Shown: positions 1-64,000 of the stretch, one piece after another
How the letters are laid out: each line of letters starts with the position of its first letter
Position numbering within the stretch: the stretch's first letter is position 1
Source: Marinibacterium anthonyi
GTDB taxonomy: Bacteria > Pseudomonadota > Alphaproteobacteria > Rhodobacterales > Rhodobacteraceae
Assembly (NCBI GenBank): GCA_003217735.2
Contig: CP031585.1
Location: 1,227,501-1,291,500 of the forward strand
Reading direction: 5' to 3'
DNA length: 64,000 nt
Position numbers and translations under genes: made by a program
Notes under the pieces: model-generated
Told to the model about the DNA's origin: nothing
Database searches by the model: none
The model's input: only the letters and a program-made list of their open reading frames with translations

Positions 1-10
1 AAGCGCAACG

Positions 11-34
11 GCCCGGCCGATTAATCGGCCGGGC
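11..34. other. 24-bp perfect palindrome, probable stem-loop
   Basis: Two 10-base arms (GCCCGGCCGA and its complement) flank a TTAA centre, forming a perfect GC-rich hairpin. It lies 122 bases before the first gene and no T-tract follows on either strand. It could be the end of a transcript from the gene beyond the left edge. Confidence 0.4.
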
Positions 35-155
35 TAATGTCGGCTATGCCGATTGCGCGGGTAATGGAATGCGCGCCTGCGCCCCATCTTGGAATTGCAA
101 CCAAAATTCTCGCGGCCGTCCGGCCTGAGAGCAACGACACCAAGGGATGTTCATC

Positions 156-623
156 ATGACCAAGACAGCCATGCCCCTTTCTGCCGGCCTCGGGCTTGCC
201 GGTCTTTTCGCCATCGCCGCCTGGGCCGAACCCAACAAGGTTCGCTATCCGACACAGGAGATGCTGGACGAACTGATCCACTACACCACTGTCACCCGTG
301 GGAATGTGACCGAGTACATGTACACCTCGCCGCAGGCACTGGCCGCCCTGAACGCCGGCGAGGACGTGCCGGACGGAACGCAGGTGATCCTGCAGGACTG
401 GCGCGAGGGCGAGGTCTACCGCCTGTTCGTCATGGAAAAGGGCGAAGGCTTTGGCGACGCCTACACCGATGGCACCCGCACGGATGACTGGCAGTTCCAG
501 TGGTATTGGCCGAGCGGCGAGATCAACACGGACGAAAACACCGCCCGCTGCCGGTCCTGCCACATGTCGCGTGAAAGCCGCAGCTACATGTACACCTACA
601 ACGACGCCCGCAGCTTTGAATGA
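156..623 (+). CDS. Cytochrome P460-like c-type haem protein, exported
   Basis: The 155-residue product begins with a hydrophobic signal peptide (about residues 1-24, ending AAWAEP). Near its C-terminus it has a single haem c attachment motif CRSCH (C132, C135, H136). The rest, with its [17 protein letters not shown] segment, resembles the cytochrome P460 / haem-binding fold, so it should act in the periplasm as an electron carrier or small oxidoreductase. The ATG at 156 is preferred over the one at 147 because AAGGG at 142-146 sits at a proper distance from it. The stop overlaps the next start (ATGA), so the two genes are translationally coupled. The substrate is unknown. Confidence 0.75.
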
Positions 624-1354
624 TGACGCCCCGCTGGACCCGCCCCTTGCCGCGCCTGATCCTGGACGGCGCGATGCTGATCTGCCTGGTGCTGGCCTTC
701 GCCTACTGGTGGCTGGGCAACGCGGCGCATGAGGCCATCGGCACCGTCTTCCTCGTGATCGTGCTGCGCCATGTCGCCAACAACCTCTTCTGGTGGAAGG
801 GGTTGCGGCGCGGCCGCATGACCGTGCAGCGGGCCTTTAACCTGATCCTCGGCGTTCTGCTGGCAGTGGCCATTCTGGCGCTGCTGATCACCAGTATCGG
901 CGTGTCGCGCACGTTGGCACAAGGGCTGGCCCAGTGGTTGGCGATACCGCGCATCTTCGTCCTGCAGGAAATCCACTGGTTCGCGGCCTATTGGGCGATT
1001 GCCCTTGCGGCCCTGCATGTCGGGGTGAACTGGAACCGCATCACGGCGCTGGTGCGCAACCTGTCGGGCCGTGCCCTGCCAGGGTGGAGCGGACCCGTGG
1101 TTTGGACCCTGGCAACGGCCATCGCGGTCCAGGGCACCTTCAGCGGCACCATCCTTGGCTTCTGGCCCCGGCTGCGGTTCAGCTATACGTTGTCGATGTG
1201 GGATTTCAACGCCTCCGTCCTGCCGTTCTTCCTGCATTGGGCGGCGGCCCTTCTGACCCTCGCGATCGCGGCACATGTGCTGCTGCTGCTCGCGACACGA
1301 AACCTGCGCCTGCTTCCCGCAGGCAACAGCCGCACCCCAAGTGAGAGGCGATGA
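620..1354 (+). CDS. DUF4405-like membrane protein, probable di-haem b-type cytochrome
   Basis: The 244-residue product has about six hydrophobic helices. Two carry paired histidines 14 residues apart: H37/H51 in the second hydrophobic segment and H119/H133 in the fourth. This H-X13-H on two helices is the arrangement that holds two stacked b haems in the cytochrome b family, and it fits DUF4405-type membrane proteins. The gene overlaps the P460-like cytochrome gene by 4 bases, suggesting that the two form one membrane/periplasm redox pair. Haem binding is inferred from spacing only. A 124-base gap with no recognised feature follows. Confidence 0.7.
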
Positions 1355-1478
1355 TCTGAAAAGACCTCTCGATACCCGCCGTATTCGGCGCTTGCATCGC
1401 TCCGGCTCGCCTTGAAGACATCAGCCTCCAAGAGGCAGCACATGTCCAACGCCTCCTCGAAGACCCGCCAAGCCTGGC

Positions 1479-2246
1479 CTACGCGGTAGCCGCCACCGCC
1501 AGCCGGTCTCTCAGCCGCTCGACATCCGCGGCCTTCATGCCCCCGGCCAACAGGTACCCTTCGGCCCCGCCATGTGCGCGTCGCAGGTGGGCCAGAACGC
1601 TCAGCATGTCGTCGTCGCGGGCCGCCAGAAGACGGTCCACGATCGTCGGCGGGGCACCGCGCGCCAAGGCTTGCGCGCGCAAACGGTCCAGCAGCCCGGG
1701 GGCGTGGCGGGTGGTGTCGGAATAGTTCCGGGCGATGTCGCCGGGCGCCGCCCCCAGCAGGTCCAGCAGCAGCGCGGCGACCAGCCCGGTGCGATCCTTG
1801 CCCGCGGTGCAGTGGAAGACCACCGCGCCGCATTCCACACCCGCCATGGCCGTCAGCACCCTGACAAACGCCTTGGGCGCGGCCGTCAGCGCCATGATGT
1901 AGCGGTTCGACAATGTCAGGCCGGGGTCCTGGGACAGGACTGCCGTCACCGGGGCCAGACCCTCGAAGACGGGGACATGGATCCTGTCGGGGAAAGCCGC
2001 CAGCGGGCCCGGGGCGGCGGCGATCTCGGCCTCTGACCGCAGGTCGATCACCAGGGCAGGGGCGCACGGCAGCAGCCCGCCCAACGCATCCGCATCCGCC
2101 GCCTGCAGCGCGCAGGAACGGTAGACGGCCGCGCCCGGCGTCTTGCGCCCGCCGGGCAGGGGGATGCCACCCAGATCACGGAAATTATGGGTGCCCCGGG
2201 TCCCGGACGCGGTCGGCACGGGCGGCACGATCGAAGTGGTGGTCAT
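1479..2246 (-). CDS. Tyrosine-phosphatase-like protein (Y_phosphatase3 type)
   Basis: The 255-residue product has the cysteine phosphatase P-loop HCTAGKDRTG with nucleophile C146 and R152. It also has an N-terminal NFRDLGG segment and a general-acid region typical of the bacterial tyrosine/serine phosphatase family (Pfam Y_phosphatase3). The ATG at 2246 overlaps the stop of the upstream permease by ATGA; a longer reading frame upstream merely shadows the permease. It is the last gene of an ABC importer operon that also encodes a metallophosphodiesterase. It probably removes phosphate from the imported compound rather than acting on proteins, but that is inference. Confidence 0.85.
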   Translation of the reverse strand: MTTTSIVPPVPTASGTRGTHNFRDLGGIPLPGGRKTPGAAVYRSCALQAADADALGGLLPCAPALVIDLRSEAEIAAAPGPLAAFPDRIHVPVFEGLAPVTAVLSQDPGLTLSNRYIMALTAAPKAFVRVLTAMAGVECGAVVFHCTAGKDRTGLVAALLLDLLGAAPGDIARNYSDTTRHAPGLLDRLRAQALARGAPPTIVDRLLAARDDDMLSVLAHLRRAHGGAEGYLLAGGMKAADVERLRDRLAVAATA

Positions 2247-3061
2247 TTTATCCCCGATTTCATGAAGCTTTCGATGACCTGCCGATGCAGGACAAGGTAG
2301 ATCGCCAGCACCGGCAGCGACGCCAGCGTGGCTGCCGCCATCAGCGGGCCCCATTGGTTGCCCTCCTGCGACATGAACATCTGCAGCCCGATCTGCACCA
2401 CCGCATCGTCGATCCGCCGGATCAGCAGCAGCGGCCAGAAATATTCGTTCCAGGCCGATATGAACGCCAGCACCGCAAGCGAGGCGATGGGCGCGCGCAG
2501 GTTCGGCACCACGATTTCCCACAGGATGCGCCAATCGCCGGCGCGGTCCATCCGCGCGGCTTCCAGCACCTGGCGGGGGAAGGATTTCATCGCGTTGACC
2601 AGCAGCAGCACGGCGAATGCGGCGGCGGCATTGGGCAGCACCAGCCCGGTAGTGGTGTTCAGCAGGCCCAGCCGGGTCGACAGCACGTAATTGGGGATCA
2701 TCGTCACCTGGAACGGCACCAGCCACGACAGCGCGATCAGCGCCTGCACCACCTTCGCGCCGCGAAACCGCCAGCGGGTCAGCGCATAGGCCGCCATCAG
2801 CCCGGTCAGCACCTGCGCCAGTGCCGTGGCGGTGGCCATCGCAAAGGTATTGCCCAGCATCCGCAGCATCGGGATCGCGTCCAGGACATAGGTGTAATTG
2901 CCCAGGCTCACCTCGCGCGGCCAGGGCGTCGTATCGAAGATCGCCGTTTCGGGGCGCAGCGACGTGACCACCATCCAGTAGATCGGCACCACCGCCGTCA
3001 GCGCCAGGGCGATCATCACCCCATGGGTCAGGACGCGCGCGGGCAGGGACCTAGTCGTCAT
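2243..3061 (-). CDS. ABC transporter permease, MalG/UgpE type
   Basis: The 272-residue inner-membrane permease has about six helices. The cytoplasmic EAA loop is visible around EAARMDRAGDWRILWEIVVPNLRAP, where the ATPase docks. Together with the companion permease it forms the channel of a carbohydrate-type (CUT1) importer. The start overlaps the end of the upstream permease gene by 11 bases, and the stop overlaps the phosphatase start by 4 bases. The substrate cannot be read from the sequence; context favours an organophosphate such as glycerol-3-phosphate or a glycerophosphodiester. Confidence 0.9.
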   Translation of the reverse strand: MTTRSLPARVLTHGVMIALALTAVVPIYWMVVTSLRPETAIFDTTPWPREVSLGNYTYVLDAIPMLRMLGNTFAMATATALAQVLTGLMAAYALTRWRFRGAKVVQALIALSWLVPFQVTMIPNYVLSTRLGLLNTTTGLVLPNAAAAFAVLLLVNAMKSFPRQVLEAARMDRAGDWRILWEIVVPNLRAPIASLAVLAFISAWNEYFWPLLLIRRIDDAVVQIGLQMFMSQEGNQWGPLMAAATLASLPVLAIYLVLHRQVIESFMKSGIK

Positions 3062-3986
3062 GGAAGGTCACCTTTCGCGACAGCGCCTGGAGGGCCAGCG
3101 CCAGCAGGCCGAAGGTGATGAAGGTCATCACGCCCGCCGTGGCGCTCCACCCGGCGGAAAAGGTCTGGAACCCGTATTTCCACATCAGGAAGAAGATGTT
3201 GGTGGTCGACCCCAGCGGCCCGCCATCGGTGATCGCGTTGATGTAGACAAAGCTCCACTGTGCGCCGAACAGGACGGTCATCATCACCAGCAGCAGGATC
3301 GTCGGCGACAGCAGCGGCAGGCGGATATCCCGCGTGATCTGCCAGTTCGATGCCCCGTCCATCCGCGCGGCCTCCAGGTAGCCGGGATCGATGATCGAAT
3401 TGGCCGCCGAAAACAGCAGCGTGGAAAACCCCATCAGCTTCCAGCCGGTGATCCACACCATGGTCCACAGCGCGATGTCGGGATCCTGGAAAAAGCTCAC
3501 CGGATCGAACCCCAGCCACGACAGCCCCAGGTTCACCAGCCCGTAATCCCGGTTCAGCAGCCAGCGCCACAGCACGGCGGCGACGATGGGCGGCACGATC
3601 ATCGGCACGAAGATCAGCGACCGGTAGAGGTTGCGCAAGGGCCCGCGCAGATCCTGCGTCAGGATCGCCACGCACAGCGGGATCACCACCGACAGGGGCA
3701 GCAACCCCACGACGTACCAGAAGGTGTTCATCGCCGCCTGTTGCAGTTCGGGCAGGGCCAGCAGGTTGCGGTAATTCTCCAGCCCCACGGGACGCGGCGT
3801 GGACGTCGGCAGCATGTTCCACTGGGTGAATGACAGCCCGAAGGACTGCAGCAAGGGCCAGTAGATCCAGACCACCATCACCGCCAGCGTCGGCGCCAGG
3901 TAAAGCCAGGGGGCCAGGTGCCGCCGGACAGGCGTCATCGGACGGGCCGCGGCACGGGGAAGAGGAGGGGAGGAGGCAAGGGTCAT
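3051..3986 (-). CDS. ABC transporter permease, MalF/UgpA type
   Basis: The 311-residue permease starts with a basic cytoplasmic tail and a first helix near WLYLAPTLAVMVVWIYWPLL. It then has five more helices and an EAA loop (EAARMDGASNWQITRDIRLP). The chosen ATG at 3986 keeps a short N-terminal tail; an internal ATG at 3938 is also possible and neither has a strong Shine-Dalgarno sequence. The gene lies 55 bases after the solute-binding protein gene and overlaps the second permease. It is the MalF-like half of the channel. Confidence 0.88.
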   Translation of the reverse strand: MTLASSPPLPRAAARPMTPVRRHLAPWLYLAPTLAVMVVWIYWPLLQSFGLSFTQWNMLPTSTPRPVGLENYRNLLALPELQQAAMNTFWYVVGLLPLSVVIPLCVAILTQDLRGPLRNLYRSLIFVPMIVPPIVAAVLWRWLLNRDYGLVNLGLSWLGFDPVSFFQDPDIALWTMVWITGWKLMGFSTLLFSAANSIIDPGYLEAARMDGASNWQITRDIRLPLLSPTILLLVMMTVLFGAQWSFVYINAITDGGPLGSTTNIFFLMWKYGFQTFSAGWSATAGVMTFITFGLLALALQALSRKVTFHDD

Positions 3987-4041
3987 CGCACGTCTCGTCA
4001 GGAGGAGGCGGCCCCGGGAGAGGGCCGCCACCGGAAGGGGA

Positions 4042-5340
4042 TCAATCCGAAGGCATCAGCTTCTGCGCCTGGTCCTGCGCGGCGCGCAGCACCTCGTAGG
4101 GGTCGCCATCGCCCAGAACGGCCTCGGTCGCGGCGTCCTTCATCATGTTTTCCACCTGGCGATAGTTCGGCCCGGCAAAGGCCACGTTCGGCGTCAGGCG
4201 GGTCAGCTGTTCCAGGTTCGGACGGATCAGCGGATGCGCGTCGACCCAGGGCTTCAGGTATTCCGGGTCATCCACGATATCCAGCCGCAGCGGCAGGTAG
4301 CCGATCTTGGACGTGATCTGGGTATAGGCGTATTTCGAGGTGAGGAACTTCATCAGCTCCCACGCCGCGCGCTGCTTCACCGGATCCTTGGACAGGATGA
4401 ACAGCGCCGAACCCGAATTGGTGGGCGCGGTGGGCTTGTCCCCGAACGACGGCATCTGGGTCACCGAAATCTCGAACTTGCCGTCGGCGGCGGCCGAGAA
4501 GCTGTTCTGCACGGCGGACGTGAACAGGAACATGCCCAGCTTGCCGGCGGCGAACGTGTCCATGTGCGAGGCCACGTCGATATCGGCATAGGCCCCGCTG
4601 TCGCGCAGGTCGCGCAGCATGGCGACCGCGTCGGCGGCATCGCCGTCGGCGAAGGTCAGGGTGTTGCCATCCCGCACCATCCCGCCGTTCGACATAACGA
4701 TCGACTGATAGACAAAGGTCCCGTCGATCGGCCCGAAGGCGCCGGGGAAGAAGCCGTAATAATCGGTCTTCTGCTGGATCGCCATGCCCGCTTCCTTGAC
4801 CTCGGCCCAGGTGCGCGGCGGATGCGTCGGGTCCAGGCCGGCGGCGCGGAAGATGTCGTCGTTGATGAACATCACCGGCGTCGAAAACGTGTAGGCCAGC
4901 CCATAGGTCTTGCCGTCGACCTTGCCCAGATCCAGTCCCTTCTCGACCATGCCTTGCGCATGCTCGCTCAGCTCGTCGCCGGCCAGGTCTTCCAGCGGTT
5001 CGGCGCCCAGGTCATGGGCGGCATAGATCAGGTCGCGGAACACCAGCTGCGCCACGTCGGGCTGCTGGCCGGCGACGATATCGGCCTGCACCCGGCTCAG
5101 GATCTCGTTGGACGGCGCGCCGATGGGCTCGACCGTGATCAGCGGGTTCTGCTCCATGAAGGTGTTCAGCATCTCCATCGTCGCTTCGTTCTTTTGCCCG
5201 GCGGTGGCCAGGTTGTAGGAATAGAAGCTGATGGTCACCGGCTTGGTGATCTCGGGCGCCATGTCGGCGGCGGCGGGCAGGCCAAGGCCGGCAAGGGACA
5301 GCATGGCCGCCCCGGTTGTCACAAGGGTTCTGCGAAGCAT
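4042..5340 (-). CDS. Extracellular solute-binding protein, family 1 (UgpB-like)
   Basis: The 432-residue periplasmic protein has a signal peptide of about 25 residues (MLRRTLVTTG... ending LPAAADM). It shows features of the large family-1 binding proteins, with VTISFYSY at the start of the mature part, WAEVKEAGMAIQQ in the middle and the hinge-region segment APTNSGSALFI. An AAAGGA Shine-Dalgarno lies 10 bases before the ATG. It delivers substrate to the two permeases encoded just downstream. Similarity to UgpB by eye, and the two phosphoesterases in the operon, suggest a phosphorylated polyol or phosphodiester; a sugar is the alternative. Confidence 0.9.
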   Translation of the reverse strand: MLRRTLVTTGAAMLSLAGLGLPAAADMAPEITKPVTISFYSYNLATAGQKNEATMEMLNTFMEQNPLITVEPIGAPSNEILSRVQADIVAGQQPDVAQLVFRDLIYAAHDLGAEPLEDLAGDELSEHAQGMVEKGLDLGKVDGKTYGLAYTFSTPVMFINDDIFRAAGLDPTHPPRTWAEVKEAGMAIQQKTDYYGFFPGAFGPIDGTFVYQSIVMSNGGMVRDGNTLTFADGDAADAVAMLRDLRDSGAYADIDVASHMDTFAAGKLGMFLFTSAVQNSFSAAADGKFEISVTQMPSFGDKPTAPTNSGSALFILSKDPVKQRAAWELMKFLTSKYAYTQITSKIGYLPLRLDIVDDPEYLKPWVDAHPLIRPNLEQLTRLTPNVAFAGPNYRQVENMMKDAATEAVLGDGDPYEVLRAAQDQAQKLMPSD

Positions 5341-5381
5341 TCTGGATGGTCCTTTTCGGGAAGGGCGTGGAAGGAACGGGA

Positions 5382-6248
5382 TCAGGCGCGTTCGGCCTGG
5401 GCGGCATAGGCCGCGTTCTCGACCTGCTGGGCACGGTCGCGCAGCATCGACAGCGGATAGGTGTTCAGCTCGGCCCGGTCCGACGGCAGCGGCACCAGCG
5501 CCATGGTCAGCCCCGACGGCCGCAGCCGCCCGATCCCGAAGCCCGCGCCCCGCACCATGCGCAGCCGGTCCGTCACCAGGATGTCGGTCGCCGCGTGCTG
5601 GCCCATGCCGACGATCAGCGGGATGCCGTGCCAGACCGAAAACCGGTCGTGGTGGATATGCCCCGACAGGATCCCCTTGATGTCCGTGCGCCCCTGCAGC
5701 ATCTCGCCCAGCCGCAGGCTGTCGGCAATGCGGATCCCGCGCCAGAAATCCGGCTCCTCTTCCTCGCCCAGCATCGGGGGGTGGTGGATGACCAGCAGCT
5801 TGGGCAGATCCGCATGATCGGCCAGCCGGTCCGCCAGCCAGTCGAACTGCTCCGGTTCCAGCGCGCCGCCGATGGCGCCCGGCGTGGTGCTGTCCAGCGT
5901 GATGACGTGAACGCCCGCCAGCACGGTGTCGTGGTCATAAGGCGCGTCGCTGCCCGGCGCCTCGCCCAGCATGCCTTCGCGGAACCCCGCGCGGGTGTCG
6001 TGGTTGCCGATCGCATAGACCACCGGCATGCCGATCCCTTCCAGCGCGCGGGCCAGCTTGCGGTAGCTTGCCGCGTCGCCCGCGTTGGTCAAATCGCCCG
6101 AGGCGATGGCAAAATCCGGTTTCGGGTCGATCTCGGCGATGCGGTCCAGGATGGCGGCCATGGTCGCCTCGGTATCCGAATGCAGGTGCGGATCGTCCGG
6201 CGCGCCGAAATGCAGGTCGGTCAGGTGAAGGAAGGTTGGGTCTGCCAT
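5382..6248 (-). CDS. Calcineurin-like class III phosphodiesterase (CpdA/GpdQ-like)
   Basis: The 288-residue metal-dependent phosphoesterase shows all signature blocks in order: TDLHFG, SGDLTN, GNHDTR, VIHHPP and GHIHHD. These supply the Asp, Asn and His ligands of the two-metal site. The ATG at 6248 has GGAGAG upstream; the reading frame extends further upstream only as a shadow of the ATPase gene, whose end it overlaps by 28 bases. It has no signal peptide, so it acts in the cytoplasm. Lying between the ATPase and binding-protein genes, it most likely hydrolyses an imported phosphodiester; cAMP hydrolysis is the main alternative. Confidence 0.9.
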   Translation of the reverse strand: MADPTFLHLTDLHFGAPDDPHLHSDTEATMAAILDRIAEIDPKPDFAIASGDLTNAGDAASYRKLARALEGIGMPVVYAIGNHDTRAGFREGMLGEAPGSDAPYDHDTVLAGVHVITLDSTTPGAIGGALEPEQFDWLADRLADHADLPKLLVIHHPPMLGEEEEPDFWRGIRIADSLRLGEMLQGRTDIKGILSGHIHHDRFSVWHGIPLIVGMGQHAATDILVTDRLRMVRGAGFGIGRLRPSGLTMALVPLPSDRAELNTYPLSMLRDRAQQVENAAYAAQAERA

Positions 6249-7342
6249 GTGGGCTCTCCGGTGTTGAGGGGGATTGCGCGGGCCGGCAGGCGCTGGCCCG
6301 TCGCCGCATCGAAAAGGTGTACGTCGGCGGGGGCGGCGCGCAGGCCGAACGCCCCCTGCGGGCGCGGCCGATCCACGGCCAGCGCGATCACCACCTCGCG
6401 CGGCTGCCCGCTTGATCGCAGATGCAGGTGCATCTCGGTCCCCATGTCCTCGCACAGGTCGGTGACGAACCGCGTCTCGTCGCCGGTGGGGTGCAGCGCG
6501 CCGGGCCGGATGCCCATGGTCAGATCCGTGCCTGAACGCAGGTCACACCTCAGCCCCGGCGCCGGGACCCATCCGGCCTCGGTCGCGATGGACCCGTCGG
6601 GCTGGATCCGCGCCGGAAACAGGTTCATCGCCGGACTGCCCAGGAACCCCGCGACAAAGGCGGTGTCGGGCTGGCGGAACAGCTCTTGCGGAGTGCCGAT
6701 CTGTTCGATCCGCCCGTCGCGCATCAGCACCATCCGGTCGGCCATGCTCATCGCCTCGGTCTGATCGTGGGTGACGAACACCGACGTCGTCCCAAGCTGA
6801 CGGTGCAGCCTGCGGATCTCGGTCCGCATGGCGGTGCGCAGCTTGGCGTCAAGGTTGCTCAGCGGCTCGTCGAACAGGAACACCTTCGGCTCGCGCGTCA
6901 TCGCGCGCCCCATCGCCACGCGCTGCCGCTGTCCGCCCGACAATTGCGCCGGCCGCCGGTCCAGCAGGTGATCCAGCTCAAGCAGGCGCGCCACCTCGGC
7001 CACGCGCCGGGCGCGGGCCTTGCGGCGCATGCCCGCCACCTTCAGCCCGTAGCCCATGTTGGCCGCCACCGTCATATGCGGGTACAGCGCGTAGTTCTGG
7101 AACACCATCGCACAGCCCCGGTCGCCCGGTTGCAGGTGTTCCACCGGATCGCCGTCGATACGGATACGCCCCGCATCCGGCGTCTCAAGACCCGCGATCA
7201 GCCGCAGCAGGGTGGATTTTCCGCAGCCCGACGCGCCCAGCACCACCAGGAATTCCTGCGATCTGATCGACAGGTCCAGCCCCTTCAGCACCTCGGCGCC
7301 GCCAAAGGCCTTGCTCAGCCCCTCTATCCGGATATCCGCCAT
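6221..7342 (-). CDS. ABC transporter ATP-binding protein, MalK/UgpC family
   Basis: The 373-residue ATPase has Walker [10 protein letters not shown] (about residues 36-44), a Q-loop in [14 protein letters not shown], signature [14 protein letters not shown], Walker B VFLFDEP, and a C-terminal OB-fold regulatory domain as in UgpC and MalK. The ATG at 7342 is chosen because [13 protein letters not shown] is the normal family start; an ATG 21 bases upstream has no ribosome binding site. It energises the importer encoded downstream and is the first transporter gene after the TetR-family regulator. Confidence 0.93.
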
Positions 7343-7407
7343 CTGCCGCCGTCCCCTTGTCATCAGGGGCGGCTTAGGGCGATTCGATCACCCCGCCGTG
7401 ACAGGGC

Positions 7408-8145
7408 TCAAACGCTGTTCGAAATCCGCCGGGCCCGGGCCGGTGTCTGGGCCGGTGTCTGGGCCGGTGTCTGGGCCGGTATCCGGGCCGGTGTCTGGGT
7501 CCTGGTTTGGGGAACCGCCCCCGCAGGCCGCTGGAACATGCCGGCGATCATCTCGCAGGCCATGTCGATGATCGTCTCCGGGTCGCCCAGCCGCTGGCCC
7601 ACCAGCACCTCGCTGCGTTCCGGCTGGCGGGTGAATTGCGACCGCACGCCCAGGGCGGCGGTCAGGCGCCAGCGGATCTGGTCCTCGGTGAACCACGGCG
7701 CGGCCAGGTGCAGGTAATGGACGAAGGTCATGTGATGGTCGACGTCGTGCACGATAACGCGCAGCGCATCCGACTGGTCGGTCAGCCCGGTCAGGTGGTT
7801 GAGGTACTGGAACACGCCGTAGGGGCTGGCCGGATCCAGGCTCCACCGGATCGAGGTGGCGATCAGCGCGCGCAGGATCGACGCGATGTCGGGCGTGCCG
7901 GGCCGGGCGGCATCGACGGCGCGCTGCAGATCCGTCAGCCGTTGCAGGTTCAGCCGCCGATAGACCCGCGCGGCACAGGCCACCGCCAGCCCTTCCAGCG
8001 ATACGAAATGGTAGGACACGGACGACACGTTGGTTTCGGCCGCCGCGACAATCTTGCGGACGGACACGTCCTCGGGCCGCCCGGCCCGGCGGATCACCTG
8101 TTCGGCGGCGTCCAGCAGGCGCTCGCGGGTGTCATGCTTGCTCAT
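7408..8145 (-). CDS. TetR-family transcriptional regulator with a repeated C-terminal tail
   Basis: The 245-residue product has an N-terminal TetR helix-turn-helix (TRERLLDAAEQVIRRAG ... VRKIVAAAETNVSSVSYHF). A ligand domain follows. The end of the protein is a low-complexity AQTP-type tail encoded by 12-base tandem repeats. The ATG at 8145 is used; an in-frame ATG 12 bases upstream is equally possible. It lies 65 bases upstream of the ABC importer operon on the same strand, so it probably controls that operon, and may be co-transcribed with it. Confidence 0.85.
   Translation of the reverse strand: MSKHDTRERLLDAAEQVIRRAGRPEDVSVRKIVAAAETNVSSVSYHFVSLEGLAVACAARVYRRLNLQRLTDLQRAVDAARPGTPDIASILRALIATSIRWSLDPASPYGVFQYLNHLTGLTDQSDALRVIVHDVDHHMTFVHYLHLAAPWFTEDQIRWRLTAALGVRSQFTRQPERSEVLVGQRLGDPETIIDMACEMIAGMFQRPAGAVPQTRTQTPARIPAQTPAQTPAQTPARARRISNSV
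7441..7500 (+). repeat. Five 12-bp tandem repeats inside the TetR gene
   Basis: The unit CGGTGTCTGGGC occurs five times in a row; the fourth copy has two changes and the fifth one. Being a multiple of three, the array adds four-residue steps (AQTP or ARIP) to the regulator's C-terminus and can change length without shifting the frame. Confidence 0.95.
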
Positions 8146-8202
8146 TTCCGGGACCATAGCCGCGCTCTGTGACAGGCGGTTGAACCCCTTGGCTGTGGCG
8201 CC

Positions 8203-9429
8203 CTAATGGCCGCCGGAAATCTTGACCGAGAAGCTTTGCGATCCGCCGCCGGGCGGGGCAGGGAAGGGGGCGGCGCGGCGCACCTGCAGCAGGGCGATAT
8301 CGTCCAGCTTGCCCGACCCGGAACTGCGCGCAAGGCGCAGGCCGGCCAATTGTCCCGACGGGCCGATGGTCAGGGCAACGATGGCCGCGCCCTTGATGTT
8401 CACGCCGCCCCGCTTGGCCCGGGCGATCTTGCGGAACACTTGCCCGCGATAATTCGACATCGCTGCATTGCCCGCCTCGGCACTTTTCGAATTCGATTGC
8501 GCGGCCCGCGCGGCCGTGGCCTCCGACGATCCCGTCTCGCTGCCCTTGCGCTGGTTCTGCGCGGCATTGTTGCCCTCGGGGGCGGCCGCCACCCTGGGTT
8601 TGGGTGGTTCCGGCTTTGGTTCGGGCGGACGCAGGTCGTCCGGCCGCACCATCGGTTTGCGCGACACCTCGGGCGCGGCGCTGTCCGGCTCGGTCTCGAC
8701 CGGGTCGGGCAGGGGGGACAGCTTCGCCATCTCCACCGGTTCGCTCGGCGCGACCGCCGCGGGCTCCACCGGCTCGGCGGTCTCTTGCGGTTCCTGCTCT
8801 GGCGGCTCCTGCTCTGGCGGCTCTGGCACTTGCGGGGCCACCGGCTGGGCGGTCAGCTGCGGCGTGGTTTCGGGCGGCGTTGTCTCGGGCGGCTTTGGCG
8901 TCTGCACCTGCGGCGGCAGCACGGCCAGCCCCGTCACGGACGCCTGCGCGGTCAAGGTCGGCGCCTGCTGCGGCACCGGCGTCTGCGCAACCGGTTTCGC
9001 CGGCTGCTGCCTGGCCGCAGTCGTCTCCATCGGTGTCACGACGGGCTTCACGACGGGCTTCGCGGCCTCCGGCGCGGTCTCGGTCGTCTCCTCCACCGGC
9101 TCTACCGGAGTTTCCACCGGCTCGGCCTTGGGGGTCTCGGCCGTCTTCTCGGGTTGCGAAACCTCCCGGTCCTCGGGCGGCGCCTGTTCGACCGGCGCTT
9201 CCGGCGTCGTCTCATCGGCGGTGACCGGTTCCGCCCGGCCCGCGGTCATGTCCTCGAAGGCACTGCCAAGGGCTGCGATGGCGCCATCGCCGCCGCCGCC
9301 TTCGTACTGCGCCTCTTCGACCGCATCGTTGCGCACCAGGGCCGCCGCATGGGCCGCCAGCGCCAGCAGCACGGCAAGGCCAGCGACAAGGCGGGACCGG
9401 GGCACACGGCGTTGAATACGGGGCGTCAT
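8203..9429 (-). CDS. tonB: TonB-family energy transducer
   Basis: The 408-residue product has one N-terminal membrane anchor (about residues 14-31). A very long Pro/Glu/Val-rich periplasmic linker with many EPV, PPE and VKPV repeats follows. The C-terminal TonB domain runs from about YRGQVFRKIARAKRGG to KISGGH. At over 400 residues it is much longer than the 239 residues of E. coli TonB, mostly through the linker. It ends the receptor-exbB-exbD-exbD-tonB run and overlaps the preceding exbD by 4 bases, so it should transfer proton-motive energy to the haem receptor. Confidence 0.9.
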   Translation of the reverse strand: MTPRIQRRVPRSRLVAGLAVLLALAAHAAALVRNDAVEEAQYEGGGGDGAIAALGSAFEDMTAGRAEPVTADETTPEAPVEQAPPEDREVSQPEKTAETPKAEPVETPVEPVEETTETAPEAAKPVVKPVVTPMETTAARQQPAKPVAQTPVPQQAPTLTAQASVTGLAVLPPQVQTPKPPETTPPETTPQLTAQPVAPQVPEPPEQEPPEQEPQETAEPVEPAAVAPSEPVEMAKLSPLPDPVETEPDSAAPEVSRKPMVRPDDLRPPEPKPEPPKPRVAAAPEGNNAAQNQRKGSETGSSEATAARAAQSNSKSAEAGNAAMSNYRGQVFRKIARAKRGGVNIKGAAIVALTIGPSGQLAGLRLARSSGSGKLDDIALLQVRRAAPFPAPPGGGSQSFSVKISGGH

Positions 9430-9815
9430 TTCAGCCCCCGTTCCGAGATCAGCAGCACCCGTTCCGCACCGCCCGCGCGCAATTCGTCGCTGATCTCCAT
9501 CAGCTTCAGCGCCGGCAGGTCCCGGTCGGGCACGATGCGCACCACGGACCGGTCATCGCCCGGCACCCGGTCCAGGAACGCCGAAGCCGAGGTCAGTTCG
9601 ACATCGCGCAGCCACATGGTGCCGTCCTCGCGGATCACCAGCGTATCGGGCGGCGCGCGTCCTTCAAGGTCCTGCGCCTTGATCAGCGACAGTTCCGGAT
9701 CCAGCGGCGGCGCAAGGGTGCCGGCGATCATGAAGAAGACCAGCATCAGGAACACCACGTTGATCAGCGCGATGGTGTTTTCCTTGGGTTTCGACAGGCT
9801 CTGGGCAAGTTTCAT
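9426..9815 (-). CDS. exbD: ExbD/TolR-family protein with Asn at the proton-carrying position
   Basis: The 129-residue product has one N-terminal transmembrane helix (TIALINVVFLMLVFFMIAG) and a periplasmic ExbD domain. In ExbD and TolR this helix carries an invariant Asp essential for proton flow; here the position is Asn19, codon AAC on the coding strand. The paralogue encoded immediately upstream keeps the Asp. Overlaps of 4 bases with both neighbours indicate tight translational coupling. A hetero-oligomer with the Asp-bearing ExbD is likely but inferred. Confidence 0.88.
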   Translation of the reverse strand: MKLAQSLSKPKENTIALINVVFLMLVFFMIAGTLAPPLDPELSLIKAQDLEGRAPPDTLVIREDGTMWLRDVELTSASAFLDRVPGDDRSVVRIVPDRDLPALKLMEISDELRAGGAERVLLISERGLK

Positions 9816-10195
9816 CTAAGCACCACTGGCGTGAGGCCGGCAAAGCCGCGGGCGAGCGTCAGGATGTCGACCAGCTGCTGCGAACTCGTCTCGGCGGCGA
9901 GGCTGACCAGAAGGATGCGCGGCGGCGCGCCATCGGGCACTTCCAGCCGTTCGCGCAGCGCAGCCACGTCGACCGGGGTGCCGTTCAGCATCATCCCCGA
10001 CGGCCTGAGCGTCAGGAACAGTTTCTCGGCGTCTTCCCCCGACGGCGCGCCGCGACTGGCCGAGATCAGCTCGATCTCGCCGTACTTGGTGAAGGTCGAG
10101 GTCAGCATGAAGAACAGCAAAAGCAGGAAGATGACGTCGATCAGCGACGTCATCGACAGCCGGCTTCTGCGGCGGGTCGCGGTTTCAAGTGCCAT
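9812..10195 (-). CDS. exbD: Biopolymer transport protein ExbD
   Basis: The 127-residue product has a single N-terminal helix SLIDVIFLLLLFFMLTS carrying the conserved Asp20. A short periplasmic domain follows. It joins ExbB in the proton channel that drives TonB. The start overlaps the end of exbB by 11 bases and the stop overlaps the second exbD by 4 bases. Confidence 0.92.
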   Translation of the reverse strand: MALETATRRRSRLSMTSLIDVIFLLLLFFMLTSTFTKYGEIELISASRGAPSGEDAEKLFLTLRPSGMMLNGTPVDVAALRERLEVPDGAPPRILLVSLAAETSSQQLVDILTLARGFAGLTPVVLR

Positions 10196-10847
10196 GGGCG
10201 CGCAGCCGGGCGGTGCCTTCGGGCGATCCGGTTCCGGGCGCGAATATCACCCGAAGGGCGCGGTTGGCGAACACCCGGTCGCGCCGCATCCGCGCCTCGA
10301 ACCAGTTCAGGATCAACGAGGTCGGCATCGCCACCGCAAGCCCCGCGGCGGTGGTCAGCAGCGCCACCCAGATCCCGCCCGCCAACAGCGAGGGATCCAC
10401 CGAGGTGCCGGCGTTCTGCAGCGCGCGAAAGGCGTCGATCATGCCCAGCACGGTGCCGAACAGCCCCATCAGCGGCGCCAGCTGCGCCACGATGTCCAGC
10501 GCCGAAAGCCCGCGTTCCAGATGGGCAAACCGATCCTCGGCCTCGGCATCGGCGCGGTCGGCATGGAACCCGTCGCGGTCCTTGCAGGCCAGCCGGATCA
10601 CCGGCGCCAGATAGCTGCGGCTTTCGTCGATCAGCATCGCGGCCTTGGCCCGGTCGCCCCGGTCCCAGGCCTCGACCGCATCGCCCAGCAGGCGGTGGCG
10701 CCCCACGCCCGCGGCGCGGAACTGCCACAGCTTGTAGAGGATCAGCGCGACCGTCACGACCGAGGTCGCCAGCAGCACCGCGACCACCGGGCCGCCCAGG
10801 TCATAGACCGAGGCCAGCGCCTGTTGCAGTTGCGCGAAAAGGTTCAT
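10185..10847 (-). CDS. exbB: MotA/TolQ/ExbB proton channel protein
   Basis: The 220-residue product has three transmembrane segments (about residues 17-40, 122-145 and 163-187). The second and third show the family signature GLFGTVLGMIDAFRAL and ALLTTAAGLAVAMPTSL. It forms the multimeric channel around ExbD in the inner membrane. It overlaps the small exported protein gene upstream by 4 bases and exbD by 11 bases, all within the haem-receptor operon. Confidence 0.93.
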   Translation of the reverse strand: MNLFAQLQQALASVYDLGGPVVAVLLATSVVTVALILYKLWQFRAAGVGRHRLLGDAVEAWDRGDRAKAAMLIDESRSYLAPVIRLACKDRDGFHADRADAEAEDRFAHLERGLSALDIVAQLAPLMGLFGTVLGMIDAFRALQNAGTSVDPSLLAGGIWVALLTTAAGLAVAMPTSLILNWFEARMRRDRVFANRALRVIFAPGTGSPEGTARLRAHGT

Positions 10848-11281
10848 CCGATCAGCTCCGTTGAGATACGCGTGCTCAGGTCCAGCGCGTCGATGCAGGC
10901 GCCGGCGTCGCCGGCCTTGCAGGTGTCGGCGCCGTTGATCAGCACGCGGGTGATATCGGCGCAGGCCAGTCCGTCGAACTGGAACTGGCGCACGCGGGGA
11001 CGGCCCGAGGGCAGTTCCTGGAAATCGAGAAGGGTCATCAGCGCGACCTGTCCATCGCGCCCGAACAGAACCATCTCATAGACCGCCTGGGCGATGTCGC
11101 CCCCGGTGCCGTTCTGCACGAGGAAGCTCAGACGGCAGGCACTGCCCACGTCGTCGGCGGCGGACAGCTCGATCCCGAGCGTCCCGCCCCCCGCCTCCTG
11201 GCCCTGCACGGCGAGGGGGAACATCCCCGCCGCGCAGAACGCGATCACGTGGCTGAGGGTTTTGGCTGGCGTGAAAGTCAT
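10844..11281 (-). CDS. Small exported protein of unknown function in the haem-uptake operon
   Basis: The 145-residue product has a signal peptide of about 27 residues (ending AVQGQEA). The mature part has four cysteines, in SACRL, LACAD, DTCKAG and GACID, enough for two disulfides. I do not recognise a characterised family. A good AAAGGA Shine-Dalgarno precedes the ATG. The gene sits 24 bases after the receptor gene and overlaps exbB by 4 bases. It is therefore probably a periplasmic accessory of TonB-dependent haem uptake. Confidence 0.8.
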   Translation of the reverse strand: MTFTPAKTLSHVIAFCAAGMFPLAVQGQEAGGGTLGIELSAADDVGSACRLSFLVQNGTGGDIAQAVYEMVLFGRDGQVALMTLLDFQELPSGRPRVRQFQFDGLACADITRVLINGADTCKAGDAGACIDALDLSTRISTELIG

Positions 11282-11305
11282 ATTTTTCAGTCCTTTACAG
11301 AGGGA

Positions 11306-13402
11306 TCAGAAGGTTTTGGCCACCGATACCTTGAAGTTCCGGCCCGGCGCGGCGCGGGTCGACAGGTAGGGCGTGTATTCCTGGTCCAGGATGTTCTCGA
11401 CGCTGACCCGGATCTCGGTATCGTCCCAGATCCCGCCAGCCTGCGGGCGGAAGGTGGTGCGCAGGTTGTTCACGCCAAATCCCGGTGTCCGTTCGCCGTC
11501 GGAATCGGTGACGCCCTTGTTGCCGACCAGTTCCCAGCTGACGTCCCAGGCTTCGTTGAACCGCTTGCCCAGCGTGATGCGGGCGCTGTCGGCCGGGGCG
11601 TTGCGCCAGCGGCTGTCCACGCCGGCGGTCGATGTTTCGGTCCCGTCCACGATATTGGCGTTGAAGTCGACGTAGATGCCCGTGGAATGCGCATAGGACG
11701 CCTCCATCTCGACGCCTTCCATCTCGATATGGCCGACACTGGAATAGGACGTCACGTCCCACAGCCGGGTCTGGTACACGTTGACCTTGGCCCGCACGGC
11801 GTCGCCGGCCGAAAAGATCGACCCGCGCGCGAAGGACACGCCGCCTTCGTAGGTCGTCGCCTTCTCGGGCTGGGTCATGTACAGCGGCGTGTCGAAATCG
11901 TCGAGGATCGGCAGGCTTTCGGTATAGGCCATCGACCCGAAGACCGCGAAGCCGCTGGCGAATTCATAGCGCAGCGACGCCCCGCCCATCAGCGCGTCGT
12001 TGTCCTGCGTCTCGTCCGCATGGGCCGCGGTGCCCTCGAGATGCTGGGTCTCGTAGCGGATCGCCGGCGTGAAGGTGAAGCCGCCGTACTGGATGTCATC
12101 CACCGCGAAGATGGCCAACCGGTCATCGGTCCCGCCGGGCGCCGAATTCGCGTCCTGGCGTTCCTTGCGGATCAGCTCCACGCCCGCCCGCAGATCGTGG
12201 CGCAGCGCGCCGCTGACGAAATAGGCCTCGTTCTTCAGGGTCAGCTTGGTGGTCTCGTAGCGTTGATCGGCGTTCACCACGTCAAAGCCGGACTCGTAGA
12301 ACGGAAAGCCGCAGACATAGGACGGGTAGGGGCCGCCGTTGTCGCAGCTGGAACTGCCCGGAACGTAGGATTGGTCGATCTGCTGGTCCGAATAGGTCAG
12401 GTTGGCAGAGAAGTTGACCAGGTCGTTGCCGACGGGATTGTATTCGTACTTCAGCCCCGCGACCCGTGTATGGATGTCCCGGTCGACATTGCCGAACATG
12501 TCGCCGGTGGTGCCGAAGCTGTCATAGGGCACGTCGCGCTCGGTCGAATAGCTGTCGTTGTAGGACGCGGTGATCGAATGCTCCAGGTCCTTGCCGAAGC
12601 TGTACTTGCCCTTGATCAGGTACGACGGCAGGCGAAACGCCGAATTGCCGATCTCGTTGCCGTCGCCGTCTTCCTGGTTGTTCTGGTCGCGCAGGGTGTA
12701 GTTCAACAGGAACTCGGCCTGCTCGGTCGGCTGCCAGGCCAGGGTCGACGAGGTGACGAAGCCCTCGCCGTTCGACGACCCTTCCAGAACCTGGCGGAAC
12801 CTGTAGCCGATCTCGCCGCCGGTGTAGTCCGAGGCGTCCTTGGTCTCCAGCTGCACGACGCCGCCGATCACGCCCGATCCGTATTCGAACGACCCGATGG
12901 TGCCCCGGTTCACGGTGACCTGCTTGTAAAGCTGCGGGTCGGTGAACAGCTGGTTGCCGATCCGGTAAAGCTCCTCCGCCCCGGTGGTCGCGCCGTCGAT
13001 CAGAACCAGCACCTTCTGGTCGGTGCCATAGGTCGAATTCGCGCCGAAGCCCCGGATGTTGATCCCCGATCCCTGCGGCGTCGATCCGTTCACCAGCGTC
13101 ACGCCTGGCACGGAATCGATCAGCTCGGCCACGGTGCCGGCCTGGCGGTCGTTGATCTCCTCCTGGTTGATCGTCGTCACCGCCGTGGCGGTCTGGGTCT
13201 GGATGTCCCGCTTGGAGGTGCCCAGCTCGATCTCGCCCAGGTAATCGGCGTCCCCGACGACCGATTCCTCGACCTCGGAATCCTCGGCCGTGTTGACAAA
13301 GACGTCCTCGGCCTCCTGTGCCAGAAGCGGCCCGCCGACTGCGGCCAGGGCCAGCACGGAAACCGTGCTCGCAAAGAGTGTTCGAAGCGCAATGCAACGC
13401 AT
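11306..13402 (-). CDS. hmuR: TonB-dependent outer-membrane receptor, haem type
   Basis: The 698-residue product has a signal peptide (about 1-28) and a plug domain with the canonical blocks TVAELIDSVPGV, GINIRGFG and VLVLIDGA. A 22-strand-type barrel follows, ending in YLSTRAAPGRNFKVSVAKTF with the terminal Phe needed for outer-membrane assembly. GAAGGAC lies just before the ATG. The neighbouring hmuSTUV genes on the other side of a shared control region make haem or haemin the likely ligand. The FRAP/NPNL motif of some haem receptors is not obvious by eye. Confidence 0.88.
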   Translation of the reverse strand: MRCIALRTLFASTVSVLALAAVGGPLLAQEAEDVFVNTAEDSEVEESVVGDADYLGEIELGTSKRDIQTQTATAVTTINQEEINDRQAGTVAELIDSVPGVTLVNGSTPQGSGINIRGFGANSTYGTDQKVLVLIDGATTGAEELYRIGNQLFTDPQLYKQVTVNRGTIGSFEYGSGVIGGVVQLETKDASDYTGGEIGYRFRQVLEGSSNGEGFVTSSTLAWQPTEQAEFLLNYTLRDQNNQEDGDGNEIGNSAFRLPSYLIKGKYSFGKDLEHSITASYNDSYSTERDVPYDSFGTTGDMFGNVDRDIHTRVAGLKYEYNPVGNDLVNFSANLTYSDQQIDQSYVPGSSSCDNGGPYPSYVCGFPFYESGFDVVNADQRYETTKLTLKNEAYFVSGALRHDLRAGVELIRKERQDANSAPGGTDDRLAIFAVDDIQYGGFTFTPAIRYETQHLEGTAAHADETQDNDALMGGASLRYEFASGFAVFGSMAYTESLPILDDFDTPLYMTQPEKATTYEGGVSFARGSIFSAGDAVRAKVNVYQTRLWDVTSYSSVGHIEMEGVEMEASYAHSTGIYVDFNANIVDGTETSTAGVDSRWRNAPADSARITLGKRFNEAWDVSWELVGNKGVTDSDGERTPGFGVNNLRTTFRPQAGGIWDDTEIRVSVENILDQEYTPYLSTRAAPGRNFKVSVAKTF

Positions 13403-13508
13403 GTTCTGTCCTTCGTGTCCGTGGAATTGACCGGAAGGCTCGCGATGTTGGCTGGCGCAGGTCTGTTTTTGTGATTTTGCCGGATCCCCACCGGCTTATG
13501 GCTTGAGG

Positions 13509-13537
13509 TTCCTAGATTAGGCGACTAAAACAGTCAA
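13509..13537 (-). promoter_or_regulatory. Candidate hmuR promoter in the hmuR/hmuS control region
   Basis: On the minus strand TTGACT (13537-13532) is followed after 17 bases by TAGGAA (13514-13509), about 105 bases before hmuR. It lies in the only AT-rich part of the 238-base divergent spacer, where iron-responsive regulators (Irr, RirA or Fur) would be expected to act. I could not assign a specific operator with confidence. Confidence 0.35.
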
Positions 13538-13640
13538 CAAACAACTTTCGCAGTGATGCGGCCAGCGACGGCGTGCCCGAAGAACGGGCAATCCCAGCCA
13601 GTGATCAGCCCCCCCCCATTCCTGATGACCCGAGGCTTTG

Positions 13641-14693
13641 ATGACCGATACGCCCCCCCTGAACCCGGCCCGGATCCGCGCCCGCGCGGCCGATATCACC
13701 GACCTGCGCGCCCGCGAAAAGGCCGATCATCTCGGTATCGCCGAGGCCCAGCTTGTCGCCGCATATGTCGGTCACGGGACCACTGCCATCGCCGCGCATC
13801 CCGACGCGATCATGCCCGCGCTGACCGCTCTGGGCGAGGTCATGGCCCTGACCCGCAACGACAGCTGCGTCATCGAAAAGGTCGGCGTCTACGACAATTA
13901 CCGGTCGGGCGAACACGCCGGGATGGTGTTGAACGACGCCATCGACCTGCGCATGTTCCCGTCGCACTGGGTTTCGGCCTTCGCGGTGGAAACCCAGGCC
14001 GACAGCGGCATCCGCCGGTCCGTCCAGGTCTTCGACGCTGCCGGTGACGCGGTCCACAAGGTCCACCTGCGCGACGGCTCCAACCTCGACGGCTGGGCCG
14101 CGCTGGTCGACACGCTCAAGCTCGACGACCAGTCCGACGCGCTGTCGGTCGATCCCCGCAAGCCGACCGAAGTGCCCAAATCCAACCCCGACAAGCTGGA
14201 CATCCTGCGCGCCGAATGGGCCAGGATGACCGACACCCACCAGTTCAACCGCCTGACCTCCAAGCTCAAGATGAACCGCCTTGGCGCCTACCGCATCGCT
14301 GGCGCCCCCTGGGTGCGTCCCGTCGCGCCGGACGCCATCGCCACCGCGCTTCAGGCCGTATCGGCCCAGGGGGCCGAGGTCATGGTCTTCGTCGGCAACC
14401 GCGGCTGCATCGAGATCCACGGCGGCCCCTGCGACACGATCAAGGTCATGGGCCCCTGGTTCAACGTGCTCGACGCCGGCTTCAACCTGCACCTGCGCGC
14501 CGATCACCTGGCCGAAGTCTGGGCGGTCACCAAGCCCACCCAGCGCGGCGACGCCGTCTCGCTCGAAGGGTTCGACGCGGATGGCGGCCTGATCCTGCAG
14601 ATCTTCGGCCGCCGCAGCGACGCGCAGGAGTCCCGCCCGGCCTGGAACGCCATCGTCGACGCCATCCCCTCGCTGGAAACGGAAACCGCCTGA
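13641..14693 (+). CDS. hmuS: Haemin-degrading/haem-trafficking protein HmuS
   Basis: The 350-residue cytoplasmic protein consists of two related halves of the HemS/ChuX fold. Typical segments include NDSCVIEKVGVYDN in the first half and VGNRGCIEIHGGPCDTI plus the NLHLRADHLAEVW block in the second. The ATG at 13641 has GAGG six bases upstream; a TTG just before it is ignored. It receives haem from the HmuTUV transporter and degrades or stores it. The stop overlaps the hmuT start, beginning a tight four-gene operon. Confidence 0.93.
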   Translation: MTDTPPLNPARIRARAADITDLRAREKADHLGIAEAQLVAAYVGHGTTAIAAHPDAIMPALTALGEVMALTRNDSCVIEKVGVYDNYRSGEHAGMVLNDAIDLRMFPSHWVSAFAVETQADSGIRRSVQVFDAAGDAVHKVHLRDGSNLDGWAALVDTLKLDDQSDALSVDPRKPTEVPKSNPDKLDILRAEWARMTDTHQFNRLTSKLKMNRLGAYRIAGAPWVRPVAPDAIATALQAVSAQGAEVMVFVGNRGCIEIHGGPCDTIKVMGPWFNVLDAGFNLHLRADHLAEVWAVTKPTQRGDAVSLEGFDADGGLILQIFGRRSDAQESRPAWNAIVDAIPSLETETA

Positions 14694-15526
14694 TGCGCCG
14701 CTTCATCCTTTCCGCCTCTCTCTCGGCCGTTCTGGCCGCCCCGGCGCTGGCCACCGATGCGCAGGACCGCGTCGTCACCATCGGCGGCGACATCACCGAA
14801 ATCGTCTATGCGCTTGGCCAGCAGGACCGGCTTGTCGCCCGCGACACCACCTCCAACTTTCCCGCCGACGTGCTGGACCTGCCCGACATCGGCTACGCCC
14901 GCGCGCTGTCCCCCGAAGGCGTGCTGTCGATCCGCCCCGACCTGATCATCGCCTCCGACAATTCGGGCCCCCCCGAAACCATCGAGGTGCTGCAAGAGGC
15001 CGGCGTCACCTTCGTGCCCGTCCCCGAAATCTACACCCCCGAAGGCATCGCGCAAAAGATCGCCATCGTCGGCGACGCCCTGGGGCAGGGGGAGGCCGCG
15101 CAGGCCCTGGCCGACAAGGTCACGGCGCAGCTGCAGGCCGCCATGAAGCCGGTGGACGAACATTCCCCCGGCGTGCTTTTCATCATCTCCGCCGCCGGCG
15201 GGCGCATCACCGCGGGCGGCGCGGGCAGCTCCGCGGACGCCATCATCGCCATGGCCGGCGGGCGCAACGTGATGACCTCGATCCAGGGCTACAAGCAGGT
15301 CTCGGACGAAGCCGTCGCCGCCGCCAACCCCGACGTCATCCTGATGATGGATCGCGTCGGCGACCACGGCCTGACAGACGACGCGCTGTTCGCCATGCCC
15401 GCCATCGCCTCCACAAACGCCGCGAAGACCCGCAGCGTCGTGCGCATGGACGGCATGCTGATGCTGGGCTTCGGCCCCCGCGTCGCCGATGCGGTCACCA
15501 GCCTCGGCGCGGCCCTGCACGAATGA
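14693..15526 (+). CDS. hmuT: Periplasmic haem-binding protein HmuT
   Basis: The 277-residue product has a signal peptide (MRRFILSASLSAVLAAPALAT). It then shows the PF01497-type helical-backbone binding-protein fold: RVVTIGGDITEIVYALG, LVARDTTSNFP and LPDIGYARALSPEGVLSIRPDLII. It picks up haem delivered by the outer-membrane receptor and hands it to HmuU. It overlaps hmuS by one base and hmuU by 4 bases. Confidence 0.93.
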   Translation: MRRFILSASLSAVLAAPALATDAQDRVVTIGGDITEIVYALGQQDRLVARDTTSNFPADVLDLPDIGYARALSPEGVLSIRPDLIIASDNSGPPETIEVLQEAGVTFVPVPEIYTPEGIAQKIAIVGDALGQGEAAQALADKVTAQLQAAMKPVDEHSPGVLFIISAAGGRITAGGAGSSADAIIAMAGGRNVMTSIQGYKQVSDEAVAAANPDVILMMDRVGDHGLTDDALFAMPAIASTNAAKTRSVVRMDGMLMLGFGPRVADAVTSLGAALHE

Positions 15527-16599
15527 GCGTCGCGGGCAGCCTCTCCACCGGAACGCCGCGGTCCCGCGATCGGGTGCACGGCGCCCGCCGCCTGACCGTG
15601 GTCCTGGCCCTGCTGCTGATTGTCGTCTCGGTCGTCTCGCTGTCCTCCGGCGCCACCGGTACCGCGATCTGGCCCGCCCTCAAGGCCCTGGCCACCGGCC
15701 AGGACCTCTCCGCCCTCGACCGCATCGTCCTGGTCGACATCCGCCTGCCGCGCCTGATCATGGGCCTCGCCGTCGGCGCGTCCCTCGCCGTCTCCGGCGC
15801 GCTCATGCAGGGGCTCTTCCGCAACCCTCTGGCCGATCCCGGCATCGTCGGGGTCAGCGCCGGCGCCGGTCTCGGCGCCATCCTCGCAATCGTGCTGGGC
15901 GGCCTCCTGCCGCTCGCCCTGCGCGACCTCTTCGGCTCCTACCTCATCTCGCTGGCCGCCTTCTTCGGCGGCTGGATCTCCACCATCCTGCTCTACAAGG
16001 TCGCCACCCACGGCGGGCGCACCTCCGTCGCCACCATGCTGCTGGCCGGCATCGCGCTCGCCGCCCTGGTCGGCGCGCTGTCGGGCGTCCTCGTCTACAT
16101 GGCCGACGACACCCAGCTGCGCGATCTCACCTTCTGGGGCCTGGGATCGCTCGCCGGCGCCACCTGGACCAAGGTCGCCGCCGCCGGTCCCATCATCCTG
16201 GTCGCCCTCCTCCTCGCCCCGGCGCTCGCCCGTGGCCTGAACGGCCTGGCCCTGGGCGAGGCCACGGCGATGCACCTGGGCATCTCGGTCCAGCGCACCA
16301 AGCGCGCCGCCATCCTGATCGTCGCCGCCGCCACCGGCGCCGCCGTCGCCGTCTCGGGCGGCATCGGCTTCGTGGGCATCGTCGTGCCCCACCTGTTGCG
16401 CCTCGCCACCGGACCCGATCACCGCACGCTTCTGCCCAACGCCGCGCTTCTGGGCGCCACGCTGCTGATCGCCGCCGACATGATCAGCCGCTCCATCGTC
16501 GCGCCTGCCGAACTTCCCATCGGCATCGTCACCGCCGTCCTCGGCGCCCCCGTCTTCCTGGCGATCCTTCTCAAACGCCGCAACACGCTGGGATTGTAA
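15523..16599 (+). CDS. hmuU: Haem ABC transporter permease HmuU (FecCD/BtuC family)
   Basis: The 358-residue permease has about ten helices and the family blocks RLPRLIMGLAVGASLAVSGA, NPLADPGIVGVSAGAGLGA and GGIGFVGIVVPHLLR. The last is the loop that contacts the ATPase. It forms the inner-membrane haem channel as a homodimer. It overlaps hmuT by 4 bases, and hmuV begins 4 bases after its stop. Confidence 0.94.
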   Translation: MSVAGSLSTGTPRSRDRVHGARRLTVVLALLLIVVSVVSLSSGATGTAIWPALKALATGQDLSALDRIVLVDIRLPRLIMGLAVGASLAVSGALMQGLFRNPLADPGIVGVSAGAGLGAILAIVLGGLLPLALRDLFGSYLISLAAFFGGWISTILLYKVATHGGRTSVATMLLAGIALAALVGALSGVLVYMADDTQLRDLTFWGLGSLAGATWTKVAAAGPIILVALLLAPALARGLNGLALGEATAMHLGISVQRTKRAAILIVAAATGAAVAVSGGIGFVGIVVPHLLRLATGPDHRTLLPNAALLGATLLIAADMISRSIVAPAELPIGIVTAVLGAPVFLAILLKRRNTLGL

Positions 16600-16603
16600 G
16601 CCC

Positions 16604-17389
16604 ATGATCGGCAAGAGCATCCACGTCACCCTCGGCCGCCGCGAAATCCTGCACGGCCTCGATTTCTCGGCCGAGGACGGCCGCATCACCGCCATCGTCG
16701 GCCCCAACGGCTCCGGCAAATCCACCCTCATCAAGGCCCTGACCGGAGAGCTCCCGGCCACCGGCGCCCTCCACCTCAACGGGCGCGACGTGGAAACGAT
16801 GCAGCCCTGGGAACTGGCCTCCATCCGCGCGGTGCAATCGCAAAGCACCACCGTCGCCTTCCCCTTCACCGTGATCGAGGTCGTCCGCCTGGGCCATTCC
16901 GCCGGCCCCTGGGCGGCTGAGCCCGCCATCCCCGAAACCGCGCTCTCCCGCCTCGGGCTGTCGGGCTACGAAAACCGCTTCTACCACGAACTCTCGGGCG
17001 GCGAACAACAACGCGTCCAGCTCGCCCGCGTCCTGTCGCAGGTCTGGCACCCGATGTCCGAATTTCAGCCCGCCTGGGTCTTCCTGGACGAACCCGTCTC
17101 CAGCCTCGACATCGGCCACCAGTTCGTCGTCATGGACCTTCTGTCCGACTACGCCCGCGCCGGCGGCGGCGTCATCACCGTCATGCACGACCTCAACCTC
17201 ACGGCCATCTACGCCGACCGCGTGGTCCTGATGAAGGACGGCGCCGTCCTGGCCCACGGCACGCCCGCCGAAGTCCTCACGGACACCCGCCTGTCGGACG
17301 CCTACGACCACCCGCTGCGGGTCAACCGTCCCGCGCCCGAAGGCGTGCCCTACATCCTGCCCCAGGCCTGCCGGGACCTGGCGGGGTAG
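16604..17389 (+). CDS. hmuV: Haem ABC transporter ATP-binding protein HmuV
   Basis: The 261-residue ATPase has Walker A GPNGSGKST, Q-loop RAVQSQST, signature LSGGEQQRVQLARV, Walker B WVFLDEP and the H-loop in VMHDLNLT. It powers HmuU. The gene ends 17 bases before the convergent hydroxyacid dehydrogenase gene. Confidence 0.94.
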   Translation: MIGKSIHVTLGRREILHGLDFSAEDGRITAIVGPNGSGKSTLIKALTGELPATGALHLNGRDVETMQPWELASIRAVQSQSTTVAFPFTVIEVVRLGHSAGPWAAEPAIPETALSRLGLSGYENRFYHELSGGEQQRVQLARVLSQVWHPMSEFQPAWVFLDEPVSSLDIGHQFVVMDLLSDYARAGGGVITVMHDLNLTAIYADRVVLMKDGAVLAHGTPAEVLTDTRLSDAYDHPLRVNRPAPEGVPYILPQACRDLAG

Positions 17390-17406
17390 GGCGCCCTCGG
17401 GCTCCC

Positions 17407-18552
17407 TCAGGCGCCCCCGATCCCCTGCGACACCGGCTCGATCTCGTCGATCCCGGCCGAATCCAGCGCCTCGACATATTCCTGCCGCAGCACCTCGAAC
17501 GCCGCATCGACGCCGTCTTCTCCCCCCGACGCCAGCGCCCAGAGCGGCAGCCGCCCGGTCATGACCGCCGCCGCGCCCAGCAGGCGATACCGCAGCACGT
17601 CCAGCCCCCGCCGGATCCCGCTGTCGGCCATCACGGTCATGCCGCCCGAGACCGGCAGGATCTGGGGCAGGACATCGCACGGCGCGGGGGACGCATCGAA
17701 ATTCCGCGCCCCGTGGGACGACACGACAATCCCGTCCGCGCCACAAGTCCGCGCTTTTTCGGCATCTTCCGGCGCCAGGATACCCTTCAGCACCAGCTTG
17801 CCGCGCCAGCGGTCCCGGACCCAGGCAACGTCCTCCCACGTCAGCTCGTGCCGCAGTTCGACACGCGGATCGCCCGCAGGGCCCAGCAGCCCGGGCCGCA
17901 TGCCTTCGGGATAATTGCCGAACGCGGGCAGCCCGTCCCGCAGCAGGTTGGGCAGCACCACCCGGGCGATCCAGCCGGGATGCCGGCACAGGTCGGCCAC
18001 GTTCCGGGGCGACAGCGTGAACGGCATCCCGAAGCCGTTGTATTCATTCCATTCCTTGCGGGCGCGATACCGGGTATCCACCGTCATCACCAGGATCTCC
18101 ACGCCGGCCCCGGCGGCACGCTCCAGAAGGCCGACCGACAGGTCGCGATCCTGCCACAGATACAGCTGCATCCACAGCTCGGCGTCCGGCACCATCCGCC
18201 GCAGGCGTTCGATCGAGGTGATCGACTGCGTCGACAGGCACACGGGCAGCCGATGCCGGGTCGCCGCCCGCGTCAGCACAACCTCGCCATCCGGATGCAC
18301 CAGCCCCGCCATCGCGGTCGGCGCGATCGCGACCGGCGCGCCGGCGGTCCTGCCGAACAGCTCGGTCTCGGTCGACCTTGCCGGCTTGGTGCCCAGAACC
18401 TTCGGCGTGATCGTGATCGCGTCGAGCCGGGCATACAGGTCCCTCAGGCTCGCCTCTTCACCGATCCCGCGGTCGATATATTCAAAGATCCCCCGTGGCA
18501 GCCGCCTGCGGGATTTGCGGCGCGCATGTGCGAACGAATGAAACCGTGTCAT
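17407..18552 (-). CDS. FMN-dependent 2-hydroxyacid dehydrogenase (L-lactate dehydrogenase/glycolate oxidase family)
   Basis: The 381-residue TIM-barrel flavoprotein keeps every catalytic residue of the family: Tyr in FEYIDRG, Tyr in MQLYLWQD, Asp in MTVDTRY, Lys in LVLKGI, and His and Arg in SSHGAR. The phosphate-binding DSGIRRG also follows. It oxidises a short L-2-hydroxyacid such as lactate. The ATG at 18552 is preceded by GAGG; upstream in-frame codons are ignored. The SSHGAR variant of the usual SNHGGR makes exact substrate prediction uncertain. Confidence 0.88.
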   Translation of the reverse strand: MTRFHSFAHARRKSRRRLPRGIFEYIDRGIGEEASLRDLYARLDAITITPKVLGTKPARSTETELFGRTAGAPVAIAPTAMAGLVHPDGEVVLTRAATRHRLPVCLSTQSITSIERLRRMVPDAELWMQLYLWQDRDLSVGLLERAAGAGVEILVMTVDTRYRARKEWNEYNGFGMPFTLSPRNVADLCRHPGWIARVVLPNLLRDGLPAFGNYPEGMRPGLLGPAGDPRVELRHELTWEDVAWVRDRWRGKLVLKGILAPEDAEKARTCGADGIVVSSHGARNFDASPAPCDVLPQILPVSGGMTVMADSGIRRGLDVLRYRLLGAAAVMTGRLPLWALASGGEDGVDAAFEVLRQEYVEALDSAGIDEIEPVSQGIGGA

Positions 18553-18968
18553 CGCCTCACACCGCCCGCGGTTCTTTGCGGGGCGCCAGAGTCTCACCGT
18601 GAACCATCATCTTCTTTCCTTTGAAGGGCTTATCCTGTGCAGCCCTTCATCCTGCAGTTCAACCTGAACCGCAAACGAAAACCTCTCCCGGCGCTGCCGG
18701 GGCCGGGCAGAGCGGGTCAACCAGATCAGTCGTGACGGGTGGACCGAGCCGCCCGGACATTCGCTGCGTCAGTGACCGAAGTCTGGTCAGCGGGACAAAG
18801 AGCCATTTCGCTGCGGCTGCGCCAAGGTCTGCGTTCGAAGAAGCGAGTTGGTCAGAAACGGCCGTTTTTACCGGTGACAGAGCCGTATGGTTAACGCTTG
18901 ACAGGGCTTCTTCTTCATAGTCGATTTATTGAGCAGAGCAGGCGCGTTCGGAGGCATTTTGTTACTTA
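18553..18968. other. 416-base gene-poor stretch left of the AT-rich gene
   Basis: No convincing gene is seen; a 99-codon frame at 18621-18920 has no family resemblance and poor coding character. Base composition falls toward the right. A perfect -35-like TTGACA lies at 18898-18903 with only a weak -10 (TCGATT) 17 bases on, which could drive the gene at 18969. The remainder looks like decayed sequence. Confidence 0.5.
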
Positions 18969-19772
18969 ATGAAGGATTATATTGATCGGCAAATCGGGAA
19001 AATAGTCGAATCCAACGAAGTTCCGTACATTGTCCCAAGGGTTGTTCTGGGAGGTTTGGTTTCGTATTTGATAATTGACTTGTTCAATAATGCTCCAGGC
19101 CGAGCGGGAATGCTGCTGAATTGGAGGGCATTCTATATTATAGCATTTCTGCTAGGATCATGGTTAGTGGGATACATTATTGACACAATTTCAATTTCCA
19201 TAATTAGATCAATAGTTAAATTACCAATCGGATCGTCTAGAATTTTATACAAAAGTCTAGAGGGGTACAGGTTTCTAATCATGACGTCTTGTTTTGTGTC
19301 GGGGTTCATGATTGCCTCAGCATACTCTGTCGTCTTGCTCTATGAAGAGAAAATTCAAGCCCCAAGAGAATTTGATACAGATTTCTTTCTGGTTATTTTC
19401 TTTTCGTGCACCGCGAGCGTAGTCGGGTTGGGTTATGTTTTTTCTTCGTCAAGATCATTTTCCAAATATTTAACGGTGCTTGCAAGCGATTCCCCTAGCA
19501 TTGTCGAATACAAGAATATTATCGAAGCTTTGGAAAGAAAGATCGCAGTTCAGCAACGAGATGTTGAGCGAGCTCACGCGGAATTTATCGCAAAAAAGCG
19601 CGAACTCCAAAACGCTTTGCTTTCAGAAAATTATGAAAACGTTTTGAAAAAGACTCTGAGCAAGACAATCGTTCAGTCAATGAAAACAGAGCTTCCGTCG
19701 ATACTCAAAATACATCTTTCTGATGCCTTAGAAGAAGAACGAAGAAAGATCAGGAAAACCTGGTGGAAATAG
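18969..19772 (+). CDS. AT-rich orphan membrane protein with cytoplasmic coiled coil, unknown function
   Basis: The 267-residue product has four predicted transmembrane segments, near residues 20-42, 53-78, 101-125 and 141-162. A charged, heptad-like stretch from about 180 to 230 (EYKNIIEALERKIAVQQRDV and onward) and a basic C-terminus follow. GGAGG lies 14 bases before the ATG. Coding composition is roughly 40 percent G+C by eye with many AAA, ATT and TTT codons, against about 66 percent around it, so it is very probably a recent horizontal acquisition. No family is recognised. A membrane sensor or effector role, for example in defence, is possible but unproven. Confidence 0.8.
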   Translation: MKDYIDRQIGKIVESNEVPYIVPRVVLGGLVSYLIIDLFNNAPGRAGMLLNWRAFYIIAFLLGSWLVGYIIDTISISIIRSIVKLPIGSSRILYKSLEGYRFLIMTSCFVSGFMIASAYSVVLLYEEKIQAPREFDTDFFLVIFFSCTASVVGLGYVFSSSRSFSKYLTVLASDSPSIVEYKNIIEALERKIAVQQRDVERAHAEFIAKKRELQNALLSENYENVLKKTLSKTIVQSMKTELPSILKIHLSDALEEERRKIRKTWWK

Positions 19773-20370
19773 AGTAACGTGCCCCTGAGAGCAGATGGAA
19801 AATTCGCCCATCACATTTGGACAAGAAGTCCTGACGAAACCCATCGGGTCAAAAACGGTCGTCTTTGTCACATGCGCTGCCATTGCGGAAGTCCTTGAAA
19901 AATTTTGTGCCACAAACCCTTGGCAAAACTGCCGTTGATTTTGTCAAGTTTTTGGCCGCACTTCAAAAGCGGTCGTTGGTGCGCAGAGCAGCATCTGTCA
20001 AGTTGGGCTCGGAGCAGTCGCACAACCCGAATTTCTTGAATGGCTGCTTCGCGCTGTCCAAGAGGCCGGGCCAACTATGCCGAATGAACCAAAATCCCGA
20101 CCCTCCCAAAAACCAAACGACCACCCCCACACCCCCCAAACCCTAACATCCGGTAAATCCGCCTCTGCAACCCCTTGATATCATTGGCCCCGAAAATGTC
20201 CCACGCGTGGGACAGCCTTCCCCCGCGGGCCATCACCCGCCCCTCACGGCCAGAGACACTCCCTTAATCAAGTCCCCCTATGCTCGAAGGAAACCGCCCC
20301 CCCGCCCGTTGCCGGACCGGCATCGATATGCGACAAGCGTCCAGACGTCGACAACGACAAGAGCCAGGCC
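19773..20370. other. 598-base stretch without a convincing gene
   Basis: Composition returns gradually from AT-rich to the GC-rich background. A 93-codon frame at 19865-20146 ends in a Pro/Thr run and is not convincing. The only clear signal is the 18-base palindrome at 20197-20214, ahead of the pcm-like gene. Confidence 0.5.
20197..20214. promoter_or_regulatory. 18-bp perfect palindrome, candidate operator
   Basis: TGTCCCACGCGTGGGACA is a perfect, ungapped palindrome 156 bases upstream of the pcm-like start. Its size and symmetry fit a binding site for a dimeric regulator. No T-tract follows, so a terminator is unlikely. The cognate protein is not known to me. Confidence 0.55.
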
Positions 20371-21024
20371 ATGACAGACTTCGAAGCCCGCCGCCGCATG
20401 ATGGTCGATACCCAGGTGCGCCCCTCGGACGTGACACGTTTCCCCATCATCGACGCGATGCTCACCGTCCCGCGCGAAGATTTCGTGCCCGACGCCTACC
20501 GCGAGACCGCCTATGCCGGCGAACACATCCCCCTCTCCAGGGACCGCGTGATCTTCGACGGCCGCCTGCTGGCCAAGATCCTCGACGCGCTCGACCTCAC
20601 CGGCCACGACCTGGTGATGGATATCGGATCCGCCTACGGCTATTCCGCCGCCGTCATCGCCCGCATCGCCCAGGCCGTCGTCGCGGTCGAGCAGGACGAG
20701 GCGCTGGCCACGGAATCCCAGACCCTTCTGTCGGACGCGGGCGCCGACAACGTCGTCGTCGAACAGGGCGACCTGGCCGCCGGCGCCCCCGAACACGGGC
20801 CCTACGACGTCATCATCATCGAAGGCGGCGTCGAAACCGTGCCCCAGGCCATGCTGGACCAGCTCAAGGACGGCGGCCGGATCGCGGCCATTTTCTGCGA
20901 CGGTCAGTTCGGCGTTCTCAAGGTCGGGCACAAGCACAAAGGCAAGGTGAACTGGCGCGAGGCGTTCAACGCCAGCGTTCCCGTCCTGCCCGGTTTCGCC
21001 AGGAAGGCCGCCTTCTCGTTGTAA
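20371..21024 (+). CDS. pcm: Protein-L-isoaspartate O-methyltransferase family protein
   Basis: The 217-residue protein has the Pcm architecture: an N-terminal segment MVDTQVRPSDV ... VPREDFVP, the S-adenosylmethionine-binding motif VMDIGSAYGYSAAVIARIA, and VVAVEQDE. In place of the TAAPPEIP-like loop of classical Pcm it has IEGGVETVP, so repair activity on isoaspartyl residues is uncertain. The next plus-strand gene is tolC, a pairing I associate with alphaproteobacteria. Confidence 0.82.
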   Translation: MTDFEARRRMMVDTQVRPSDVTRFPIIDAMLTVPREDFVPDAYRETAYAGEHIPLSRDRVIFDGRLLAKILDALDLTGHDLVMDIGSAYGYSAAVIARIAQAVVAVEQDEALATESQTLLSDAGADNVVVEQGDLAAGAPEHGPYDVIIIEGGVETVPQAMLDQLKDGGRIAAIFCDGQFGVLKVGHKHKGKVNWREAFNASVPVLPGFARKAAFSL

Positions 21025-21027
21025 ATG

Positions 21028-21049
21028 CGCATCAGAATTTACTGATGCG
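21028..21049 (+). other. Stem-loop after the pcm-like gene
   Basis: CGCATCAG and CTGATGCG form an 8-bp perfect stem around a 6-base loop, starting 3 bases after the stop codon. No T-run follows, so it is at best a weak terminator or a transcript-stabilising hairpin. Confidence 0.4.
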
Positions 21050-21132
21050 TCCGGCGTCACGGTTGCGTGATGCACGAACTGTACTATCTGGTTTAGACTG
21101 CGCGTTAAAACGCGTCAAAGGCGGGATTGGGC

Positions 21133-22542
21133 ATGTCGAGATTTCTGAAACGTATCCGCTCGGGCGGGGTCGCCGTTACCGTGGCTTGGGCCATCTTCCA
21201 GGGGCAGGCTTCGGCCGAAACGCTCTCGGACGCGATGGCCAGCGCCTATGTGAACAGCGGCCTGCTTGAACAGAACCGGGCCCTGCTGCGCGCCGCCGAC
21301 GAAGACGTCGCCATCTCGCTGGCCGCGCTGCGCCCGATCATCGACTGGTCCGCCTCGTTCAGCCGCAACTGGATCGACCGCAACCAGGGCCTCGGCCGGA
21401 CGAGCTTGACCACCGATGTCGGCACCGCCGGGCTTTCCGGCTCGCAGCTGCTGTGGGACGGCGGCGCGTCGCGGATGAATGTCCAGGCCGCCCAGCAGAC
21501 CGTTCTCGCCTCGCGCGAATCCCTTCGGTCGATCGAACAGACGGTGCTGTTCAACGCCGTGCAGGCCTACATGAACGTGGTCACCGCGAACGAATTCCTC
21601 CGCCTGGCGCAAAGCAACCGCCACGTTCTCGAAGAAGAACTGCGCGCCTCCCGCGACCGCTTCGAAGTGGGCGAGGTCACCCGCACCGACGTCGCCCTGT
21701 CCGAAGCGCAGCTGGCCGCGGCGGAATCCAACGTCGCCGACGCCCGCGGCAACGTGGTCTCGGCCCAGGCCACCTTCGTGCAGATCATCGGTCGCCCGGC
21801 CGGCGACCTCGCGCCCCGGCCGGGCATTCCCGAAAGCCCGGCGTCGATCGACACGGCCCAGGCGATCGCGGTTCAGAACCACCCCGACATCAAGTCGCTG
21901 CAGGATCAGATCTCGGCCGCCGACATCACCGTCAACGTCGCCCGCGCCTCGATGCGCCCCACGCTGGCCGCCGGTCTCGACGTCGGCGTCAGCAACACGT
22001 TCGACAACCCGGTTTACAACGACACCGTGACCGCGTCGGTTTCGCTGTCGCAGCGCATCTACCAGGGCGGCGCGCTGACCGCCCAGATCCGCCGGGCCAT
22101 CGCCTCGCGCGATTCGCTGCGGGGCAACCTGCTGACCACCCAGCGTGGGGTCGAACAGGAAGTCGCCTCCGCCTTCGCCTCGCTGCAGGTGGCCATCGCC
22201 TCGATCTCCTCGACCGAGGAACAGGTGCGCGCCGCACAGGTCGCCTTTGACGGCATCCGCGAGGAAGCGCGCCTTGGCTCGCGCACCACGCTTGACGTGC
22301 TGACCGCCGAACAGGATCTGCTCGACGCCCGCGCCGACCTGATCTCGGTGCAGGCCAACCGCTACATCGCCGCCTATCGGCTGGTTGCCGCGCAGGGGCT
22401 TCTCAGCGCCGAACGGCTGGGGCTGAACGTGCCGATCTACGACGTGGACGCCTATTACAACGCGGTCAAATCGGCGCCCAGCCTCTACAGCAAGCAGGGC
22501 CAGGACCTGGACCGTGTCCTGCGCGCCATTGGGAAAGAGTGA
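21133..22542 (+). CDS. tolC: TolC-family outer-membrane channel protein
   Basis: The 469-residue product has a signal peptide ending near GQASAETL and two homologous outer-membrane efflux protein repeats of about 200 residues. Typical helices include LEEELRASRDRFEVGEVTRTDV in the first and FDGIREEARLGSRTTLDVL in the second. It forms the trimeric exit duct of type I secretion and drug-efflux pumps. The ATG at 21133 has AAAGG upstream; the TTG six bases before is ignored. The inner-membrane partner is not in the window. Confidence 0.93.
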   Translation: MSRFLKRIRSGGVAVTVAWAIFQGQASAETLSDAMASAYVNSGLLEQNRALLRAADEDVAISLAALRPIIDWSASFSRNWIDRNQGLGRTSLTTDVGTAGLSGSQLLWDGGASRMNVQAAQQTVLASRESLRSIEQTVLFNAVQAYMNVVTANEFLRLAQSNRHVLEEELRASRDRFEVGEVTRTDVALSEAQLAAAESNVADARGNVVSAQATFVQIIGRPAGDLAPRPGIPESPASIDTAQAIAVQNHPDIKSLQDQISAADITVNVARASMRPTLAAGLDVGVSNTFDNPVYNDTVTASVSLSQRIYQGGALTAQIRRAIASRDSLRGNLLTTQRGVEQEVASAFASLQVAIASISSTEEQVRAAQVAFDGIREEARLGSRTTLDVLTAEQDLLDARADLISVQANRYIAAYRLVAAQGLLSAERLGLNVPIYDVDAYYNAVKSAPSLYSKQGQDLDRVLRAIGKE

Positions 22543-22617
22543 CAATTTTCCGTTTCTGTTGTGTGACCGCTGGCGCCGCGTTATCCTTCGCGCTCAGGGG
22601 CAGAACGGTGGCAGAAC

Positions 22618-24066
22618 ATGACAGATCCAGTCTCGAAATTGGAAATCGAGGACGTGCTGTCCTCGATCCGCAGGCTGGTTTCGGAAGAAGCACGCAAACT
22701 GCCTGAGCTGACGCCCAAGCAGGCGTCATTCGATGCGCCGGGCCCCCGCGACAAGCTGGTCCTGACACCGGCGCTGCGCGTGCCCGAGGCGCCCCAGCCC
22801 CGTGCATCTGGCGACGATGACTTGGAAATCGACGGGCTGGAAACCGTCGGGCTGGAAACCGACGGGGCAGGGGATCCGGCTGACGCCGCCAACGCGTCCG
22901 ACGCGCCCTTGGGCACGGCGCCTGTCACCGCAGATACCGCTGCCACGGACACGTCCGTCCCGGATCCCGCCGTAGATGAGGCGGACATCGAAGACCGGAT
23001 CCCGGTCTACCCGGTGGTCAGCCGCGCCCGTTTCAACCTGCGCCGGCCCGAACGTGGCGAACGTCCCGTTGCCGCAACGCCCCCGGTCCCTCCGCAAGCC
23101 GATCCGCAGTCCGCTCCGGCTCCCCTTGTCGTCGACCGCCAGATGACCTGGATCGGCCCGCTGGACCCCGAGCCCGCCTCCGACGAAGACACCTTCGCCG
23201 AACCGGCTGCTGCCGTGCCCATGTCGCTTGCACCCGAAGCCCGCATCGACGTCGCGCCGGAAAAGGATCTGGCCAACGACGAAATGACCGAAGACGATCT
23301 GCCGGCGGATGACATGACGCCGGACGATCCGGCGACGGTCAATCTCGCGACGGACGGCTTGGCCCCCTACGACACGCCCGAAGACGAACTGCCGTCCGAC
23401 GACGCCACCTTCCTGCCGGAAGTCGACGAGGCCACCTGGCAACCAGAGCCGGAAACCGCAACCGACCCCCAAGCGCCCCCCCTCACCGAGGTGGACGAAA
23501 GCTGGCTCCGGCCCGTCTTCGCGCCATCCCCCGCCCCGCAGATGCAGGACACGCCCCTGGCGCCGGAACCGGACGTGCACAGCCCCGATTCCGCCGCGGC
23601 GGCCATCGACGCGCTGACCGCCAAGATCGCCCTTCTCGAAGCGCAGCTGGCCGAAAGCCGCAAGGCCACCACGCCGCAGCCCGCGCCCCGCCCGGACGCG
23701 GACGCGGCCTACGACCCGGACGAAGGCCCCGACCTGGCCCCGGACGATAACCGCCCCGCCGCCTGGCAGACCGCCTGGCAGCCCGATGGCCCGACCGATG
23801 ACGCCCCGACCGATGGGCTGACCGAATTTACCGAAGAAGACGCCCGCGCCGAAGCCGAAGCCGCCCTGCGCGAGGCGCAGGCCGCCAATGCCGACATCTT
23901 CGGCACCGGCGAGGCGGTGCTCGACGAAGACAGCCTGCGCGAGCTGGTGACCGACATCGTGCGCGAGGAACTGCAGGGCGCCCTGGGCGAACGCATCACC
24001 CGCAACGTCCGCAAGCTGGTCCGCCGCGAGATCCATCGCGCCTTCGCGGCCCAGGATCTGGACTGA
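22618..24066 (+). CDS. PopZ-like DUF2497 protein with a long acidic linker
   Basis: The 482-residue protein starts with the conserved helix LEIEDVLSSIRRLVSEEARKL. It ends with LVTDIVREELQGALGERITRNVRKLVRREI, the helical assembly region of the PopZ/DUF2497 family. About 370 residues of Pro/Asp/Glu/Ala-rich disordered sequence lie between. Caulobacter PopZ is under 200 residues, so the linker is greatly expanded. PopZ forms polar condensates that anchor the chromosome origin; a related polar-organising role is inferred. The gene follows tolC by 75 bases. Confidence 0.8.
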   Translation: MTDPVSKLEIEDVLSSIRRLVSEEARKLPELTPKQASFDAPGPRDKLVLTPALRVPEAPQPRASGDDDLEIDGLETVGLETDGAGDPADAANASDAPLGTAPVTADTAATDTSVPDPAVDEADIEDRIPVYPVVSRARFNLRRPERGERPVAATPPVPPQADPQSAPAPLVVDRQMTWIGPLDPEPASDEDTFAEPAAAVPMSLAPEARIDVAPEKDLANDEMTEDDLPADDMTPDDPATVNLATDGLAPYDTPEDELPSDDATFLPEVDEATWQPEPETATDPQAPPLTEVDESWLRPVFAPSPAPQMQDTPLAPEPDVHSPDSAAAAIDALTAKIALLEAQLAESRKATTPQPAPRPDADAAYDPDEGPDLAPDDNRPAAWQTAWQPDGPTDDAPTDGLTEFTEEDARAEAEAALREAQAANADIFGTGEAVLDEDSLRELVTDIVREELQGALGERITRNVRKLVRREIHRAFAAQDLD

Positions 24067-24175
24067 CGCACCGCTGTCAACGGCCCCCGCCCGGCATCCC
24101 GACACCTCGATCGACATGCAATCGCCGTCCCCAGCCGGGGCGGCGGTCTGGCGAAACGTTACGTCACCATGTCCC

Positions 24176-24216
24176 AAAAACGAACGACGCGCCCGTAAAC
24201 GGGCGCGTCGTTCGTT
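24176..24216 (-). terminator. Strong rho-independent terminator
   Basis: An 18-bp perfect inverted repeat (24179-24196 and 24199-24216) is followed on the minus strand by a T-run (AAAAA at 24176-24180 on the plus strand). It lies 15 bases after the stop of the minus-strand gene at 24232 and also closes the popZ-like gene side. Confidence 0.85.
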
Positions 24217-24231
24217 GCTGACCGGTCAGGA

Positions 24232-24555
24232 TCAGGCGGCCTGGGCTTGTGCTTCCGCCGCGTGACGGCGTTCGCTTTCCTCGCGCGACAGCGCGACAGA
24301 GGTCCGGACACCCTTGGAGACGAACTCCATCAGGCCCGACACGACTCGTTCATTCGGGTCGATACCGGCGCAGGTCAGAACTTCCCGCCCATCGCGCGAT
24401 CGCGCCCAGCGGGCGATCTGCTCAGGGCCATTCCCATACTTCTTGTCGTCGGCGATGGCGTCGTCCAGCGCAGCCAGCACCACGGCCGCGAACAATTTTC
24501 GGGCACGGTTGCCTTGTTCGTTGTTAAAGGCAGTGCCGTCAACGAAATCTCTCAT
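24232..24555 (-). CDS. DUF6280-like conserved small protein
   Basis: The 107-residue soluble protein begins MRDFVDGTAFNNEQGNRA, with a well-placed AAGGA before the ATG. I recall this sequence type as a highly conserved Rhodobacterales protein (DUF6280) without an assigned function. It is mostly helical with a charged Ala/Glu-rich C-terminus. It is a single-gene unit with its own strong terminator, facing away from efp. Confidence 0.75.
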   Translation of the reverse strand: MRDFVDGTAFNNEQGNRARKLFAAVVLAALDDAIADDKKYGNGPEQIARWARSRDGREVLTCAGIDPNERVVSGLMEFVSKGVRTSVALSREESERRHAAEAQAQAA

Positions 24556-24714
24556 CTCGTTTTCCTTGTTTTTCTTGCTCTTGTGTTTTCGGCGTGCCGC
24601 CCCTTATGGCGAAAGAGGATCGATTCGGATACCGCTAAAACGCATAACTAGCTTGCGTCCCGTGCATGTCTGCATCTTGGTCGTCGGCACGGGGCGCGCA
24701 GCGGTTTCGTCGCC

Positions 24715-24743
24715 TTGTCACACCATTCTTCGCCAGATATAGG
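24715..24743 (+). promoter_or_regulatory. efp: Probable efp promoter
   Basis: TTGTCA (24715-24720) and TATAGG (24738-24743) are separated by 17 bases and lie about 43 bases before the efp start, a good match to a housekeeping sigma-70 promoter. Confidence 0.55.
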
Positions 24744-24785
24744 GGGCCGATACAGGCCATCAACCGTTTATAAAGGTTTTATGTC

Positions 24786-25349
24786 ATGCCCAAGATCAAT
24801 GGCAACGAGATCCGGCCGGGCAACGTTCTGGAGCACGACGGCGGGCTCTGGGCTGCCGTCAAGGTGGATCACGTCAAGCCCGGCAAGGGTGGCGCCTTCG
24901 CCCAGGTCGAACTGCGCAACCTGCGCAACGGGACCAAGCTCAACGAACGCTTCCGCTCGGCGGACAAGGTCGAACGCGTGCGGCTCGAACAGAAGGACAT
25001 GCAGTTCCTCTACGAGACCGACGGCATGCTCACCTTCATGGACGTGGAAACCTACGACCAGGTCGAACTGCCCTCCGACCTGCTGGGCGACCGCCGCCCG
25101 TTCCTGCAGGACGGCATGACCATCGTGGTCGAATTCCACGACGAAGAAGCGCTGAACGCCACCGTTCCGCAAAAGGTCACCTGCAAGATCGTCGAAACCG
25201 AACCGGTGGTCAAAGGTCAGACCGCGGCCAATTCCTTCAAGCCGGCGATCCTGGACAACGGCGTCAAGGTCATGGTGCCGCCCTTCGTGGGCCAGGACGA
25301 AGACATCATCGTCAACACCGAAACCATGGAATATTCCGAACGCGCCTGA
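24786..25349 (+). CDS. efp: Translation elongation factor EF-P
   Basis: The 187-residue product has the three-domain EF-P layout: KOW-like N-domain (residues 1-65), central OB domain and C-terminal OB domain ending [11 protein letters not shown]. It keeps Lys34 in VKPGKGGAF, the position that is beta-lysylated in many bacteria. EF-P rescues ribosomes stalled at proline runs. AAAGG lies 9 bases before the ATG. Proline-rich products such as TonB and the PopZ-like protein nearby would be natural clients. Confidence 0.97.
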
Positions 25350-25651
25350 CCCGCGCGCGCCCGTGGATTCTGTCAGCGATCCACCAGGGCGGGAATCCGT
25401 CGGGGCAGGGGCTCCATGCCCCCTCCCGAACACCCGACACGCACGGCCATGCCCCCCCGGGCGTGGCCGTCTTCACATCCGCGTCCCGCCCCGCCCCGCC
25501 CGGACAAGGGTGCGCGCATCCGTTTCTTTCTGGCCCCAAATACCCCGTCCAAACGCCCGGGCCGTCCCACCGCAACCGCTTCGCACCCACGGTGCCCGCC
25601 CAAGCGCAAAGCCCCTGCTTCTTTCTCTTCAAAAATACCCGGTCGAAACGC
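25350..25651. other. 302-base convergent spacer with repeat copies
   Basis: It lies between the ends of efp and the minus-strand ABC membrane gene and holds no gene. It contains one clear copy of the dispersed repeat (25617-25642) and a degenerate copy near 25522-25547 (TTTCTTTC ... CCCCAAATACCCCG). Confidence 0.6.
25617..25642 (-). repeat. Dispersed intergenic repeat, copy 1
   Basis: Read on the minus strand it is CCGGGTATTTTT followed by GAAGAGAAAGAAGC, matching the family core. It begins 9 bases after the stop of the minus-strand gene at 25652, in that gene's sense orientation. Confidence 0.9.
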
Positions 25652-26599
25652 TCACACGATCCCCGGCGTCGCCGCTGTCGCGCGCCCGTCGTCGTCCGCC
25701 CGGGCCACGGATTTCAGCAGTTCATACTTCACCCGGGTGGCGCTGACCTGCCGGTAAAAGGCGATCAGGTAGGTCGTGGGCCCCTGCAGCCGCGCCATCC
25801 CCATGGTCGCCGCCACCACGGTGCCGATGTCGGTGCGCCCGTCGATCACCGCCAGCCCGCCCAGCAGCAACAGCGCCACGGTCCCGGCCGAGTTGATCGT
25901 GCTCAGCACGAACTTGGTCGACAGCTTCCACAGGAACATCGACCGCCGCGTGCCGTAGATCTCGTCGAAGGCGGCCAGCACGCCGGCATTCTCGCGCGCC
26001 AGGTCGTCGGCGACGATATCGCTGGTCGACTTGCGCAGCACCCGCACCCGCTGGCCCACGTAACGGTTCACCACCTTCTGCGTGCTCAGAACCAGGATCA
26101 CCTGCGGCACCACGATACACAGCGCGATCAGCCCCAGCACCGGCTGCGAGGTCGCGATATAGCCCACCACGGCCACCATCGTGCCCACCTGCACGACCGG
26201 CTCGGAATAGGCGGCGCCGGCGAACTTGCCCAGCTCCTCCGCCTCGGCCGAAATCATCGTCGCCACCGTGCCCGAGGCAACCTCGCGGTCCGCCCCCTGT
26301 CCCAGCACCGTCTGGTAGATCCGCCGCCGCAGCCGCCGGATCACGTCCTCGCCCAGCGTATTGGCCCCGAATCCCAGCGCCCATTTCAGCGCCAGGCTCA
26401 CGATGATCAGCGCCATCATCGCGCTACACAGCCCGACCAGCTTGTCGGCCGAGATCTTGTCGTGGGTCAGCTCGTTGATGATCGCCTTCTGATAGCTCAA
26501 CGGCACGGCGGCCATGGCGGCGACAGCGACGGACAACAGGATCAGGATGGATTGCCGGCGCGGATCCACCCGCCAGATCGCGACATACATTTCCAGCAT
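25652..26599 (-). CDS. ABC-transporter transmembrane-domain protein lacking an ATPase domain
   Basis: The 315-residue product has six predicted helices in the layout of a type-1 ABC exporter membrane domain. Helices lie near LILLSVAVAAMAAVPLSY, MMALIIVSLALKWALGF, VQVGTMVAVVGYIATSQPVL and GTVALLLLGGLAVIDG. A substrate-channel linker follows (ATMGMARLQGPTTYLIAFYRQ). It stops where a nucleotide-binding domain would normally begin, and no ATPase gene is adjacent. The ATG at 26599 is used. The partner ATPase may be elsewhere, or the protein may have another role. Confidence 0.78.
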   Translation of the reverse strand: MLEMYVAIWRVDPRRQSILILLSVAVAAMAAVPLSYQKAIINELTHDKISADKLVGLCSAMMALIIVSLALKWALGFGANTLGEDVIRRLRRRIYQTVLGQGADREVASGTVATMISAEAEELGKFAGAAYSEPVVQVGTMVAVVGYIATSQPVLGLIALCIVVPQVILVLSTQKVVNRYVGQRVRVLRKSTSDIVADDLARENAGVLAAFDEIYGTRRSMFLWKLSTKFVLSTINSAGTVALLLLGGLAVIDGRTDIGTVVAATMGMARLQGPTTYLIAFYRQVSATRVKYELLKSVARADDDGRATAATPGIV

Positions 26600-26822
26600 C
26601 AGACCACCCCGACTTGCTCACCTCGCACACCCCTTTCCTGCCCTCGCGCCGGGATCAGGGCAAGACGGTCAACACATCCGCGGGTGAAGCGGGGCCAAAT
26701 CCATGCAGAAAGGTAACAAGCCCCCCAAAGCCCCCCCAAAGGCCCCGAGAAGACCACGCAAAGCCCCAGCCAGTACTCCGGCAACCACCCGTGACTCCGG
26801 GCGCGGGCAGGCGGTGTGCGGG

Positions 26823-27563
26823 TCAGACGGCCTCCATCTGCACCCGCGCCGCGCCGGCGGTCATGGCGGGCGCGACCCGGTCGAACCGCAGGTAGGCGAT
26901 GCCCTTGTCGCCCGCGCTCGACAGCAGCGTGCCGGCGGGCTTGTCCCCGGCCAGGATCTCGGTGCCCGGCGCCGCGGCACCCTCCAGCGCCACGCGGGCC
27001 AGCCCCTTGCGCAACTCGGTCTTGTGCTTCATCCGCGCGGTCACTTCCTGGCCCACATAGCAGCCCTTGCGGAAATCGACCCCGTTCAGCCGCTCGAACC
27101 CGGCTTCCAGGATGTAGCTGTCCGGCGTCAGCTCGATGCCGGTCTCGGGAATGCAATGTTCCACCCGGATCGCGGTCCAGTCGGACCCGTCGTCGCTTTC
27201 GGGCGCCTCGGTATAGGCGCGCCAGCCCAGGGCGGGGTGGCGCGGATCGGGCAGGGCGCCCTCGGGCGCGGGGCCGGTGCCGCGCTGCACGTTCAGCGGG
27301 CTCTCGGCAATCTGCACATCGGCGCGCAGCCGGTACATGCCCAGCCGCTTGGCGACCGCATCGGCCAGGTCGTCGGCGATATCCATCACGATGGCATCGC
27401 CGTGGCGCAACAGGAAGAAATCGGCGATGTACTTGCCCTGCGGCGTCAGCAGCGCGGCATAGACCAGCCCGTCCGACAGCCGCCTGATGTCATTGGTGAT
27501 CAGACCCTGCAGGAAGGTCTCGGCATCGCCGCCGGTGAACTGAAGAATGCGTCTGCTCGACAT
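26823..27563 (-). CDS. ygfZ: Folate-binding YgfZ/GcvT-like protein
   Basis: The 246-residue protein has the diagnostic KGCYVGQEVTARMKHKT motif with the conserved Cys, and an N-terminal FLQGLITNDIRRL block, both typical of YgfZ. These folate-dependent proteins help build or repair certain iron-sulfur enzymes such as MiaB. AAGGA precedes the ATG. It is a monocistronic minus-strand gene, with 223 bases of featureless sequence before the ABC membrane gene. Confidence 0.92.
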   Translation of the reverse strand: MSSRRILQFTGGDAETFLQGLITNDIRRLSDGLVYAALLTPQGKYIADFFLLRHGDAIVMDIADDLADAVAKRLGMYRLRADVQIAESPLNVQRGTGPAPEGALPDPRHPALGWRAYTEAPESDDGSDWTAIRVEHCIPETGIELTPDSYILEAGFERLNGVDFRKGCYVGQEVTARMKHKTELRKGLARVALEGAAAPGTEILAGDKPAGTLLSSAGDKGIAYLRFDRVAPAMTAGAARVQMEAV

Positions 27564-27691
27564 CGCGATGTCCTTCTGGATTTGCGGGTGTAGGGGCGTA
27601 GGGCGAAGGGCCGATAAGGCCCGGTGCGGGCTGTGACTTGAGTCTGGCTGGCGTTCATATAGGTATGCGCGGGTCCCATCGTAACCGAGAG

Positions 27692-28378
27692 ATGCCCTTG
27701 ACCGCCACGCTCAGTATCATCGTGCCAACTCTGGACGCGGAAAAACATCTGCCCCGCTGTCTGGAGAGCCTGATCGAAGGGCTGACCTCCGGGCTGATCC
27801 GCGATCTCGTCATCACCGACGGCGGCTCCACCGACACAACGGCCGAGATGGCCGATGCCGCCGGCGCCACCCTCGTGACGGGCCCCGCCTCGCGCGGCGG
27901 TCAGCTGCGCCGCGGGGTCGCGGCGGCGCGGGCCGACTGGATCCTGGTGCTGCACGCGGACACGGCGCTGTCGCACGGCTGGTCGCAGGTGGTGATCGAC
28001 CATATCCGCGACCAGGGCGGCCCGGCCCACTTCCGCCTGGCTTACCGCGAAAACGGCCTGATGCCGGCCCTCGTCGCCGGCTGGGCCAACCTGCGCTCGC
28101 AACTCTTCTCGCTGCCCTATGGCGACCAGGGGCTGCTGATGCGCCGCACCGACTACGACGCCGCCGGCGGCTACCCCGACCAGCCGCTGATGGAAGACGT
28201 GGCCCTGGTGCGCGCGCTCCCCCGCCCGCTGGTCCGCCTTGACGCCCAGGCCATCACCAGCGCCGACCGCTACCTGCGCGACGGCTGGATCCGCCGCGGC
28301 CTGCGCAACCTCTGGACCCTGCTGCGCTACCGCCTGGGAACCGACCCAGAACGGCTGGCCCAGGACTACCGCCGCTGA
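27692..28378 (+). CDS. Family 2 glycosyltransferase (TIGR04283-like)
   Basis: The 228-residue GT-A glycosyltransferase has LSIIVPTLDAEKHLPRCLESL, TDGGSTDTT and the metal-binding HADTAL. Acceptor-side blocks GDQGLLMRRTDYDAAGGYP and LMEDVALVRAL follow. It is the short TIGR04283 type, some members of which are implicated in arsenosugar synthesis; no arsenic genes are nearby, so the acceptor is unknown. The ATG at 27692 begins the conserved fold; an in-frame upstream extension is ignored. Confidence 0.82.
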   Translation: MPLTATLSIIVPTLDAEKHLPRCLESLIEGLTSGLIRDLVITDGGSTDTTAEMADAAGATLVTGPASRGGQLRRGVAAARADWILVLHADTALSHGWSQVVIDHIRDQGGPAHFRLAYRENGLMPALVAGWANLRSQLFSLPYGDQGLLMRRTDYDAAGGYPDQPLMEDVALVRALPRPLVRLDAQAITSADRYLRDGWIRRGLRNLWTLLRYRLGTDPERLAQDYRR

Positions 28379-28420
28379 GCTCTCTTCTGGGACGGCACGC
28401 CCAATGACAGGCGCAGTGGC

Positions 28421-28445
28421 GGGGTATTTGGAAAGAGAAAGAAGC
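28421..28445 (+). repeat. Dispersed intergenic repeat, copy 2
   Basis: This is an exact family core (GGGGTATTTGG then AAAGAGAAAGAAGC), 42 bases after the glycosyltransferase stop and in sense orientation to it. Confidence 0.95.
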
Positions 28446-28519
28446 GGCAGATCGCGCCTTTGACAGGCGGTACAAAACGGACAAACCGCGCCGCGATTTT
28501 TGTACAAAACGTCCAATAT

Positions 28520-28583
28520 CTTCTTCTTGGCTCAAATACCCTCGGGGGAGTCCTCCAACGGAGGACGGGGGCAGAGCCCCCTC
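28520..28583 (-). repeat. Long form of the repeat: double hairpin plus GGTATTTG tail
   Basis: Read on the minus strand from the exporter stop it has hairpin A (GGGGGC, 3-base loop, GCCCCC), then hairpin B (GTCCTCC, 3-base loop, GGAGGAC), then CTCCCCCGAGGGTATTTGAG. It matches the element at 34802-34868 nearly base for base, with a covarying pair in hairpin B. Confidence 0.9.
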
Positions 28584-30353
28584 TCAGGCGGCGCCATCCT
28601 GGAACTGCAGCCGGTACAGATCCGCATAGATCCCGCCCCGCGCCAGCAGCTCTTCGTGCGTGCCTTCATCCACCACGCGGCCCTTGTCCATCACCAGGAT
28701 CCGGTCGGCATCGCGGATCGTCGACAAACGGTGTGCGATCACCAGTGTCGTGTGCCCGCCGGCCAGCCGGTCCAGCGCCTGCTGCACCAGTTTCTCGGAC
28801 TGGGTGTCCAGCGCGCTCGTGGCCTCGTCCAGCAGCAGGATCGGCGACTGGCGCAGCAGGGCGCGGGCGATGGCCACCCGTTGCCTTTGCCCGCCCGAGA
28901 GGGCCGAGCCGCGCGGGCCCACCATCGTATCGAGCCCCTGGGGCATCTGCGCCAGGAAATCGCTGACATGGGCGGCGTCCAGAACCTCGGCCAGCTGCGC
29001 GTCCGACACGTCGGTCCGGCCCAGCAGGATGTTCTCGCGCAGGGTCTCGTCGAACAGCAGGGCGTCCTGGCTGACCACCGAGAACAACCCCCGCAGATCG
29101 TCGAGCGCCATGTCACGTACTTCGATCCCGCCAATGCGCACGGATCCTTGCTGCGGATCGACTAGCCGGGTCATCACGTTGAAAAGCGTTGATTTTCCCG
29201 CGCCTGAAGCCCCCACGACCGCGGTGGTCTTGCCGGGCTCGGCACGCAGGGACAGCCCGCGCAGCACTTCGGTGTCGCCGTAGGACAGCGACACGTCGTC
29301 CAGCGCGATGTCGGGCAGGTCGGTGGGCGGGGCGACCGGGTTTTCCGGCGAGGTCAGGGTGACCGGCGCGTCCATCAGGGCCTTGATCCGCTCCATCGCG
29401 GCGGCCGCCACCTGCCAGAGCCCGCTGATCGAGCCGAGCCGCCGGATCGGGTCGAAGGCCAGCCCCATGGCGGTGAAGAAGCTCATGAAATCGCCGACGG
29501 ATTTCTCGCCCGAGATGATCTCGGATCCGCCGAAGACCAGCACCGCCAGGAAGCCCAGGCCGGCAATGATGTCGACCATGCCGGGGATCAGGGCGGATCC
29601 GAAGGCGGCGCGGACCTCGGCATGGACGTAGGCATCGGTCTTTTCGGCGAACCGGTCGGACTGGTAGCGTTCCAGCCGGTTCAGCTTGACCGGCACGATG
29701 CCGTGAAAGACCTCGTCCAGGCGGGTGGCGAGCGATGCGCCCAGGTCGCGGGCCGACCGGGCCTGTCCGCGCACGAAGCGCTGGATCGCGGCGACCGGCA
29801 GCGCCATCAGCGGCACGCCCACCAGCGTGACGGCCGTCCAGCGCCAGTCGATCCCCACGGCCACCGCCATCAGCGCCACCAGCGACACCGCGTCGCGGCC
29901 CGTTCCGGTGATCACCGCGCGCCATACGTCGTTGATTGCATTGACGTCCGTCTGGATCCGCTGGATCAGGAAGCCCGGCGGATGGGCCAGGTGAAAGGCG
30001 CCGTCCTGCTGCATCATCCGCCGCAGCAGATCCACCCGCAGCGCCGCCGCCGTCTGCTGCGAGATCCGGGTGAGGATCACGCTTTTGCTGACGCTGGACA
30101 CCGCGCGGATGGTGAAGATGCCGGTGATGGTCAGCCCCACGCTCCAGATCGCGGCGATGTTGCCGCCGACGAAGACCTTGTCGAACATCGGCTTCATCAT
30201 GTAGCTGAGAGCGCCCAGCATCGACCCTTCGATGGTCATCAACACCAGCGCCACCGCCAGCCAGCCGATATGCGGCTTCAGGTAATCCCGCCAGAGCCAG
30301 CGGAACAGCTGCGGATCGATGGATGTCTTCCCGTCGCTCGGTGCGCCGCTCAT
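28584..30353 (-). CDS. MsbA-like ABC exporter (fused membrane and ATPase domains)
   Basis: The 589-residue half-transporter has six helices in the first 320 residues, with coupling loop IQRIQTDVNAINDVWRAVITG. An ATPase domain follows with Walker A GASGAGKST, Q-loop VVSQDALLF, signature [16 protein letters not shown], Walker B LLLDEATSALD and H-loop VIAHRLSTI. It resembles lipid or drug exporters of the MsbA group. The ATG at 30353 overlaps the upstream phosphatase stop by ATGA, so the longer frame reaching 31052 is a shadow. Translational coupling suggests a shared lipid or glycolipid substrate, which is inference. Confidence 0.9.
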   Translation of the reverse strand: MSGAPSDGKTSIDPQLFRWLWRDYLKPHIGWLAVALVLMTIEGSMLGALSYMMKPMFDKVFVGGNIAAIWSVGLTITGIFTIRAVSSVSKSVILTRISQQTAAALRVDLLRRMMQQDGAFHLAHPPGFLIQRIQTDVNAINDVWRAVITGTGRDAVSLVALMAVAVGIDWRWTAVTLVGVPLMALPVAAIQRFVRGQARSARDLGASLATRLDEVFHGIVPVKLNRLERYQSDRFAEKTDAYVHAEVRAAFGSALIPGMVDIIAGLGFLAVLVFGGSEIISGEKSVGDFMSFFTAMGLAFDPIRRLGSISGLWQVAAAAMERIKALMDAPVTLTSPENPVAPPTDLPDIALDDVSLSYGDTEVLRGLSLRAEPGKTTAVVGASGAGKSTLFNVMTRLVDPQQGSVRIGGIEVRDMALDDLRGLFSVVSQDALLFDETLRENILLGRTDVSDAQLAEVLDAAHVSDFLAQMPQGLDTMVGPRGSALSGGQRQRVAIARALLRQSPILLLDEATSALDTQSEKLVQQALDRLAGGHTTLVIAHRLSTIRDADRILVMDKGRVVDEGTHEELLARGGIYADLYRLQFQDGAA

Positions 30354-31030
30354 GCCGGGGCCTCGCCGGCCTGGAATCGCCGCAGGATGTCCCGGTTGTC
30401 GTATTCCGTGGCGATCCAGTCCTCGAACCCGATCGGCGAAACGGCATTGCGCGCGGCGTAGCAATCCAGCGTGTAATCCAGGATCCCCACCTTGCCGTTG
30501 CGGAAGTGCAGGTAGCGCGGCGACAGCATGCGGCGGGCCTTTTCGACCGGTTCGCCCATGACCACCATCAGGTACATGGCGGCGGCAAAGCCCGCCCGGT
30601 CGGCGCCGGATTTGCAGTGCATCAGGAAGGGTTTGTCCAGAGTCTTGAGCTTGTGGATCACGTCCAGGATGTCGTCGCGCACCGCCGCGTCGCGGGCCAG
30701 CAGGCGGGCGTTGACCAGGGTCAGGCCCAGCTCGCGGCAGGCCTCTTCCTCGAACAGGAAATGCGCCGCGTCGGTCTGGCCGCGCAGGTTCAGCACCGTG
30801 GTGATGCCCATGTCCTTCATCTTCTGGAACCGGGCCCGCGTGGGATTGTTCGACCGGTAGACGCCCGGCGCCACCTGGTCGAAATTGGTCCAGATCCCGC
30901 GCAGGATCTCGTGGTCGAACCACAGCGTGTAGATCCGCGACTTGCGGCGGTTCTCGGGGGTCGAGAGATCGGAGTTGTAATACGCCCGGATCCGGCCTTC
31001 CCAGTCTTTCAGCCGTTTTCCCAGGCCCAT
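30350..31030 (-). CDS. Dual-specificity phosphatase-like protein (fused DSP-PTPase/NAD kinase-like family)
   Basis: The 226-residue product has the Cys phosphatase loop HCKSGADRAG and an upstream GITTVLNLRGQTD. The long C-terminal segment LSPRYLHFRNGKVGILDY is characteristic of the PTP-NADK-like family. The start at 31030 places GAGAGG 9 bases upstream; the ATG at 31039 sits too close to it. It overlaps the ABC exporter gene by 4 bases. It probably dephosphorylates a cell-envelope precursor handled by the exporter; protein dephosphorylation is the alternative. Confidence 0.83.
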   Translation of the reverse strand: MGLGKRLKDWEGRIRAYYNSDLSTPENRRKSRIYTLWFDHEILRGIWTNFDQVAPGVYRSNNPTRARFQKMKDMGITTVLNLRGQTDAAHFLFEEEACRELGLTLVNARLLARDAAVRDDILDVIHKLKTLDKPFLMHCKSGADRAGFAAAMYLMVVMGEPVEKARRMLSPRYLHFRNGKVGILDYTLDCYAARNAVSPIGFEDWIATEYDNRDILRRFQAGEAPA

Positions 31031-31172
31031 CTCGTGCATCCTCTCGTGTCACCGGTGCCGGCTGCCCGGGAAACGGGCAGGCGGGCGCAGATCCCCTGGC
31101 GTGCGTCTTCGGGGCGGATTGACCTTGCCCGCCTTGCCGCTAGGGTGCCCGGCGCTATTACAGGAACGTTCC

Positions 31173-32381
31173 ATGACATCCAAGCCAAGCCTTCGCCAAG
31201 GCCGCCCCTACCTGGCCATCCCCGGGCCCTCCGTCATGCCCGACCGGGTGCTGCAGGCCATGCACCGGCCCGCGCCCAACATATATGCCGGAGAGCTGCA
31301 TGACATCACCCGCAGCCTGGCGCCCGACCTGAAGCGGGTCGCGCGCACGGATCACCACGTGGCGATCTACATCGGCAACGGTCACGCCGCGTGGGAAGCC
31401 GCGCTGGCGAACGTGCTGGCGCCCGGCGACAAGGTGCTGGTGCCGGCCACGGGCCGCTTCGGCATGGGCTGGGCGGACATGGCCGTGGGGCTTGGCGCCG
31501 ATCCGCAGATCCTGGACTTCGGGCGGCAGGACCCCTGGGACCTGGACCGCGTCGCCGAGGCGCTGAAGGCCGATGAAGCGCACGAGCTGAAGGCGGTGCT
31601 GGCGGTCTACGTGGATACGTCGAGTTCGATCCGCAACGACGTGGCCGGTCTGCGCAAGGTCCTGGATGAAACCGGGCACCCGGCGCTGTTGATGGTGGAT
31701 TGCATCGCGGCGATGGGCTGCGACGTCTTCGAGATGGACGGCTGGGGCGTCGACGTGGCGGTCACCGGATCGCAGAAGGGGCTGATGACGCCGCCGGGTC
31801 TGGGGTTCGTGTTCTTCAACGACAAGGCCGACGCGGTGCGCAGGACGCTGCCGCGCGTCAGCCGGTACTGGGACTGGTCGCCGCGGGCCAACCCGCAGGA
31901 ATATTACCAGAATTTCGCCGGCACCGCCCCGACCCACCACATCTATGGTCTGCGCGCCGCACTGGACATGATCCACGAGGAAGGGATCGACAACGTCTGG
32001 GCCCGCCACGAGGTTCTGGCCCGCGCCGTCTGGGCCGCGGTCGAGGCCTGGGGGCAGGGTGGACCGCTGGCGCTGAACATGGCCGATCCTGCCCACCGGT
32101 CGCACGCTGTGACCGCGCTGCGCATCGGCGCGCCCCATGGCACGGCCCTGCGCACCTGGGTCGAGGAGAACCTGGGCCTGACGCTGGGCATCGGCCTCGG
32201 CATGGCGGCGCCCGGCGATCCGGCCTGGCACGGGTTCTTCCGGCTGGGGCACATGGGCCATGTCAACGGGCACATGATCCTGGGTCTGCTGGGCGGAATC
32301 GACGCCGGGCTGAAAGCGCTGGAGATCCCGCATGGGGATGGCGCGCTCGAGGCGGCCTCGCGGGTGATCGCGGGGGCCTGA
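31173..32381 (+). CDS. Class V aminotransferase (serine-glyoxylate aminotransferase-like)
   Basis: The 402-residue PLP enzyme has YLAIPGPSVMPDRVLQAMHRPAP at the start and IGNGHAAWEAALANVLAPGD near the phosphate site. The PLP lysine lies in VTGSQKGLMTPPG and the C-terminal block is FFRLGHMGHVNGHMILGLLG. This matches serine-glyoxylate or alanine-glyoxylate aminotransferases. AGGAA lies 7 bases before the ATG. It is the only plus-strand gene between two minus-strand genes, followed by a repeat copy. Confidence 0.88.
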   Translation: MTSKPSLRQGRPYLAIPGPSVMPDRVLQAMHRPAPNIYAGELHDITRSLAPDLKRVARTDHHVAIYIGNGHAAWEAALANVLAPGDKVLVPATGRFGMGWADMAVGLGADPQILDFGRQDPWDLDRVAEALKADEAHELKAVLAVYVDTSSSIRNDVAGLRKVLDETGHPALLMVDCIAAMGCDVFEMDGWGVDVAVTGSQKGLMTPPGLGFVFFNDKADAVRRTLPRVSRYWDWSPRANPQEYYQNFAGTAPTHHIYGLRAALDMIHEEGIDNVWARHEVLARAVWAAVEAWGQGGPLALNMADPAHRSHAVTALRIGAPHGTALRTWVEENLGLTLGIGLGMAAPGDPAWHGFFRLGHMGHVNGHMILGLLGGIDAGLKALEIPHGDGALEAASRVIAGA

Positions 32382-32417
32382 CACCCGGGCCGTCGCGTCC
32401 TTGGCAGGGCGGGCGCC

Positions 32418-32442
32418 GGGGTATTTGGAAAGAGAAAGAAGC
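32418..32442 (+). repeat. Dispersed intergenic repeat, copy 3
   Basis: This is an exact core copy 36 bases after the class V aminotransferase stop, in its sense orientation, and 12 bases before the stop of the convergent small membrane gene. Confidence 0.95.
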
Positions 32443-32454
32443 AGCAGGGCGGCG

Positions 32455-32670
32455 TCAGTCGTCGACCTGCTGGACATGCGCCGTACGGGCGCCGGGGCGG
32501 GTCGCGGCAAAGCGGTCGATGCCGTAGTTGAGACCCAGCGCCAGCAGGATCACGGCGACGAAGCCCAGCAGCGACCAGGTCGCGCAGAAGATCCAGAACA
32601 GGTTGACGCCGAGCATGGTGAGCGCGGCATTGGTGTAGTCGGGGGCCGACGGGCGGTCATCTGACGACAT
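32455..32670 (-). CDS. Small single-helix or hairpin membrane protein
   Basis: The 71-residue product has a hydrophobic core (MLGVNLFWIFCATWSLLGFVAVILLALGLNYG, about residues 19-50) that can form one long or two short helices. Its tails are polar. AAGGAC sits well before the ATG at 32670, so the much longer frame upstream is ignored. No family is recognised. It lies 109 bases downstream of the aminotransferase gene on the same strand. Confidence 0.7.
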   Translation of the reverse strand: MSSDDRPSAPDYTNAALTMLGVNLFWIFCATWSLLGFVAVILLALGLNYGIDRFAATRPGARTAHVQQVDD

Positions 32671-32779
32671 GGGCGGGTCCTTGCGAGCTTGGACCGACTG
32701 TAATCCCGTCTGTGTGTTTGTCAGGTAAATTTCCGCGGATGGCCCCCGTGTGCCCGCGCGATGGCCGGTCAGGCCCGCG

Positions 32780-33886
32780 TCAAGCGCGGGCCGCTGCCAG
32801 AGCTTTGGGCAATGCGGCGTCAAATGCATCCAGATCGGCCGGTGTTCCGCAGCTGACGCGGATGCAGCGGTTCTGCGGCGCGACGAAGGGCATGCGGACA
32901 AAGATGCCCTGCGCAATCAGCCCGTCCAGCACGGCCTTGGCAAAGACACTGTCGGCGCCGCAATCGATCGCCACGAAATTGGTGGCCGAGGGCAGGGGCG
33001 TCAACCCGTTGTCCTTGGCGATGGCGGCGATGCGGTCGCGGGCGGTCGCGATTTCGCCCTGCACATGGGCCAGCCAGTCGGTATCGGCCAGTGCCGCCAG
33101 CGCGCCGGCCTGGCCCATCCGATTGACGCCGAAGTGGTTGCGCACCTTGTTGAAGGCCTGGATCAGGTCCCGGTGTCCCAGCGCATAGCCCAACCGCGCG
33201 CCGGCCATGCCATAGGCCTTGGAAAAGGTCCGCATGCGGATCACCCTGGGGTCGTCGACGGGCAGCGGCAGGGCCGCCGCCGCCGGGGCGCATTCGATAT
33301 AGGCCTCGTCCAGGATCAGCAGCGTGCCGTCGGGCAGCGCATCCATGGCGCGGGCGATGCTGTCGCCACTGACCCAGCTGCCCATCGGGTTGTCGGGATT
33401 GGCCAGATAGACGAGCTTGGCGTCGACCTCGGCTGCCTTGGCGAACAATGCCTGCGCGTCCTCGGCGTCGTCCTTGTAGGGGACCTTGTGCAGCGTGCCG
33501 CCGAAGCCTGCCACGTGGTAGTTGAACGTCGGGTAGGCCCCGTCCGAGGTCACCACCGCGTCGCCCGGTTCCACCAGCAGCCGCACGATGGATCCAAGCA
33601 GCCCGTCGATGCCTTCGCCGACGGTGATCTGGTCGGGCGTCACGCCGTGATGGGCGGCCAGCGCCTGGCGCAGGTCGTGGCTTTCGGGATCGGCGTAGCA
33701 CCAGATGCTTTCGGCCGCGTCCTGCATGGCCCTGATCGCGCGTGGCGAGGGTCCGAAGACGTTTTCATTTGCCCCGAGACGGGCGACGAAGGCTTGGCCT
33801 CGGGCGCGTTCCTGAGCCTCCGGCCCCACGAAGGGAACGGTGGCGGGCAGGGTGTCGGCCAGGCCTGTGTAACGGGGCGTTTTCAT
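32780..33886 (-). CDS. Class I/II aminotransferase, HisC-like
   Basis: The 368-residue PLP enzyme has LGANENVFGPSPRA at the N-terminus, YLANPDNPMGS in the substrate loop, ILDEAYIE and the PLP lysine in RTFSKAYGMAGARLGY. The C-terminal FVRMPFVAPQNRCIRVSCGTP follows. These are hallmarks of histidinol-phosphate aminotransferase and related aromatic aminotransferases. No other his gene is nearby, so a role in aromatic amino-acid metabolism is equally possible. GAGGCG precedes the ATG. Confidence 0.87.
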   Translation of the reverse strand: MKTPRYTGLADTLPATVPFVGPEAQERARGQAFVARLGANENVFGPSPRAIRAMQDAAESIWCYADPESHDLRQALAAHHGVTPDQITVGEGIDGLLGSIVRLLVEPGDAVVTSDGAYPTFNYHVAGFGGTLHKVPYKDDAEDAQALFAKAAEVDAKLVYLANPDNPMGSWVSGDSIARAMDALPDGTLLILDEAYIECAPAAAALPLPVDDPRVIRMRTFSKAYGMAGARLGYALGHRDLIQAFNKVRNHFGVNRMGQAGALAALADTDWLAHVQGEIATARDRIAAIAKDNGLTPLPSATNFVAIDCGADSVFAKAVLDGLIAQGIFVRMPFVAPQNRCIRVSCGTPADLDAFDAALPKALAAARA

Positions 33887-34011
33887 GGCGCCTCATAGAT
33901 CGGGAATTTCACGTCATCAAGAGGTCTTGAACGCTGGAAATGACCCCGCGTTCCGGTGGACGCGGAAGGCCCCTGTCGCCAAGCTGCGAGCGACAAGCGG
34001 GAGGAGGCAAC

Positions 34012-34794
34012 ATGGCACGCGTTTCGATTGCGTATGAGGATCACGTCGCGACGGTGACCCTGACACGGGGCGACAAGATGAACGCCCTGGACGACGAGAT
34101 GGTGCAGGCGATCCTGGATGCCGGTGCAGAGGTCGCGGCCTCGGACGCCCGCGCCGTTGTGCTGACGGGGGAGGGCAAGAGCTTTTGTGCCGGGCTGGAT
34201 GTGGCGAGCTTTGCCAAGATGGCGGGGATGGACGTGGAAAGCTGGCTGATGGAACGGACCCATGACGACGCCAACGCCATGCAGGAAGTCGGGCTGACCT
34301 GGCGCCGGGTCCCGGTGCCGGTGATCGCGGCACTGAAGGGGGCGGTCTTTGGCGGCGGTCTGCAACTGGCGCTGGGGGCGGATATCCGGATTGCATCCGC
34401 CGACGTGAAGATGGCGGTGATGGAGATGAAATGGGGCCTGATCCCGGACATGGGCGGCATGGCGCTGCTGCCGGCGCTGATGCGGTCGGACGTGCTGCGC
34501 CTGCTGACCTACACGGCGCGGCCCATCGGGGCGGACCAGGCGGAACGCTGGGGGCTGGTGACCCAGGTCTGCGACGATCCGCTGGCCGAGGCACAGGCAC
34601 TGGCCGCCAAGATCGCGGGCCAGAGCCCTTCCGCCATCCGCGCGGCCAAGCGGCTGATCGGCGTGGCGGAGACCGAGCCCAGGGCAAAAGTGCTGCTCTC
34701 CGAGAGCCGGGAGCAGATCGGGCTGATCGGCAAGGCGGACCAGATGGAGGTCGTGGCTGCGCAGATGCAGGGGCGGGCACCGGTTTTCAAGTGA
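34012..34794 (+). CDS. Enoyl-CoA hydratase/isomerase family protein
   Basis: The 260-residue crotonase-fold protein has GEGKSFCAGLDVASF and FGGGLQLALGADIRIA as oxyanion-hole loops, and MEMKWGLIPDMGG where the catalytic acid segment lies. GGAGG lies 7 bases before the ATG at 34012. It probably acts in fatty-acid or branched-chain acyl-CoA breakdown. It is divergent from the HisC-like gene and is followed by the long form of the dispersed repeat. Confidence 0.9.
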   Translation: MARVSIAYEDHVATVTLTRGDKMNALDDEMVQAILDAGAEVAASDARAVVLTGEGKSFCAGLDVASFAKMAGMDVESWLMERTHDDANAMQEVGLTWRRVPVPVIAALKGAVFGGGLQLALGADIRIASADVKMAVMEMKWGLIPDMGGMALLPALMRSDVLRLLTYTARPIGADQAERWGLVTQVCDDPLAEAQALAAKIAGQSPSAIRAAKRLIGVAETEPRAKVLLSESREQIGLIGKADQMEVVAAQMQGRAPVFK

Positions 34795-34801
34795 GTCTTC
34801 C

Positions 34802-34868
34802 ATCAGGGGGCGCTGCCCCCGTCCGCCAAGGGCGGACTCCCCCGGAGGTATTTGGAACAAGGTGAAGG
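34802..34868 (+). repeat. Long form of the repeat: double hairpin plus GGTATTTGG tail
   Basis: Hairpin A (GGGGGC, GCT, GCCCCC; 34806-34820) is followed directly by hairpin B (GTCCGCC, AAG, GGCGGAC; 34821-34837), then TCCCCCGGAGGTATTTGGAA and a degenerate purine tail. It starts 7 bases after the enoyl-CoA hydratase stop, in sense orientation. The 568-base spacer to valS also holds degenerate repeat ends near 34888 and the copy at 34945. Confidence 0.9.
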
Positions 34869-34944
34869 CAGGGGCGTGGCGCCACTGTTTTTTGCTGGCG
34901 GGAAATACCCAATCCGGTCCTCGCCGCCCGGCGCCGCGCTATTG

Positions 34945-34970
34945 GCTTCTTTCTCTTCCAAAATACCCGG
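34945..34970 (-). repeat. Dispersed intergenic repeat, copy 4
   Basis: On the minus strand it reads CCGGGTATTTTGG then AAGAGAAAGAAGC. It is downstream of, and sense to, the minus-strand valS side of the spacer. Confidence 0.92.
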
Positions 34971-35124
34971 CCGTCCGGTTCAGCCGGGCGATGGCACCGG
35001 AAAAGGCGCGGCGGGCGTCGTCGGCCATTCTGCAGCGTGGTCCCAGGGTCGCGGTTCGGGACATGGCGTTGCGTTTGCGGGGCTGGTCGACGAACGTTGC
35101 ATGCAGCTTGCGGGCCTTGGTCCG

Positions 35125-35343
35125 CTAATCCGTCGGCCTGAACCGATCGGGGTTCACGCCGGCCCCGGCCATGATCCGCATGCCGCGCGAAAGGGCCGGC
35201 TCCACTGTCGCCTCGACCGGGCGGTCGGGCAACAGATTGCCTTCGCCTTCGAATGTCTTCAATCGTTCCTGGACCGCGGCCCAGCGAATATGTCGTTCCA
35301 TGAAAGATCGGAACGCGCGGGACATGTGGCGATGCCACCCCAT
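35125..35343 (-). CDS. Possible small protein downstream of valS
   Basis: A 72-codon frame begins 19 bases after the valS stop on the same strand. It reads as plausible protein (RSFMERHIRWAAVQERLKTF, then DRPVEATVEPALSRG) with a mostly GC-rich third position. A second ATG at 35325 is possible. No family is recognised and no strong ribosome binding site is visible, so it is tentative. Confidence 0.4.
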   Translation of the reverse strand: MGWHRHMSRAFRSFMERHIRWAAVQERLKTFEGEGNLLPDRPVEATVEPALSRGMRIMAGAGVNPDRFRPTD

Positions 35344-35362
35344 GTCCCGCGCAGGTCCAGGT

Positions 35363-38300
35363 TCAGCCGACTTCCGAGAGCCGCGACAGGGCGTCCTTGA
35401 GCTGGGCTTCCTCGGCCTCGCGCGCCTCGAGGTTGGCGCGGGTTTCCTCGACCACTTCCGGCGGGGCGGAGGTGGCGAAGTTGGGGTTGTTCAGACGCCC
35501 GCGCAGCCCGCCCAATTCCTTGGCAAGCTTGCCAAGGGTCTTTTCCAGCCGGGCCTTTTCCTCGTCGATGTCGATGATGTCGGCCAGCGGCAGGCCGAAG
35601 GTCGCGCCTTCGGCCGGGATGGTGATCGTGCCCTTGGGCATCTCGGCCACCGGCGTCAGGCTCTCGATCCGTGCCAGGCGCTGGATCAGCGTCGCGTTCG
35701 TGTCCCAGGCCAGCTTGGCCGCGGGCTCCATCCGGGTGAAGACCATCGGCACATGCAGACCAGCGGGCACATGCATCTGGGCGCGGGCGGATCGCGTGTT
35801 CTCGATGACCGAGATCACCCAGTTCATCTCGCGGTCCGCGTCGGCGTCGATCAGGTCGTCGCCGTAGGCCGGCCAATCCGCATGGACCAGCATCTTGGCC
35901 CGCTCGCCGGTGGCGTCCCACAGCTCTTCGGTGATGAAGGGCATGATCGGATGCAGCAGGATAAAGCACTGGTCCAGCACCCAGCGCATGGTGGCGCGCG
36001 TTTCGGCCTGGGCGGTGGCTGCGTCGTCCTGCAGCAGCGGCTTGGCGAATTCCACGTACCAGTCGCAGACCTTGCCCCAGACAAAGGCGTAAAGCGCGTT
36101 GGCCGCGTCGTTGAAGCGGAAGGCCTCCAGGGCGGCGTCCACCTCGGCGCGCACCCGGGCAGTCTCGCCGATGATCCAGCGGTTCACCGTGGCCTCGGCC
36201 GCCGGAGGCGTGACCGATTGCGGGACGTCGTCGGTGAAGACTCCGTTCATCTCGGCGAAACGCGCGGCATTCCAGATCTTGGTGCCGAAGTTGCGGTAGC
36301 CCGCAATGCGTTGGGTCGACAGTTTCAGGTCACGCCCCATGGCGGCCATCGACGTCAGCGTGAACCGCACGGCGTCGGCGCCGTATTCGTCGATCAGCTC
36401 AAGCGGATCCAGCACGTTGCCCAGGCTCTTCGACATCTTCTTGCCCTTCTCGTCGCGGACGAGCGCGTGGACATAGACGGTGTCGAAGGGGCGTTGGCCG
36501 ACAACGGCGTATTGCATCATCATCATCCGGGCGACCCAGAAGAAGATGATGTCGAAGCCGGTGATCAGCACGTTGGTCGGGAAGTACTTCTTCAGCTCTT
36601 CCGTCTGTTCCGGCCAGCCCAGCGTGCCGATCGGCCAAAGGCCAGAGGAGAACCAGGTGTCCAGAACGTCCGGATCGCGCCACACGGGGTAAAGCACCTG
36701 CGTCGGATCCTGGGAAACCTCGTATTCCGCCAGGCTGCGGGCCAGCGTCTCGATGGCCGCGTGCTTGTCGGCGACCTCGACGATGCGGGCGTGCGACAGC
36801 GGCGTGGGGATATCGGCGATCTCGTCGAGGAAGGCGGGCTGCACGTCCTCGAAGCTGGCCGCGCAATGGGCCTTCTGGCCGGCATGGACCATGCCGCCTT
36901 CCTGCAGCAGCCGTCCCAGTTCGACCATGTCCAGATCGCCGTCGCCCTCGTCATCGCGGAAGCCCGGCGCCGACAGGTCAAGCCCGTACCAGACCGGGAT
37001 CTGGTGGCCCCACCAAAGCTGGCGCGAAATACACCAGGGCTCGATGTTCTCCAGCCAGTGGAAATACACCTTCTGGTCCTGTTCCGGCAGGATCCGAACC
37101 TCGCCCGAGCGGACGGCGTCGATGGCCGGCCCGACGATCTTGGCGGTGTCGACGAACCATTGGTCGGTAAGCATCGGTTCGATCACGACCTTCGACCGGT
37201 CGCCGAAGGGCTGCATGATCTGCTTGGCCTCGACCAGCGGGACGGGCGCGTCGGGATCCTCGGCCTTGGCGGCGGCCTTGCCCAGGCGCGGATCGCCAGC
37301 GGTGGTCATGACGGCCAGTCCCTCGGCGGTGATCTCGGCCACGACCTTTTCGCGCGCCTCGAACCGGTCGAGCCCGCGCAGGTGGTCGGGGACCAGGTTC
37401 ATGCCGTCGACCTCGTTCTCACCAAAGGCGTCGCCGTTGGCGATTTCCTGGGCGCGCTCGGCGCAGGTGGCGTAATCGTAGCCGTCGTCGCGCAGGTGGC
37501 CGGAGGTGTTCATCAACCGGTACATCGGGATGTTGTTGCGGGAGGCCACACCGTAGTCGTTGAAATCATGCGCGCCGGTGATCTTCACAGCGCCCGAACC
37601 GAAGGTCGGATCGGGATATTCGTCGGCGATGATCGGGATCAGACGGCGGTGTTCCTTCGGCCCCACCGGGATCTCGCACAGCTTGCCGACGATGGAGGCA
37701 TAGCGCTCATCGTCCGGGTGCACGGCAACTGCGCCATCGCCCAGCATGGTCTCGGGCCGGGTCGTGGCGATCGAGATGTAATCCCGTGTCTCGCGCAGGG
37801 TGATGGTGCCGTCTTCGTCCTTTTCGACGTACTCATAAGTCTCGCCACCGGCCAGCGGGTACTTGAAGTGCCACATGTGGCCCGCGACCTCGATGTTCTC
37901 GACCTCGAGGTCGGATATCGCGGTCTCGAAATGGGGGTCCCAGTTGACCAGCCGCTTGCCGCGATAGATCAGGCCCTTGTCGTACATGTCGACGAAGACC
38001 TTGATGACGGCATCGTGGAAATTGCCGTCCTCGCCTTCGGGCGCACCGGGGGCGCCGGACATGGTGAAGGCGTTGCGCGACCAGTCGCAGGAAGCGCCGA
38101 GGCGCTTCAACTGGTTGACGATCGTGCCGCCGGACTGACCTTTCCAGTCCCAGACCTTCTCCAGGAACGCCTCGCGGCCCATTTCACGGCGCGTGGCGTT
38201 GGATTTGTCCCTGGCCAGTTCCCGTTCGACCACCATCTGCGTGGCGATGCCGGCATGGTCCTGCCCGGGCTGCCAGAGCGTGTCATAGCCGCGCATCCGG

Positions 38301-38500
38301 TGCCAGCGCGCCAGGATGTCCTGCAGGGTGTTGTTGAACGCGTGCCCCATATGAAGGGAGCCCGTCACGTTAGGGGGCGGGATCATGATGCAGAAGGTCT
38401 CGGGGCGCGAGGCGTTCGCACCGGCCTTGAAGCTTCCCGCTTCCTCCCAGGCCTTGTAGAGACGGCTTTCGGCTTCGGCGGCGTCAAAGGTCTTGTCCAT
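35363..38500 (-). CDS. valS: Valyl-tRNA synthetase
   Basis: The 1045-residue class I synthetase has the HIGH-type motif HMGH (residues 50-53), the KMSKS loop in [14 protein letters not shown], editing-domain blocks [14 protein letters not shown] and GAHDFNDY, and a C-terminal coiled coil ([22 protein letters not shown]). It is longer than the 951 residues of E. coli ValS. Much of the excess lies between [12 protein letters not shown] and [14 protein letters not shown], where an extra acidic/helical segment is inserted. The ATG at 38500 (MDKTFD) is preferred over the codon 9 bases upstream. Confidence 0.96.
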
Positions 38501-38618
38501 GGGTCCCACGCTTTGCTTGAGGGTCGGGATTGGTCTCTACCCCTTGGGCCGGGCGAGGGAAAGGTGGCAGGCGGGATTTCTTCTGGATCGGACGTCGTGC
38601 CGCTGGTGATCGCGGTTT

Positions 38619-38643
38619 GGGGTATTTAAAAAGAGAAAGAAGC
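38619..38643 (+). repeat. Dispersed intergenic repeat, copy 5
   Basis: This is a core copy with GGGGTATTTAA in place of GGGGTATTTGG, then AAAGAGAAAGAAGC. It lies upstream of the divergent valS, so it is not obviously at a gene's 3' end. About 150 bases on, copy 6 lies in opposite orientation. The roughly 390-base stretch 38501-38891 holds no other feature besides these and the IS left end. Confidence 0.88.
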
Positions 38644-38792
38644 AGAAAGTCTTTCTTAACCTCGAACCGTCATTCTATCTGTGCGGTACAGGCTGGGGAG
38701 CCGATGACCGCAAGAGGAAGAAGCTGCTCTGATCGCCTTGTAAGCACCGCCGGATTTGCGCGGACGGCAAGGGATCAGAGCACTTCGGTTCT

Positions 38793-38811
38793 GCTTCTTT
38801 CTCTTCAAAAA
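38793..38811 (-). repeat. Dispersed intergenic repeat, copy 6, cut by the IS
   Basis: GCTTCTTTCTCTTCAAAAA matches the tail-to-core part of the family, but the TACCCC end is missing because the IS begins at the next base. The sequence beyond the IS right end (TTCCCCG) could be the lost remainder with one change. Confidence 0.75.
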
Positions 38812-38891
38812 TGAGCTACCCCCCGAAATTCGGACACTGACATAAGCTACGATTTGCAGTCTGCTGATCTTCGACGAGAAGGAGATCAGAG

Positions 38892-39185
38892 ATGTCGAAA
38901 CGGAAGCAGCACGCGCCTGAGTTCAAGGCGAAGGTCGCGCTGGAAGCCCTGAAAGGCGAGGAGACGGCCGCCGAGCTGGCAAGCCGGTTCGGGGTGCATC
39001 CGACGATGATCCATCAATGGAAGCGAGCCCTGCTCGAAGGCGCCTCCGGTGTGTTCGAGCGCGGGGGCCGCAAGAAGCCCGAGATTGACGAGGAGCAGGT
39101 GAAGGAGCTCCACGCCAAGATCGGGGAGCTGGCGGTGGCCAACTCTTTTTTGGAACGAAAGCTGAAGCCCTGGGGCGGGAAGTGA
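38892..39185 (+). CDS. IS3-family transposase OrfA
   Basis: The 97-residue DNA-binding subunit has a helix-turn-helix in FKAKVALEALKGEETAAELASRFGVHPTMIHQW and a leucine-zipper-like stretch (EEQVKELHAKIGELAVANSFLERKL) typical of OrfA. Its last codons overlap orfB. A T6 run at 39146-39151 lies at a place where a -1 slip would join it in frame to OrfB with no stop in between, as in other IS3 elements. Confidence 0.92.
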   Translation: MSKRKQHAPEFKAKVALEALKGEETAAELASRFGVHPTMIHQWKRALLEGASGVFERGGRKKPEIDEEQVKELHAKIGELAVANSFLERKLKPWGGK

Positions 39186-40069
39186 GGCGCGGCATGATCG
39201 AGCCGGACCACCCGGACCTGTCGATCGGCCAGCAGTGCAAGCTGCTGTCGATCGCGCGCTCGTCTTTCTACTACACGCCCAAGGGCGAGTCTGAGCGGAA
39301 CCTCGGCCTGATGCGGCGGATCGACGAGCAGTTCCTGGAGACGCCGTTCTTCGGCGTTCGGCAGATGACCTGGCATCTGCGTAACGACGGACACCTTGTG
39401 AACGAGAAGCGCATCCGGCGACTGATGCGCCTGATGGGGCTAATGCCGATTTACGAGAAGCCCAACACGAGCAGGCCGACGAAGGGCCACAAGACCTATC
39501 CCTACCTGCTCAGAGGTCTGCGGGTGGAACGCCCGAACCAGGTCTGGTGCTCGGATATCACCTACCTGCCCATGCGGCGCGGGTTCCTATACCTCGTGGC
39601 GATCATGGACTGGCACACCCGCAAGGTCCTGTCCTGGCGGATCTCGAACACGCTGGAGGCCGACTTCTGTGTCGAGGCGCTGAACGAGGCCATCCACAAG
39701 TTCGGCCCGCCAGAGATAATGAATACAGATCAGGGATCCCAGTTCACCTCCTTTGCCTGGACGGATCGGCTCCGCCGGTCCAGCGTGCGCATATCGATGG
39801 ATGGGAAAGGCCGGTTCCTCGACAACATCTTCATCGAGAGGCTGTGGCGCACCCTGAAATACGAGTGCGTCTACCTGCATGCCTGGGAGACCGGATCGGA
39901 GACGAAAGCGGCCATCCGGAAATGGATGAGCTTCTACAACAACCAGCGCCCGCATTCAGCCCTGGGCGGCCAGCCTCCGGCGCTGGTCTACTGGCAGAGA
40001 AATGATATCAACCAACCCGATCAGCAGGTGCAACGAGTAGCTAAATTTACGCCAGATCCTGTCCAATAG
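39182..40069 (+). CDS. IS3-family transposase OrfB (DDE integrase core)
   Basis: The 295-residue catalytic subunit begins at GTG (39182), overlapping orfA by 4 bases in the -1 frame. The DDE triad is intact: Asp in VWCSDITYLP, Asp in IMNTDQGSQFTS, and Glu in NIFIERLWRTLKYE. The upstream YY-containing SSFYYTPKGES block is also typical. The element therefore looks able to transpose. Confidence 0.95.
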   Translation: MRRGMIEPDHPDLSIGQQCKLLSIARSSFYYTPKGESERNLGLMRRIDEQFLETPFFGVRQMTWHLRNDGHLVNEKRIRRLMRLMGLMPIYEKPNTSRPTKGHKTYPYLLRGLRVERPNQVWCSDITYLPMRRGFLYLVAIMDWHTRKVLSWRISNTLEADFCVEALNEAIHKFGPPEIMNTDQGSQFTSFAWTDRLRRSSVRISMDGKGRFLDNIFIERLWRTLKYECVYLHAWETGSETKAAIRKWMSFYNNQRPHSALGGQPPALVYWQRNDINQPDQQVQRVAKFTPDPVQ

Positions 40070-40211
40070 ATGGGGAGTAGCTCATTCCCCGTTTTAGCTT
40101 CACAACTTGCGGCACCCGCAAGGATCCTTTCTGCTTCGCAGCAAGCGGCGCTGGACATGTCCGCCTTCGTGGCTAGTGTCGCAGGCAGGCGAGACTTGAG
40201 GAGCTATCGCG

Positions 40212-42509
40212 ATGGAAAAGTTCGGCAAAAGCCAGCCCGTCAAACGTGTCGAGGACAGCCGCTTTCTGACGGGTAATGGCCGTTATGTGGACGACATCGC
40301 TCCGGTCGGGGCGCTTCATGCCTATTACCTGCGCAGCCCCGTGGCGCATGCCCGGATAACCTCGCTGGACGTGACCGATGCCCGCGATGCCGAAGGCGTC
40401 GCCGCGGTCTTCACCATCGACGACATGGAAGCCGCCGGCATCACCATCGCCATGCCGGGCACCGTGGTCGAGAATCGCGATGGCTCCGAAGGCGCGAAGC
40501 CGCTTCGGCCGATGCTGGCCAAGGGCAAGGTCTGTTACGTGGGTGAACCCATGGCCGTTGTCTTTGCCGAAACCCTGACCCAGGCCCGTGATGCCGCCGA
40601 ATTGATCGAATTCGATTTCGACGATCTTCCCGCCAAGCTGGACCTCGCCCGGGGCGGCGAGACGATCCATGACGTGGCGGCCGACAACCTGGCCTTCGAC
40701 TGGGGGATGGGTGACGAGGCGGCGACCGAGGCGGCCTTCAGGGAGGCCGCGAAGACCGTGAGCCTCGAGGTCGGCGACAACCGGATCATCGTCAATTCCA
40801 TGGAACCGCGCGGATGTTACGCCGAGTGGGCGCGCGATCGCCTGCACGTGGCCTTCAACGGCCAGGGCGTCTGGGGTCTGAAGGCGCTGATGGCCGCGAC
40901 CTTCGGGCTGGAGGCGGATGCCGTGCGCATCACCAACCCCGATGTGGGTGGGGGGTTCGGCATGAAATCGGGGCCGTATCCCGAATATTTCTCTGTCGCG
41001 CTGGCGGCGAAGCTGCTGGGCCGACCGGTGCGCTGGATGGCGGACCGGTCCGAGGCGATGATGGCCGACAATGGCGGCCGCGACCTTGTTTCGCTGGCCG
41101 AACTGGCTTTTGACGAAAGCAACAGGATCACTGCCTACCGGGTAAAGACCCGCTGCAACCTGGGCGCCTACAATTCGAACTACGGTCAGCCGATCCAGAC
41201 CTTGCTGTTCTCGCGCGTGCTGATGGGCACCTATGATGTGCAGACCACCTGGCTGAACGTCGAGGGCTATTACACCAACACCACCCAGGTGGACGCCTAC
41301 CGCGGGGCCGGGCGGCCCGAGGCGATCTATGTGCTGGAACGCGTCATGGACCGGGCCGCGCGCGAGCTTGGCGTCGACCCGATGGACCTGCGCCGGATCA
41401 ATTTCATCAAACCCGACCAGTTTCCCTACAAGACCGCCACGGGTGAAAACTATGACGTGGGCGATTTCGTCAAGGTGATGACGCGGGCCGGGGCCGAAGC
41501 CGACATCGCGGGCCTTGCCGCGCGCAAGGCGGCGGATGAAAAGGCCGGACGTCTTCGCGGACAGGGCATCTGTTACTATATCGAAAGCATTCTGGGCGAT
41601 CCTTCCGAGACCGCGAAGGTCGAATTCCACGAGGATGGCAAGGTGAGCATTTATGTCGGCACACAGTCGAACGGGCAGGGGCACGAGACCGTCTATGCCC
41701 AGTTCCTGTCGGACCAGACCGGCATTCCGGCGGACAGGATCACCGTCGTGCAGGGCGACAGCGACCTGATCGCCAAGGGCGGGGGCACGGGCGGGTCGCG
41801 GTCGGTGACCACGCAGACCACGGCGACGCTGGCCACGGTGGATGCCATGGTGACGGCCTTCGTGCCCTACCTGGCCGACAAGATGGGGGTGGATCCCGAC
41901 ACCGTCGAATTCGATGCCGAGACGTTCCGCGCGCCCGGGTCGAACATGCGGCCCACCTTGATCGAGGCCGCGCAGATGGCGCGACAGGACAACCGCACCG
42001 ACCTGCTGACGCATCAGCGGACGGCGACGCTGCCGGGGCGGTCCTATCCCAACGGCTGCCATGTGGCCGAGGTGGTGGTGGATCCCGAGACCGGGGTCGT
42101 GACGCTGGACCGCTACACCGTGGTCGACGATTTCGGAAACCTTATCAACCCGATGCTGGCCGAAGGCCAGGTGCATGGCGGGGTGGCGCAGGGGGTGGGC
42201 CAGGCGCTGAGCGAACATGTCGTCCATGACGAGGATGGCCAGCTTCTGACCGCGACATTCATGGATTACGCGATGCCCCGGGCCAGCGACATGGTCCAGA
42301 TCCGGTTCACCTCGGAACCCGTGCCATCGACCGCCAACCTGATGGGGATGAAGGGCTGTGGCGAGGCCGGGACCGTCGGCGCTCTGGCGGCGGTGTCGAA
42401 TGCGGTGCAGGATGCACTTTGGGCGCGGGGCGTGCGCCAGGCGGACATGCCGTTCACGCCGCTCAGAGTTTGGGAAATGCTTAAGGATGCCCAGGTCGCC
42501 GCTGAGTGA
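40212..42509 (+). CDS. Molybdopterin-binding large subunit, CoxL form-II/xanthine dehydrogenase family
   Basis: The 765-residue subunit has the N-terminal a/b-hammerhead domain (FLTGNGRYVDD) and the molybdopterin-binding blocks GGGFGMKSG, GGGTGGSRSV and SNGQGHET. The active-site loop AYRGAGRPE is the form-II type, without the Cys of true CO dehydrogenase (AYRCSFR). The catalytic Glu lies in GCGEAGT. No small 2Fe-2S or medium FAD subunit is adjacent. GAGGAG lies before the ATG. The gene begins 127 bases after the IS, so its upstream context may have been altered. Confidence 0.9.
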   Translation: MEKFGKSQPVKRVEDSRFLTGNGRYVDDIAPVGALHAYYLRSPVAHARITSLDVTDARDAEGVAAVFTIDDMEAAGITIAMPGTVVENRDGSEGAKPLRPMLAKGKVCYVGEPMAVVFAETLTQARDAAELIEFDFDDLPAKLDLARGGETIHDVAADNLAFDWGMGDEAATEAAFREAAKTVSLEVGDNRIIVNSMEPRGCYAEWARDRLHVAFNGQGVWGLKALMAATFGLEADAVRITNPDVGGGFGMKSGPYPEYFSVALAAKLLGRPVRWMADRSEAMMADNGGRDLVSLAELAFDESNRITAYRVKTRCNLGAYNSNYGQPIQTLLFSRVLMGTYDVQTTWLNVEGYYTNTTQVDAYRGAGRPEAIYVLERVMDRAARELGVDPMDLRRINFIKPDQFPYKTATGENYDVGDFVKVMTRAGAEADIAGLAARKAADEKAGRLRGQGICYYIESILGDPSETAKVEFHEDGKVSIYVGTQSNGQGHETVYAQFLSDQTGIPADRITVVQGDSDLIAKGGGTGGSRSVTTQTTATLATVDAMVTAFVPYLADKMGVDPDTVEFDAETFRAPGSNMRPTLIEAAQMARQDNRTDLLTHQRTATLPGRSYPNGCHVAEVVVDPETGVVTLDRYTVVDDFGNLINPMLAEGQVHGGVAQGVGQALSEHVVHDEDGQLLTATFMDYAMPRASDMVQIRFTSEPVPSTANLMGMKGCGEAGTVGALAAVSNAVQDALWARGVRQADMPFTPLRVWEMLKDAQVAAE

Positions 42510-43581
42510 TCATCTGTCTCGCTGGCTGGGTCGGCTCACCTGGGCCGAACCGGCCGCGCCGGGACGCGAATTGCCCAGGCGTATCCACGTGATCGTCTTC
42601 GACGGCACGCTGGCCACGCTTGATCCGGGGCGCGAGACAAATGCGGGCCTGACCTACAAGCTGTGTCGCGAGGTCGGCGCGCCGGTGCTGGCGCATTACG
42701 AGAAGGGCGTGCAGTGGCCCAACTGGCGGTCCACCATGGACGTGCTGAAGGGCAAGGGCACCAGCCGCAAGATCCGCCGGGCCTATGGCCGCCTGGCCTC
42801 GCGCTATCGGCCGGGCGACCGGATCTTCCTGTTCGGATTCTCGCGCGGGGCCTTCGCCGCGCGGTCGCTGGCCGGGGTGATCGACATGGTCGGCCTTTTG
42901 CGGCCCGAACATGCCACCCACGCCAACGTGCGCCTGGCCTACCGGCATTATGAACAGAACCCCTATGGCCATGCGGCGGCGGCATTTTCCAGGGAATTCT
43001 GCCATGCCCCGGGCACGGTCGAGATCGAGATGATCGGCGCCTGGGACACGGTCAAGGCGCTGGGGCTGCGCGTGCCGATCCTGTGGCGGCTGGTGCGGGA
43101 CCGGCACAATTACCACAATCACAACCTTGGGCCTTCGGTGAAGGCGGGGTTCCACGCGCTGGCCCTGGACGAAACGCGCAGGGCCTATGAACCGGTGATG
43201 TGGACCTCGCTGCCCGGTTGGACGGGGCGGCTGGAACAGGTGTGGTTCGCCGGTACCCATGGCGATGTGGGCGGGGAAATCGACGAGGTGGCCGGAGCGC
43301 GTGAGCGGTCGAACATCTCGCTGGTGTGGATGCTGGAGCGGGCCGAGGAATGCGGCCTGCCGCTGCCCGAGGAGTGGCGCGCGCGGTTCCCCTGCGATCC
43401 CGATGCGCCGTCGATCGGCACGTGGCGGGGCTGGGCCAAGGTCATGGTCCTGCGCGCCCCGCGCGAAGTGGGGCGGGACCGGTCGGAACGGCTGCACGAA
43501 AGCGTGCCGCCCGGGGTGGTGCCGGAGAGCTGGAGCGACCGTATGTCGGCCCTGTGGTCGGGGCTGCGCGGGGAGGCCTGA
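42487..43581 (+). CDS. DUF2235 alpha/beta-hydrolase-like protein
   Basis: The 364-residue protein has IHVIVFDGTLATL at the N-terminus, the nucleophile elbow FGFSRGAFAARSLAG and the downstream GAWDTVKALG and FAGTHGDVGGEI. These are characteristic of DUF2235, the fold of some type VI secretion phospholipases. No secretion genes are nearby, and there is no signal peptide. The ATG at 42487 (AAGG upstream) overlaps the end of the CoxL-like gene by 23 bases. Confidence 0.88.
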   Translation: MPRSPLSDHLSRWLGRLTWAEPAAPGRELPRRIHVIVFDGTLATLDPGRETNAGLTYKLCREVGAPVLAHYEKGVQWPNWRSTMDVLKGKGTSRKIRRAYGRLASRYRPGDRIFLFGFSRGAFAARSLAGVIDMVGLLRPEHATHANVRLAYRHYEQNPYGHAAAAFSREFCHAPGTVEIEMIGAWDTVKALGLRVPILWRLVRDRHNYHNHNLGPSVKAGFHALALDETRRAYEPVMWTSLPGWTGRLEQVWFAGTHGDVGGEIDEVAGARERSNISLVWMLERAEECGLPLPEEWRARFPCDPDAPSIGTWRGWAKVMVLRAPREVGRDRSERLHESVPPGVVPESWSDRMSALWSGLRGEA

Positions 43582-43609
43582 GGGCGGGGCGACTGGCCGG
43601 TGCCGCGCC

Positions 43610-43634
43610 GGGGTATTTGGAAAGAGAAAGAAGC
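43610..43634 (+). repeat. Dispersed intergenic repeat, copy 7
   Basis: This is an exact core copy 28 bases after the DUF2235 stop, in its sense orientation, within the short spacer to the SDR gene. Confidence 0.95.
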
Positions 43635-43706
43635 AGCAACCGCGCGGCTGGACCGGCCCGGGCGCGGCCATTAGTGTTGGTCCCGTACAGCAAAGGAGGC
43701 GTGTGC

Positions 43707-44438
43707 ATGGGACTGACGGGTAAGACGGCCTGGATCACCGGGGGCGGCACGGGCATCGGCGCGGCAGGGGCGCGGGCGCTGGCCGGGGCCGGGGCCAGCG
43801 TGGTCGTGTCGGGACGGCGGGCGGAGCCGCTGGAGGCGCTGGCCGCCGAGATCGGGGGCAAGTGCCGGGCGCTGCCGCTGGACGTGGCCGATGCGGGGGC
43901 CATCGAGAAGGCGGCGGCCGAGATCGGGCCGGTCGATATCCTGGTGGCCAGTGCCGGGACCAACGTGCCCAAAAGGTCCATGGACAAGGTCGAGATCGAG
44001 GGCTGGGACCGGGTGGTGCAGGTGAACCTGAACGGGGTCTTCTATGCCGCCCATGCCGTGTTGCCGGGGATGCGCGCGAAGGGCGGCGGGGTGTTGATGC
44101 TGGTGTCGTCCTGGGCGGGAAAGTACGCCGAACGGCTGACCGGGGCGGCCTATAACGCCAGCAAGCACGCCGTCGTGGCGCTGAGCGAGAGCATCAACAC
44201 CGAGGAGGGCGTTAACGGCATCCGGTCGACGGTGATCATGCCGGGCGAGGTGGCGACCGATATCCTGAAATCGCGCCCGGTCCCGCCCAGCGAGGCGCAG
44301 ATGGCGAAGATGCTGCAGGCCGAGGACCTGGGCGCCACCATCCGGTTCGTCGCCGAGATGCCGGCCCGGGTCTGCCTGAACGAGATCCTGATCTCGCCCA
44401 CCTGGAACCGGTTCTACACCGGGTTCGAGGAGTTGTAG
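43707..44438 (+). CDS. Short-chain dehydrogenase/reductase
   Basis: The 243-residue Rossmann enzyme has TGGGTGIG (cofactor binding), NAG-type VASAGTN, and the catalytic Ser (LVSSWAGKYA), Tyr and Lys in YNASK. ARG in SGRRAEP suggests NADP use. AAAGGAGG precedes the ATG at 43707. Its 3' end overlaps that of the convergent thioesterase gene by 25 bases. The substrate is unknown. Confidence 0.9.
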   Translation: MGLTGKTAWITGGGTGIGAAGARALAGAGASVVVSGRRAEPLEALAAEIGGKCRALPLDVADAGAIEKAAAEIGPVDILVASAGTNVPKRSMDKVEIEGWDRVVQVNLNGVFYAAHAVLPGMRAKGGGVLMLVSSWAGKYAERLTGAAYNASKHAVVALSESINTEEGVNGIRSTVIMPGEVATDILKSRPVPPSEAQMAKMLQAEDLGATIRFVAEMPARVCLNEILISPTWNRFYTGFEEL

Positions 44439-44917
44439 CCCCGCGCGACATCCATGATGATGCAGGTGGTGGAGCCGGTGGCGTAGAGCTTGCCGTCCTC
44501 CAGCCCGCGGATCTCGCCATGCGCGACGGCGGTGGAGCGACCGAAGTGATCGACCTCGGCCCAGCATTCGACTTCGGTGCCCGGGCGGATCGCGCGGGTG
44601 ATGTTGATCTTGTATTCCAGCGTCGTGTAGGCCTGCCCGGCCTGCAGCCGGGTCATCACCGCGCAGCCAAGCGCGCTGTCCAGGATGGTGCCGTACCAGC
44701 CGCCATGCACGGTGCCCAGCGGGTTCATCACGTGCCGTTCCGGCGTGCCGCGAAACACCGCGCGGCCTTCGGTGACGGAATGCCCGGTGAAGCCCATCGT
44801 CGCGGCGATGGACGGGGCCGGATAGCGGCCTTCGATCATGCCCTGCATGTAGTCGAGACCGCTCATCGCGGCGATCTCGGCCAGTGGCATCAGGTCCTTG
44901 GTCGGTGTGTCGGTCAT
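44414..44917 (-). CDS. PaaI-type hotdog thioesterase
   Basis: The 167-residue acyl-CoA thioesterase has the hotdog signature NPLGTVHGGWYGTILDSALG, with the catalytic Asp on the central helix. TTLEYKINITRAI follows. GGGAGAGG lies before the ATG. It hydrolyses a small acyl-CoA, possibly phenylacetyl-type. It lies 54 bases downstream of metF on the same strand and may be co-transcribed with it. Confidence 0.88.
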   Translation of the reverse strand: MTDTPTKDLMPLAEIAAMSGLDYMQGMIEGRYPAPSIAATMGFTGHSVTEGRAVFRGTPERHVMNPLGTVHGGWYGTILDSALGCAVMTRLQAGQAYTTLEYKINITRAIRPGTEVECWAEVDHFGRSTAVAHGEIRGLEDGKLYATGSTTCIIMDVARGYNSSNPV

Positions 44918-44971
44918 CTGCCTCTCCCTAGCGTGGGCTCACGCTAGGGGACGGGGCGGGCGCGGCAAGGC

Positions 44972-45838
44972 TTACGCCACGTTCTCCAGGTGGGCCTTGG
45001 GGGTGACCCCCAGCGCGTGGCAGACGTCGCGCGTCAGTTCGGGCCGGTTCAGCGTGTAGAAATGCAGCTTGTCGACGCCGCCTTCGATCAGGTCGGTGCA
45101 GAGTTCGGTGCACACCGTGGTGGCCAGCAGGTCCTGCCGCCCGTCGCGTTCGGCAGTGGCAAAGGCCTCGTCCAGCCACTGGGGCACGGCGGTTCCGCAG
45201 CGCTTGGCGAAGCGGCTGGCGCCTTTCCAGTTCTCGATCGGCAGGATGCCCGGCACGATCGGCGCGTCGATCCCGGCCTTCACGCAGGCGTCGCGGAAGC
45301 GGAAGAACGTCTCGGCCTCGAAGAAGAACTGGGTCAGCGCCTCGGACGCGCCGGCGTCGATCTTGCGCTTCAGCCAGTCGATGTCGGCCTGGGCGCTGGC
45401 GGCTTCGGGGTGCGCTTCGGGATAGGCGCCGACGCGGATGTTGAACGGGCCCGCCGCGGCCAGGGCCGAGATCAGTTCGCAGCTGTCGGCGAAACCGTCG
45501 GGGTGGGCCACGAAACGGTCGGCACCCTTCGGCGGGTCGCCCCGCAGGGCCACGATGTCACGCACGCCGGCATCGGCGAAGTCCTGGGCGATGGCCAGCG
45601 TTTCCTCGCGCGTGGCGTCGACACAGGTCAGGTGGGCGGCGACCTTGAGCCCGGAATGCTTGTGCAGCGTGGCCACCGCGTCGCGGGTCAGGTCGCGGGT
45701 GGTGCCGCCGGCGCCATAGGTCACCGACACGAAACGGGGGCCCAGCGGGGCCAGCACCTGAACCGTATCCCACAGCCGGAACGACGCTTCGAGGTCGCGC
45801 GGGGGGAAGAATTCGAATGAAATCTCGGGCACGGTCAT
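44972..45838 (-). CDS. metF: Methylenetetrahydrofolate reductase
   Basis: The 288-residue FAD enzyme has the family blocks ISFEFFPPRD, FVSVTYGAGGTTRD, AAHLTCVDATREE, IVALRGDPPKG and the FFFEAETFFRF stretch. It makes 5-methyltetrahydrofolate for methionine synthesis. It is divergent from a LysR-family regulator across a 94-base spacer containing a perfect MetR-type site, so MetR control is strongly suggested. Confidence 0.96.
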   Translation of the reverse strand: MTVPEISFEFFPPRDLEASFRLWDTVQVLAPLGPRFVSVTYGAGGTTRDLTRDAVATLHKHSGLKVAAHLTCVDATREETLAIAQDFADAGVRDIVALRGDPPKGADRFVAHPDGFADSCELISALAAAGPFNIRVGAYPEAHPEAASAQADIDWLKRKIDAGASEALTQFFFEAETFFRFRDACVKAGIDAPIVPGILPIENWKGASRFAKRCGTAVPQWLDEAFATAERDGRQDLLATTVCTELCTDLIEGGVDKLHFYTLNRPELTRDVCHALGVTPKAHLENVA

Positions 45839-45887
45839 GAAAAGATCCTCTTGGGGCTGACCCCCTGTCTAGACGAGAAGCCAAAGT

Positions 45888-45900
45888 GAAGCTAATTCAT
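45888..45900. promoter_or_regulatory. MetR binding site
   Basis: TGAAGCTAATTCA fits the enteric MetR consensus TGAA-N5-TTCA, including a T/A at the centre. It lies in the metF-metR divergent spacer, 50 bases before metF and 33 before metR. A second imperfect inverted repeat, TTCCTCAAGAA, follows immediately. Confidence 0.75.
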
Positions 45901-45932
45901 ATTCCTCAAGAACAAGATGAGGATGATCGCAA

Positions 45933-46838
45933 GTGCATCTGGAATTCCGCCATCTTCGCACCATCAAGGCGATCCACGAATGTGGCGGGCTGGCCCGTGC
46001 CGCGGATCAGCTGAACATCACCCAAAGCGCGCTGAGCCACCAGATCAAGGGGCTTGAAGACCAGGTCGGTGTGGAATTGTTCGTGCGCCGGTCCAAGCCG
46101 ATGAAGCTGTCGGCGGCGGGGCTGCGGCTTTTGCGGCTGGCCGACCAGATCCTCCCGCAGGTCGAGGCCGCGCAAGAGGAATTCGCCTCGCTCCGGGCCG
46201 GCAAGACGGGGCGGATGCATATCGCCATCGAATGCCACGCCTGTTTCGAATGGCTGTTCCCGGTGCTCGAGGCGTTCCGCAAGGACTGGATCGATGTCGA
46301 TGTCGACATCCGGCCGGGCCTGGCCTTCGACGCGCTGCCGGCGCTTTTGAAGGAAGAGGTGGACCTGGTCGTGTCGTCGGACCCCGAGGATCTGCCGGGC
46401 GTGGATTTCGTCGAACTGTTCGATTACGCGCCGGTCTTCGTGGCCTCGGCCCGCCATCCGCTGGCGGCGAAGCCCTTTGTCGAGGCCGAGGATTTCCGCG
46501 GCCAGACCCTGATCACCTACCCGGTGGACCGATCGCGCCTGGACGTGTTCAGCCAGCTGCTGATCCCGGCCAAGGTCGAACCGGCGGCGATCCGGCAGGT
46601 GGAACTGACGGCGGTGATCCTGCTGCTGGTGGCGTCCAACCGGGGGGTGGCGGTGCTGCCCGACTGGGTGGTGCGCGAGGTCAAGTATTCCTCGGATTAC
46701 GTGACCCGGCCCCTGACAGAGGCCGGGATCACCCGCAGGCTTTACGCGGCGGTGCGCACCGAGGACCGCGAGAAACCCTTTGTCCAGCGCCTGATCGAGC
46801 TGGCGCAGAGCGAGGCGGTCGAGCTGCAGAAGGCCTGA
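45933..46838 (+). CDS. metR: LysR-family regulator MetR
   Basis: The 301-residue regulator has an N-terminal winged helix (FRHLRTIKAIHECGGLARAADQLNITQSALSHQIKGLE) and a periplasmic-binding-like effector domain, as in MetR, which senses homocysteine. The start is a GTG at 45933, with AGATGAGG about 10 bases upstream; no in-frame ATG fits better. Divergence from metF and the TGAA-N5-TTCA site support the assignment. Confidence 0.88.
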   Translation: MHLEFRHLRTIKAIHECGGLARAADQLNITQSALSHQIKGLEDQVGVELFVRRSKPMKLSAAGLRLLRLADQILPQVEAAQEEFASLRAGKTGRMHIAIECHACFEWLFPVLEAFRKDWIDVDVDIRPGLAFDALPALLKEEVDLVVSSDPEDLPGVDFVELFDYAPVFVASARHPLAAKPFVEAEDFRGQTLITYPVDRSRLDVFSQLLIPAKVEPAAIRQVELTAVILLLVASNRGVAVLPDWVVREVKYSSDYVTRPLTEAGITRRLYAAVRTEDREKPFVQRLIELAQSEAVELQKA

Positions 46839-46925
46839 GCCGGGACCGGAAAATCAGGCTGATTTTCTCGTCCCCCGCCCGTCCCCAGCCCGTCCCCCGG
46901 CCGTGCCCCGCCAGTCGCGCGCCGA

Positions 46926-47948
46926 TCAGCTGATCTTGACGACCTGCTTGCCGGTGTTGCCGCCCTTCAGCATCGCCATGAAGGCCTCGGGTGCGTTTTC
47001 CAGCCCTTCGGCGACGTCTTCCAGGTACTTGATCTCTCCGGCGGCGACCTTGGGCCCGACCTCGGCCAGGAATTGCGGGAAGGTGTTGTAATGGTTGAAG
47101 ATGATGAACCCCTGCACGGTCAGGAAGTTCGTCAGGATCGACCGCCAGGCGCCGGCCAGCGGCATGTCGTCGGGCTGGGCGCCATTGTACCAGGCGATCA
47201 TCCCGCAGACCGGGATCCGCCCGAAGGCGTTCATCAGCGGCAGGATCGCGCCCAGCACCTTGCCGCCCACGTTTTCGAAATAGATGTCGATGCCGTCGGG
47301 GCATTCTGCCGACAAGGCCGCCGACAGCGATGCCGCGTCGCCGTAAGCCCGGTGATCAAGGCAGGCATCGAACCCGAAGGTCTCGACCGCCAGCCTGCAC
47401 TTCTCGGGCCCGCCGGCGATGCCCACGACGCGCAGCCCCTTGGCCTTGGCCAGCTGGCCGACCATCGATCCGACGGGTCCGGTGGCGGCGGCCACCACCA
47501 GCGTCTCGCCCGCCTTGGGCTGGCCGATCGCGTTCAGCCCGTGCCAGGCGGTGATCCCGGGCATGCCCAGAACCCCCAGCGCCGTGCTGATCGGCCCGTG
47601 CGAAGGGTCCAGCTTGCGCAGCTGATCCCCGGGCAGGCAACCGTGATCGGCCCAGCCGAACATGCCCAGCACCGTGTCACCGACCGCGAAACCGTCATGT
47701 TCCGACGCGATCACCTCGCCCACGGCACCGGCGGTCATCGTCTCGCCGATCTCGACCGGTGTGGCATAGGATTTCGACGCGCTCATCCGCCCGCGCATGT
47801 AGGGGTCCAGCGACATGTAGTCGACCTTCACCAGAACCTCGCCCGGACCGGGCTTTGGCAGGGGCACTTCTTCCAGCCGGAAATTGGCGGCTTCGGGGGC
47901 GGCGTCGGGGCGGCTGGCAAGCACGATGCGGCGCATGGTGTCGGACAT
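46926..47948 (-). CDS. NADP-dependent MDR-family oxidoreductase (leukotriene B4 dehydrogenase/YncB-like)
   Basis: The 340-residue zinc-free medium-chain reductase has SLDPYMRGRMSASKSYA at the N-terminus, the Rossmann segment AAATGPVGSMVGQLAKAKG, and DIYFENVGGKVLGAILPLMN. These define the alkenal/one oxidoreductase (curcumin reductase) group, which reduces double bonds of enals and enones. AAGGAG precedes the ATG at 47948. Confidence 0.9.
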   Translation of the reverse strand: MSDTMRRIVLASRPDAAPEAANFRLEEVPLPKPGPGEVLVKVDYMSLDPYMRGRMSASKSYATPVEIGETMTAGAVGEVIASEHDGFAVGDTVLGMFGWADHGCLPGDQLRKLDPSHGPISTALGVLGMPGITAWHGLNAIGQPKAGETLVVAAATGPVGSMVGQLAKAKGLRVVGIAGGPEKCRLAVETFGFDACLDHRAYGDAASLSAALSAECPDGIDIYFENVGGKVLGAILPLMNAFGRIPVCGMIAWYNGAQPDDMPLAGAWRSILTNFLTVQGFIIFNHYNTFPQFLAEVGPKVAAGEIKYLEDVAEGLENAPEAFMAMLKGGNTGKQVVKIS

Positions 47949-48097
47949 GGGGTGTCTCTCCTTGTTGGTTGGGGGGAAGGTGGCGTTCCGTGACGCCGGG
48001 CGCAACCCGTGACGCCGCGAAGCGCAGGGCGATGCCACCCTTGGCAAGTCAGGCCACCCGGCGTATACGCCCCTCCTGACCGGACAGGAGTTCCCCG

Positions 48098-48889
48098 ATG
48101 ATTGGCAGTGCGAACCTCAACATCATGATCAAGGCGGCGCGCAAGGCCGGGCGCTCGCTGGTCAAGGATTTCCGCGAGGTCGAGAACCTGCAGGTCTCCT
48201 CCAAGGCGGCGGGGGATTTCGTCTCCAAGGCCGATATCTCGGCCGAGATGATCCTCAAGGAAGAACTGATGGGCGCGCGGCCCACCTACGGCTGGCTGGG
48301 CGAGGAAACCGGCGCGACCGAGGGCGAGGATCCCACCCGCCGCTGGATCGTCGATCCGCTGGACGGGACCACGAACTTCCTGCACGGGCTGCCGCACTGG
48401 GCGGTGTCCATCGCGCTGGAACACAAGGGTCAGGTCGTCGCGGGTGTCGTCTTCGACGCCGCCAAGGACGAAATGTTCTTTGCCGAAAAGGGCGCCGGCG
48501 CCTGGATGAACGAACAGCGCCTGCGCGTCTCGGGCCGCAGCGCGATGATCGAAACGATCTACGCCACCGGCGTGCCCTTCGCCACCAGCCCCAACCTGCC
48601 GGCAACCCTGCAGGACCTGGCGCGGCTGATGCCGGTCTGCGCCGGCGTGCGCCGCTGGGGCGCCGCGGCGCTGGATCTGGCCTATGTGGCGGCGGGCCGC
48701 TACGACGGCTACTGGGAACGCGGGCTGAACGAATACGACATGGCCGCGGGGCTGATCATCGTGCGCGAAGCCGGCGGCCTGGTCGAGGCGATCCGCCCCG
48801 ACGCCGACATCTTCGACAGCAAAAGCGTGATCTGCGGCAACGGCAACGTCTTCGCCAACTTCGCCAGGATCATCCGCAACCAGGGCTGA
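48098..48889 (+). CDS. suhB: Inositol monophosphatase family protein SuhB
   Basis: The 263-residue metal-dependent phosphatase has the metal-binding blocks LGEETG, DPLDGTTNFLHG and EYDMAAGLIIVREAGG. It hydrolyses myo-inositol phosphate or related sugars; SuhB also assists ribosomal RNA transcription in E. coli. AGGAG lies 7 bases before the ATG. The gene ends 6 bases from the convergent rhomboid gene. Confidence 0.92.
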   Translation: MIGSANLNIMIKAARKAGRSLVKDFREVENLQVSSKAAGDFVSKADISAEMILKEELMGARPTYGWLGEETGATEGEDPTRRWIVDPLDGTTNFLHGLPHWAVSIALEHKGQVVAGVVFDAAKDEMFFAEKGAGAWMNEQRLRVSGRSAMIETIYATGVPFATSPNLPATLQDLARLMPVCAGVRRWGAAALDLAYVAAGRYDGYWERGLNEYDMAAGLIIVREAGGLVEAIRPDADIFDSKSVICGNGNVFANFARIIRNQG

Positions 48890-48895
48890 GCCCCT

Positions 48896-49642
48896 TCAGC
48901 GACGGCGCGGAACCTTCGGGATCCGCGTCTTTGACATGCCATAGGTCGCCTGCGGATGCGGCGGCAGACCGCGGGTGCGGCTCCAGAACGCCGCGCCACC
49001 GCGCCTGACCCACAGCGGCAGGCACAGCAGGAACCCAATCACGAAGCCGCCGGCATGGGCCCAGTAGGCCACGCCGCCGGCCTCCGGGTCCGCCCCGATC
49101 CCGCCAAGGAACTGGAACCCGAACCAAAGGCCCAGCATCATCCACGCGGGCACGGCGAAGATCCGGAAGAAGATGATCAGGATCACCAGGATATCCACCC
49201 GCGCCCTGGGAAACAGCAACATGTATCCCCCCATCACCGCGGCAATCGCACCTGATGCGCCCACCGTCGGCACCGCCGATCCCGGCGCCGCCATCACGTG
49301 CACCAGGCCGGCGCCGACGCCCGCGGCCAGGTAGAACCCCAGGAAGCGCAGGTGGCCCATCTCGTCTTCCAGGTTGTCGCCGAAGATCCACAGGAACAGC
49401 ATGTTGCCGCCCAGGTGCATCAGCCCGCCATGCAGGAACATCGATGTCACCAGCGTCACCAGGCGCTGCCCCTGCGACACCTCGTCGGGCACCAGTGCCC
49501 AGAACATGTAGAACCGCTCCAGCGCCGGCCCGCCGGGGATCAACCAGGTGGTCATGAAGAACACCAGCACGTTCGCCGCGATCAGCCCGTAGGTGACATA
49601 GGGCGTGCGGCCAGAGGGATTGTGATCACGGATCGGAAACAT
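48896..49642 (-). CDS. Rhomboid-family intramembrane serine protease
   Basis: The 248-residue protein has six helices and the rhomboid core: FLHGGLMHLGGNMLFLWIFG, the catalytic Ser in VGASGAIAAVMGGY and the catalytic His in WAHAGGFVIGF. It cleaves substrates within the inner membrane. It is 67 bases from repeat copy 8 and 125 bases from the end of putA on the same strand. Confidence 0.93.
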   Translation of the reverse strand: MFPIRDHNPSGRTPYVTYGLIAANVLVFFMTTWLIPGGPALERFYMFWALVPDEVSQGQRLVTLVTSMFLHGGLMHLGGNMLFLWIFGDNLEDEMGHLRFLGFYLAAGVGAGLVHVMAAPGSAVPTVGASGAIAAVMGGYMLLFPRARVDILVILIIFFRIFAVPAWMMLGLWFGFQFLGGIGADPEAGGVAYWAHAGGFVIGFLLCLPLWVRRGGAAFWSRTRGLPPHPQATYGMSKTRIPKVPRRR

Positions 49643-49708
49643 CAGCCGAAGCTGTGATCAAACCCCCACCGGGTCAAGGGGACATGCCCCGCCACGGTCG
49701 CCCCTCCT

Positions 49709-49734
49709 GCTTCTTTCTCTTTGCAAATACCCGG
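49709..49734 (-). repeat. Dispersed intergenic repeat, copy 8
   Basis: On the minus strand it reads CCGGGTATTTGC then AAAGAGAAAGAAGC. It starts 33 bases after the putA stop, in putA's sense orientation. Confidence 0.92.
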
Positions 49735-49766
49735 CCGCCCCTGCGCCACCCGGCGCTGACCAGGGG

Positions 49767-52700
49767 TCAGCTCATCCCGCCCAGCAAGGCCGCATTGCCG
49801 CCCGCCGCCGTGGTGTCGACGCAGACATGGCGTTCGGCCAGCACATGGCTCGGCTCCGGCGCGCCGGTCAGAAGCGGCAGGATCGGCCCTTCCCGCGCCG
49901 ACAGCGCCATCGCCAGGATCCGCGCGTCGTCGGGGTCGCCCCAGAACAGCGCCCCGCCGATGCCGATCCGCGCGCTCAGCGCGTCCGGGGACAGCCCGTC
50001 GGCCAGCTCGGCCACACCGCCCGCCGCCTCCACCGCGGCCTTCTGCGCCGCGGCGGCCTCGGCCCCGGGGCCCAGGCACAGGAACGGCGCGCGGGGGTGG
50101 CGGGACAGCCGGTTCGATTCGCCGGTGGGACCGGGCAGGACCTCGTCCGGGGCAGGGGGCGGCGCAACCGGGGCGCCGGACGGCAGGGGCGCCTTGAAAC
50201 GGCTCAGGTAGAACGGCCCGCCCGCCTTGGGCCCGGTGCCCGACAGGCCTTCGCCGCCGAACGGCTGGCTGCCCACGATGGCGCCGATCTGGTTGCGGTT
50301 GACATAGATGTTGCCCGCCGCGACCGCTTCGGTCACCTGCTGCACCCGGTCGTCGATCCGCGTCTGCAGCCCGAAGGTCAACCCGTAGCCCGTGGCGTTG
50401 ATCGTCGCGATCACGTCGTCGATCTGGCTGGCGCGGAACCGGGCGACATGCAGGATCGGGCCAAAGATCTCGCGCTCCAGATCGTCGATGCCCGACACGG
50501 AAATGATCGTCGGTCCCACGAAATGGCCCTCGTTCGGGACCGGGATGCGGTGCACCAGCCGCCCGTTCTTTTCCGCATGGGCGACGTGGTCCAGGATGGC
50601 GGTCCGGGCCTCGGCATCGATCACCGGGCCCAGGTCGGCGGACAGGGCCCAGGGGTCGCCCGGCCGCAGCGCATCCATCGCCCCCTTCAGCATGGTCAGC
50701 AGGTCGTCGGCGATATCGTCCTGCACATACAGGCAGCGCAGGGCCGAACACCGCTGGCCCGCGGATTGAAAGGCCGATTCCACCACCGCCCGCACCGCCT
50801 GTTCGGGCAGCGCGGTGCTGTCGACGATCATCGCGTTCAGCCCGCCGGTCTCGGCGATCAGCGGCGCGCCGGGGGCCATGTTCTGCGCCATGGACGCCCG
50901 GATCTTCAACGCCGTCTCGGTCGATCCGGTAAAGGCCACGCCGTCGATCCGCGACGACGCGCTCAGCGCCGCACCGACCGCCCCGTCACCGGGCAGCACT
51001 TGCAGCGCCGTCACCGGCACCCCGGCGTCCTGCATCAGCTTCACGGCGATGCAGGCGATCAGCGGCGTCTGTTCGGCGGGTTTGGCGATCACCGCGTTGC
51101 CGGCGGCCAGCGCCGCCGCGATCTGGCCGGTGAAGATCGCCAGCGGGAAGTTCCAGGGCGAGATGCACAGGAACCGCCCCGCCGCAGGCCGGTCGTCATC
51201 GGCCCGCGCCGCGTAATAGCGCAGGAAATCCACCGCCTCGCGCAGCTCGGCCACCGCATCGGGCAGGGTCTTGCCGGCCTCGCGGGCCAGCACCGCGAAC
51301 AGCTCGCCGTAATTCTCCTCGTACAGGTCGGCGGCCCGGTTCAGGATCGCCGCCCGGTCAGTGGCCGGAATCTCCCAGGGCGTGGCCGCCCCCAATGCCG
51401 TCGCCACATCCGCCGCACTGGCCGCAGCCACCCGCCCGACAGGCGCGCCGGTGGCGGGTGAAACGACCTCGACCGCCGCTTCGGGCGCGACATCGCCCGC
51501 GATCAGCGGGGTGGCATCCCATAGGATCGTCTCAAAAGGCGCCCGCGCGGCTTCGATCGCGTCCAGCGTCGGGCGATGGGCCAGGTCGAAGCCGACCGAA
51601 TTCGGGCGTTCGGGCAGGAACAGCCCGGTCCCCGCCGGCAGCTCCGGCGTGGCCTCGTCCAGCGCATCGAACGGGTCCGATGCCACCGCCTCGGGCGGGA
51701 TCGCCTCGTCCACCAGCTGGTTGACGAAGGACGAATTCGCCCCGTTCTCCAGCAGCCGCCGCACCAGGTAGGCCAGCAGGTCGCGATGCGCCCCCACCGG
51801 CGCATAGATCCGGCAGCGCCCCTGTGTCCGTTGCAGCACCTCGGTGTGCAGCGCCTCGCCCATGCCGTGCAGGCGCTGGAATTCGAAGACACGGGCATCG
51901 GGCAGGTCATCTGCCATGTGCAGGATCGCGGCGACCGTATGGGCGTTGTGGGTGGCGAATTGCGGATAGATCCGGTCGGTCATCCCGAACAGCTTGCGGG
52001 CATTGGCGATGTAGGACACGTCCGTATAGGGCTTGCGGGTGAAGACCGGGAAACTCTCCATCCCCAGCACCTGCGCGCGCTTGACCTCGCTGTCCCAGTA
52101 GGCGCCCTTGACCAGCCGCACCATGATCCTGCGATCATGCCGCCGCGCCATGTCGTACAGCGCGTCGATCGTCGCGCCGCAGCGCCGCCCATAGGCCTGC
52201 ACCACCACGCCGAACCCGTCCCAGCCGGCCAGCGCCCGGTCGGCCAGCACCGCCTCGATCACCTCCAGCGACAGCGACAGGCGGTCGGCTTCCTCGGCAT
52301 CGACGTTCAGCCCCATCTTCGCCGCCTTCGCCAGCAGCGCCAGCGCCTTCAGGCGCGGCACCAGCTCCTCCATCACCCGGTCTTCCTGCGCCACCTCGTA
52401 GCGCGGGTGCAGGGCCGACAGCTTGACGGATATCCCCGGGTTGTCGCGGATATCCATTGACCGGCACGCGTCCGAGATCGACCCGATGGCGCGCGAATAG
52501 CTCAGGTGATAGCGCGCGGCGTCGGCTTCGGTGCGGGCCGCTTCGCCCAGCATGTCGTAGCTGTAGGTGAACCCCTTGGCCTCCATCCCCGCCGCGCGTT
52601 TCATGGCCGACGTGATGGTTTCGCCCAGGACGAACTGGCGCCCCATTTCCTTCATGGCGCGGCTGACGGCGGTGCGGATCACCGGTTCGCCCAGCCGCTT

Positions 52701-53117
52701 GATCGCGGCGCGCAGGTGGCTGGCGGGGCCCGGTGGCGTGTCGTCCAGCACCTTGCCCGTCAGCATCAGCGCCCAGGTCGAGGCATTGACCAGCGGCGAT
52801 GCCGATTTGCCCAGGTGGCGGCCCCAGTCGGACGGGGCGATCTTGTCCTCGATCAGCGCGTCGATCGTGTCCTCGTCGGGCACCCGCAGCAGCGCTTCGG
52901 CCAGGCACATCAATGCGACGCCCTCGTCGGTGGACAACCCGTATTCCGCCAGGAAGACCTCCATCAGTCCGGGCGCGGCCGAATTGCGGATGGCGCGGAC
53001 CAGCTCGGCGCCCCGCGCGCAGATCGCCGCGCGATCCGCGACCGTCAGGGCGGCCTGGGCGGCCAGGGTTTCGATCAGGCGGGTCTCATCCGCGTAGGTG
53101 CCGGTGTCGAGTGTCAT
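49767..53117 (-). CDS. putA: Bifunctional proline dehydrogenase/delta-1-pyrroline-5-carboxylate dehydrogenase
   Basis: The 1116-residue enzyme has a proline dehydrogenase barrel (about residues 70-460; blocks GISVKLSALHPRYEVAQ, RLVKGAYWDSE, LLAYLVRRLLENGANSSFV). The aldehyde dehydrogenase part (about 500-970) has AFTGSTETALKI, the Glu in ETGG and the Cys in SAGQRCSALR. A reduced C-terminal domain follows. It lacks the N-terminal ribbon-helix-helix DNA-binding domain of E. coli PutA, so regulation falls to the divergent Lrp-type gene. The ATG at 53117 (MTLDTGTYADE) is used; the longer frame shadows the regulator. Confidence 0.96.
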   Translation of the reverse strand: MTLDTGTYADETRLIETLAAQAALTVADRAAICARGAELVRAIRNSAAPGLMEVFLAEYGLSTDEGVALMCLAEALLRVPDEDTIDALIEDKIAPSDWGRHLGKSASPLVNASTWALMLTGKVLDDTPPGPASHLRAAIKRLGEPVIRTAVSRAMKEMGRQFVLGETITSAMKRAAGMEAKGFTYSYDMLGEAARTEADAARYHLSYSRAIGSISDACRSMDIRDNPGISVKLSALHPRYEVAQEDRVMEELVPRLKALALLAKAAKMGLNVDAEEADRLSLSLEVIEAVLADRALAGWDGFGVVVQAYGRRCGATIDALYDMARRHDRRIMVRLVKGAYWDSEVKRAQVLGMESFPVFTRKPYTDVSYIANARKLFGMTDRIYPQFATHNAHTVAAILHMADDLPDARVFEFQRLHGMGEALHTEVLQRTQGRCRIYAPVGAHRDLLAYLVRRLLENGANSSFVNQLVDEAIPPEAVASDPFDALDEATPELPAGTGLFLPERPNSVGFDLAHRPTLDAIEAARAPFETILWDATPLIAGDVAPEAAVEVVSPATGAPVGRVAAASAADVATALGAATPWEIPATDRAAILNRAADLYEENYGELFAVLAREAGKTLPDAVAELREAVDFLRYYAARADDDRPAAGRFLCISPWNFPLAIFTGQIAAALAAGNAVIAKPAEQTPLIACIAVKLMQDAGVPVTALQVLPGDGAVGAALSASSRIDGVAFTGSTETALKIRASMAQNMAPGAPLIAETGGLNAMIVDSTALPEQAVRAVVESAFQSAGQRCSALRCLYVQDDIADDLLTMLKGAMDALRPGDPWALSADLGPVIDAEARTAILDHVAHAEKNGRLVHRIPVPNEGHFVGPTIISVSGIDDLEREIFGPILHVARFRASQIDDVIATINATGYGLTFGLQTRIDDRVQQVTEAVAAGNIYVNRNQIGAIVGSQPFGGEGLSGTGPKAGGPFYLSRFKAPLPSGAPVAPPPAPDEVLPGPTGESNRLSRHPRAPFLCLGPGAEAAAAQKAAVEAAGGVAELADGLSPDALSARIGIGGALFWGDPDDARILAMALSAREGPILPLLTGAPEPSHVLAERHVCVDTTAAGGNAALLGGMS

Positions 53118-53225
53118 GGGCGGGCAGCTTTTCGGTTGGCAGGGCTGGGTGTTTCGCCCACTATATCCGGTATTCATCGGGCGGTTGTCCCGAAGACAGT
53201 CAATCAGCAGGCAAACAGACCGAAT

Positions 53226-53723
53226 TTGACCCAGGATCCAAATCATTCCGCCCGCGAGGCCCTGGACCGTTTCGACCGCGCCATCCTTGCCGCGCTGGGG
53301 GAAGACGGGCGCATGTCCATCGCCGACCTGGCCCGGCGCATCGGCCTGTCGAAATCCCCCACCCAGGCCCGGCTGCGCCGACTCGAGGCGAACGGGACCA
53401 TCACCGGCTACCGCGTTCTGGTCGACCCGATCCGGATGGGGCTGGACCACGTGGCCTTTGTCGAGGTGCGCCTGACCGACACCCGTGAAACCGCGCTGGC
53501 CGCCTTCAACGCCGCCGTGATCCGCGTGCCCGAGATCGAGCAGGTGCACCTGATCGCGGGGAATTTCGATTACCTGATGAAGGTGCGCACCGGGTCGATG
53601 AACGATTACCGCCTGCTGCTGGCCGAGGTGATATCGACCCTGCCTTACGTGGCCGGCACATCGACCTACGTGGCGATGGAGGCGGTGAAGGAACCCGGCG
53701 CCAGCGGTGTATCCGAGACCTGA
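53226..53723 (+). CDS. putR: Lrp/AsnC-family proline-utilisation regulator PutR
   Basis: The 165-residue regulator has the Lrp helix-turn-helix LGEDGRMSIADLARRIGLSKSPTQARLRRLEANG. The ligand-binding domain follows (VQVHLIAGNFDYLMKV-like block and a C-terminal beta strand). The most plausible start is TTG at 53226, since the first ATG (53314) would cut the DNA-binding helix. It is divergent from putA across a 108-base spacer, as expected for a proline-responsive activator. Confidence 0.85.
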   Translation: MTQDPNHSAREALDRFDRAILAALGEDGRMSIADLARRIGLSKSPTQARLRRLEANGTITGYRVLVDPIRMGLDHVAFVEVRLTDTRETALAAFNAAVIRVPEIEQVHLIAGNFDYLMKVRTGSMNDYRLLLAEVISTLPYVAGTSTYVAMEAVKEPGASGVSET

Positions 53724-53779
53724 GGGGCATCATCAACCGCTTTACACCTTCGCGTGACCGCGTATGTACTGCGGCCCGT

Positions 53780-53864
53780 GCCCGCGTGATGGAATGGTAG
53801 ACATAGGGGACTTAAAATCCCTAGGCCTTGTGCCGTGCCGGTTCGAGTCCGGCCGCGGGTACCA
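53780..53864 (+). tRNA. tRNA-Leu (anticodon TAA)
   Basis: The 85-base cloverleaf has acceptor GCCCGCG pairing with CGCGGGT (one G-U), an encoded CCA end at 53862-53864, and T-loop GGTTCGAGTCC. The anticodon stem GGGGA/TCCCT encloses loop CTTAAAA with TAA at 53813-53815. The long variable arm is typical of tRNA-Leu. The 198-base spacer after it holds no gene, only an interrupted inverted repeat (CATGATG at 54022 and CATCATG at 54039). Confidence 0.95.
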
Positions 53865-54062
53865 TGACACCGACAGATCCCGCCGATCGGGGATGCGTTT
53901 CTGATCCCGCCGCCGGCACTGTCGGGTCGGGGGAACACCATGCGCGGACCCTGCCCACCGGACACCGGCATCCCGGAAAACCGCGTAGTTCCACGGATGG
54001 GAAAGGATGCCCCGCATGGGTCATGATGATGCCATTCGCATCATGGGCAGGAGGATCGACCG

Positions 54063-55232
54063 ATGGGTGACGCATGTATCGTGGGATGGGGCCATACCCC
54101 CTTCGGACGCAGGGACGAGGATCTGGAAGGGCTGATCGGGCTGGCCGCGCGCGAGGCGCTGGATCATGCCGGGATCGGGGCCGGCGAAGTCGACGGCATC
54201 TGGCTGGGCCATTTCAACGCCGGCATGGTGCGCGACGGCTTCGCGTCCTCGCTGGTGCTGCAGGCCGATGACGCCCTGCGCTTCACCCCCGCCACCCGCT
54301 GCGAAAACGCCTGTGCCAGCGGGTCCGCCGCGATCCACGCCGCGCGCAACGCGATCCGGGCGGGCGACGCCAGGGTCGCGCTGGTCGTCGGCGCCGAGAA
54401 GATGACCGCCATGGACACAGCCGGCGTCACCGACGCGCTGATGCAGGCGGGATATGCGGCGGAAGAGGACGGCCAGAGCTTTCCGATGATCTTCGCCCGC
54501 TTTGCCGAGGCCTATTTCCAGCGCTACGGCGACCAGTCCGAGGCGCTGGCCCGGATCGCCGCCAAGAACCACCGCAACGCGCTCGACAACCCTTTGGCGC
54601 ATCTGCGCAAGGACCTTGGCTTCGACTTCTGCAACACCGTGTCGGACAGGAATCCGCTGATCGCCCCGCCGCTCAGGATGAGCGATTGTTCCCTGATATC
54701 GGACGGCGCCGCCGCTTTGGTGCTGGTGGACGAGGACATGGCCGACGAATTCGACCATGCCATCGGCTTCCGCGCCGCCGTGCAGGTGAACGATTACCTG
54801 CCGATGTCGCGCCGCGACCTGCTGGAGTTTGCAGGCCCCGCGCAGGCCTTCCGCCGCGCCTATGACGCCGCCGGTGTCGGGGTCAGCGACCTGGACTTCG
54901 CCGAGGTCCACGATTGCTTCACCATCGCCGAACTGCTGGTCTACGAGGCAATGGGCCTGGTGCCGCAGGGGCAGGGGGCGCGTGCGATCGCAGACGGCAC
55001 CGTGATGGCCGATGGCGCGCTGCCGGTGAACCGGTCCGGCGGGCTGAAGGCCAAGGGGCATCCGGTGGGCGCCACCGGCGTGTCGATGCATGTGCTGGCC
55101 GCGCGCCAGTTGGCGGGGCAGGCGGATGACATGCAGATCACCGGCGCGCGGCTGGGCGCGGTGATGAACATGGGCGGATCGGGCGTCGCCAATTACGTGT
55201 CGATCCTGGAACGCACCGGGGGCAAGGCATGA
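54063..55232 (+). CDS. Thiolase/acetyl-CoA acetyltransferase family protein
   Basis: The 389-residue thiolase-fold protein has the nucleophile Cys in CENACASGSAAIHAA, HDCFTIAE in the middle and GGLKAKGHPVGATG near the end. The last two match the SCP2-like thiolases. GGAGG lies before the ATG. It overlaps the acyl-CoA ligase gene by 4 bases, so the two probably act in sequence: ligation to CoA, then thiolytic cleavage or condensation. Confidence 0.9.
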   Translation: MGDACIVGWGHTPFGRRDEDLEGLIGLAAREALDHAGIGAGEVDGIWLGHFNAGMVRDGFASSLVLQADDALRFTPATRCENACASGSAAIHAARNAIRAGDARVALVVGAEKMTAMDTAGVTDALMQAGYAAEEDGQSFPMIFARFAEAYFQRYGDQSEALARIAAKNHRNALDNPLAHLRKDLGFDFCNTVSDRNPLIAPPLRMSDCSLISDGAAALVLVDEDMADEFDHAIGFRAAVQVNDYLPMSRRDLLEFAGPAQAFRRAYDAAGVGVSDLDFAEVHDCFTIAELLVYEAMGLVPQGQGARAIADGTVMADGALPVNRSGGLKAKGHPVGATGVSMHVLAARQLAGQADDMQITGARLGAVMNMGGSGVANYVSILERTGGKA

Positions 55233-56725
55233 ACCCGGCGGAATGGCTGGTCCGCAGCGCCGCCGCCGGTCCCGACCGGCCGGCGCTGCTGCGGGGAACC
55301 GGGGTGGTCGCCGACTACGCGGGCTTTGCGCGCGGGGCAGGGGCGGTGGCCGCCGCCCTGCTGTCCCATGGCGTGAAACCCGGCGACCGGGTGGCACTGT
55401 TTGCCAGGAACGCCACCGATTACCTGGTCGCCATGTACGGCATCTTGTGGCTGGGCGGCGTCGCCGTGCCGATCAACGCCAAGCTGCACGACCGCGAGGC
55501 CGCCTATATCGTCACCCATTCCGGCGCTGCGGCCCTGCTGACCGAACCGGCCCACCGCGACGCGCTGCAGGCCCTGTGCCCCGATCCGCTGATCCTTGAT
55601 CTGGCGACATTGGTCGCCCACGCAACCGGCCCTGCCCCCGATATCCACGAGATGGACGCAGGTGACCTCGCCTGGCTGTTCTACACCTCCGGCACCACCG
55701 GCCAGCCCAAGGGCGTGATGCTGAGCACCGGCAACCTCGAAGCCATGACGCTCGCCTATTTCGCCGATGTCGACCCGGTCAGCGGCGCCGATGCCGCGCT
55801 GTATGCGGCGCCGATGTCCCATGGCGCGGGGCTGTACAACTTCATGCACGTGATCAAGGGCGCGCGCCACGTGGTGCCCGCGTCCGGCGGGTTCGACGGG
55901 GCCGAGGTTCTGGCGCTGGGGCGCGCGCTGGACAACCTGTCGATGTTCGCCGCCCCCACCATGGTGCGCCGGCTGGTCGATGCCGCCAAGGCCGAAGGCA
56001 GCCGGGGCGAGGGGATCCGCACCATCGTCTACGGCGGCGGCCCGATGTACACCGCCGACATCGCCGAGGCGCTGCAGGTCATGGGCCCGCGCTTTGTCCA
56101 GATCTACGGACAGGGCGAATGCCCGATGGCGATCACCGCGCTGTCGCGCGATGAAATCGCCGGGGCCGGGCCTGCCATGCTGGGATCGGTCGGGCGTGCG
56201 CAAAGCCCGGTCCGGGTGCGCATCGCCGACGCCGATGGGCGCAGCCTGCCGCCCGGCGAGGTGGGCGAGATCCTGGTGCGCGGCACGCCGGTGATGGCGG
56301 GCTACTGGCAGGACACCGCCGCCACGGCGAAGACGCTGAAGGGCGGCTGGCTGTGCACCGGCGACATGGGCAGCCTGGATGACGCGGGCTACCTGACCCT
56401 GCGCGACCGGTCCAAGGACGTCATCATATCGGGCGGCACCAACATCTACCCGCGCGAGGTCGAAGAGGCGCTGCTGACCCACCCGGGTGTCAGCGAGGTG
56501 TCGGTCATCGGTCGCCCGGATCCCGAATGGGGCGAGGTCGTCGTGGCCTGTGTGGTGGCCCATGGCGCACCGCCCGATCCGGCCGATCTGGACGCCCATT
56601 GCCTGGACAGCATCGCCCGGTTCAAGCGCCCCAAGGCCTATGTCTTCCTGCCCGAGCTGCCCAAGAACAACTACGGCAAGGTGCTGAAGACGGACCTGCG
56701 CGCGCGCGACCGCACCGACGCCTGA
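55229..56725 (+). CDS. Acyl-CoA synthetase (AMP-forming ligase)
   Basis: The 498-residue adenylate-forming ligase has P-loop YTSGTTGQPKGVM, QIYGQGECPMAIT (acyl binding), TGDMGSLDDAGYLTLRDRSKDVIISGG and the C-terminal catalytic Lys in NNYGKVLKTDLR. The acid substrate is unknown; a medium-chain or aromatic acid is likely. A strong terminator follows. Confidence 0.9.
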   Translation: MNPAEWLVRSAAAGPDRPALLRGTGVVADYAGFARGAGAVAAALLSHGVKPGDRVALFARNATDYLVAMYGILWLGGVAVPINAKLHDREAAYIVTHSGAAALLTEPAHRDALQALCPDPLILDLATLVAHATGPAPDIHEMDAGDLAWLFYTSGTTGQPKGVMLSTGNLEAMTLAYFADVDPVSGADAALYAAPMSHGAGLYNFMHVIKGARHVVPASGGFDGAEVLALGRALDNLSMFAAPTMVRRLVDAAKAEGSRGEGIRTIVYGGGPMYTADIAEALQVMGPRFVQIYGQGECPMAITALSRDEIAGAGPAMLGSVGRAQSPVRVRIADADGRSLPPGEVGEILVRGTPVMAGYWQDTAATAKTLKGGWLCTGDMGSLDDAGYLTLRDRSKDVIISGGTNIYPREVEEALLTHPGVSEVSVIGRPDPEWGEVVVACVVAHGAPPDPADLDAHCLDSIARFKRPKAYVFLPELPKNNYGKVLKTDLRARDRTDA

Positions 56726-56749
56726 GCGAATCACCTGACGTCACCCCGG

Positions 56750-56781
56750 CCGCCGGCAGCCCCGCTGCCGGCGGTCTTTTG
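56750..56781 (+). terminator. Rho-independent terminator of the thiolase/ligase operon
   Basis: An 11-bp perfect GC stem (CCGCCGGCAGC and GCTGCCGGCGG) with a CCC loop is followed by TCTTTT, 24 bases after the ligase stop. Confidence 0.9.
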
Positions 56782-56960
56782 TCGGGTGATCGAAGAGCGA
56801 AACAGGAAACACGCAAAAAGTGTATTTCTGCAGGGCAGCAGTCGCTATCCGCCTGCTCCGGTTTTCCGAAATCCATGTGATCACAAATCATTTTATCATT
56901 TTAAAACAGTTGATTAATGGCCGCCCCTCACTTTCTTCCGACACCGCCTCGCGCAGCGGA

Positions 56961-57020
56961 TTGACGTTCCAATCAACGTGTTTCAATATCGTATAACGTG
57001 TTTTGAGGAGTGAAACACGT
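56961..57020 (+). promoter_or_regulatory. Candidate promoter and operator array of the TRAP/hyu operon
   Basis: TTGACG (56961) and CAATAT (56984) are 17 bases apart. ACGTGTTT occurs at 56976-56983, again exactly 20 bases on at 56996-57003, and in inverted form (AAACACGT) at 57013-57020. The repeats lie over and just after the promoter, as expected for a repressor such as the IclR protein encoded in the operon. The 361-base spacer also holds an AT-rich block and a TGTGATCACA palindrome at 56876-56885. Confidence 0.6.
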
Positions 57021-57086
57021 ACCAGGCACGAAGCCGGAAACGGCGCCAGCTACGGCAAAATAACCCGGGGGTGGGAGGCCCTTTGG

Positions 57087-58067
57087 ATGAAACATCTTTT
57101 CCTGACGACAGCACTGGTGTGCGCGCTTCCGATGGGTCTTGCGGCCCAGGACGTGACCATCAAGATGGGGCACGCGGCCTCGTCCAAGCACATCTTCCAG
57201 CAGGGGCTGGAAATCTTCGCACAGAAGGTCGCCGAAAAGACCGACGGCCATGTCGCCGTCGAAGTCTACGGCGACCGCCAGCTTGGCGATGACAAGCAAT
57301 TGCTCGAAGGGCTGCAGATCGGCCTGATCGACGGCGCGCTGGTCTCGGCCCCGACCCTGCCTCTGGTGCTGGGCGCGGGCGGCTTCGACGCGCTGCAACT
57401 GCCCTTCGTTGTCTCCAGCTACCAGCAGCTGTCCGATGTCCTGACGTCCGATCTGGGCAACGACCTGCTGGCGACGCTGGATGACAGCAACATCAAGGGC
57501 CTGGGCTTTGTCGAGGCCGGGCAGCGGCACTTCCTGTCCGCCAAGGTCCCCGTCACCGAGACCGCGCAATTCGCCGGGCTCAAGACCCGCATCGTGCCGA
57601 TCCCGCTGCACAAGGCGATCTGGGAGGCCATCGGCGTCAACCCCATCGGCATGGCCTATGGCGAAGTCTATTCGGCGCTGGAAACCGGCACCATCGACGC
57701 GGTGGAAATCAACCTGTCCTCGATCCAGTCGGAAAGCCTGTACGACGCCGCCAGCCAGGTGACCCTGACCGGCCAGTACTTCTGGCCCGGCGTGATCATG
57801 CTGTCGGGCATGACCTGGGACAAGCTCAGCGACGACGACAAGGCCGCCGTGATCGAGGCCGGGCGCGAGACGACGACCGAAGCCTACGCGCTGGCCGCCG
57901 CCCAGGAGGCCGACACGATCGCCTTCCTCAAGGACCACGGCGTGACCATCAACGAACTGACCGACCTGGACGCGATGCAGGCCAAGACCGAACCGGTGGT
58001 CGAGGAATGGGAGGCCAAGGATCCCCTGGTCGCCAGGTTCGTGGACGCCTTCAGGGCAGGAGACTGA
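57087..58067 (+). CDS. dctP: TRAP transporter solute-binding protein (DctP family)
   Basis: The 326-residue periplasmic protein has a signal peptide ending near GLAAQDV. The DctP fold shows HAASSKHIFQQGLEIFAQKVAEKT, QLLEGLQIGLIDGALVS and GLKTRIVPIPLHKAIWEAIG, with the ligand-binding Arg in TRIVP. GGGAGG lies 8 bases before the ATG. It captures an organic acid, probably the substrate of the HyuAB enzyme encoded downstream. Confidence 0.93.
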   Translation: MKHLFLTTALVCALPMGLAAQDVTIKMGHAASSKHIFQQGLEIFAQKVAEKTDGHVAVEVYGDRQLGDDKQLLEGLQIGLIDGALVSAPTLPLVLGAGGFDALQLPFVVSSYQQLSDVLTSDLGNDLLATLDDSNIKGLGFVEAGQRHFLSAKVPVTETAQFAGLKTRIVPIPLHKAIWEAIGVNPIGMAYGEVYSALETGTIDAVEINLSSIQSESLYDAASQVTLTGQYFWPGVIMLSGMTWDKLSDDDKAAVIEAGRETTTEAYALAAAQEADTIAFLKDHGVTINELTDLDAMQAKTEPVVEEWEAKDPLVARFVDAFRAGD

Positions 58068-58070
58068 TCG

Positions 58071-58445
58071 ATGGCAGGGACGAATGTCTATCGCTGGGAA
58101 AGCCTGCCCCGGGAACACGTGCGCGACGGCGTTTCGCGCACGGCCTTCCGGGGGGACGGGGCGCTGATGGTGATGAACTGGCTGGAACCGGGGATGGAAA
58201 AGAAACCCCATTCCCACCCGTTCGAACAGCTGGCCTATATCCTGTCGGGCCGCGTCCGGTTCGAAATCGGCGACGACGTTGTCGAAGTCGGCGCGGGCGA
58301 GGTCGTGCGCATCCCTCCCGATGTCGTCCATTGCGGCGAAGCGCTGGGGACCGAGACGGCCGTGAACCTCGATGTCTTCGCCCCGCCGCGTGACGACTAT
58401 TTGCACCTGACCGCCTACCAGGAACCTGACTTCCAGGACGCCTGA
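58071..58445 (+). CDS. Single-domain cupin protein
   Basis: The 124-residue protein has cupin motif 1 (HSHPFEQLAYILSGRVRFEIG, with two His and one Glu as metal ligands) and motif 2 (IPPDVVHCGEAL, third His). It is likely a small metal-dependent enzyme or sensor for the imported compound. It starts 3 bases after the dctP stop and is separated from dctQ by 139 bases that hold a 7-bp stem-loop (58540-58568). Confidence 0.85.
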   Translation: MAGTNVYRWESLPREHVRDGVSRTAFRGDGALMVMNWLEPGMEKKPHSHPFEQLAYILSGRVRFEIGDDVVEVGAGEVVRIPPDVVHCGEALGTETAVNLDVFAPPRDDYLHLTAYQEPDFQDA

Positions 58446-58584
58446 GGCACGCACCCGGCGGACACCGCGTCGCCGGGGCCCCCGATATCAGCAAGATCCA
58501 CGACCGGACCGTCCCGGCCGGCGACCGCGCGATCCCCGCGCCGGACGCCCGGGACAGGCGTGTCCGGCCACAAGGAGACGTCGA

Positions 58585-59163
58585 ATGACAGCCATGACCT
58601 CACAGTCCCTCCAGCGCCCGTTCCGGCTTGGGTTACGCTGGCTGCTGGTGACGCTGGTCGGGGCGCTTCTGACGATCATGATCATCCAGATCGTGCTTCG
58701 CTACGGCTACAACGCATCGCTTCTGTGGGCCGAGGAGGTCTGCCGCTACCTGCTGATCTGGCTGGCCTTCCTGGCCGTCCCGCTGGCCTTTGAACGGGGC
58801 GAGGTCGCGTCGCTGACCTTCGTGTCCGCGCACCTGTCCCGGGTCCCCGCGCTGATCCTCGCCTGCGTGACGACGGTGCTGTCGCTGTGCCTGTGCCTGC
58901 TGCTGGTCCATTACGGCTGGCGCTTTGCCGAAATGGCCGGCCGCGCGCCGATCCCGGCGCTGCGCTTCATCCTCGAAGACATCTTCGGCGACAATCCCCC
59001 GCCGACCCCCGGCACCTTCTGGGTCTACGTCGCGCTGCCCGTCGGCATGGGCCTTCTGTCCCTGCGCTTCCTCGGCGACCTCGTCCTGTGCCTGCGCGCC
59101 ATCCGCAGCGGGGAAACCCTCGAACAGGTGCTCGACCGCGCCCAGGTGGAGCTTGCCGAATGA
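58585..59163 (+). CDS. dctQ: TRAP transporter small permease (DctQ family)
   Basis: The 192-residue protein has four predicted helices (LLVTLVGALLTIMIIQIVLRYG, then YLLIWLAFLAVPLAF with the WAEEVCRY motif before it, and two more). It forms the membrane complex with DctM. AAGGAG precedes the ATG. The C-terminus extends beyond the last helix and its stop overlaps dctM by 4 bases. Confidence 0.92.
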   Translation: MTAMTSQSLQRPFRLGLRWLLVTLVGALLTIMIIQIVLRYGYNASLLWAEEVCRYLLIWLAFLAVPLAFERGEVASLTFVSAHLSRVPALILACVTTVLSLCLCLLLVHYGWRFAEMAGRAPIPALRFILEDIFGDNPPPTPGTFWVYVALPVGMGLLSLRFLGDLVLCLRAIRSGETLEQVLDRAQVELAE

Positions 59164-60437
59164 CCCTTTATCTCGCCGCCTTCGTCGTCTTCATGATCCT
59201 CGGCGTTCCCATCGCCTTTTCCCTCGGCCTCGCCTCGGTCACCTACCTCTTCGTCAACGACCAGTGGCAGCTGATGATCGGCTTTCCGCAGAAGATGATC
59301 GCCGGCATCGACAGCTTTGTCCTGCTGACCATTCCGTTCTTCATCCTGGCCGGCAACCTGATGAACTCCGCCGACCTGACCCGCCAGATCGTGCGCTTTG
59401 CCCAGATGCTGGTGGGCCGCGTCAAGGGCGGGCTGGCGGTGGTCAACGTCGTCTCCTCCATGATGTTCTCCGGCGTATCCGGCGCGGCCACCGCCGAAGC
59501 GTCGGCCATCGGGTCCGTCATGATCCCCGCCATGGAAAAGGACGGCTACAAGGCCGAATACGCCGCCGCGCTCACCGCCACCGGCTCCATCCTCGGCCCC
59601 CTCGTGCCGCCGTCGCTGTCGCTGATCCTCTACGGCGTGCTCACCGGCACCTCGATCTCGGACCTGTTCCTGGCCGGCATCGTCCCCGCCTTCCTGCTTT
59701 GCGGGCTCCTGATTCTCTACGCCCTCTGGCGCGCCCGGGTCGAAGACCATCCGCTGCCCGAACGCATCCCCAGCTCGGAACGTGCCGGCCTCGCGGTCAA
59801 GGCTCTGCCCGCGCTGTTCCTGCCGGTGATCATCGTCGGCGGCATCCGCACCGGCGTCTTCACCCCGACCGAAGCCGCCGCCGTCGCCGCCCTTTACGCG
59901 CTGATCATCGGCGGGCTGCTCTACCGCACGCTCAACGGCTCCAAGATCGCGCAGGCCTTCTACGACACCGCCACCATGACCGCGGGCGTCATGCTGATCG
60001 TGTCGATGGCGTCGATGACCGCCTTCATCCTTGGCATCGAAAACATCCCGCGCGCCATCGCCACCGCCATGCAATCCATCAGTGACAGCCCCTGGGTGCT
60101 GATCCTGATGCTGAACCTGGTGCTGCTGCTGCTGGGTCTGTTCCTGGAACCGCTGGCCGCGCTGGTGCTGGCCATGCCGATCCTGAACCAGGTCTTCCCG
60201 CTGCTTGAAATCAGTTCCGTTCAGTTCGGCGTCATGGTCGTGCTGAACCTGATGATCGGGATGATCACGCCACCCGTGGGCCTGTGCCTGTTCATCGTGG
60301 CGGCCATCGGCAAGCAGCCGCTGGAAAAGGTGGCCAGGGCCATCCTGCCGATGATCGTCATCTGCCTGCTGGTGCTGCTGGCCGTGGCCTTCATCCCCGT
60401 CCTGACCCTGTCGCTGCCCGCGCTGCTGGGAGGCTGA
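59160..60437 (+). CDS. dctM: TRAP transporter large permease (DctM family)
   Basis: The 425-residue protein has about twelve helices and the DctM blocks IPFFILAGNLMN, FSGVSGAATAEASAIGSVMIPAM and GILGPLVPPS-like GSILGPLVPPSLSLILYG. It also has the C-terminal IGMITPPVGLCLF. It uses a sodium gradient to move the solute bound by DctP. It overlaps dctQ by 4 bases and is followed 3 bases later by the regulator gene. Confidence 0.94.
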   Translation: MTLYLAAFVVFMILGVPIAFSLGLASVTYLFVNDQWQLMIGFPQKMIAGIDSFVLLTIPFFILAGNLMNSADLTRQIVRFAQMLVGRVKGGLAVVNVVSSMMFSGVSGAATAEASAIGSVMIPAMEKDGYKAEYAAALTATGSILGPLVPPSLSLILYGVLTGTSISDLFLAGIVPAFLLCGLLILYALWRARVEDHPLPERIPSSERAGLAVKALPALFLPVIIVGGIRTGVFTPTEAAAVAALYALIIGGLLYRTLNGSKIAQAFYDTATMTAGVMLIVSMASMTAFILGIENIPRAIATAMQSISDSPWVLILMLNLVLLLLGLFLEPLAALVLAMPILNQVFPLLEISSVQFGVMVVLNLMIGMITPPVGLCLFIVAAIGKQPLEKVARAILPMIVICLLVLLAVAFIPVLTLSLPALLGG

Positions 60438-60440
60438 GCC

Positions 60441-61223
60441 ATGGCCGATATCACCAATTCCAACACCACCAACCAATCCACGGTCGCCGCCTTCGCCATT
60501 CTCGAAGAGATGGCCGCGCGGGGCGAACCCAGCCGGGTGACGGACCTCGCCAATGCCCTCGGGATGCCCCGGGCGCGCGTCTACCGCTACCTGCAGACGC
60601 TCGTCTCACTTGGCTACGTGCGCCAGGACCCGGCGACGGAACGCTATCGCCTGACACTGAAGCTGTTCCACCTCGGCCAGGCCATCGCCGACGGCACGCA
60701 ACTGACATCCGCCGCGCGCCCCGTCATGGCGGCCCTGCGCGACCGGATCGGGCAGACCGTGACGCTGTCGATCCCGGAGGAAACCGGCATGCGGGTGATC
60801 GACATCGTGCGGGTGGAAACGCCCGTCCAGATCGTCACCCGACCGGGGGCGATCCTGCCCCTGCATGCCTCGGCCCAGGGCAAGATCGCCCTGGCCTGGG
60901 GGTCGCCCTCCTACCGGGCGGCGCTTGAAACCTCTCTGGCCGCATTGGCGCCAGAGAACCGGCCGGACCCGGACTGGCTGGAAGACCAGATCGCCCATGC
61001 CCGGACTGCCGGCTGGGCGGTCGCCCCCGAAGAAACCCTGCGCGGCGTCAACGCCGTCGCCGCACCGATCTTCGACATCGAGGGCCGTTTCACCGCGACG
61101 ATCACCATCGTCGGGTCGGTCCAGGACATCAAACCGGAACCGGCGGAGGTCTTTGTCGACGCCGCCATTGGCGCGGCCCGGGAAATCTCGGCCGAGCTTG
61201 GATGCATGGAGTACCCCATATGA
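60441..61223 (+). CDS. IclR-family transcriptional regulator
   Basis: The 260-residue regulator has an N-terminal winged helix (STVAAFAILEEMAARGEPSRVTDLANALGMPRARVYRYLQTL) and a GAF-like effector domain with the family segment LPLHASAQGKIALAW. It lies inside the operon, 3 bases after dctM and overlapping hyuA by 4 bases, so it probably autoregulates the whole transport and degradation unit, perhaps at the ACGTGTTT repeats upstream of dctP. Confidence 0.9.
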   Translation: MADITNSNTTNQSTVAAFAILEEMAARGEPSRVTDLANALGMPRARVYRYLQTLVSLGYVRQDPATERYRLTLKLFHLGQAIADGTQLTSAARPVMAALRDRIGQTVTLSIPEETGMRVIDIVRVETPVQIVTRPGAILPLHASAQGKIALAWGSPSYRAALETSLAALAPENRPDPDWLEDQIAHARTAGWAVAPEETLRGVNAVAAPIFDIEGRFTATITIVGSVQDIKPEPAEVFVDAAIGAAREISAELGCMEYPI

Positions 61224-63343
61224 CCAGATATTCGCTTGCCATCGACATCGGTGGCACCTTTACCGACGCCGTGCTGCTGGCCTCTGACGGGCAAAGCTAT
61301 GTCGACAAGACCCTGACCACGCACAACAATCTTCTCGAAGGCTTCTTCCGGGGCGTGGACCTTGTGACGGGGCGCGCGGGGATCCGTCCGCAGGATGTCG
61401 ACGACGTGGTGGTCCATGCCACCACCGTGGTCACCAACGCGCTGATCGAACGCAAGGGGCCGCCCGTCGCGCTGCTGCTGACCGAAGGCTTCCGCGACGT
61501 GCTCTATATCCGCGAAGAGCATCGCTATGACATGTACGATCCCCAGATCGAATTCGCCGAACCGCTGATCCCGTCCGAACGCACCTTCACGCTGAAGGAA
61601 CGCACCTTCGCCGATGGCACCGTGGGCACCGCCGTGGATGCCGACGAGGTGCGCGCGGTCATCGCGCAATGCCGCGAAAAGGGCATCGTGTCGGTCGCGG
61701 TGTGCTTCCTCAATTCCTACCGCAATGGCGCCAACGAAGAAGCCGTGCGCAAGATCTTCGAAGAAGAAGCGCCCGACATCTACGTCTCGCTCTCCAGCGT
61801 GATCGCGCCGCAGATGCGCGAATACCTGCGCGCCTCGACCGTGGCGATCAACGCCTACACCGTGCCGATCACGCGCCCCTACCTGACCGCGCTGATCGCC
61901 GAACTGAAGGAACGCGGCTTCAGGCAGCAGCCGCTGATCATGTTGTCCAACGGCGGTGTCATCGGGGCCGAACGGGCATCGACCATCCCGGTGCGGATGA
62001 TCGAAAGCGGCCCGGCCGCCGGCGCGCTCGTCGCCTGCTACTTCTCCCGGATCTTCGACATCCCCGACCTGATTTCCTTCGACATGGGCGGCACCACGGC
62101 CAAGGCCTGCATGGTGCAGAACTTCGAACCCCTGGTCACCGGCACATTCGAGGTCGACCGCCGCTATCGGTTCAAGCCCGGATCGGGCATGCCGATCACC
62201 GTGCCGTCGATCGACATGATCGAGATCGGGGCAGGCGGCGGATCCATCGCGTCGGTCAACGACCTTGGCCTGCTCAAGATCGGCCCGGAAAGCGCCGGGT
62301 CCATGCCCGGCCCCGTCTGCTACGGGCGCGGCGGCACCGACCCCTGCGTCACCGACGCCGATCTGGTGCTGGGCATCCTGAACGCCGACCGCTTCCTTGG
62401 CGGCGATATGGAGCTGAACCTGACGGGCGCCGAACAGGCCTTCGACGATCTCGGCAAGGAGCTGAACCTGCCCCGCAATCAGGCCGCCTGGGGCGTCTTC
62501 GAAGTGGTCTGCGAACAGATGGCCGCCGCGACCCGCACGCACGCCACCGAACGCGGCATCGACTATCGCGGCCTTCCCCTGCTGGCCTTCGGCGGCGCCG
62601 GTCCCGTGCACGCCTGCATGGTCGCCGAACTGACCGAAAGCACCAAGGTCATCTACCCGCCGCTCGCCTCGGTCCTGTCTGCCTTTGGCACGCTGGTCAC
62701 GCCGGTGCAGATCGACCTGGTGCGCAGCCACGTCACCACGCTTGACGCGCTGGACTGGGACGCGGTCGACACTGTCCTGAACGCGATGGTCGCCGAAGGC
62801 GCCACCGCGCTCGGCGAAGCCGGCATCCGCGAGGAGGAGTTCACCTTCGGCTTCGCCGCCGAAATGCGCTACCTCGGCCAGCAATCCGAGGTCCGCATCG
62901 ACCTGCACGCCGACCCGCGCAAGACCCGCAGCACCGACGAGATCATGAAGCTGTTCGAGGTGGAATATCACCGTCAATACGGCCTGAAACTCGACGGCAT
63001 GAAGGTCGAGGTCGTCAACTGGCTGGTCACCGCCTCGGGCCGTCAACCCGAACGCGCCGCCGTCCGTCCCGCCGACCTGTCGGGCCGCGTATCCGAAACC
63101 CGCCCCGTCCACATCAAGGGCGACCCCCAGGACGTCGCCGTCTGGCAACGCGCGTCGATCACCGAAGACGACCGCATCGCCGGCCCCGTCATCATCGAGG
63201 AACGCGAAACCACGATCTTCGTCCTCGGCGGCTGGGAAGTCACCCGCCACCCCAGCGGCAGCCTCGTGGCCGAAAAGCTGGTCGAACCCAAAACCCCCGC
63301 GCGCAAAGCCGCCGCAGCCGAAGCCGAAAAGGAAACCAACTGA
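61220..63343 (+). CDS. hyuA: Hydantoinase/oxoprolinase family protein, subunit A
   Basis: The 707-residue ATP-dependent amidohydrolase subunit has the actin-like phosphate loop LAIDIGGTFTDAVLL, HATTVVTNALIERKGPPVALLLTEGFRDVL, FDMGGTTAKACM and AFGGAGPVHA. The family includes 5-oxoprolinase, N-methylhydantoinase and acetone/acetophenone carboxylase subunits. The ATG at 61220 overlaps the IclR stop by ATGA. The exact substrate is unknown. Confidence 0.92.
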   Translation: MTRYSLAIDIGGTFTDAVLLASDGQSYVDKTLTTHNNLLEGFFRGVDLVTGRAGIRPQDVDDVVVHATTVVTNALIERKGPPVALLLTEGFRDVLYIREEHRYDMYDPQIEFAEPLIPSERTFTLKERTFADGTVGTAVDADEVRAVIAQCREKGIVSVAVCFLNSYRNGANEEAVRKIFEEEAPDIYVSLSSVIAPQMREYLRASTVAINAYTVPITRPYLTALIAELKERGFRQQPLIMLSNGGVIGAERASTIPVRMIESGPAAGALVACYFSRIFDIPDLISFDMGGTTAKACMVQNFEPLVTGTFEVDRRYRFKPGSGMPITVPSIDMIEIGAGGGSIASVNDLGLLKIGPESAGSMPGPVCYGRGGTDPCVTDADLVLGILNADRFLGGDMELNLTGAEQAFDDLGKELNLPRNQAAWGVFEVVCEQMAAATRTHATERGIDYRGLPLLAFGGAGPVHACMVAELTESTKVIYPPLASVLSAFGTLVTPVQIDLVRSHVTTLDALDWDAVDTVLNAMVAEGATALGEAGIREEEFTFGFAAEMRYLGQQSEVRIDLHADPRKTRSTDEIMKLFEVEYHRQYGLKLDGMKVEVVNWLVTASGRQPERAAVRPADLSGRVSETRPVHIKGDPQDVAVWQRASITEDDRIAGPVIIEERETTIFVLGGWEVTRHPSGSLVAEKLVEPKTPARKAAAAEAEKETN

Positions 63344-64000
63344 TGGATGGCGTCGAACTTCAAATCCTCTGGTCCAACCTGATCGGGATCGTCAGCGAAC
63401 AGGCCCGCGCCCTGCAACGCATCGCCTTTTCGCCCATCGTGCGCGAAGCGGGCGACCTGGCCAACGGGCTTTTCGACGAAAACGCCCGCATGGTGGCCCA
63501 GGCCGTCACCGGCACGCCTGGCCACATCAACTCGCTGGCCGCCGCCGCGAAGAACCTGCTGGCCAGCTACGACACCGCGACCCTGCAACCCGGCGACGTG
63601 CTGATCACCAACGATCCCTGGATGTCTGCCGGGCACTTCTTCGACATCACCGTCCTGTCCCCGATCTTCCGGGGCCAGCGCATCATCGGCTACGCCGGAT
63701 CGACCATCCACCATTCCGACATCGGCGGTTATGGCATCGGATCGGGCGCGCGGGACATCCACGAGGAAGGCCTCTGGATCCCCACCATGAAGCTGTATGA
63801 AGCGGGCCGCCCGAACGAGACGCTGTTCCAGATCATCCGCCGCAACGTGCGCACCCCGGACGCGCTGATGGGCGACCTCGGCGCACAGGTGTCGTCGGGC
63901 ATCATCGCATCCGACCGCCTGAACGCGCTTTGCGACCGCTACGGGCTCGATGACATCTCGGACCTGTCGCAGGAAATCATCTCGCGCTCCGAAAAGGCCA
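63343..64000 (+). CDS. hyuB: Hydantoinase B/oxoprolinase family protein, partial
   Basis: The frame opens at ATG 63343, sharing one base with the hyuA stop, and runs to the window edge (219 codons visible). It starts MDGVELQILWSNLIGIVSEQ. Blocks typical of HyuB follow: FSPIVREAGDLANGLFDENA, PGDVLITNDPWMSAGHFFDIT, STIHHSDIGGYG and SGARDIHEEGLWIP. It is the catalytic partner of HyuA; the C-terminal two thirds lie beyond the window. Confidence 0.93.
   Translation, partial: MDGVELQILWSNLIGIVSEQARALQRIAFSPIVREAGDLANGLFDENARMVAQAVTGTPGHINSLAAAAKNLLASYDTATLQPGDVLITNDPWMSAGHFFDITVLSPIFRGQRIIGYAGSTIHHSDIGGYGIGSGARDIHEEGLWIPTMKLYEAGRPNETLFQIIRRNVRTPDALMGDLGAQVSSGIIASDRLNALCDRYGLDDISDLSQEIISRSEKA

Follow-up and report, generated by a model that had tools for sequence, protein, structure and literature searches.

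The closest known counterparts of the element described here are REP elements and the PIT (potential intrastrand triplex) elements of E. coli. PIT elements were reportedly found in E. coli and other genomes by Hoyne, Maher and colleagues in about 2000-2002. In each of them a single strand carries a hairpin and, joined to it by short loops, a third segment in mirror order; they occur in many copies, mostly between genes; we know of no covariation test of PIT elements of the kind presented below. Triple-helix elements also include the ENEs at the 3' ends of MALAT1 and PAN, which are rich in U.A-U and bind a poly(A) tract.

REP elements are short palindromic repeats near the 3' ends of convergent or tandem genes, often arranged as inverted pairs (PMC3733652). 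According to the text of the same paper, the CGTC families predominate in alphaproteobacteria and have no dedicated transposase; they are recognised by an unpaired CGTC, a stem of 8-9 bp with A/T first pairs, a loop of 4-5 nt and a CCA tail. The names Rhodobacter, Ruegeria, Roseobacter and Paracoccus do not occur in that text, figures aside.

Results and discussion

Two copies at gene ends and their repeat family

We analysed a window of 64,000 nt from Marinibacterium anthonyi (contig CP031585.1), in which a first-pass annotation had described two copies of a structured element. Both copies, each with hairpin A, hairpin B and a tail, were verified at the following coordinates, and protein domains uphold the naming of the genes upstream of them:

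28584..30353, minus strand: ABC exporter gene with ABC_tran and ABC_membrane domains, upstream of copy 1
28586-28584, minus strand: stop codon upstream of copy 1
28581-28567, minus strand: copy 1 hairpin A, GGGGGC-TCT-GCCCCC (GGGGG-C arm, TCT loop, G-CCCCC arm, C1)
28566-28550, minus strand: copy 1 hairpin B in the linker, GTCCTCC-GTT-GGAGGAC
28548-28544, minus strand: copy 1 second C-run (C2), CCCCC, candidate third strand by the rule seen in other copies (homopolymer arm here)
ending at 28533, minus strand: copy 1 GAGGGTATTTG, 3' of C2
28520..28543, minus strand: copy 1 tail, GAGGGTATTTGAGCCAAGAAGAAG
28423..28444, plus strand: second-type tail GGTATTTGGAAAGAGAAAGAAG facing copy 1, 3' of the convergent gene ending at 28378
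34012..34794, plus strand: enoyl-CoA hydratase-type gene with ECH_1 domain, upstream of copy 2
34792-34794, plus strand: stop codon upstream of copy 2
34806-34820, plus strand: copy 2 hairpin A (GGGGG-C arm, GCT loop, G-CCCCC arm, C1)
34821-34837, plus strand: copy 2 hairpin B, GTCCGCC-AAG-GGCGGAC
34839-34843, plus strand: copy 2 C2, CCCCC, candidate third strand by the same rule (homopolymer arm here)
ending at 34854, plus strand: copy 2 GGAGGTATTTG, 3' of C2
34844..34868, plus strand: copy 2 tail, GGAGGTATTTGGAACAAGGTGAAGG
34946..34967, minus strand: second-type tail on the opposite side, facing copy 2

One pair of hairpin B is T-A in copy 1 (28562/28554) and G-C in copy 2 (34825/34833), the double change that had been noted earlier. 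The folding energy of the two window copies is unexceptional (z of -1.33 and -1.26). A mini-hairpin C (CCC/GGG) is predicted in copy 1. At the orthologous sites of both upstream genes, the element is present in genomes G001 and G002. Among the best matches of the exporter outside the genus, several of the matches to the two genes being distant (47-65% identical) and their orthology not assured, no A-B element was found within 220 nt at 12 loci, with a bare GAGTATTT in G016 only; two of the ten best hydratase matches (in G007 and G018) have the tail alone.

The order of parts in the family is hairpin A (GGGGGC-NNN-GCCCCC), a variable hairpin B, C2, GAGGTATTT and a purine tail. A model search found 102 matches in the genome of M. 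anthonyi, and the pattern CTCCCCCN{2,4}GTATTTG has 35 exact matches in this 6.81 Mb genome compared to 0 for the reversed control. The family occurs in 20 of 25 genomes of the same bacterial family and in none of 16 genomes from other alphaproteobacterial families, copy numbers ranging from tens to about 100. The tail sequence shows per-genome dialects, and a 50-nt extension is common to some copies. Rfam detected only one tRNA in the whole window at the gathering score and, at E<=5, one weak match for the four element loci, which lies outside the element. With a 75-base query of low reach, no phage record matched, and a single plasmid record, from Salipiger, did; 13 viral contigs served solely as additional sequences in the stem B and run-length counts. 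A DNA-uptake sequence was considered and set aside, given the small number of copies (243 tails in 6.8 Mb) and their position at gene ends.

The copies lie at the 3' ends of genes and are scarce in divergent regions. Among 73 non-coding copies, 34 are in convergent, 35 in tandem and 4 in divergent regions (background: 32, 127 and 65 of 224), and only 1 of 74 copies is within coding sequence. The sense orientation after a stop codon that had been claimed holds for both window copies but is not general: 52 of the 73 non-coding copies follow a sense stop codon and 21 do not, and in tandem gene pairs 18 copies are sense and 17 antisense. In the 52 sense copies, hairpin A starts a median of 9.5 nt past the stop. 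Furthermore, bidirectional arrangements are seen between convergent genes, and orientation relative to replication has a weak bias (p=0.06).

When comparing the element to CGTC-tagged REPs as given in the text of PMC3733652, we find that it is likewise multi-copy, 3' of genes and in convergent and tandem regions, but its GTC is paired within hairpin B, its loops are mostly of 3 nt and no CCA stands at its end. It also differs from GTAG REPs, which come with a RAYT and an unpaired tag at the base of the hairpin, as the 35-copy alignment has no conserved GTAG and no RAYT was found in the genome, and from REPs in having two hairpins and a proposed third strand. We read the element as a Rhodobacterales-specific, REP-like repeat at gene 3' ends.

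Hairpin B stays paired while its sequence changes

In the 35-copy alignment, two-sided changes were found in four of the seven pairs of stem B, and the observed values were reached by 0 of 500 shuffles. A stem B of at least 5 bp is present in 76 of 90 elements compared to 15% of shuffles. At sites common to two species, stem B has been replaced and is still paired in 20 of the 25 pairs that could be parsed on both sides, out of 39 examined. The loops of hairpin B are mostly of 3 nt (44 of 55 copies in M. anthonyi), and no UNCG or GNRA was found among the 4-nt loops. TNC triloops outnumber GNA triloops in other genera (34 vs 3, n=49) and in G002 (14 vs 1, n=40); in M. anthonyi there is no such excess (5 vs 4, n=44), so the loop type is not used as evidence.

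Since the pairing of stem B outlasts the turnover of its sequence, there is strong support for the earlier proposal that selection acts on a single-strand structure. That proposal came with conditions under which it should be given up: an absence of compensatory changes among genome-wide copies, or equal occurrence in coding sequence and in either orientation. Compensatory changes are found genome-wide and coding copies are rare, but orientation is not strictly sense.

The second C-run mirrors hairpin A

The first-pass annotation overlooked the key feature, namely that C2 mirrors hairpin A. In 169 elements from other genomes, the lengths of C1 and C2 are (5,5) in 111 and (6,6) in 30 elements, and G-run and C2 lengths are correlated (Spearman 0.62). 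Within three genomes, using the 97 of 110 listed elements in which the C2 boundary is clear, a C2 of at least 6 occurs in 10 of 10 elements with an extended A stem compared to 2 of 87 others (0 of 20000 within-genome permutations). Among the 45 distinct sequences that lack hairpin B, 39 have a linker of exactly 3 nt.

Parallel and antiparallel order are indistinguishable in the window copies and most elements, whose arms are homopolymers. The order can be read in natural variants with an adenine in the purine arm of hairpin A, which is followed by the matching base in C2 in parallel order; for instance, GGGGGA goes with CCCCCT and GAGGG with CTCCC. A substitution search with patterns that leave C2 free gave 138 matches in 394 genomes, of which 71 were fetched as loci and 62 are asymmetric. 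Some variants have a common origin, so the matches do not count as independent events. Of the 62, the parallel match is the better one in 56 and the antiparallel match in 1, with 5 ties; full matches are parallel in 49 and antiparallel in 3. The 49 perfect parallel variants comprise ten arm types from different genera and 37 genomes, or 35 without L475 and L481, which match antiparallel too. In a variant with hairpin B (L432), antiparallel pairing fits better. A nearby antiparallel partner for C2 is no commoner than in the control (4 of 49 vs 3 of 49).

In the 70 matches that fit at all or all but one positions, the third-strand base opposite an arm G is C in 366 cases and another base in 7, and opposite an arm A it is T in 67, A in 9 and G in 1. 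Five of the nine A-opposite-A positions fall in arms whose extra length comes from chance pairing of the flanks (L435, L438, L462, L463 and L471), which leaves four real exceptions (L426, L434, L436 and L454).

A putative intrastrand triple helix

As ordinary pairing does not produce mirror order, the parallel order of C2 points to an intrastrand triple helix, and we think it probable that the element core is kept by selection as such a structure at Rhodobacterales gene 3' ends. The support comprises the three-way match of run lengths, the mirror-order bases, the covariation in hairpin B, the many sites found in two species and the 3'-end placement; triple-helix formation, in RNA or DNA, and its role are what we infer from these. 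The purine arm of hairpin A would pair with C1, the pyrimidine arm of the same hairpin, and C2, reached through a 3-nt linker or hairpin B, would align parallel to the purine arm. The structure would form while one strand is single, during transcription or replication, and the folded element would mark the gene boundary or act as a block there, so that a polymerase or nuclease is halted at 3' ends and in the gaps separating convergent genes.

Under the triple-helix reading, our guarded preference is for a DNA form, a purine-motif G.G-C triplex on the complementary strand, because this motif needs no acid pH and the orientation in tandem regions is unbiased. An A opposite A is permitted if the complementary strand forms the purine motif, but not in the pyrimidine motif; our lean to DNA is reduced because five of the nine such positions sit in chance-lengthened arms. 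An mRNA form, a pyrimidine-motif C+.G-C / U.A-U triplex guarding the 3' end, is possible but less probable, since 5-6 consecutive C+.G-C triplets should not be stable at neutral pH.

The definition of PIT elements agrees with the element in sequence: a purine arm, its Watson-Crick partner and a mirror-ordered third segment lie on one strand. The element differs from them in its sequence and host, its order-wide family, its covarying linker hairpin and its natural asymmetric third-strand variants. With the ENE it would share a third strand in a hairpin groove at an RNA 3' end, but here the host is a bacterium and the third strand, C2, consists mostly of C running along G.

Alternative explanations

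Ordinary REP-like hairpins, serving as intrinsic terminators or as barriers to mRNA 3' exonucleases with C2 as mere sequence context, would account for the placement shortly past the stop codon and for the bidirectional arrangements, and a GC-rich hairpin past a stop codon followed by UAUUU resembles a Rho-independent terminator. However, only 12 of 52 elements pass our own hairpin-plus-U-tract rule and 40 lack an adequate U-tract; a stable hairpin with an immediate U-tract was thus not found to characterise the element, and the conservation of C2 and tail exceeds what termination needs. Ordinary terminators downstream are not depleted either (18 of 52 elements vs 28 of 84 other, tail-less convergent gene ends; a hairpin with a U-tract within 220 nt occurs in 25 of 210 random stretches), so that the earlier suggestion of a terminator variant is not well supported. 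As this explanation also leaves the mirror order of C2 and the antisense tandem copies unexplained, we regard it as unlikely. A two-state terminator/anti-terminator switch, in which the G-run pairs with either C1 or C2, was initially favoured on run lengths: it accounts for the three-way length matching, the G-run:C2 fold is about 4-5 kcal/mol costlier than hairpins A and B (six examples), and C2 ends about 7-10 nt before UUU, a usual terminator spacing. It predicts, however, that C2 is the reverse complement of the arm, and it was dropped once the asymmetric variants showed parallel order instead; it is largely refuted and very unlikely.

The earlier suggestion of a REP-like element moved by an unseen protein fits the distribution as far as REP-likeness is concerned, and spread by a transposase as a non-autonomous REP, REPIN or MITE is consistent with the high copy number, intergenic sites, inverted pairs, tail dialects and extension of some copies. 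Yet no Y1/RAYT transposase (PF01797) was found in M. anthonyi (G000), G001 or G002, and the two of 25 family genomes that have one contain only 2 and 1 element matches. Furthermore, 39 of 50 loci fetched from the sister species G002, which were selected for holding the element so that empty sites are invisible, match one of 74 element loci of M. anthonyi in their flanking DNA. Recent mobility is thus not the main story, and we give the mobile-element explanation even less credence than the switch. Lastly, quasi-palindrome correction by template switching could keep hairpins perfect without selection, as the swapped yet paired stems B at shared sites might suggest, and it may be the source of part of stem B. 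But template switching yields inverted repeats, not mirror repeats, and so does not make C2 track the arm in parallel order; it also leaves the gene-end placement unexplained. We consider it the least credible of these accounts.

Implications

Triple helices are easily drawn but hard to demonstrate in living cells. With its many natural asymmetric variants, the family allows a triple helix to be tested through evolution, much as RNA stems were tested through covariation. At tens to about 100 copies per genome, it also provides test material in marine bacteria, and it offers a structural handle on how neighbouring genes are separated in Roseobacter-type bacteria. If the strand folds as proposed, this would be a natural bacterial triple helix with unusually good support. 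We tentatively suggest that a bacterial order may use an evolved intrastrand triple helix to mark where its genes end, with about 100 copies per genome, three-base covariation and an exchangeable linker hairpin. If true, covariation would have demonstrated the triple helix of a bacterial gene-end element, which would be either the bacterial equivalent of the triple helices that protect RNA 3' ends or a DNA triplex that keeps transcription units apart.

Copies, spread and placement of the element

The first-pass annotation had placed two copies of the element behind an ABC exporter gene and an enoyl-CoA hydratase-type gene, and both the positions and the upstream genes are correct. The copies have in common hairpin A, hairpin B, a second C-run, GAGGG/GGAGGTATTTG and a purine-rich tail.

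Features of the element and its tails in the window
28520-28583, minus strand: copy 1, behind the ABC exporter gene
34802-34868, plus strand: copy 2, behind the enoyl-CoA hydratase-type gene
about 28455-28520, minus strand: extension of ~50 nt after the tail
25544, 25639, 34909, 34967, 49731, minus strand: further G[GA]TATTT sites
28423, 32420, 38621, 43612, plus strand: further G[GA]TATTT sites

In the whole genome (6.81 Mb; the window is C1:1227501-1291500), the pattern CTCCCCCN{2,4}GTATTTG has 35 exact matches and its reversed control none. The covariance-model search proposed in the first-pass annotation, run with a model from the alignment of these 35 copies, gave 102 matches in the genome at E<=0.001. 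Nearly all are on the 5.56 Mb contig C1, and among contigs C2-C13 only C8 has matches (3/102); the smaller replicons thus carry few copies. Among relatives, own genome included, the model matched 20 of 41 genomes; under filters stricter than in the own-genome search, these were 20 of 25 from the same family and none of 16 from other families of the class. A genome-collection scan found at least 119 stretches. The 80 titled stretches listed comprise two unplaced alphaproteobacterial bins, one Enemella contig and 77 other names, which we take to be Rhodobacterales. The contig of the actinobacterium Enemella evansiae (L289) carries a typical element and is probably contamination by Rhodobacterales DNA. 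No Rfam family matches the element, and no description was recognised by sequence strings or words in the literature covered, which included few subscription papers.

Placement was analysed with a purpose-made ORF caller (438 genes in 464 kb). The best 74 own copies lie in convergent (34), tandem sense (18), tandem antisense (17) and divergent (4) regions and once in coding sequence; the background of 224 intergenic regions of at least 60 nt comprises 32 convergent, 127 tandem and 65 divergent ones. The single coding copy favours selection on structure, as the first-pass annotation had proposed, whereas the even split of tandem copies speaks against a sense-only element. The median distance from the stop codon to the start of hairpin A is 9.5 nt for the 52 sense copies. 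Ordinary terminators follow 18/52 elements, 28/84 other convergent ends and 25/210 random stretches. As they are equally frequent after the element and after other convergent ends, the element does not clearly take their place, nor does it clearly depend on them.

A second tail type, GGTATTTGGAAAGAGAAAGAAGCAG, stands behind other GC-rich stretches and is often opposed to the first. A reversed tail occurs within 260 nt downstream of 21/34 convergent, 8/17 tandem antisense and 4/18 tandem sense copies. The window has nine G[GA]TATTT sites beyond the two element tails, and seven show the second tail type as (G)GTATTTNNAAAGAGAAAGAAGC or a near variant, again preceded by a different GC-rich stretch; 34909 is without it and 25544 has it only in part. 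The extension after copy 1, also found at loci L005, L007, L014, L017, L021, L022 and L027, contains two GTTTTGTAC-like motifs, GTTTTGTACAAAA ... TTTGTCCGTTTTGTAC.

Covariation and dialects of hairpin B

Compensatory change, previously read from two copies, is seen genome-wide. In the own-genome alignment, both sides changed at four of the seven pairs of stem B, and with helix A included there are 19 double-change cells compared to 4.5 in shuffles (0/500 as high). Outside this genome, we used 133 elements from other genomes and viral contigs, found with a pattern that left B free. Inserts of at least 12 nt occur in 90 of them; a stem of at least 5 bp is present in 76 of the 90, compared to 15% of shuffles. 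The remaining 43 have shorter inserts, almost none of which could accommodate B.

For the sister species (G002), we sampled 50 loci with 53 of the 91 listed matches. Flanking DNA is common to 39 of these loci and one of 74 own element loci; on the own side, 36 of 41 loci at shared sites have an element in the same orientation. Comparison of 39 such pairs gave 25 in which both sides parse to a single B of at least 5 bp: arms are identical in four, share the core in one and differ in 20, with pairing retained in every differing pair. At the fourth arm position, G stands in 0/25 own copies versus 11/25 sister copies. Stem B has genome-wide dialects at the same sites, GTCC-type in the own genome and about half GTCG-type in the sister species, which suggests that dispersed copies within one genome evolve in concert. 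Correction by template switching may also have a part in B. Tail and arm types also form dialects per family genome, for example CAAGATGAAG in G057 versus CCAAGAAGAAG in G105, or the GAGGGC variant with nine matches in G298; this would fit homogenisation or co-evolution with some factor.

A proposed third strand parallel to the purine arm

The lengths of the G-run, the pyrimidine arm of hairpin A and the second C-run increase together (Spearman 0.62 for G-run and second C-run; 169 elements of other genomes); the two C-runs measure 5 and 5 in 111 elements and 6 and 6 in 30. To remove shared descent, lengths were compared within G007, G022 and G008, which among six searched genomes were completely listed and had longer G-runs; left out were G004 (complete, without longer G-runs) and G018 and G020 (not fully listed). 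Of 110 elements, 97 have a clear boundary of the second C-run; in the 13 excluded, G or C precedes it, and one of them has an extended A and a run of 7. Where A is extended by a G-C pair, the second C-run is longer in 10/10 elements, otherwise in 2/87; with an extra G or an extra C alone, it is still 5 in 14/15.

The length match was initially read as a G-run alternating between two pairings. Arm variants with A discriminate this reading from a triple helix: for Watson-Crick pairing, the second C-run must reverse the base order of the arm, whereas a pyrimidine third strand must repeat it. Three patterns with arm and pyrimidine arm fixed and the second C-run free gave 11, 56 and 71 matches in 394 family genomes (138 in total; reversed controls 0). 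We fetched 71 of these, nine with symmetric and 62 with asymmetric arms. Among the asymmetric variants, 56 favour the parallel order, five fit both orders equally and one favours the antiparallel order, which counters the alternating reading. The match is perfect in 49, for instance GGGGGA/CCCCCT, GGGGGAG/CCCCCTC, GGGGAGGG/CCCCTCCC, GGGGGAGGG/CCCCCTCCC, GAGAGGG/CTCTCCC and GAGGG/CTCCC; these come from 37 genomes, each of a different genus by hand count (35 without the ties L475 and L481), and ten arm types. Mismatches include CCCACCC facing GGGAGGG in three genera (symmetric arms), CCCCCAC, CCGCCTC, CCCCCTT, CTCTC and, in addition, several elements with outer arm bases seemingly paired by chance. 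For the second C-run, antiparallel partners within 150 nt are no commoner than in the control (4/49 and 3/49). The linker between the C-runs is exactly 3 nt in 39/45 distinct sequences without B, and B, where present, occupies it. Template switching and protein dimer sites are not known to produce mirror repeats. As read from the sequences, the layout is that of an intrastrand triple helix: a purine arm, a tight loop, a pyrimidine arm, a short linker and a third strand predicted to run parallel to the purine arm.

As sense RNA or DNA, this would be a parallel helix of C+.G-C with U.A-U, which acid pH favours. The complementary strand of the same mirror corresponds to the antiparallel purine motif (G.G-C with A.A-T or T.A-T), stable with Mg2+ at neutral pH. 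The third-strand base facing an arm A is T in 67, A in nine and G in one case. Five of the nine lie in chance-lengthened arms; the four real exceptions fit the purine motif alone, where they stand as T on the complementary strand. The unbiased orientation in tandem regions suits a DNA role, and the position directly after stop codons suits either. We lean tentatively towards a triple helix that would form in DNA rather than RNA.

Relation to known elements and possible role

Potential intrastrand triplex (PIT) elements were reportedly described for E. coli about 2000-2002, and their reported core design is matched here. The label 'REP-like' of the first-pass annotation holds for behaviour and placement; the element lacks a transposase (no Y1/RAYT match in the own genome) and does not carry the tag that defines either the GTAG or the CGTC family of REP elements. 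Its placement, few divergent and many convergent, is the pattern given for REP elements in the relevant passages of PMC3733652, with divergent regions avoided and converging-gene regions enriched. For R. sphaeroides, the pertinent parts of PMC7866481 report no motif at the 3' ends enriched in a PNPase mutant, and those of a study of UTR-derived sRNAs describe terminators predicted with TransTermHP (PMC8625941).

The element would fold when its strand turns single in transcription or replication. At gene ends and between converging genes, the folded element could stop RNA polymerase, shield the 3' ends of mRNA or keep supercoiled domains apart.
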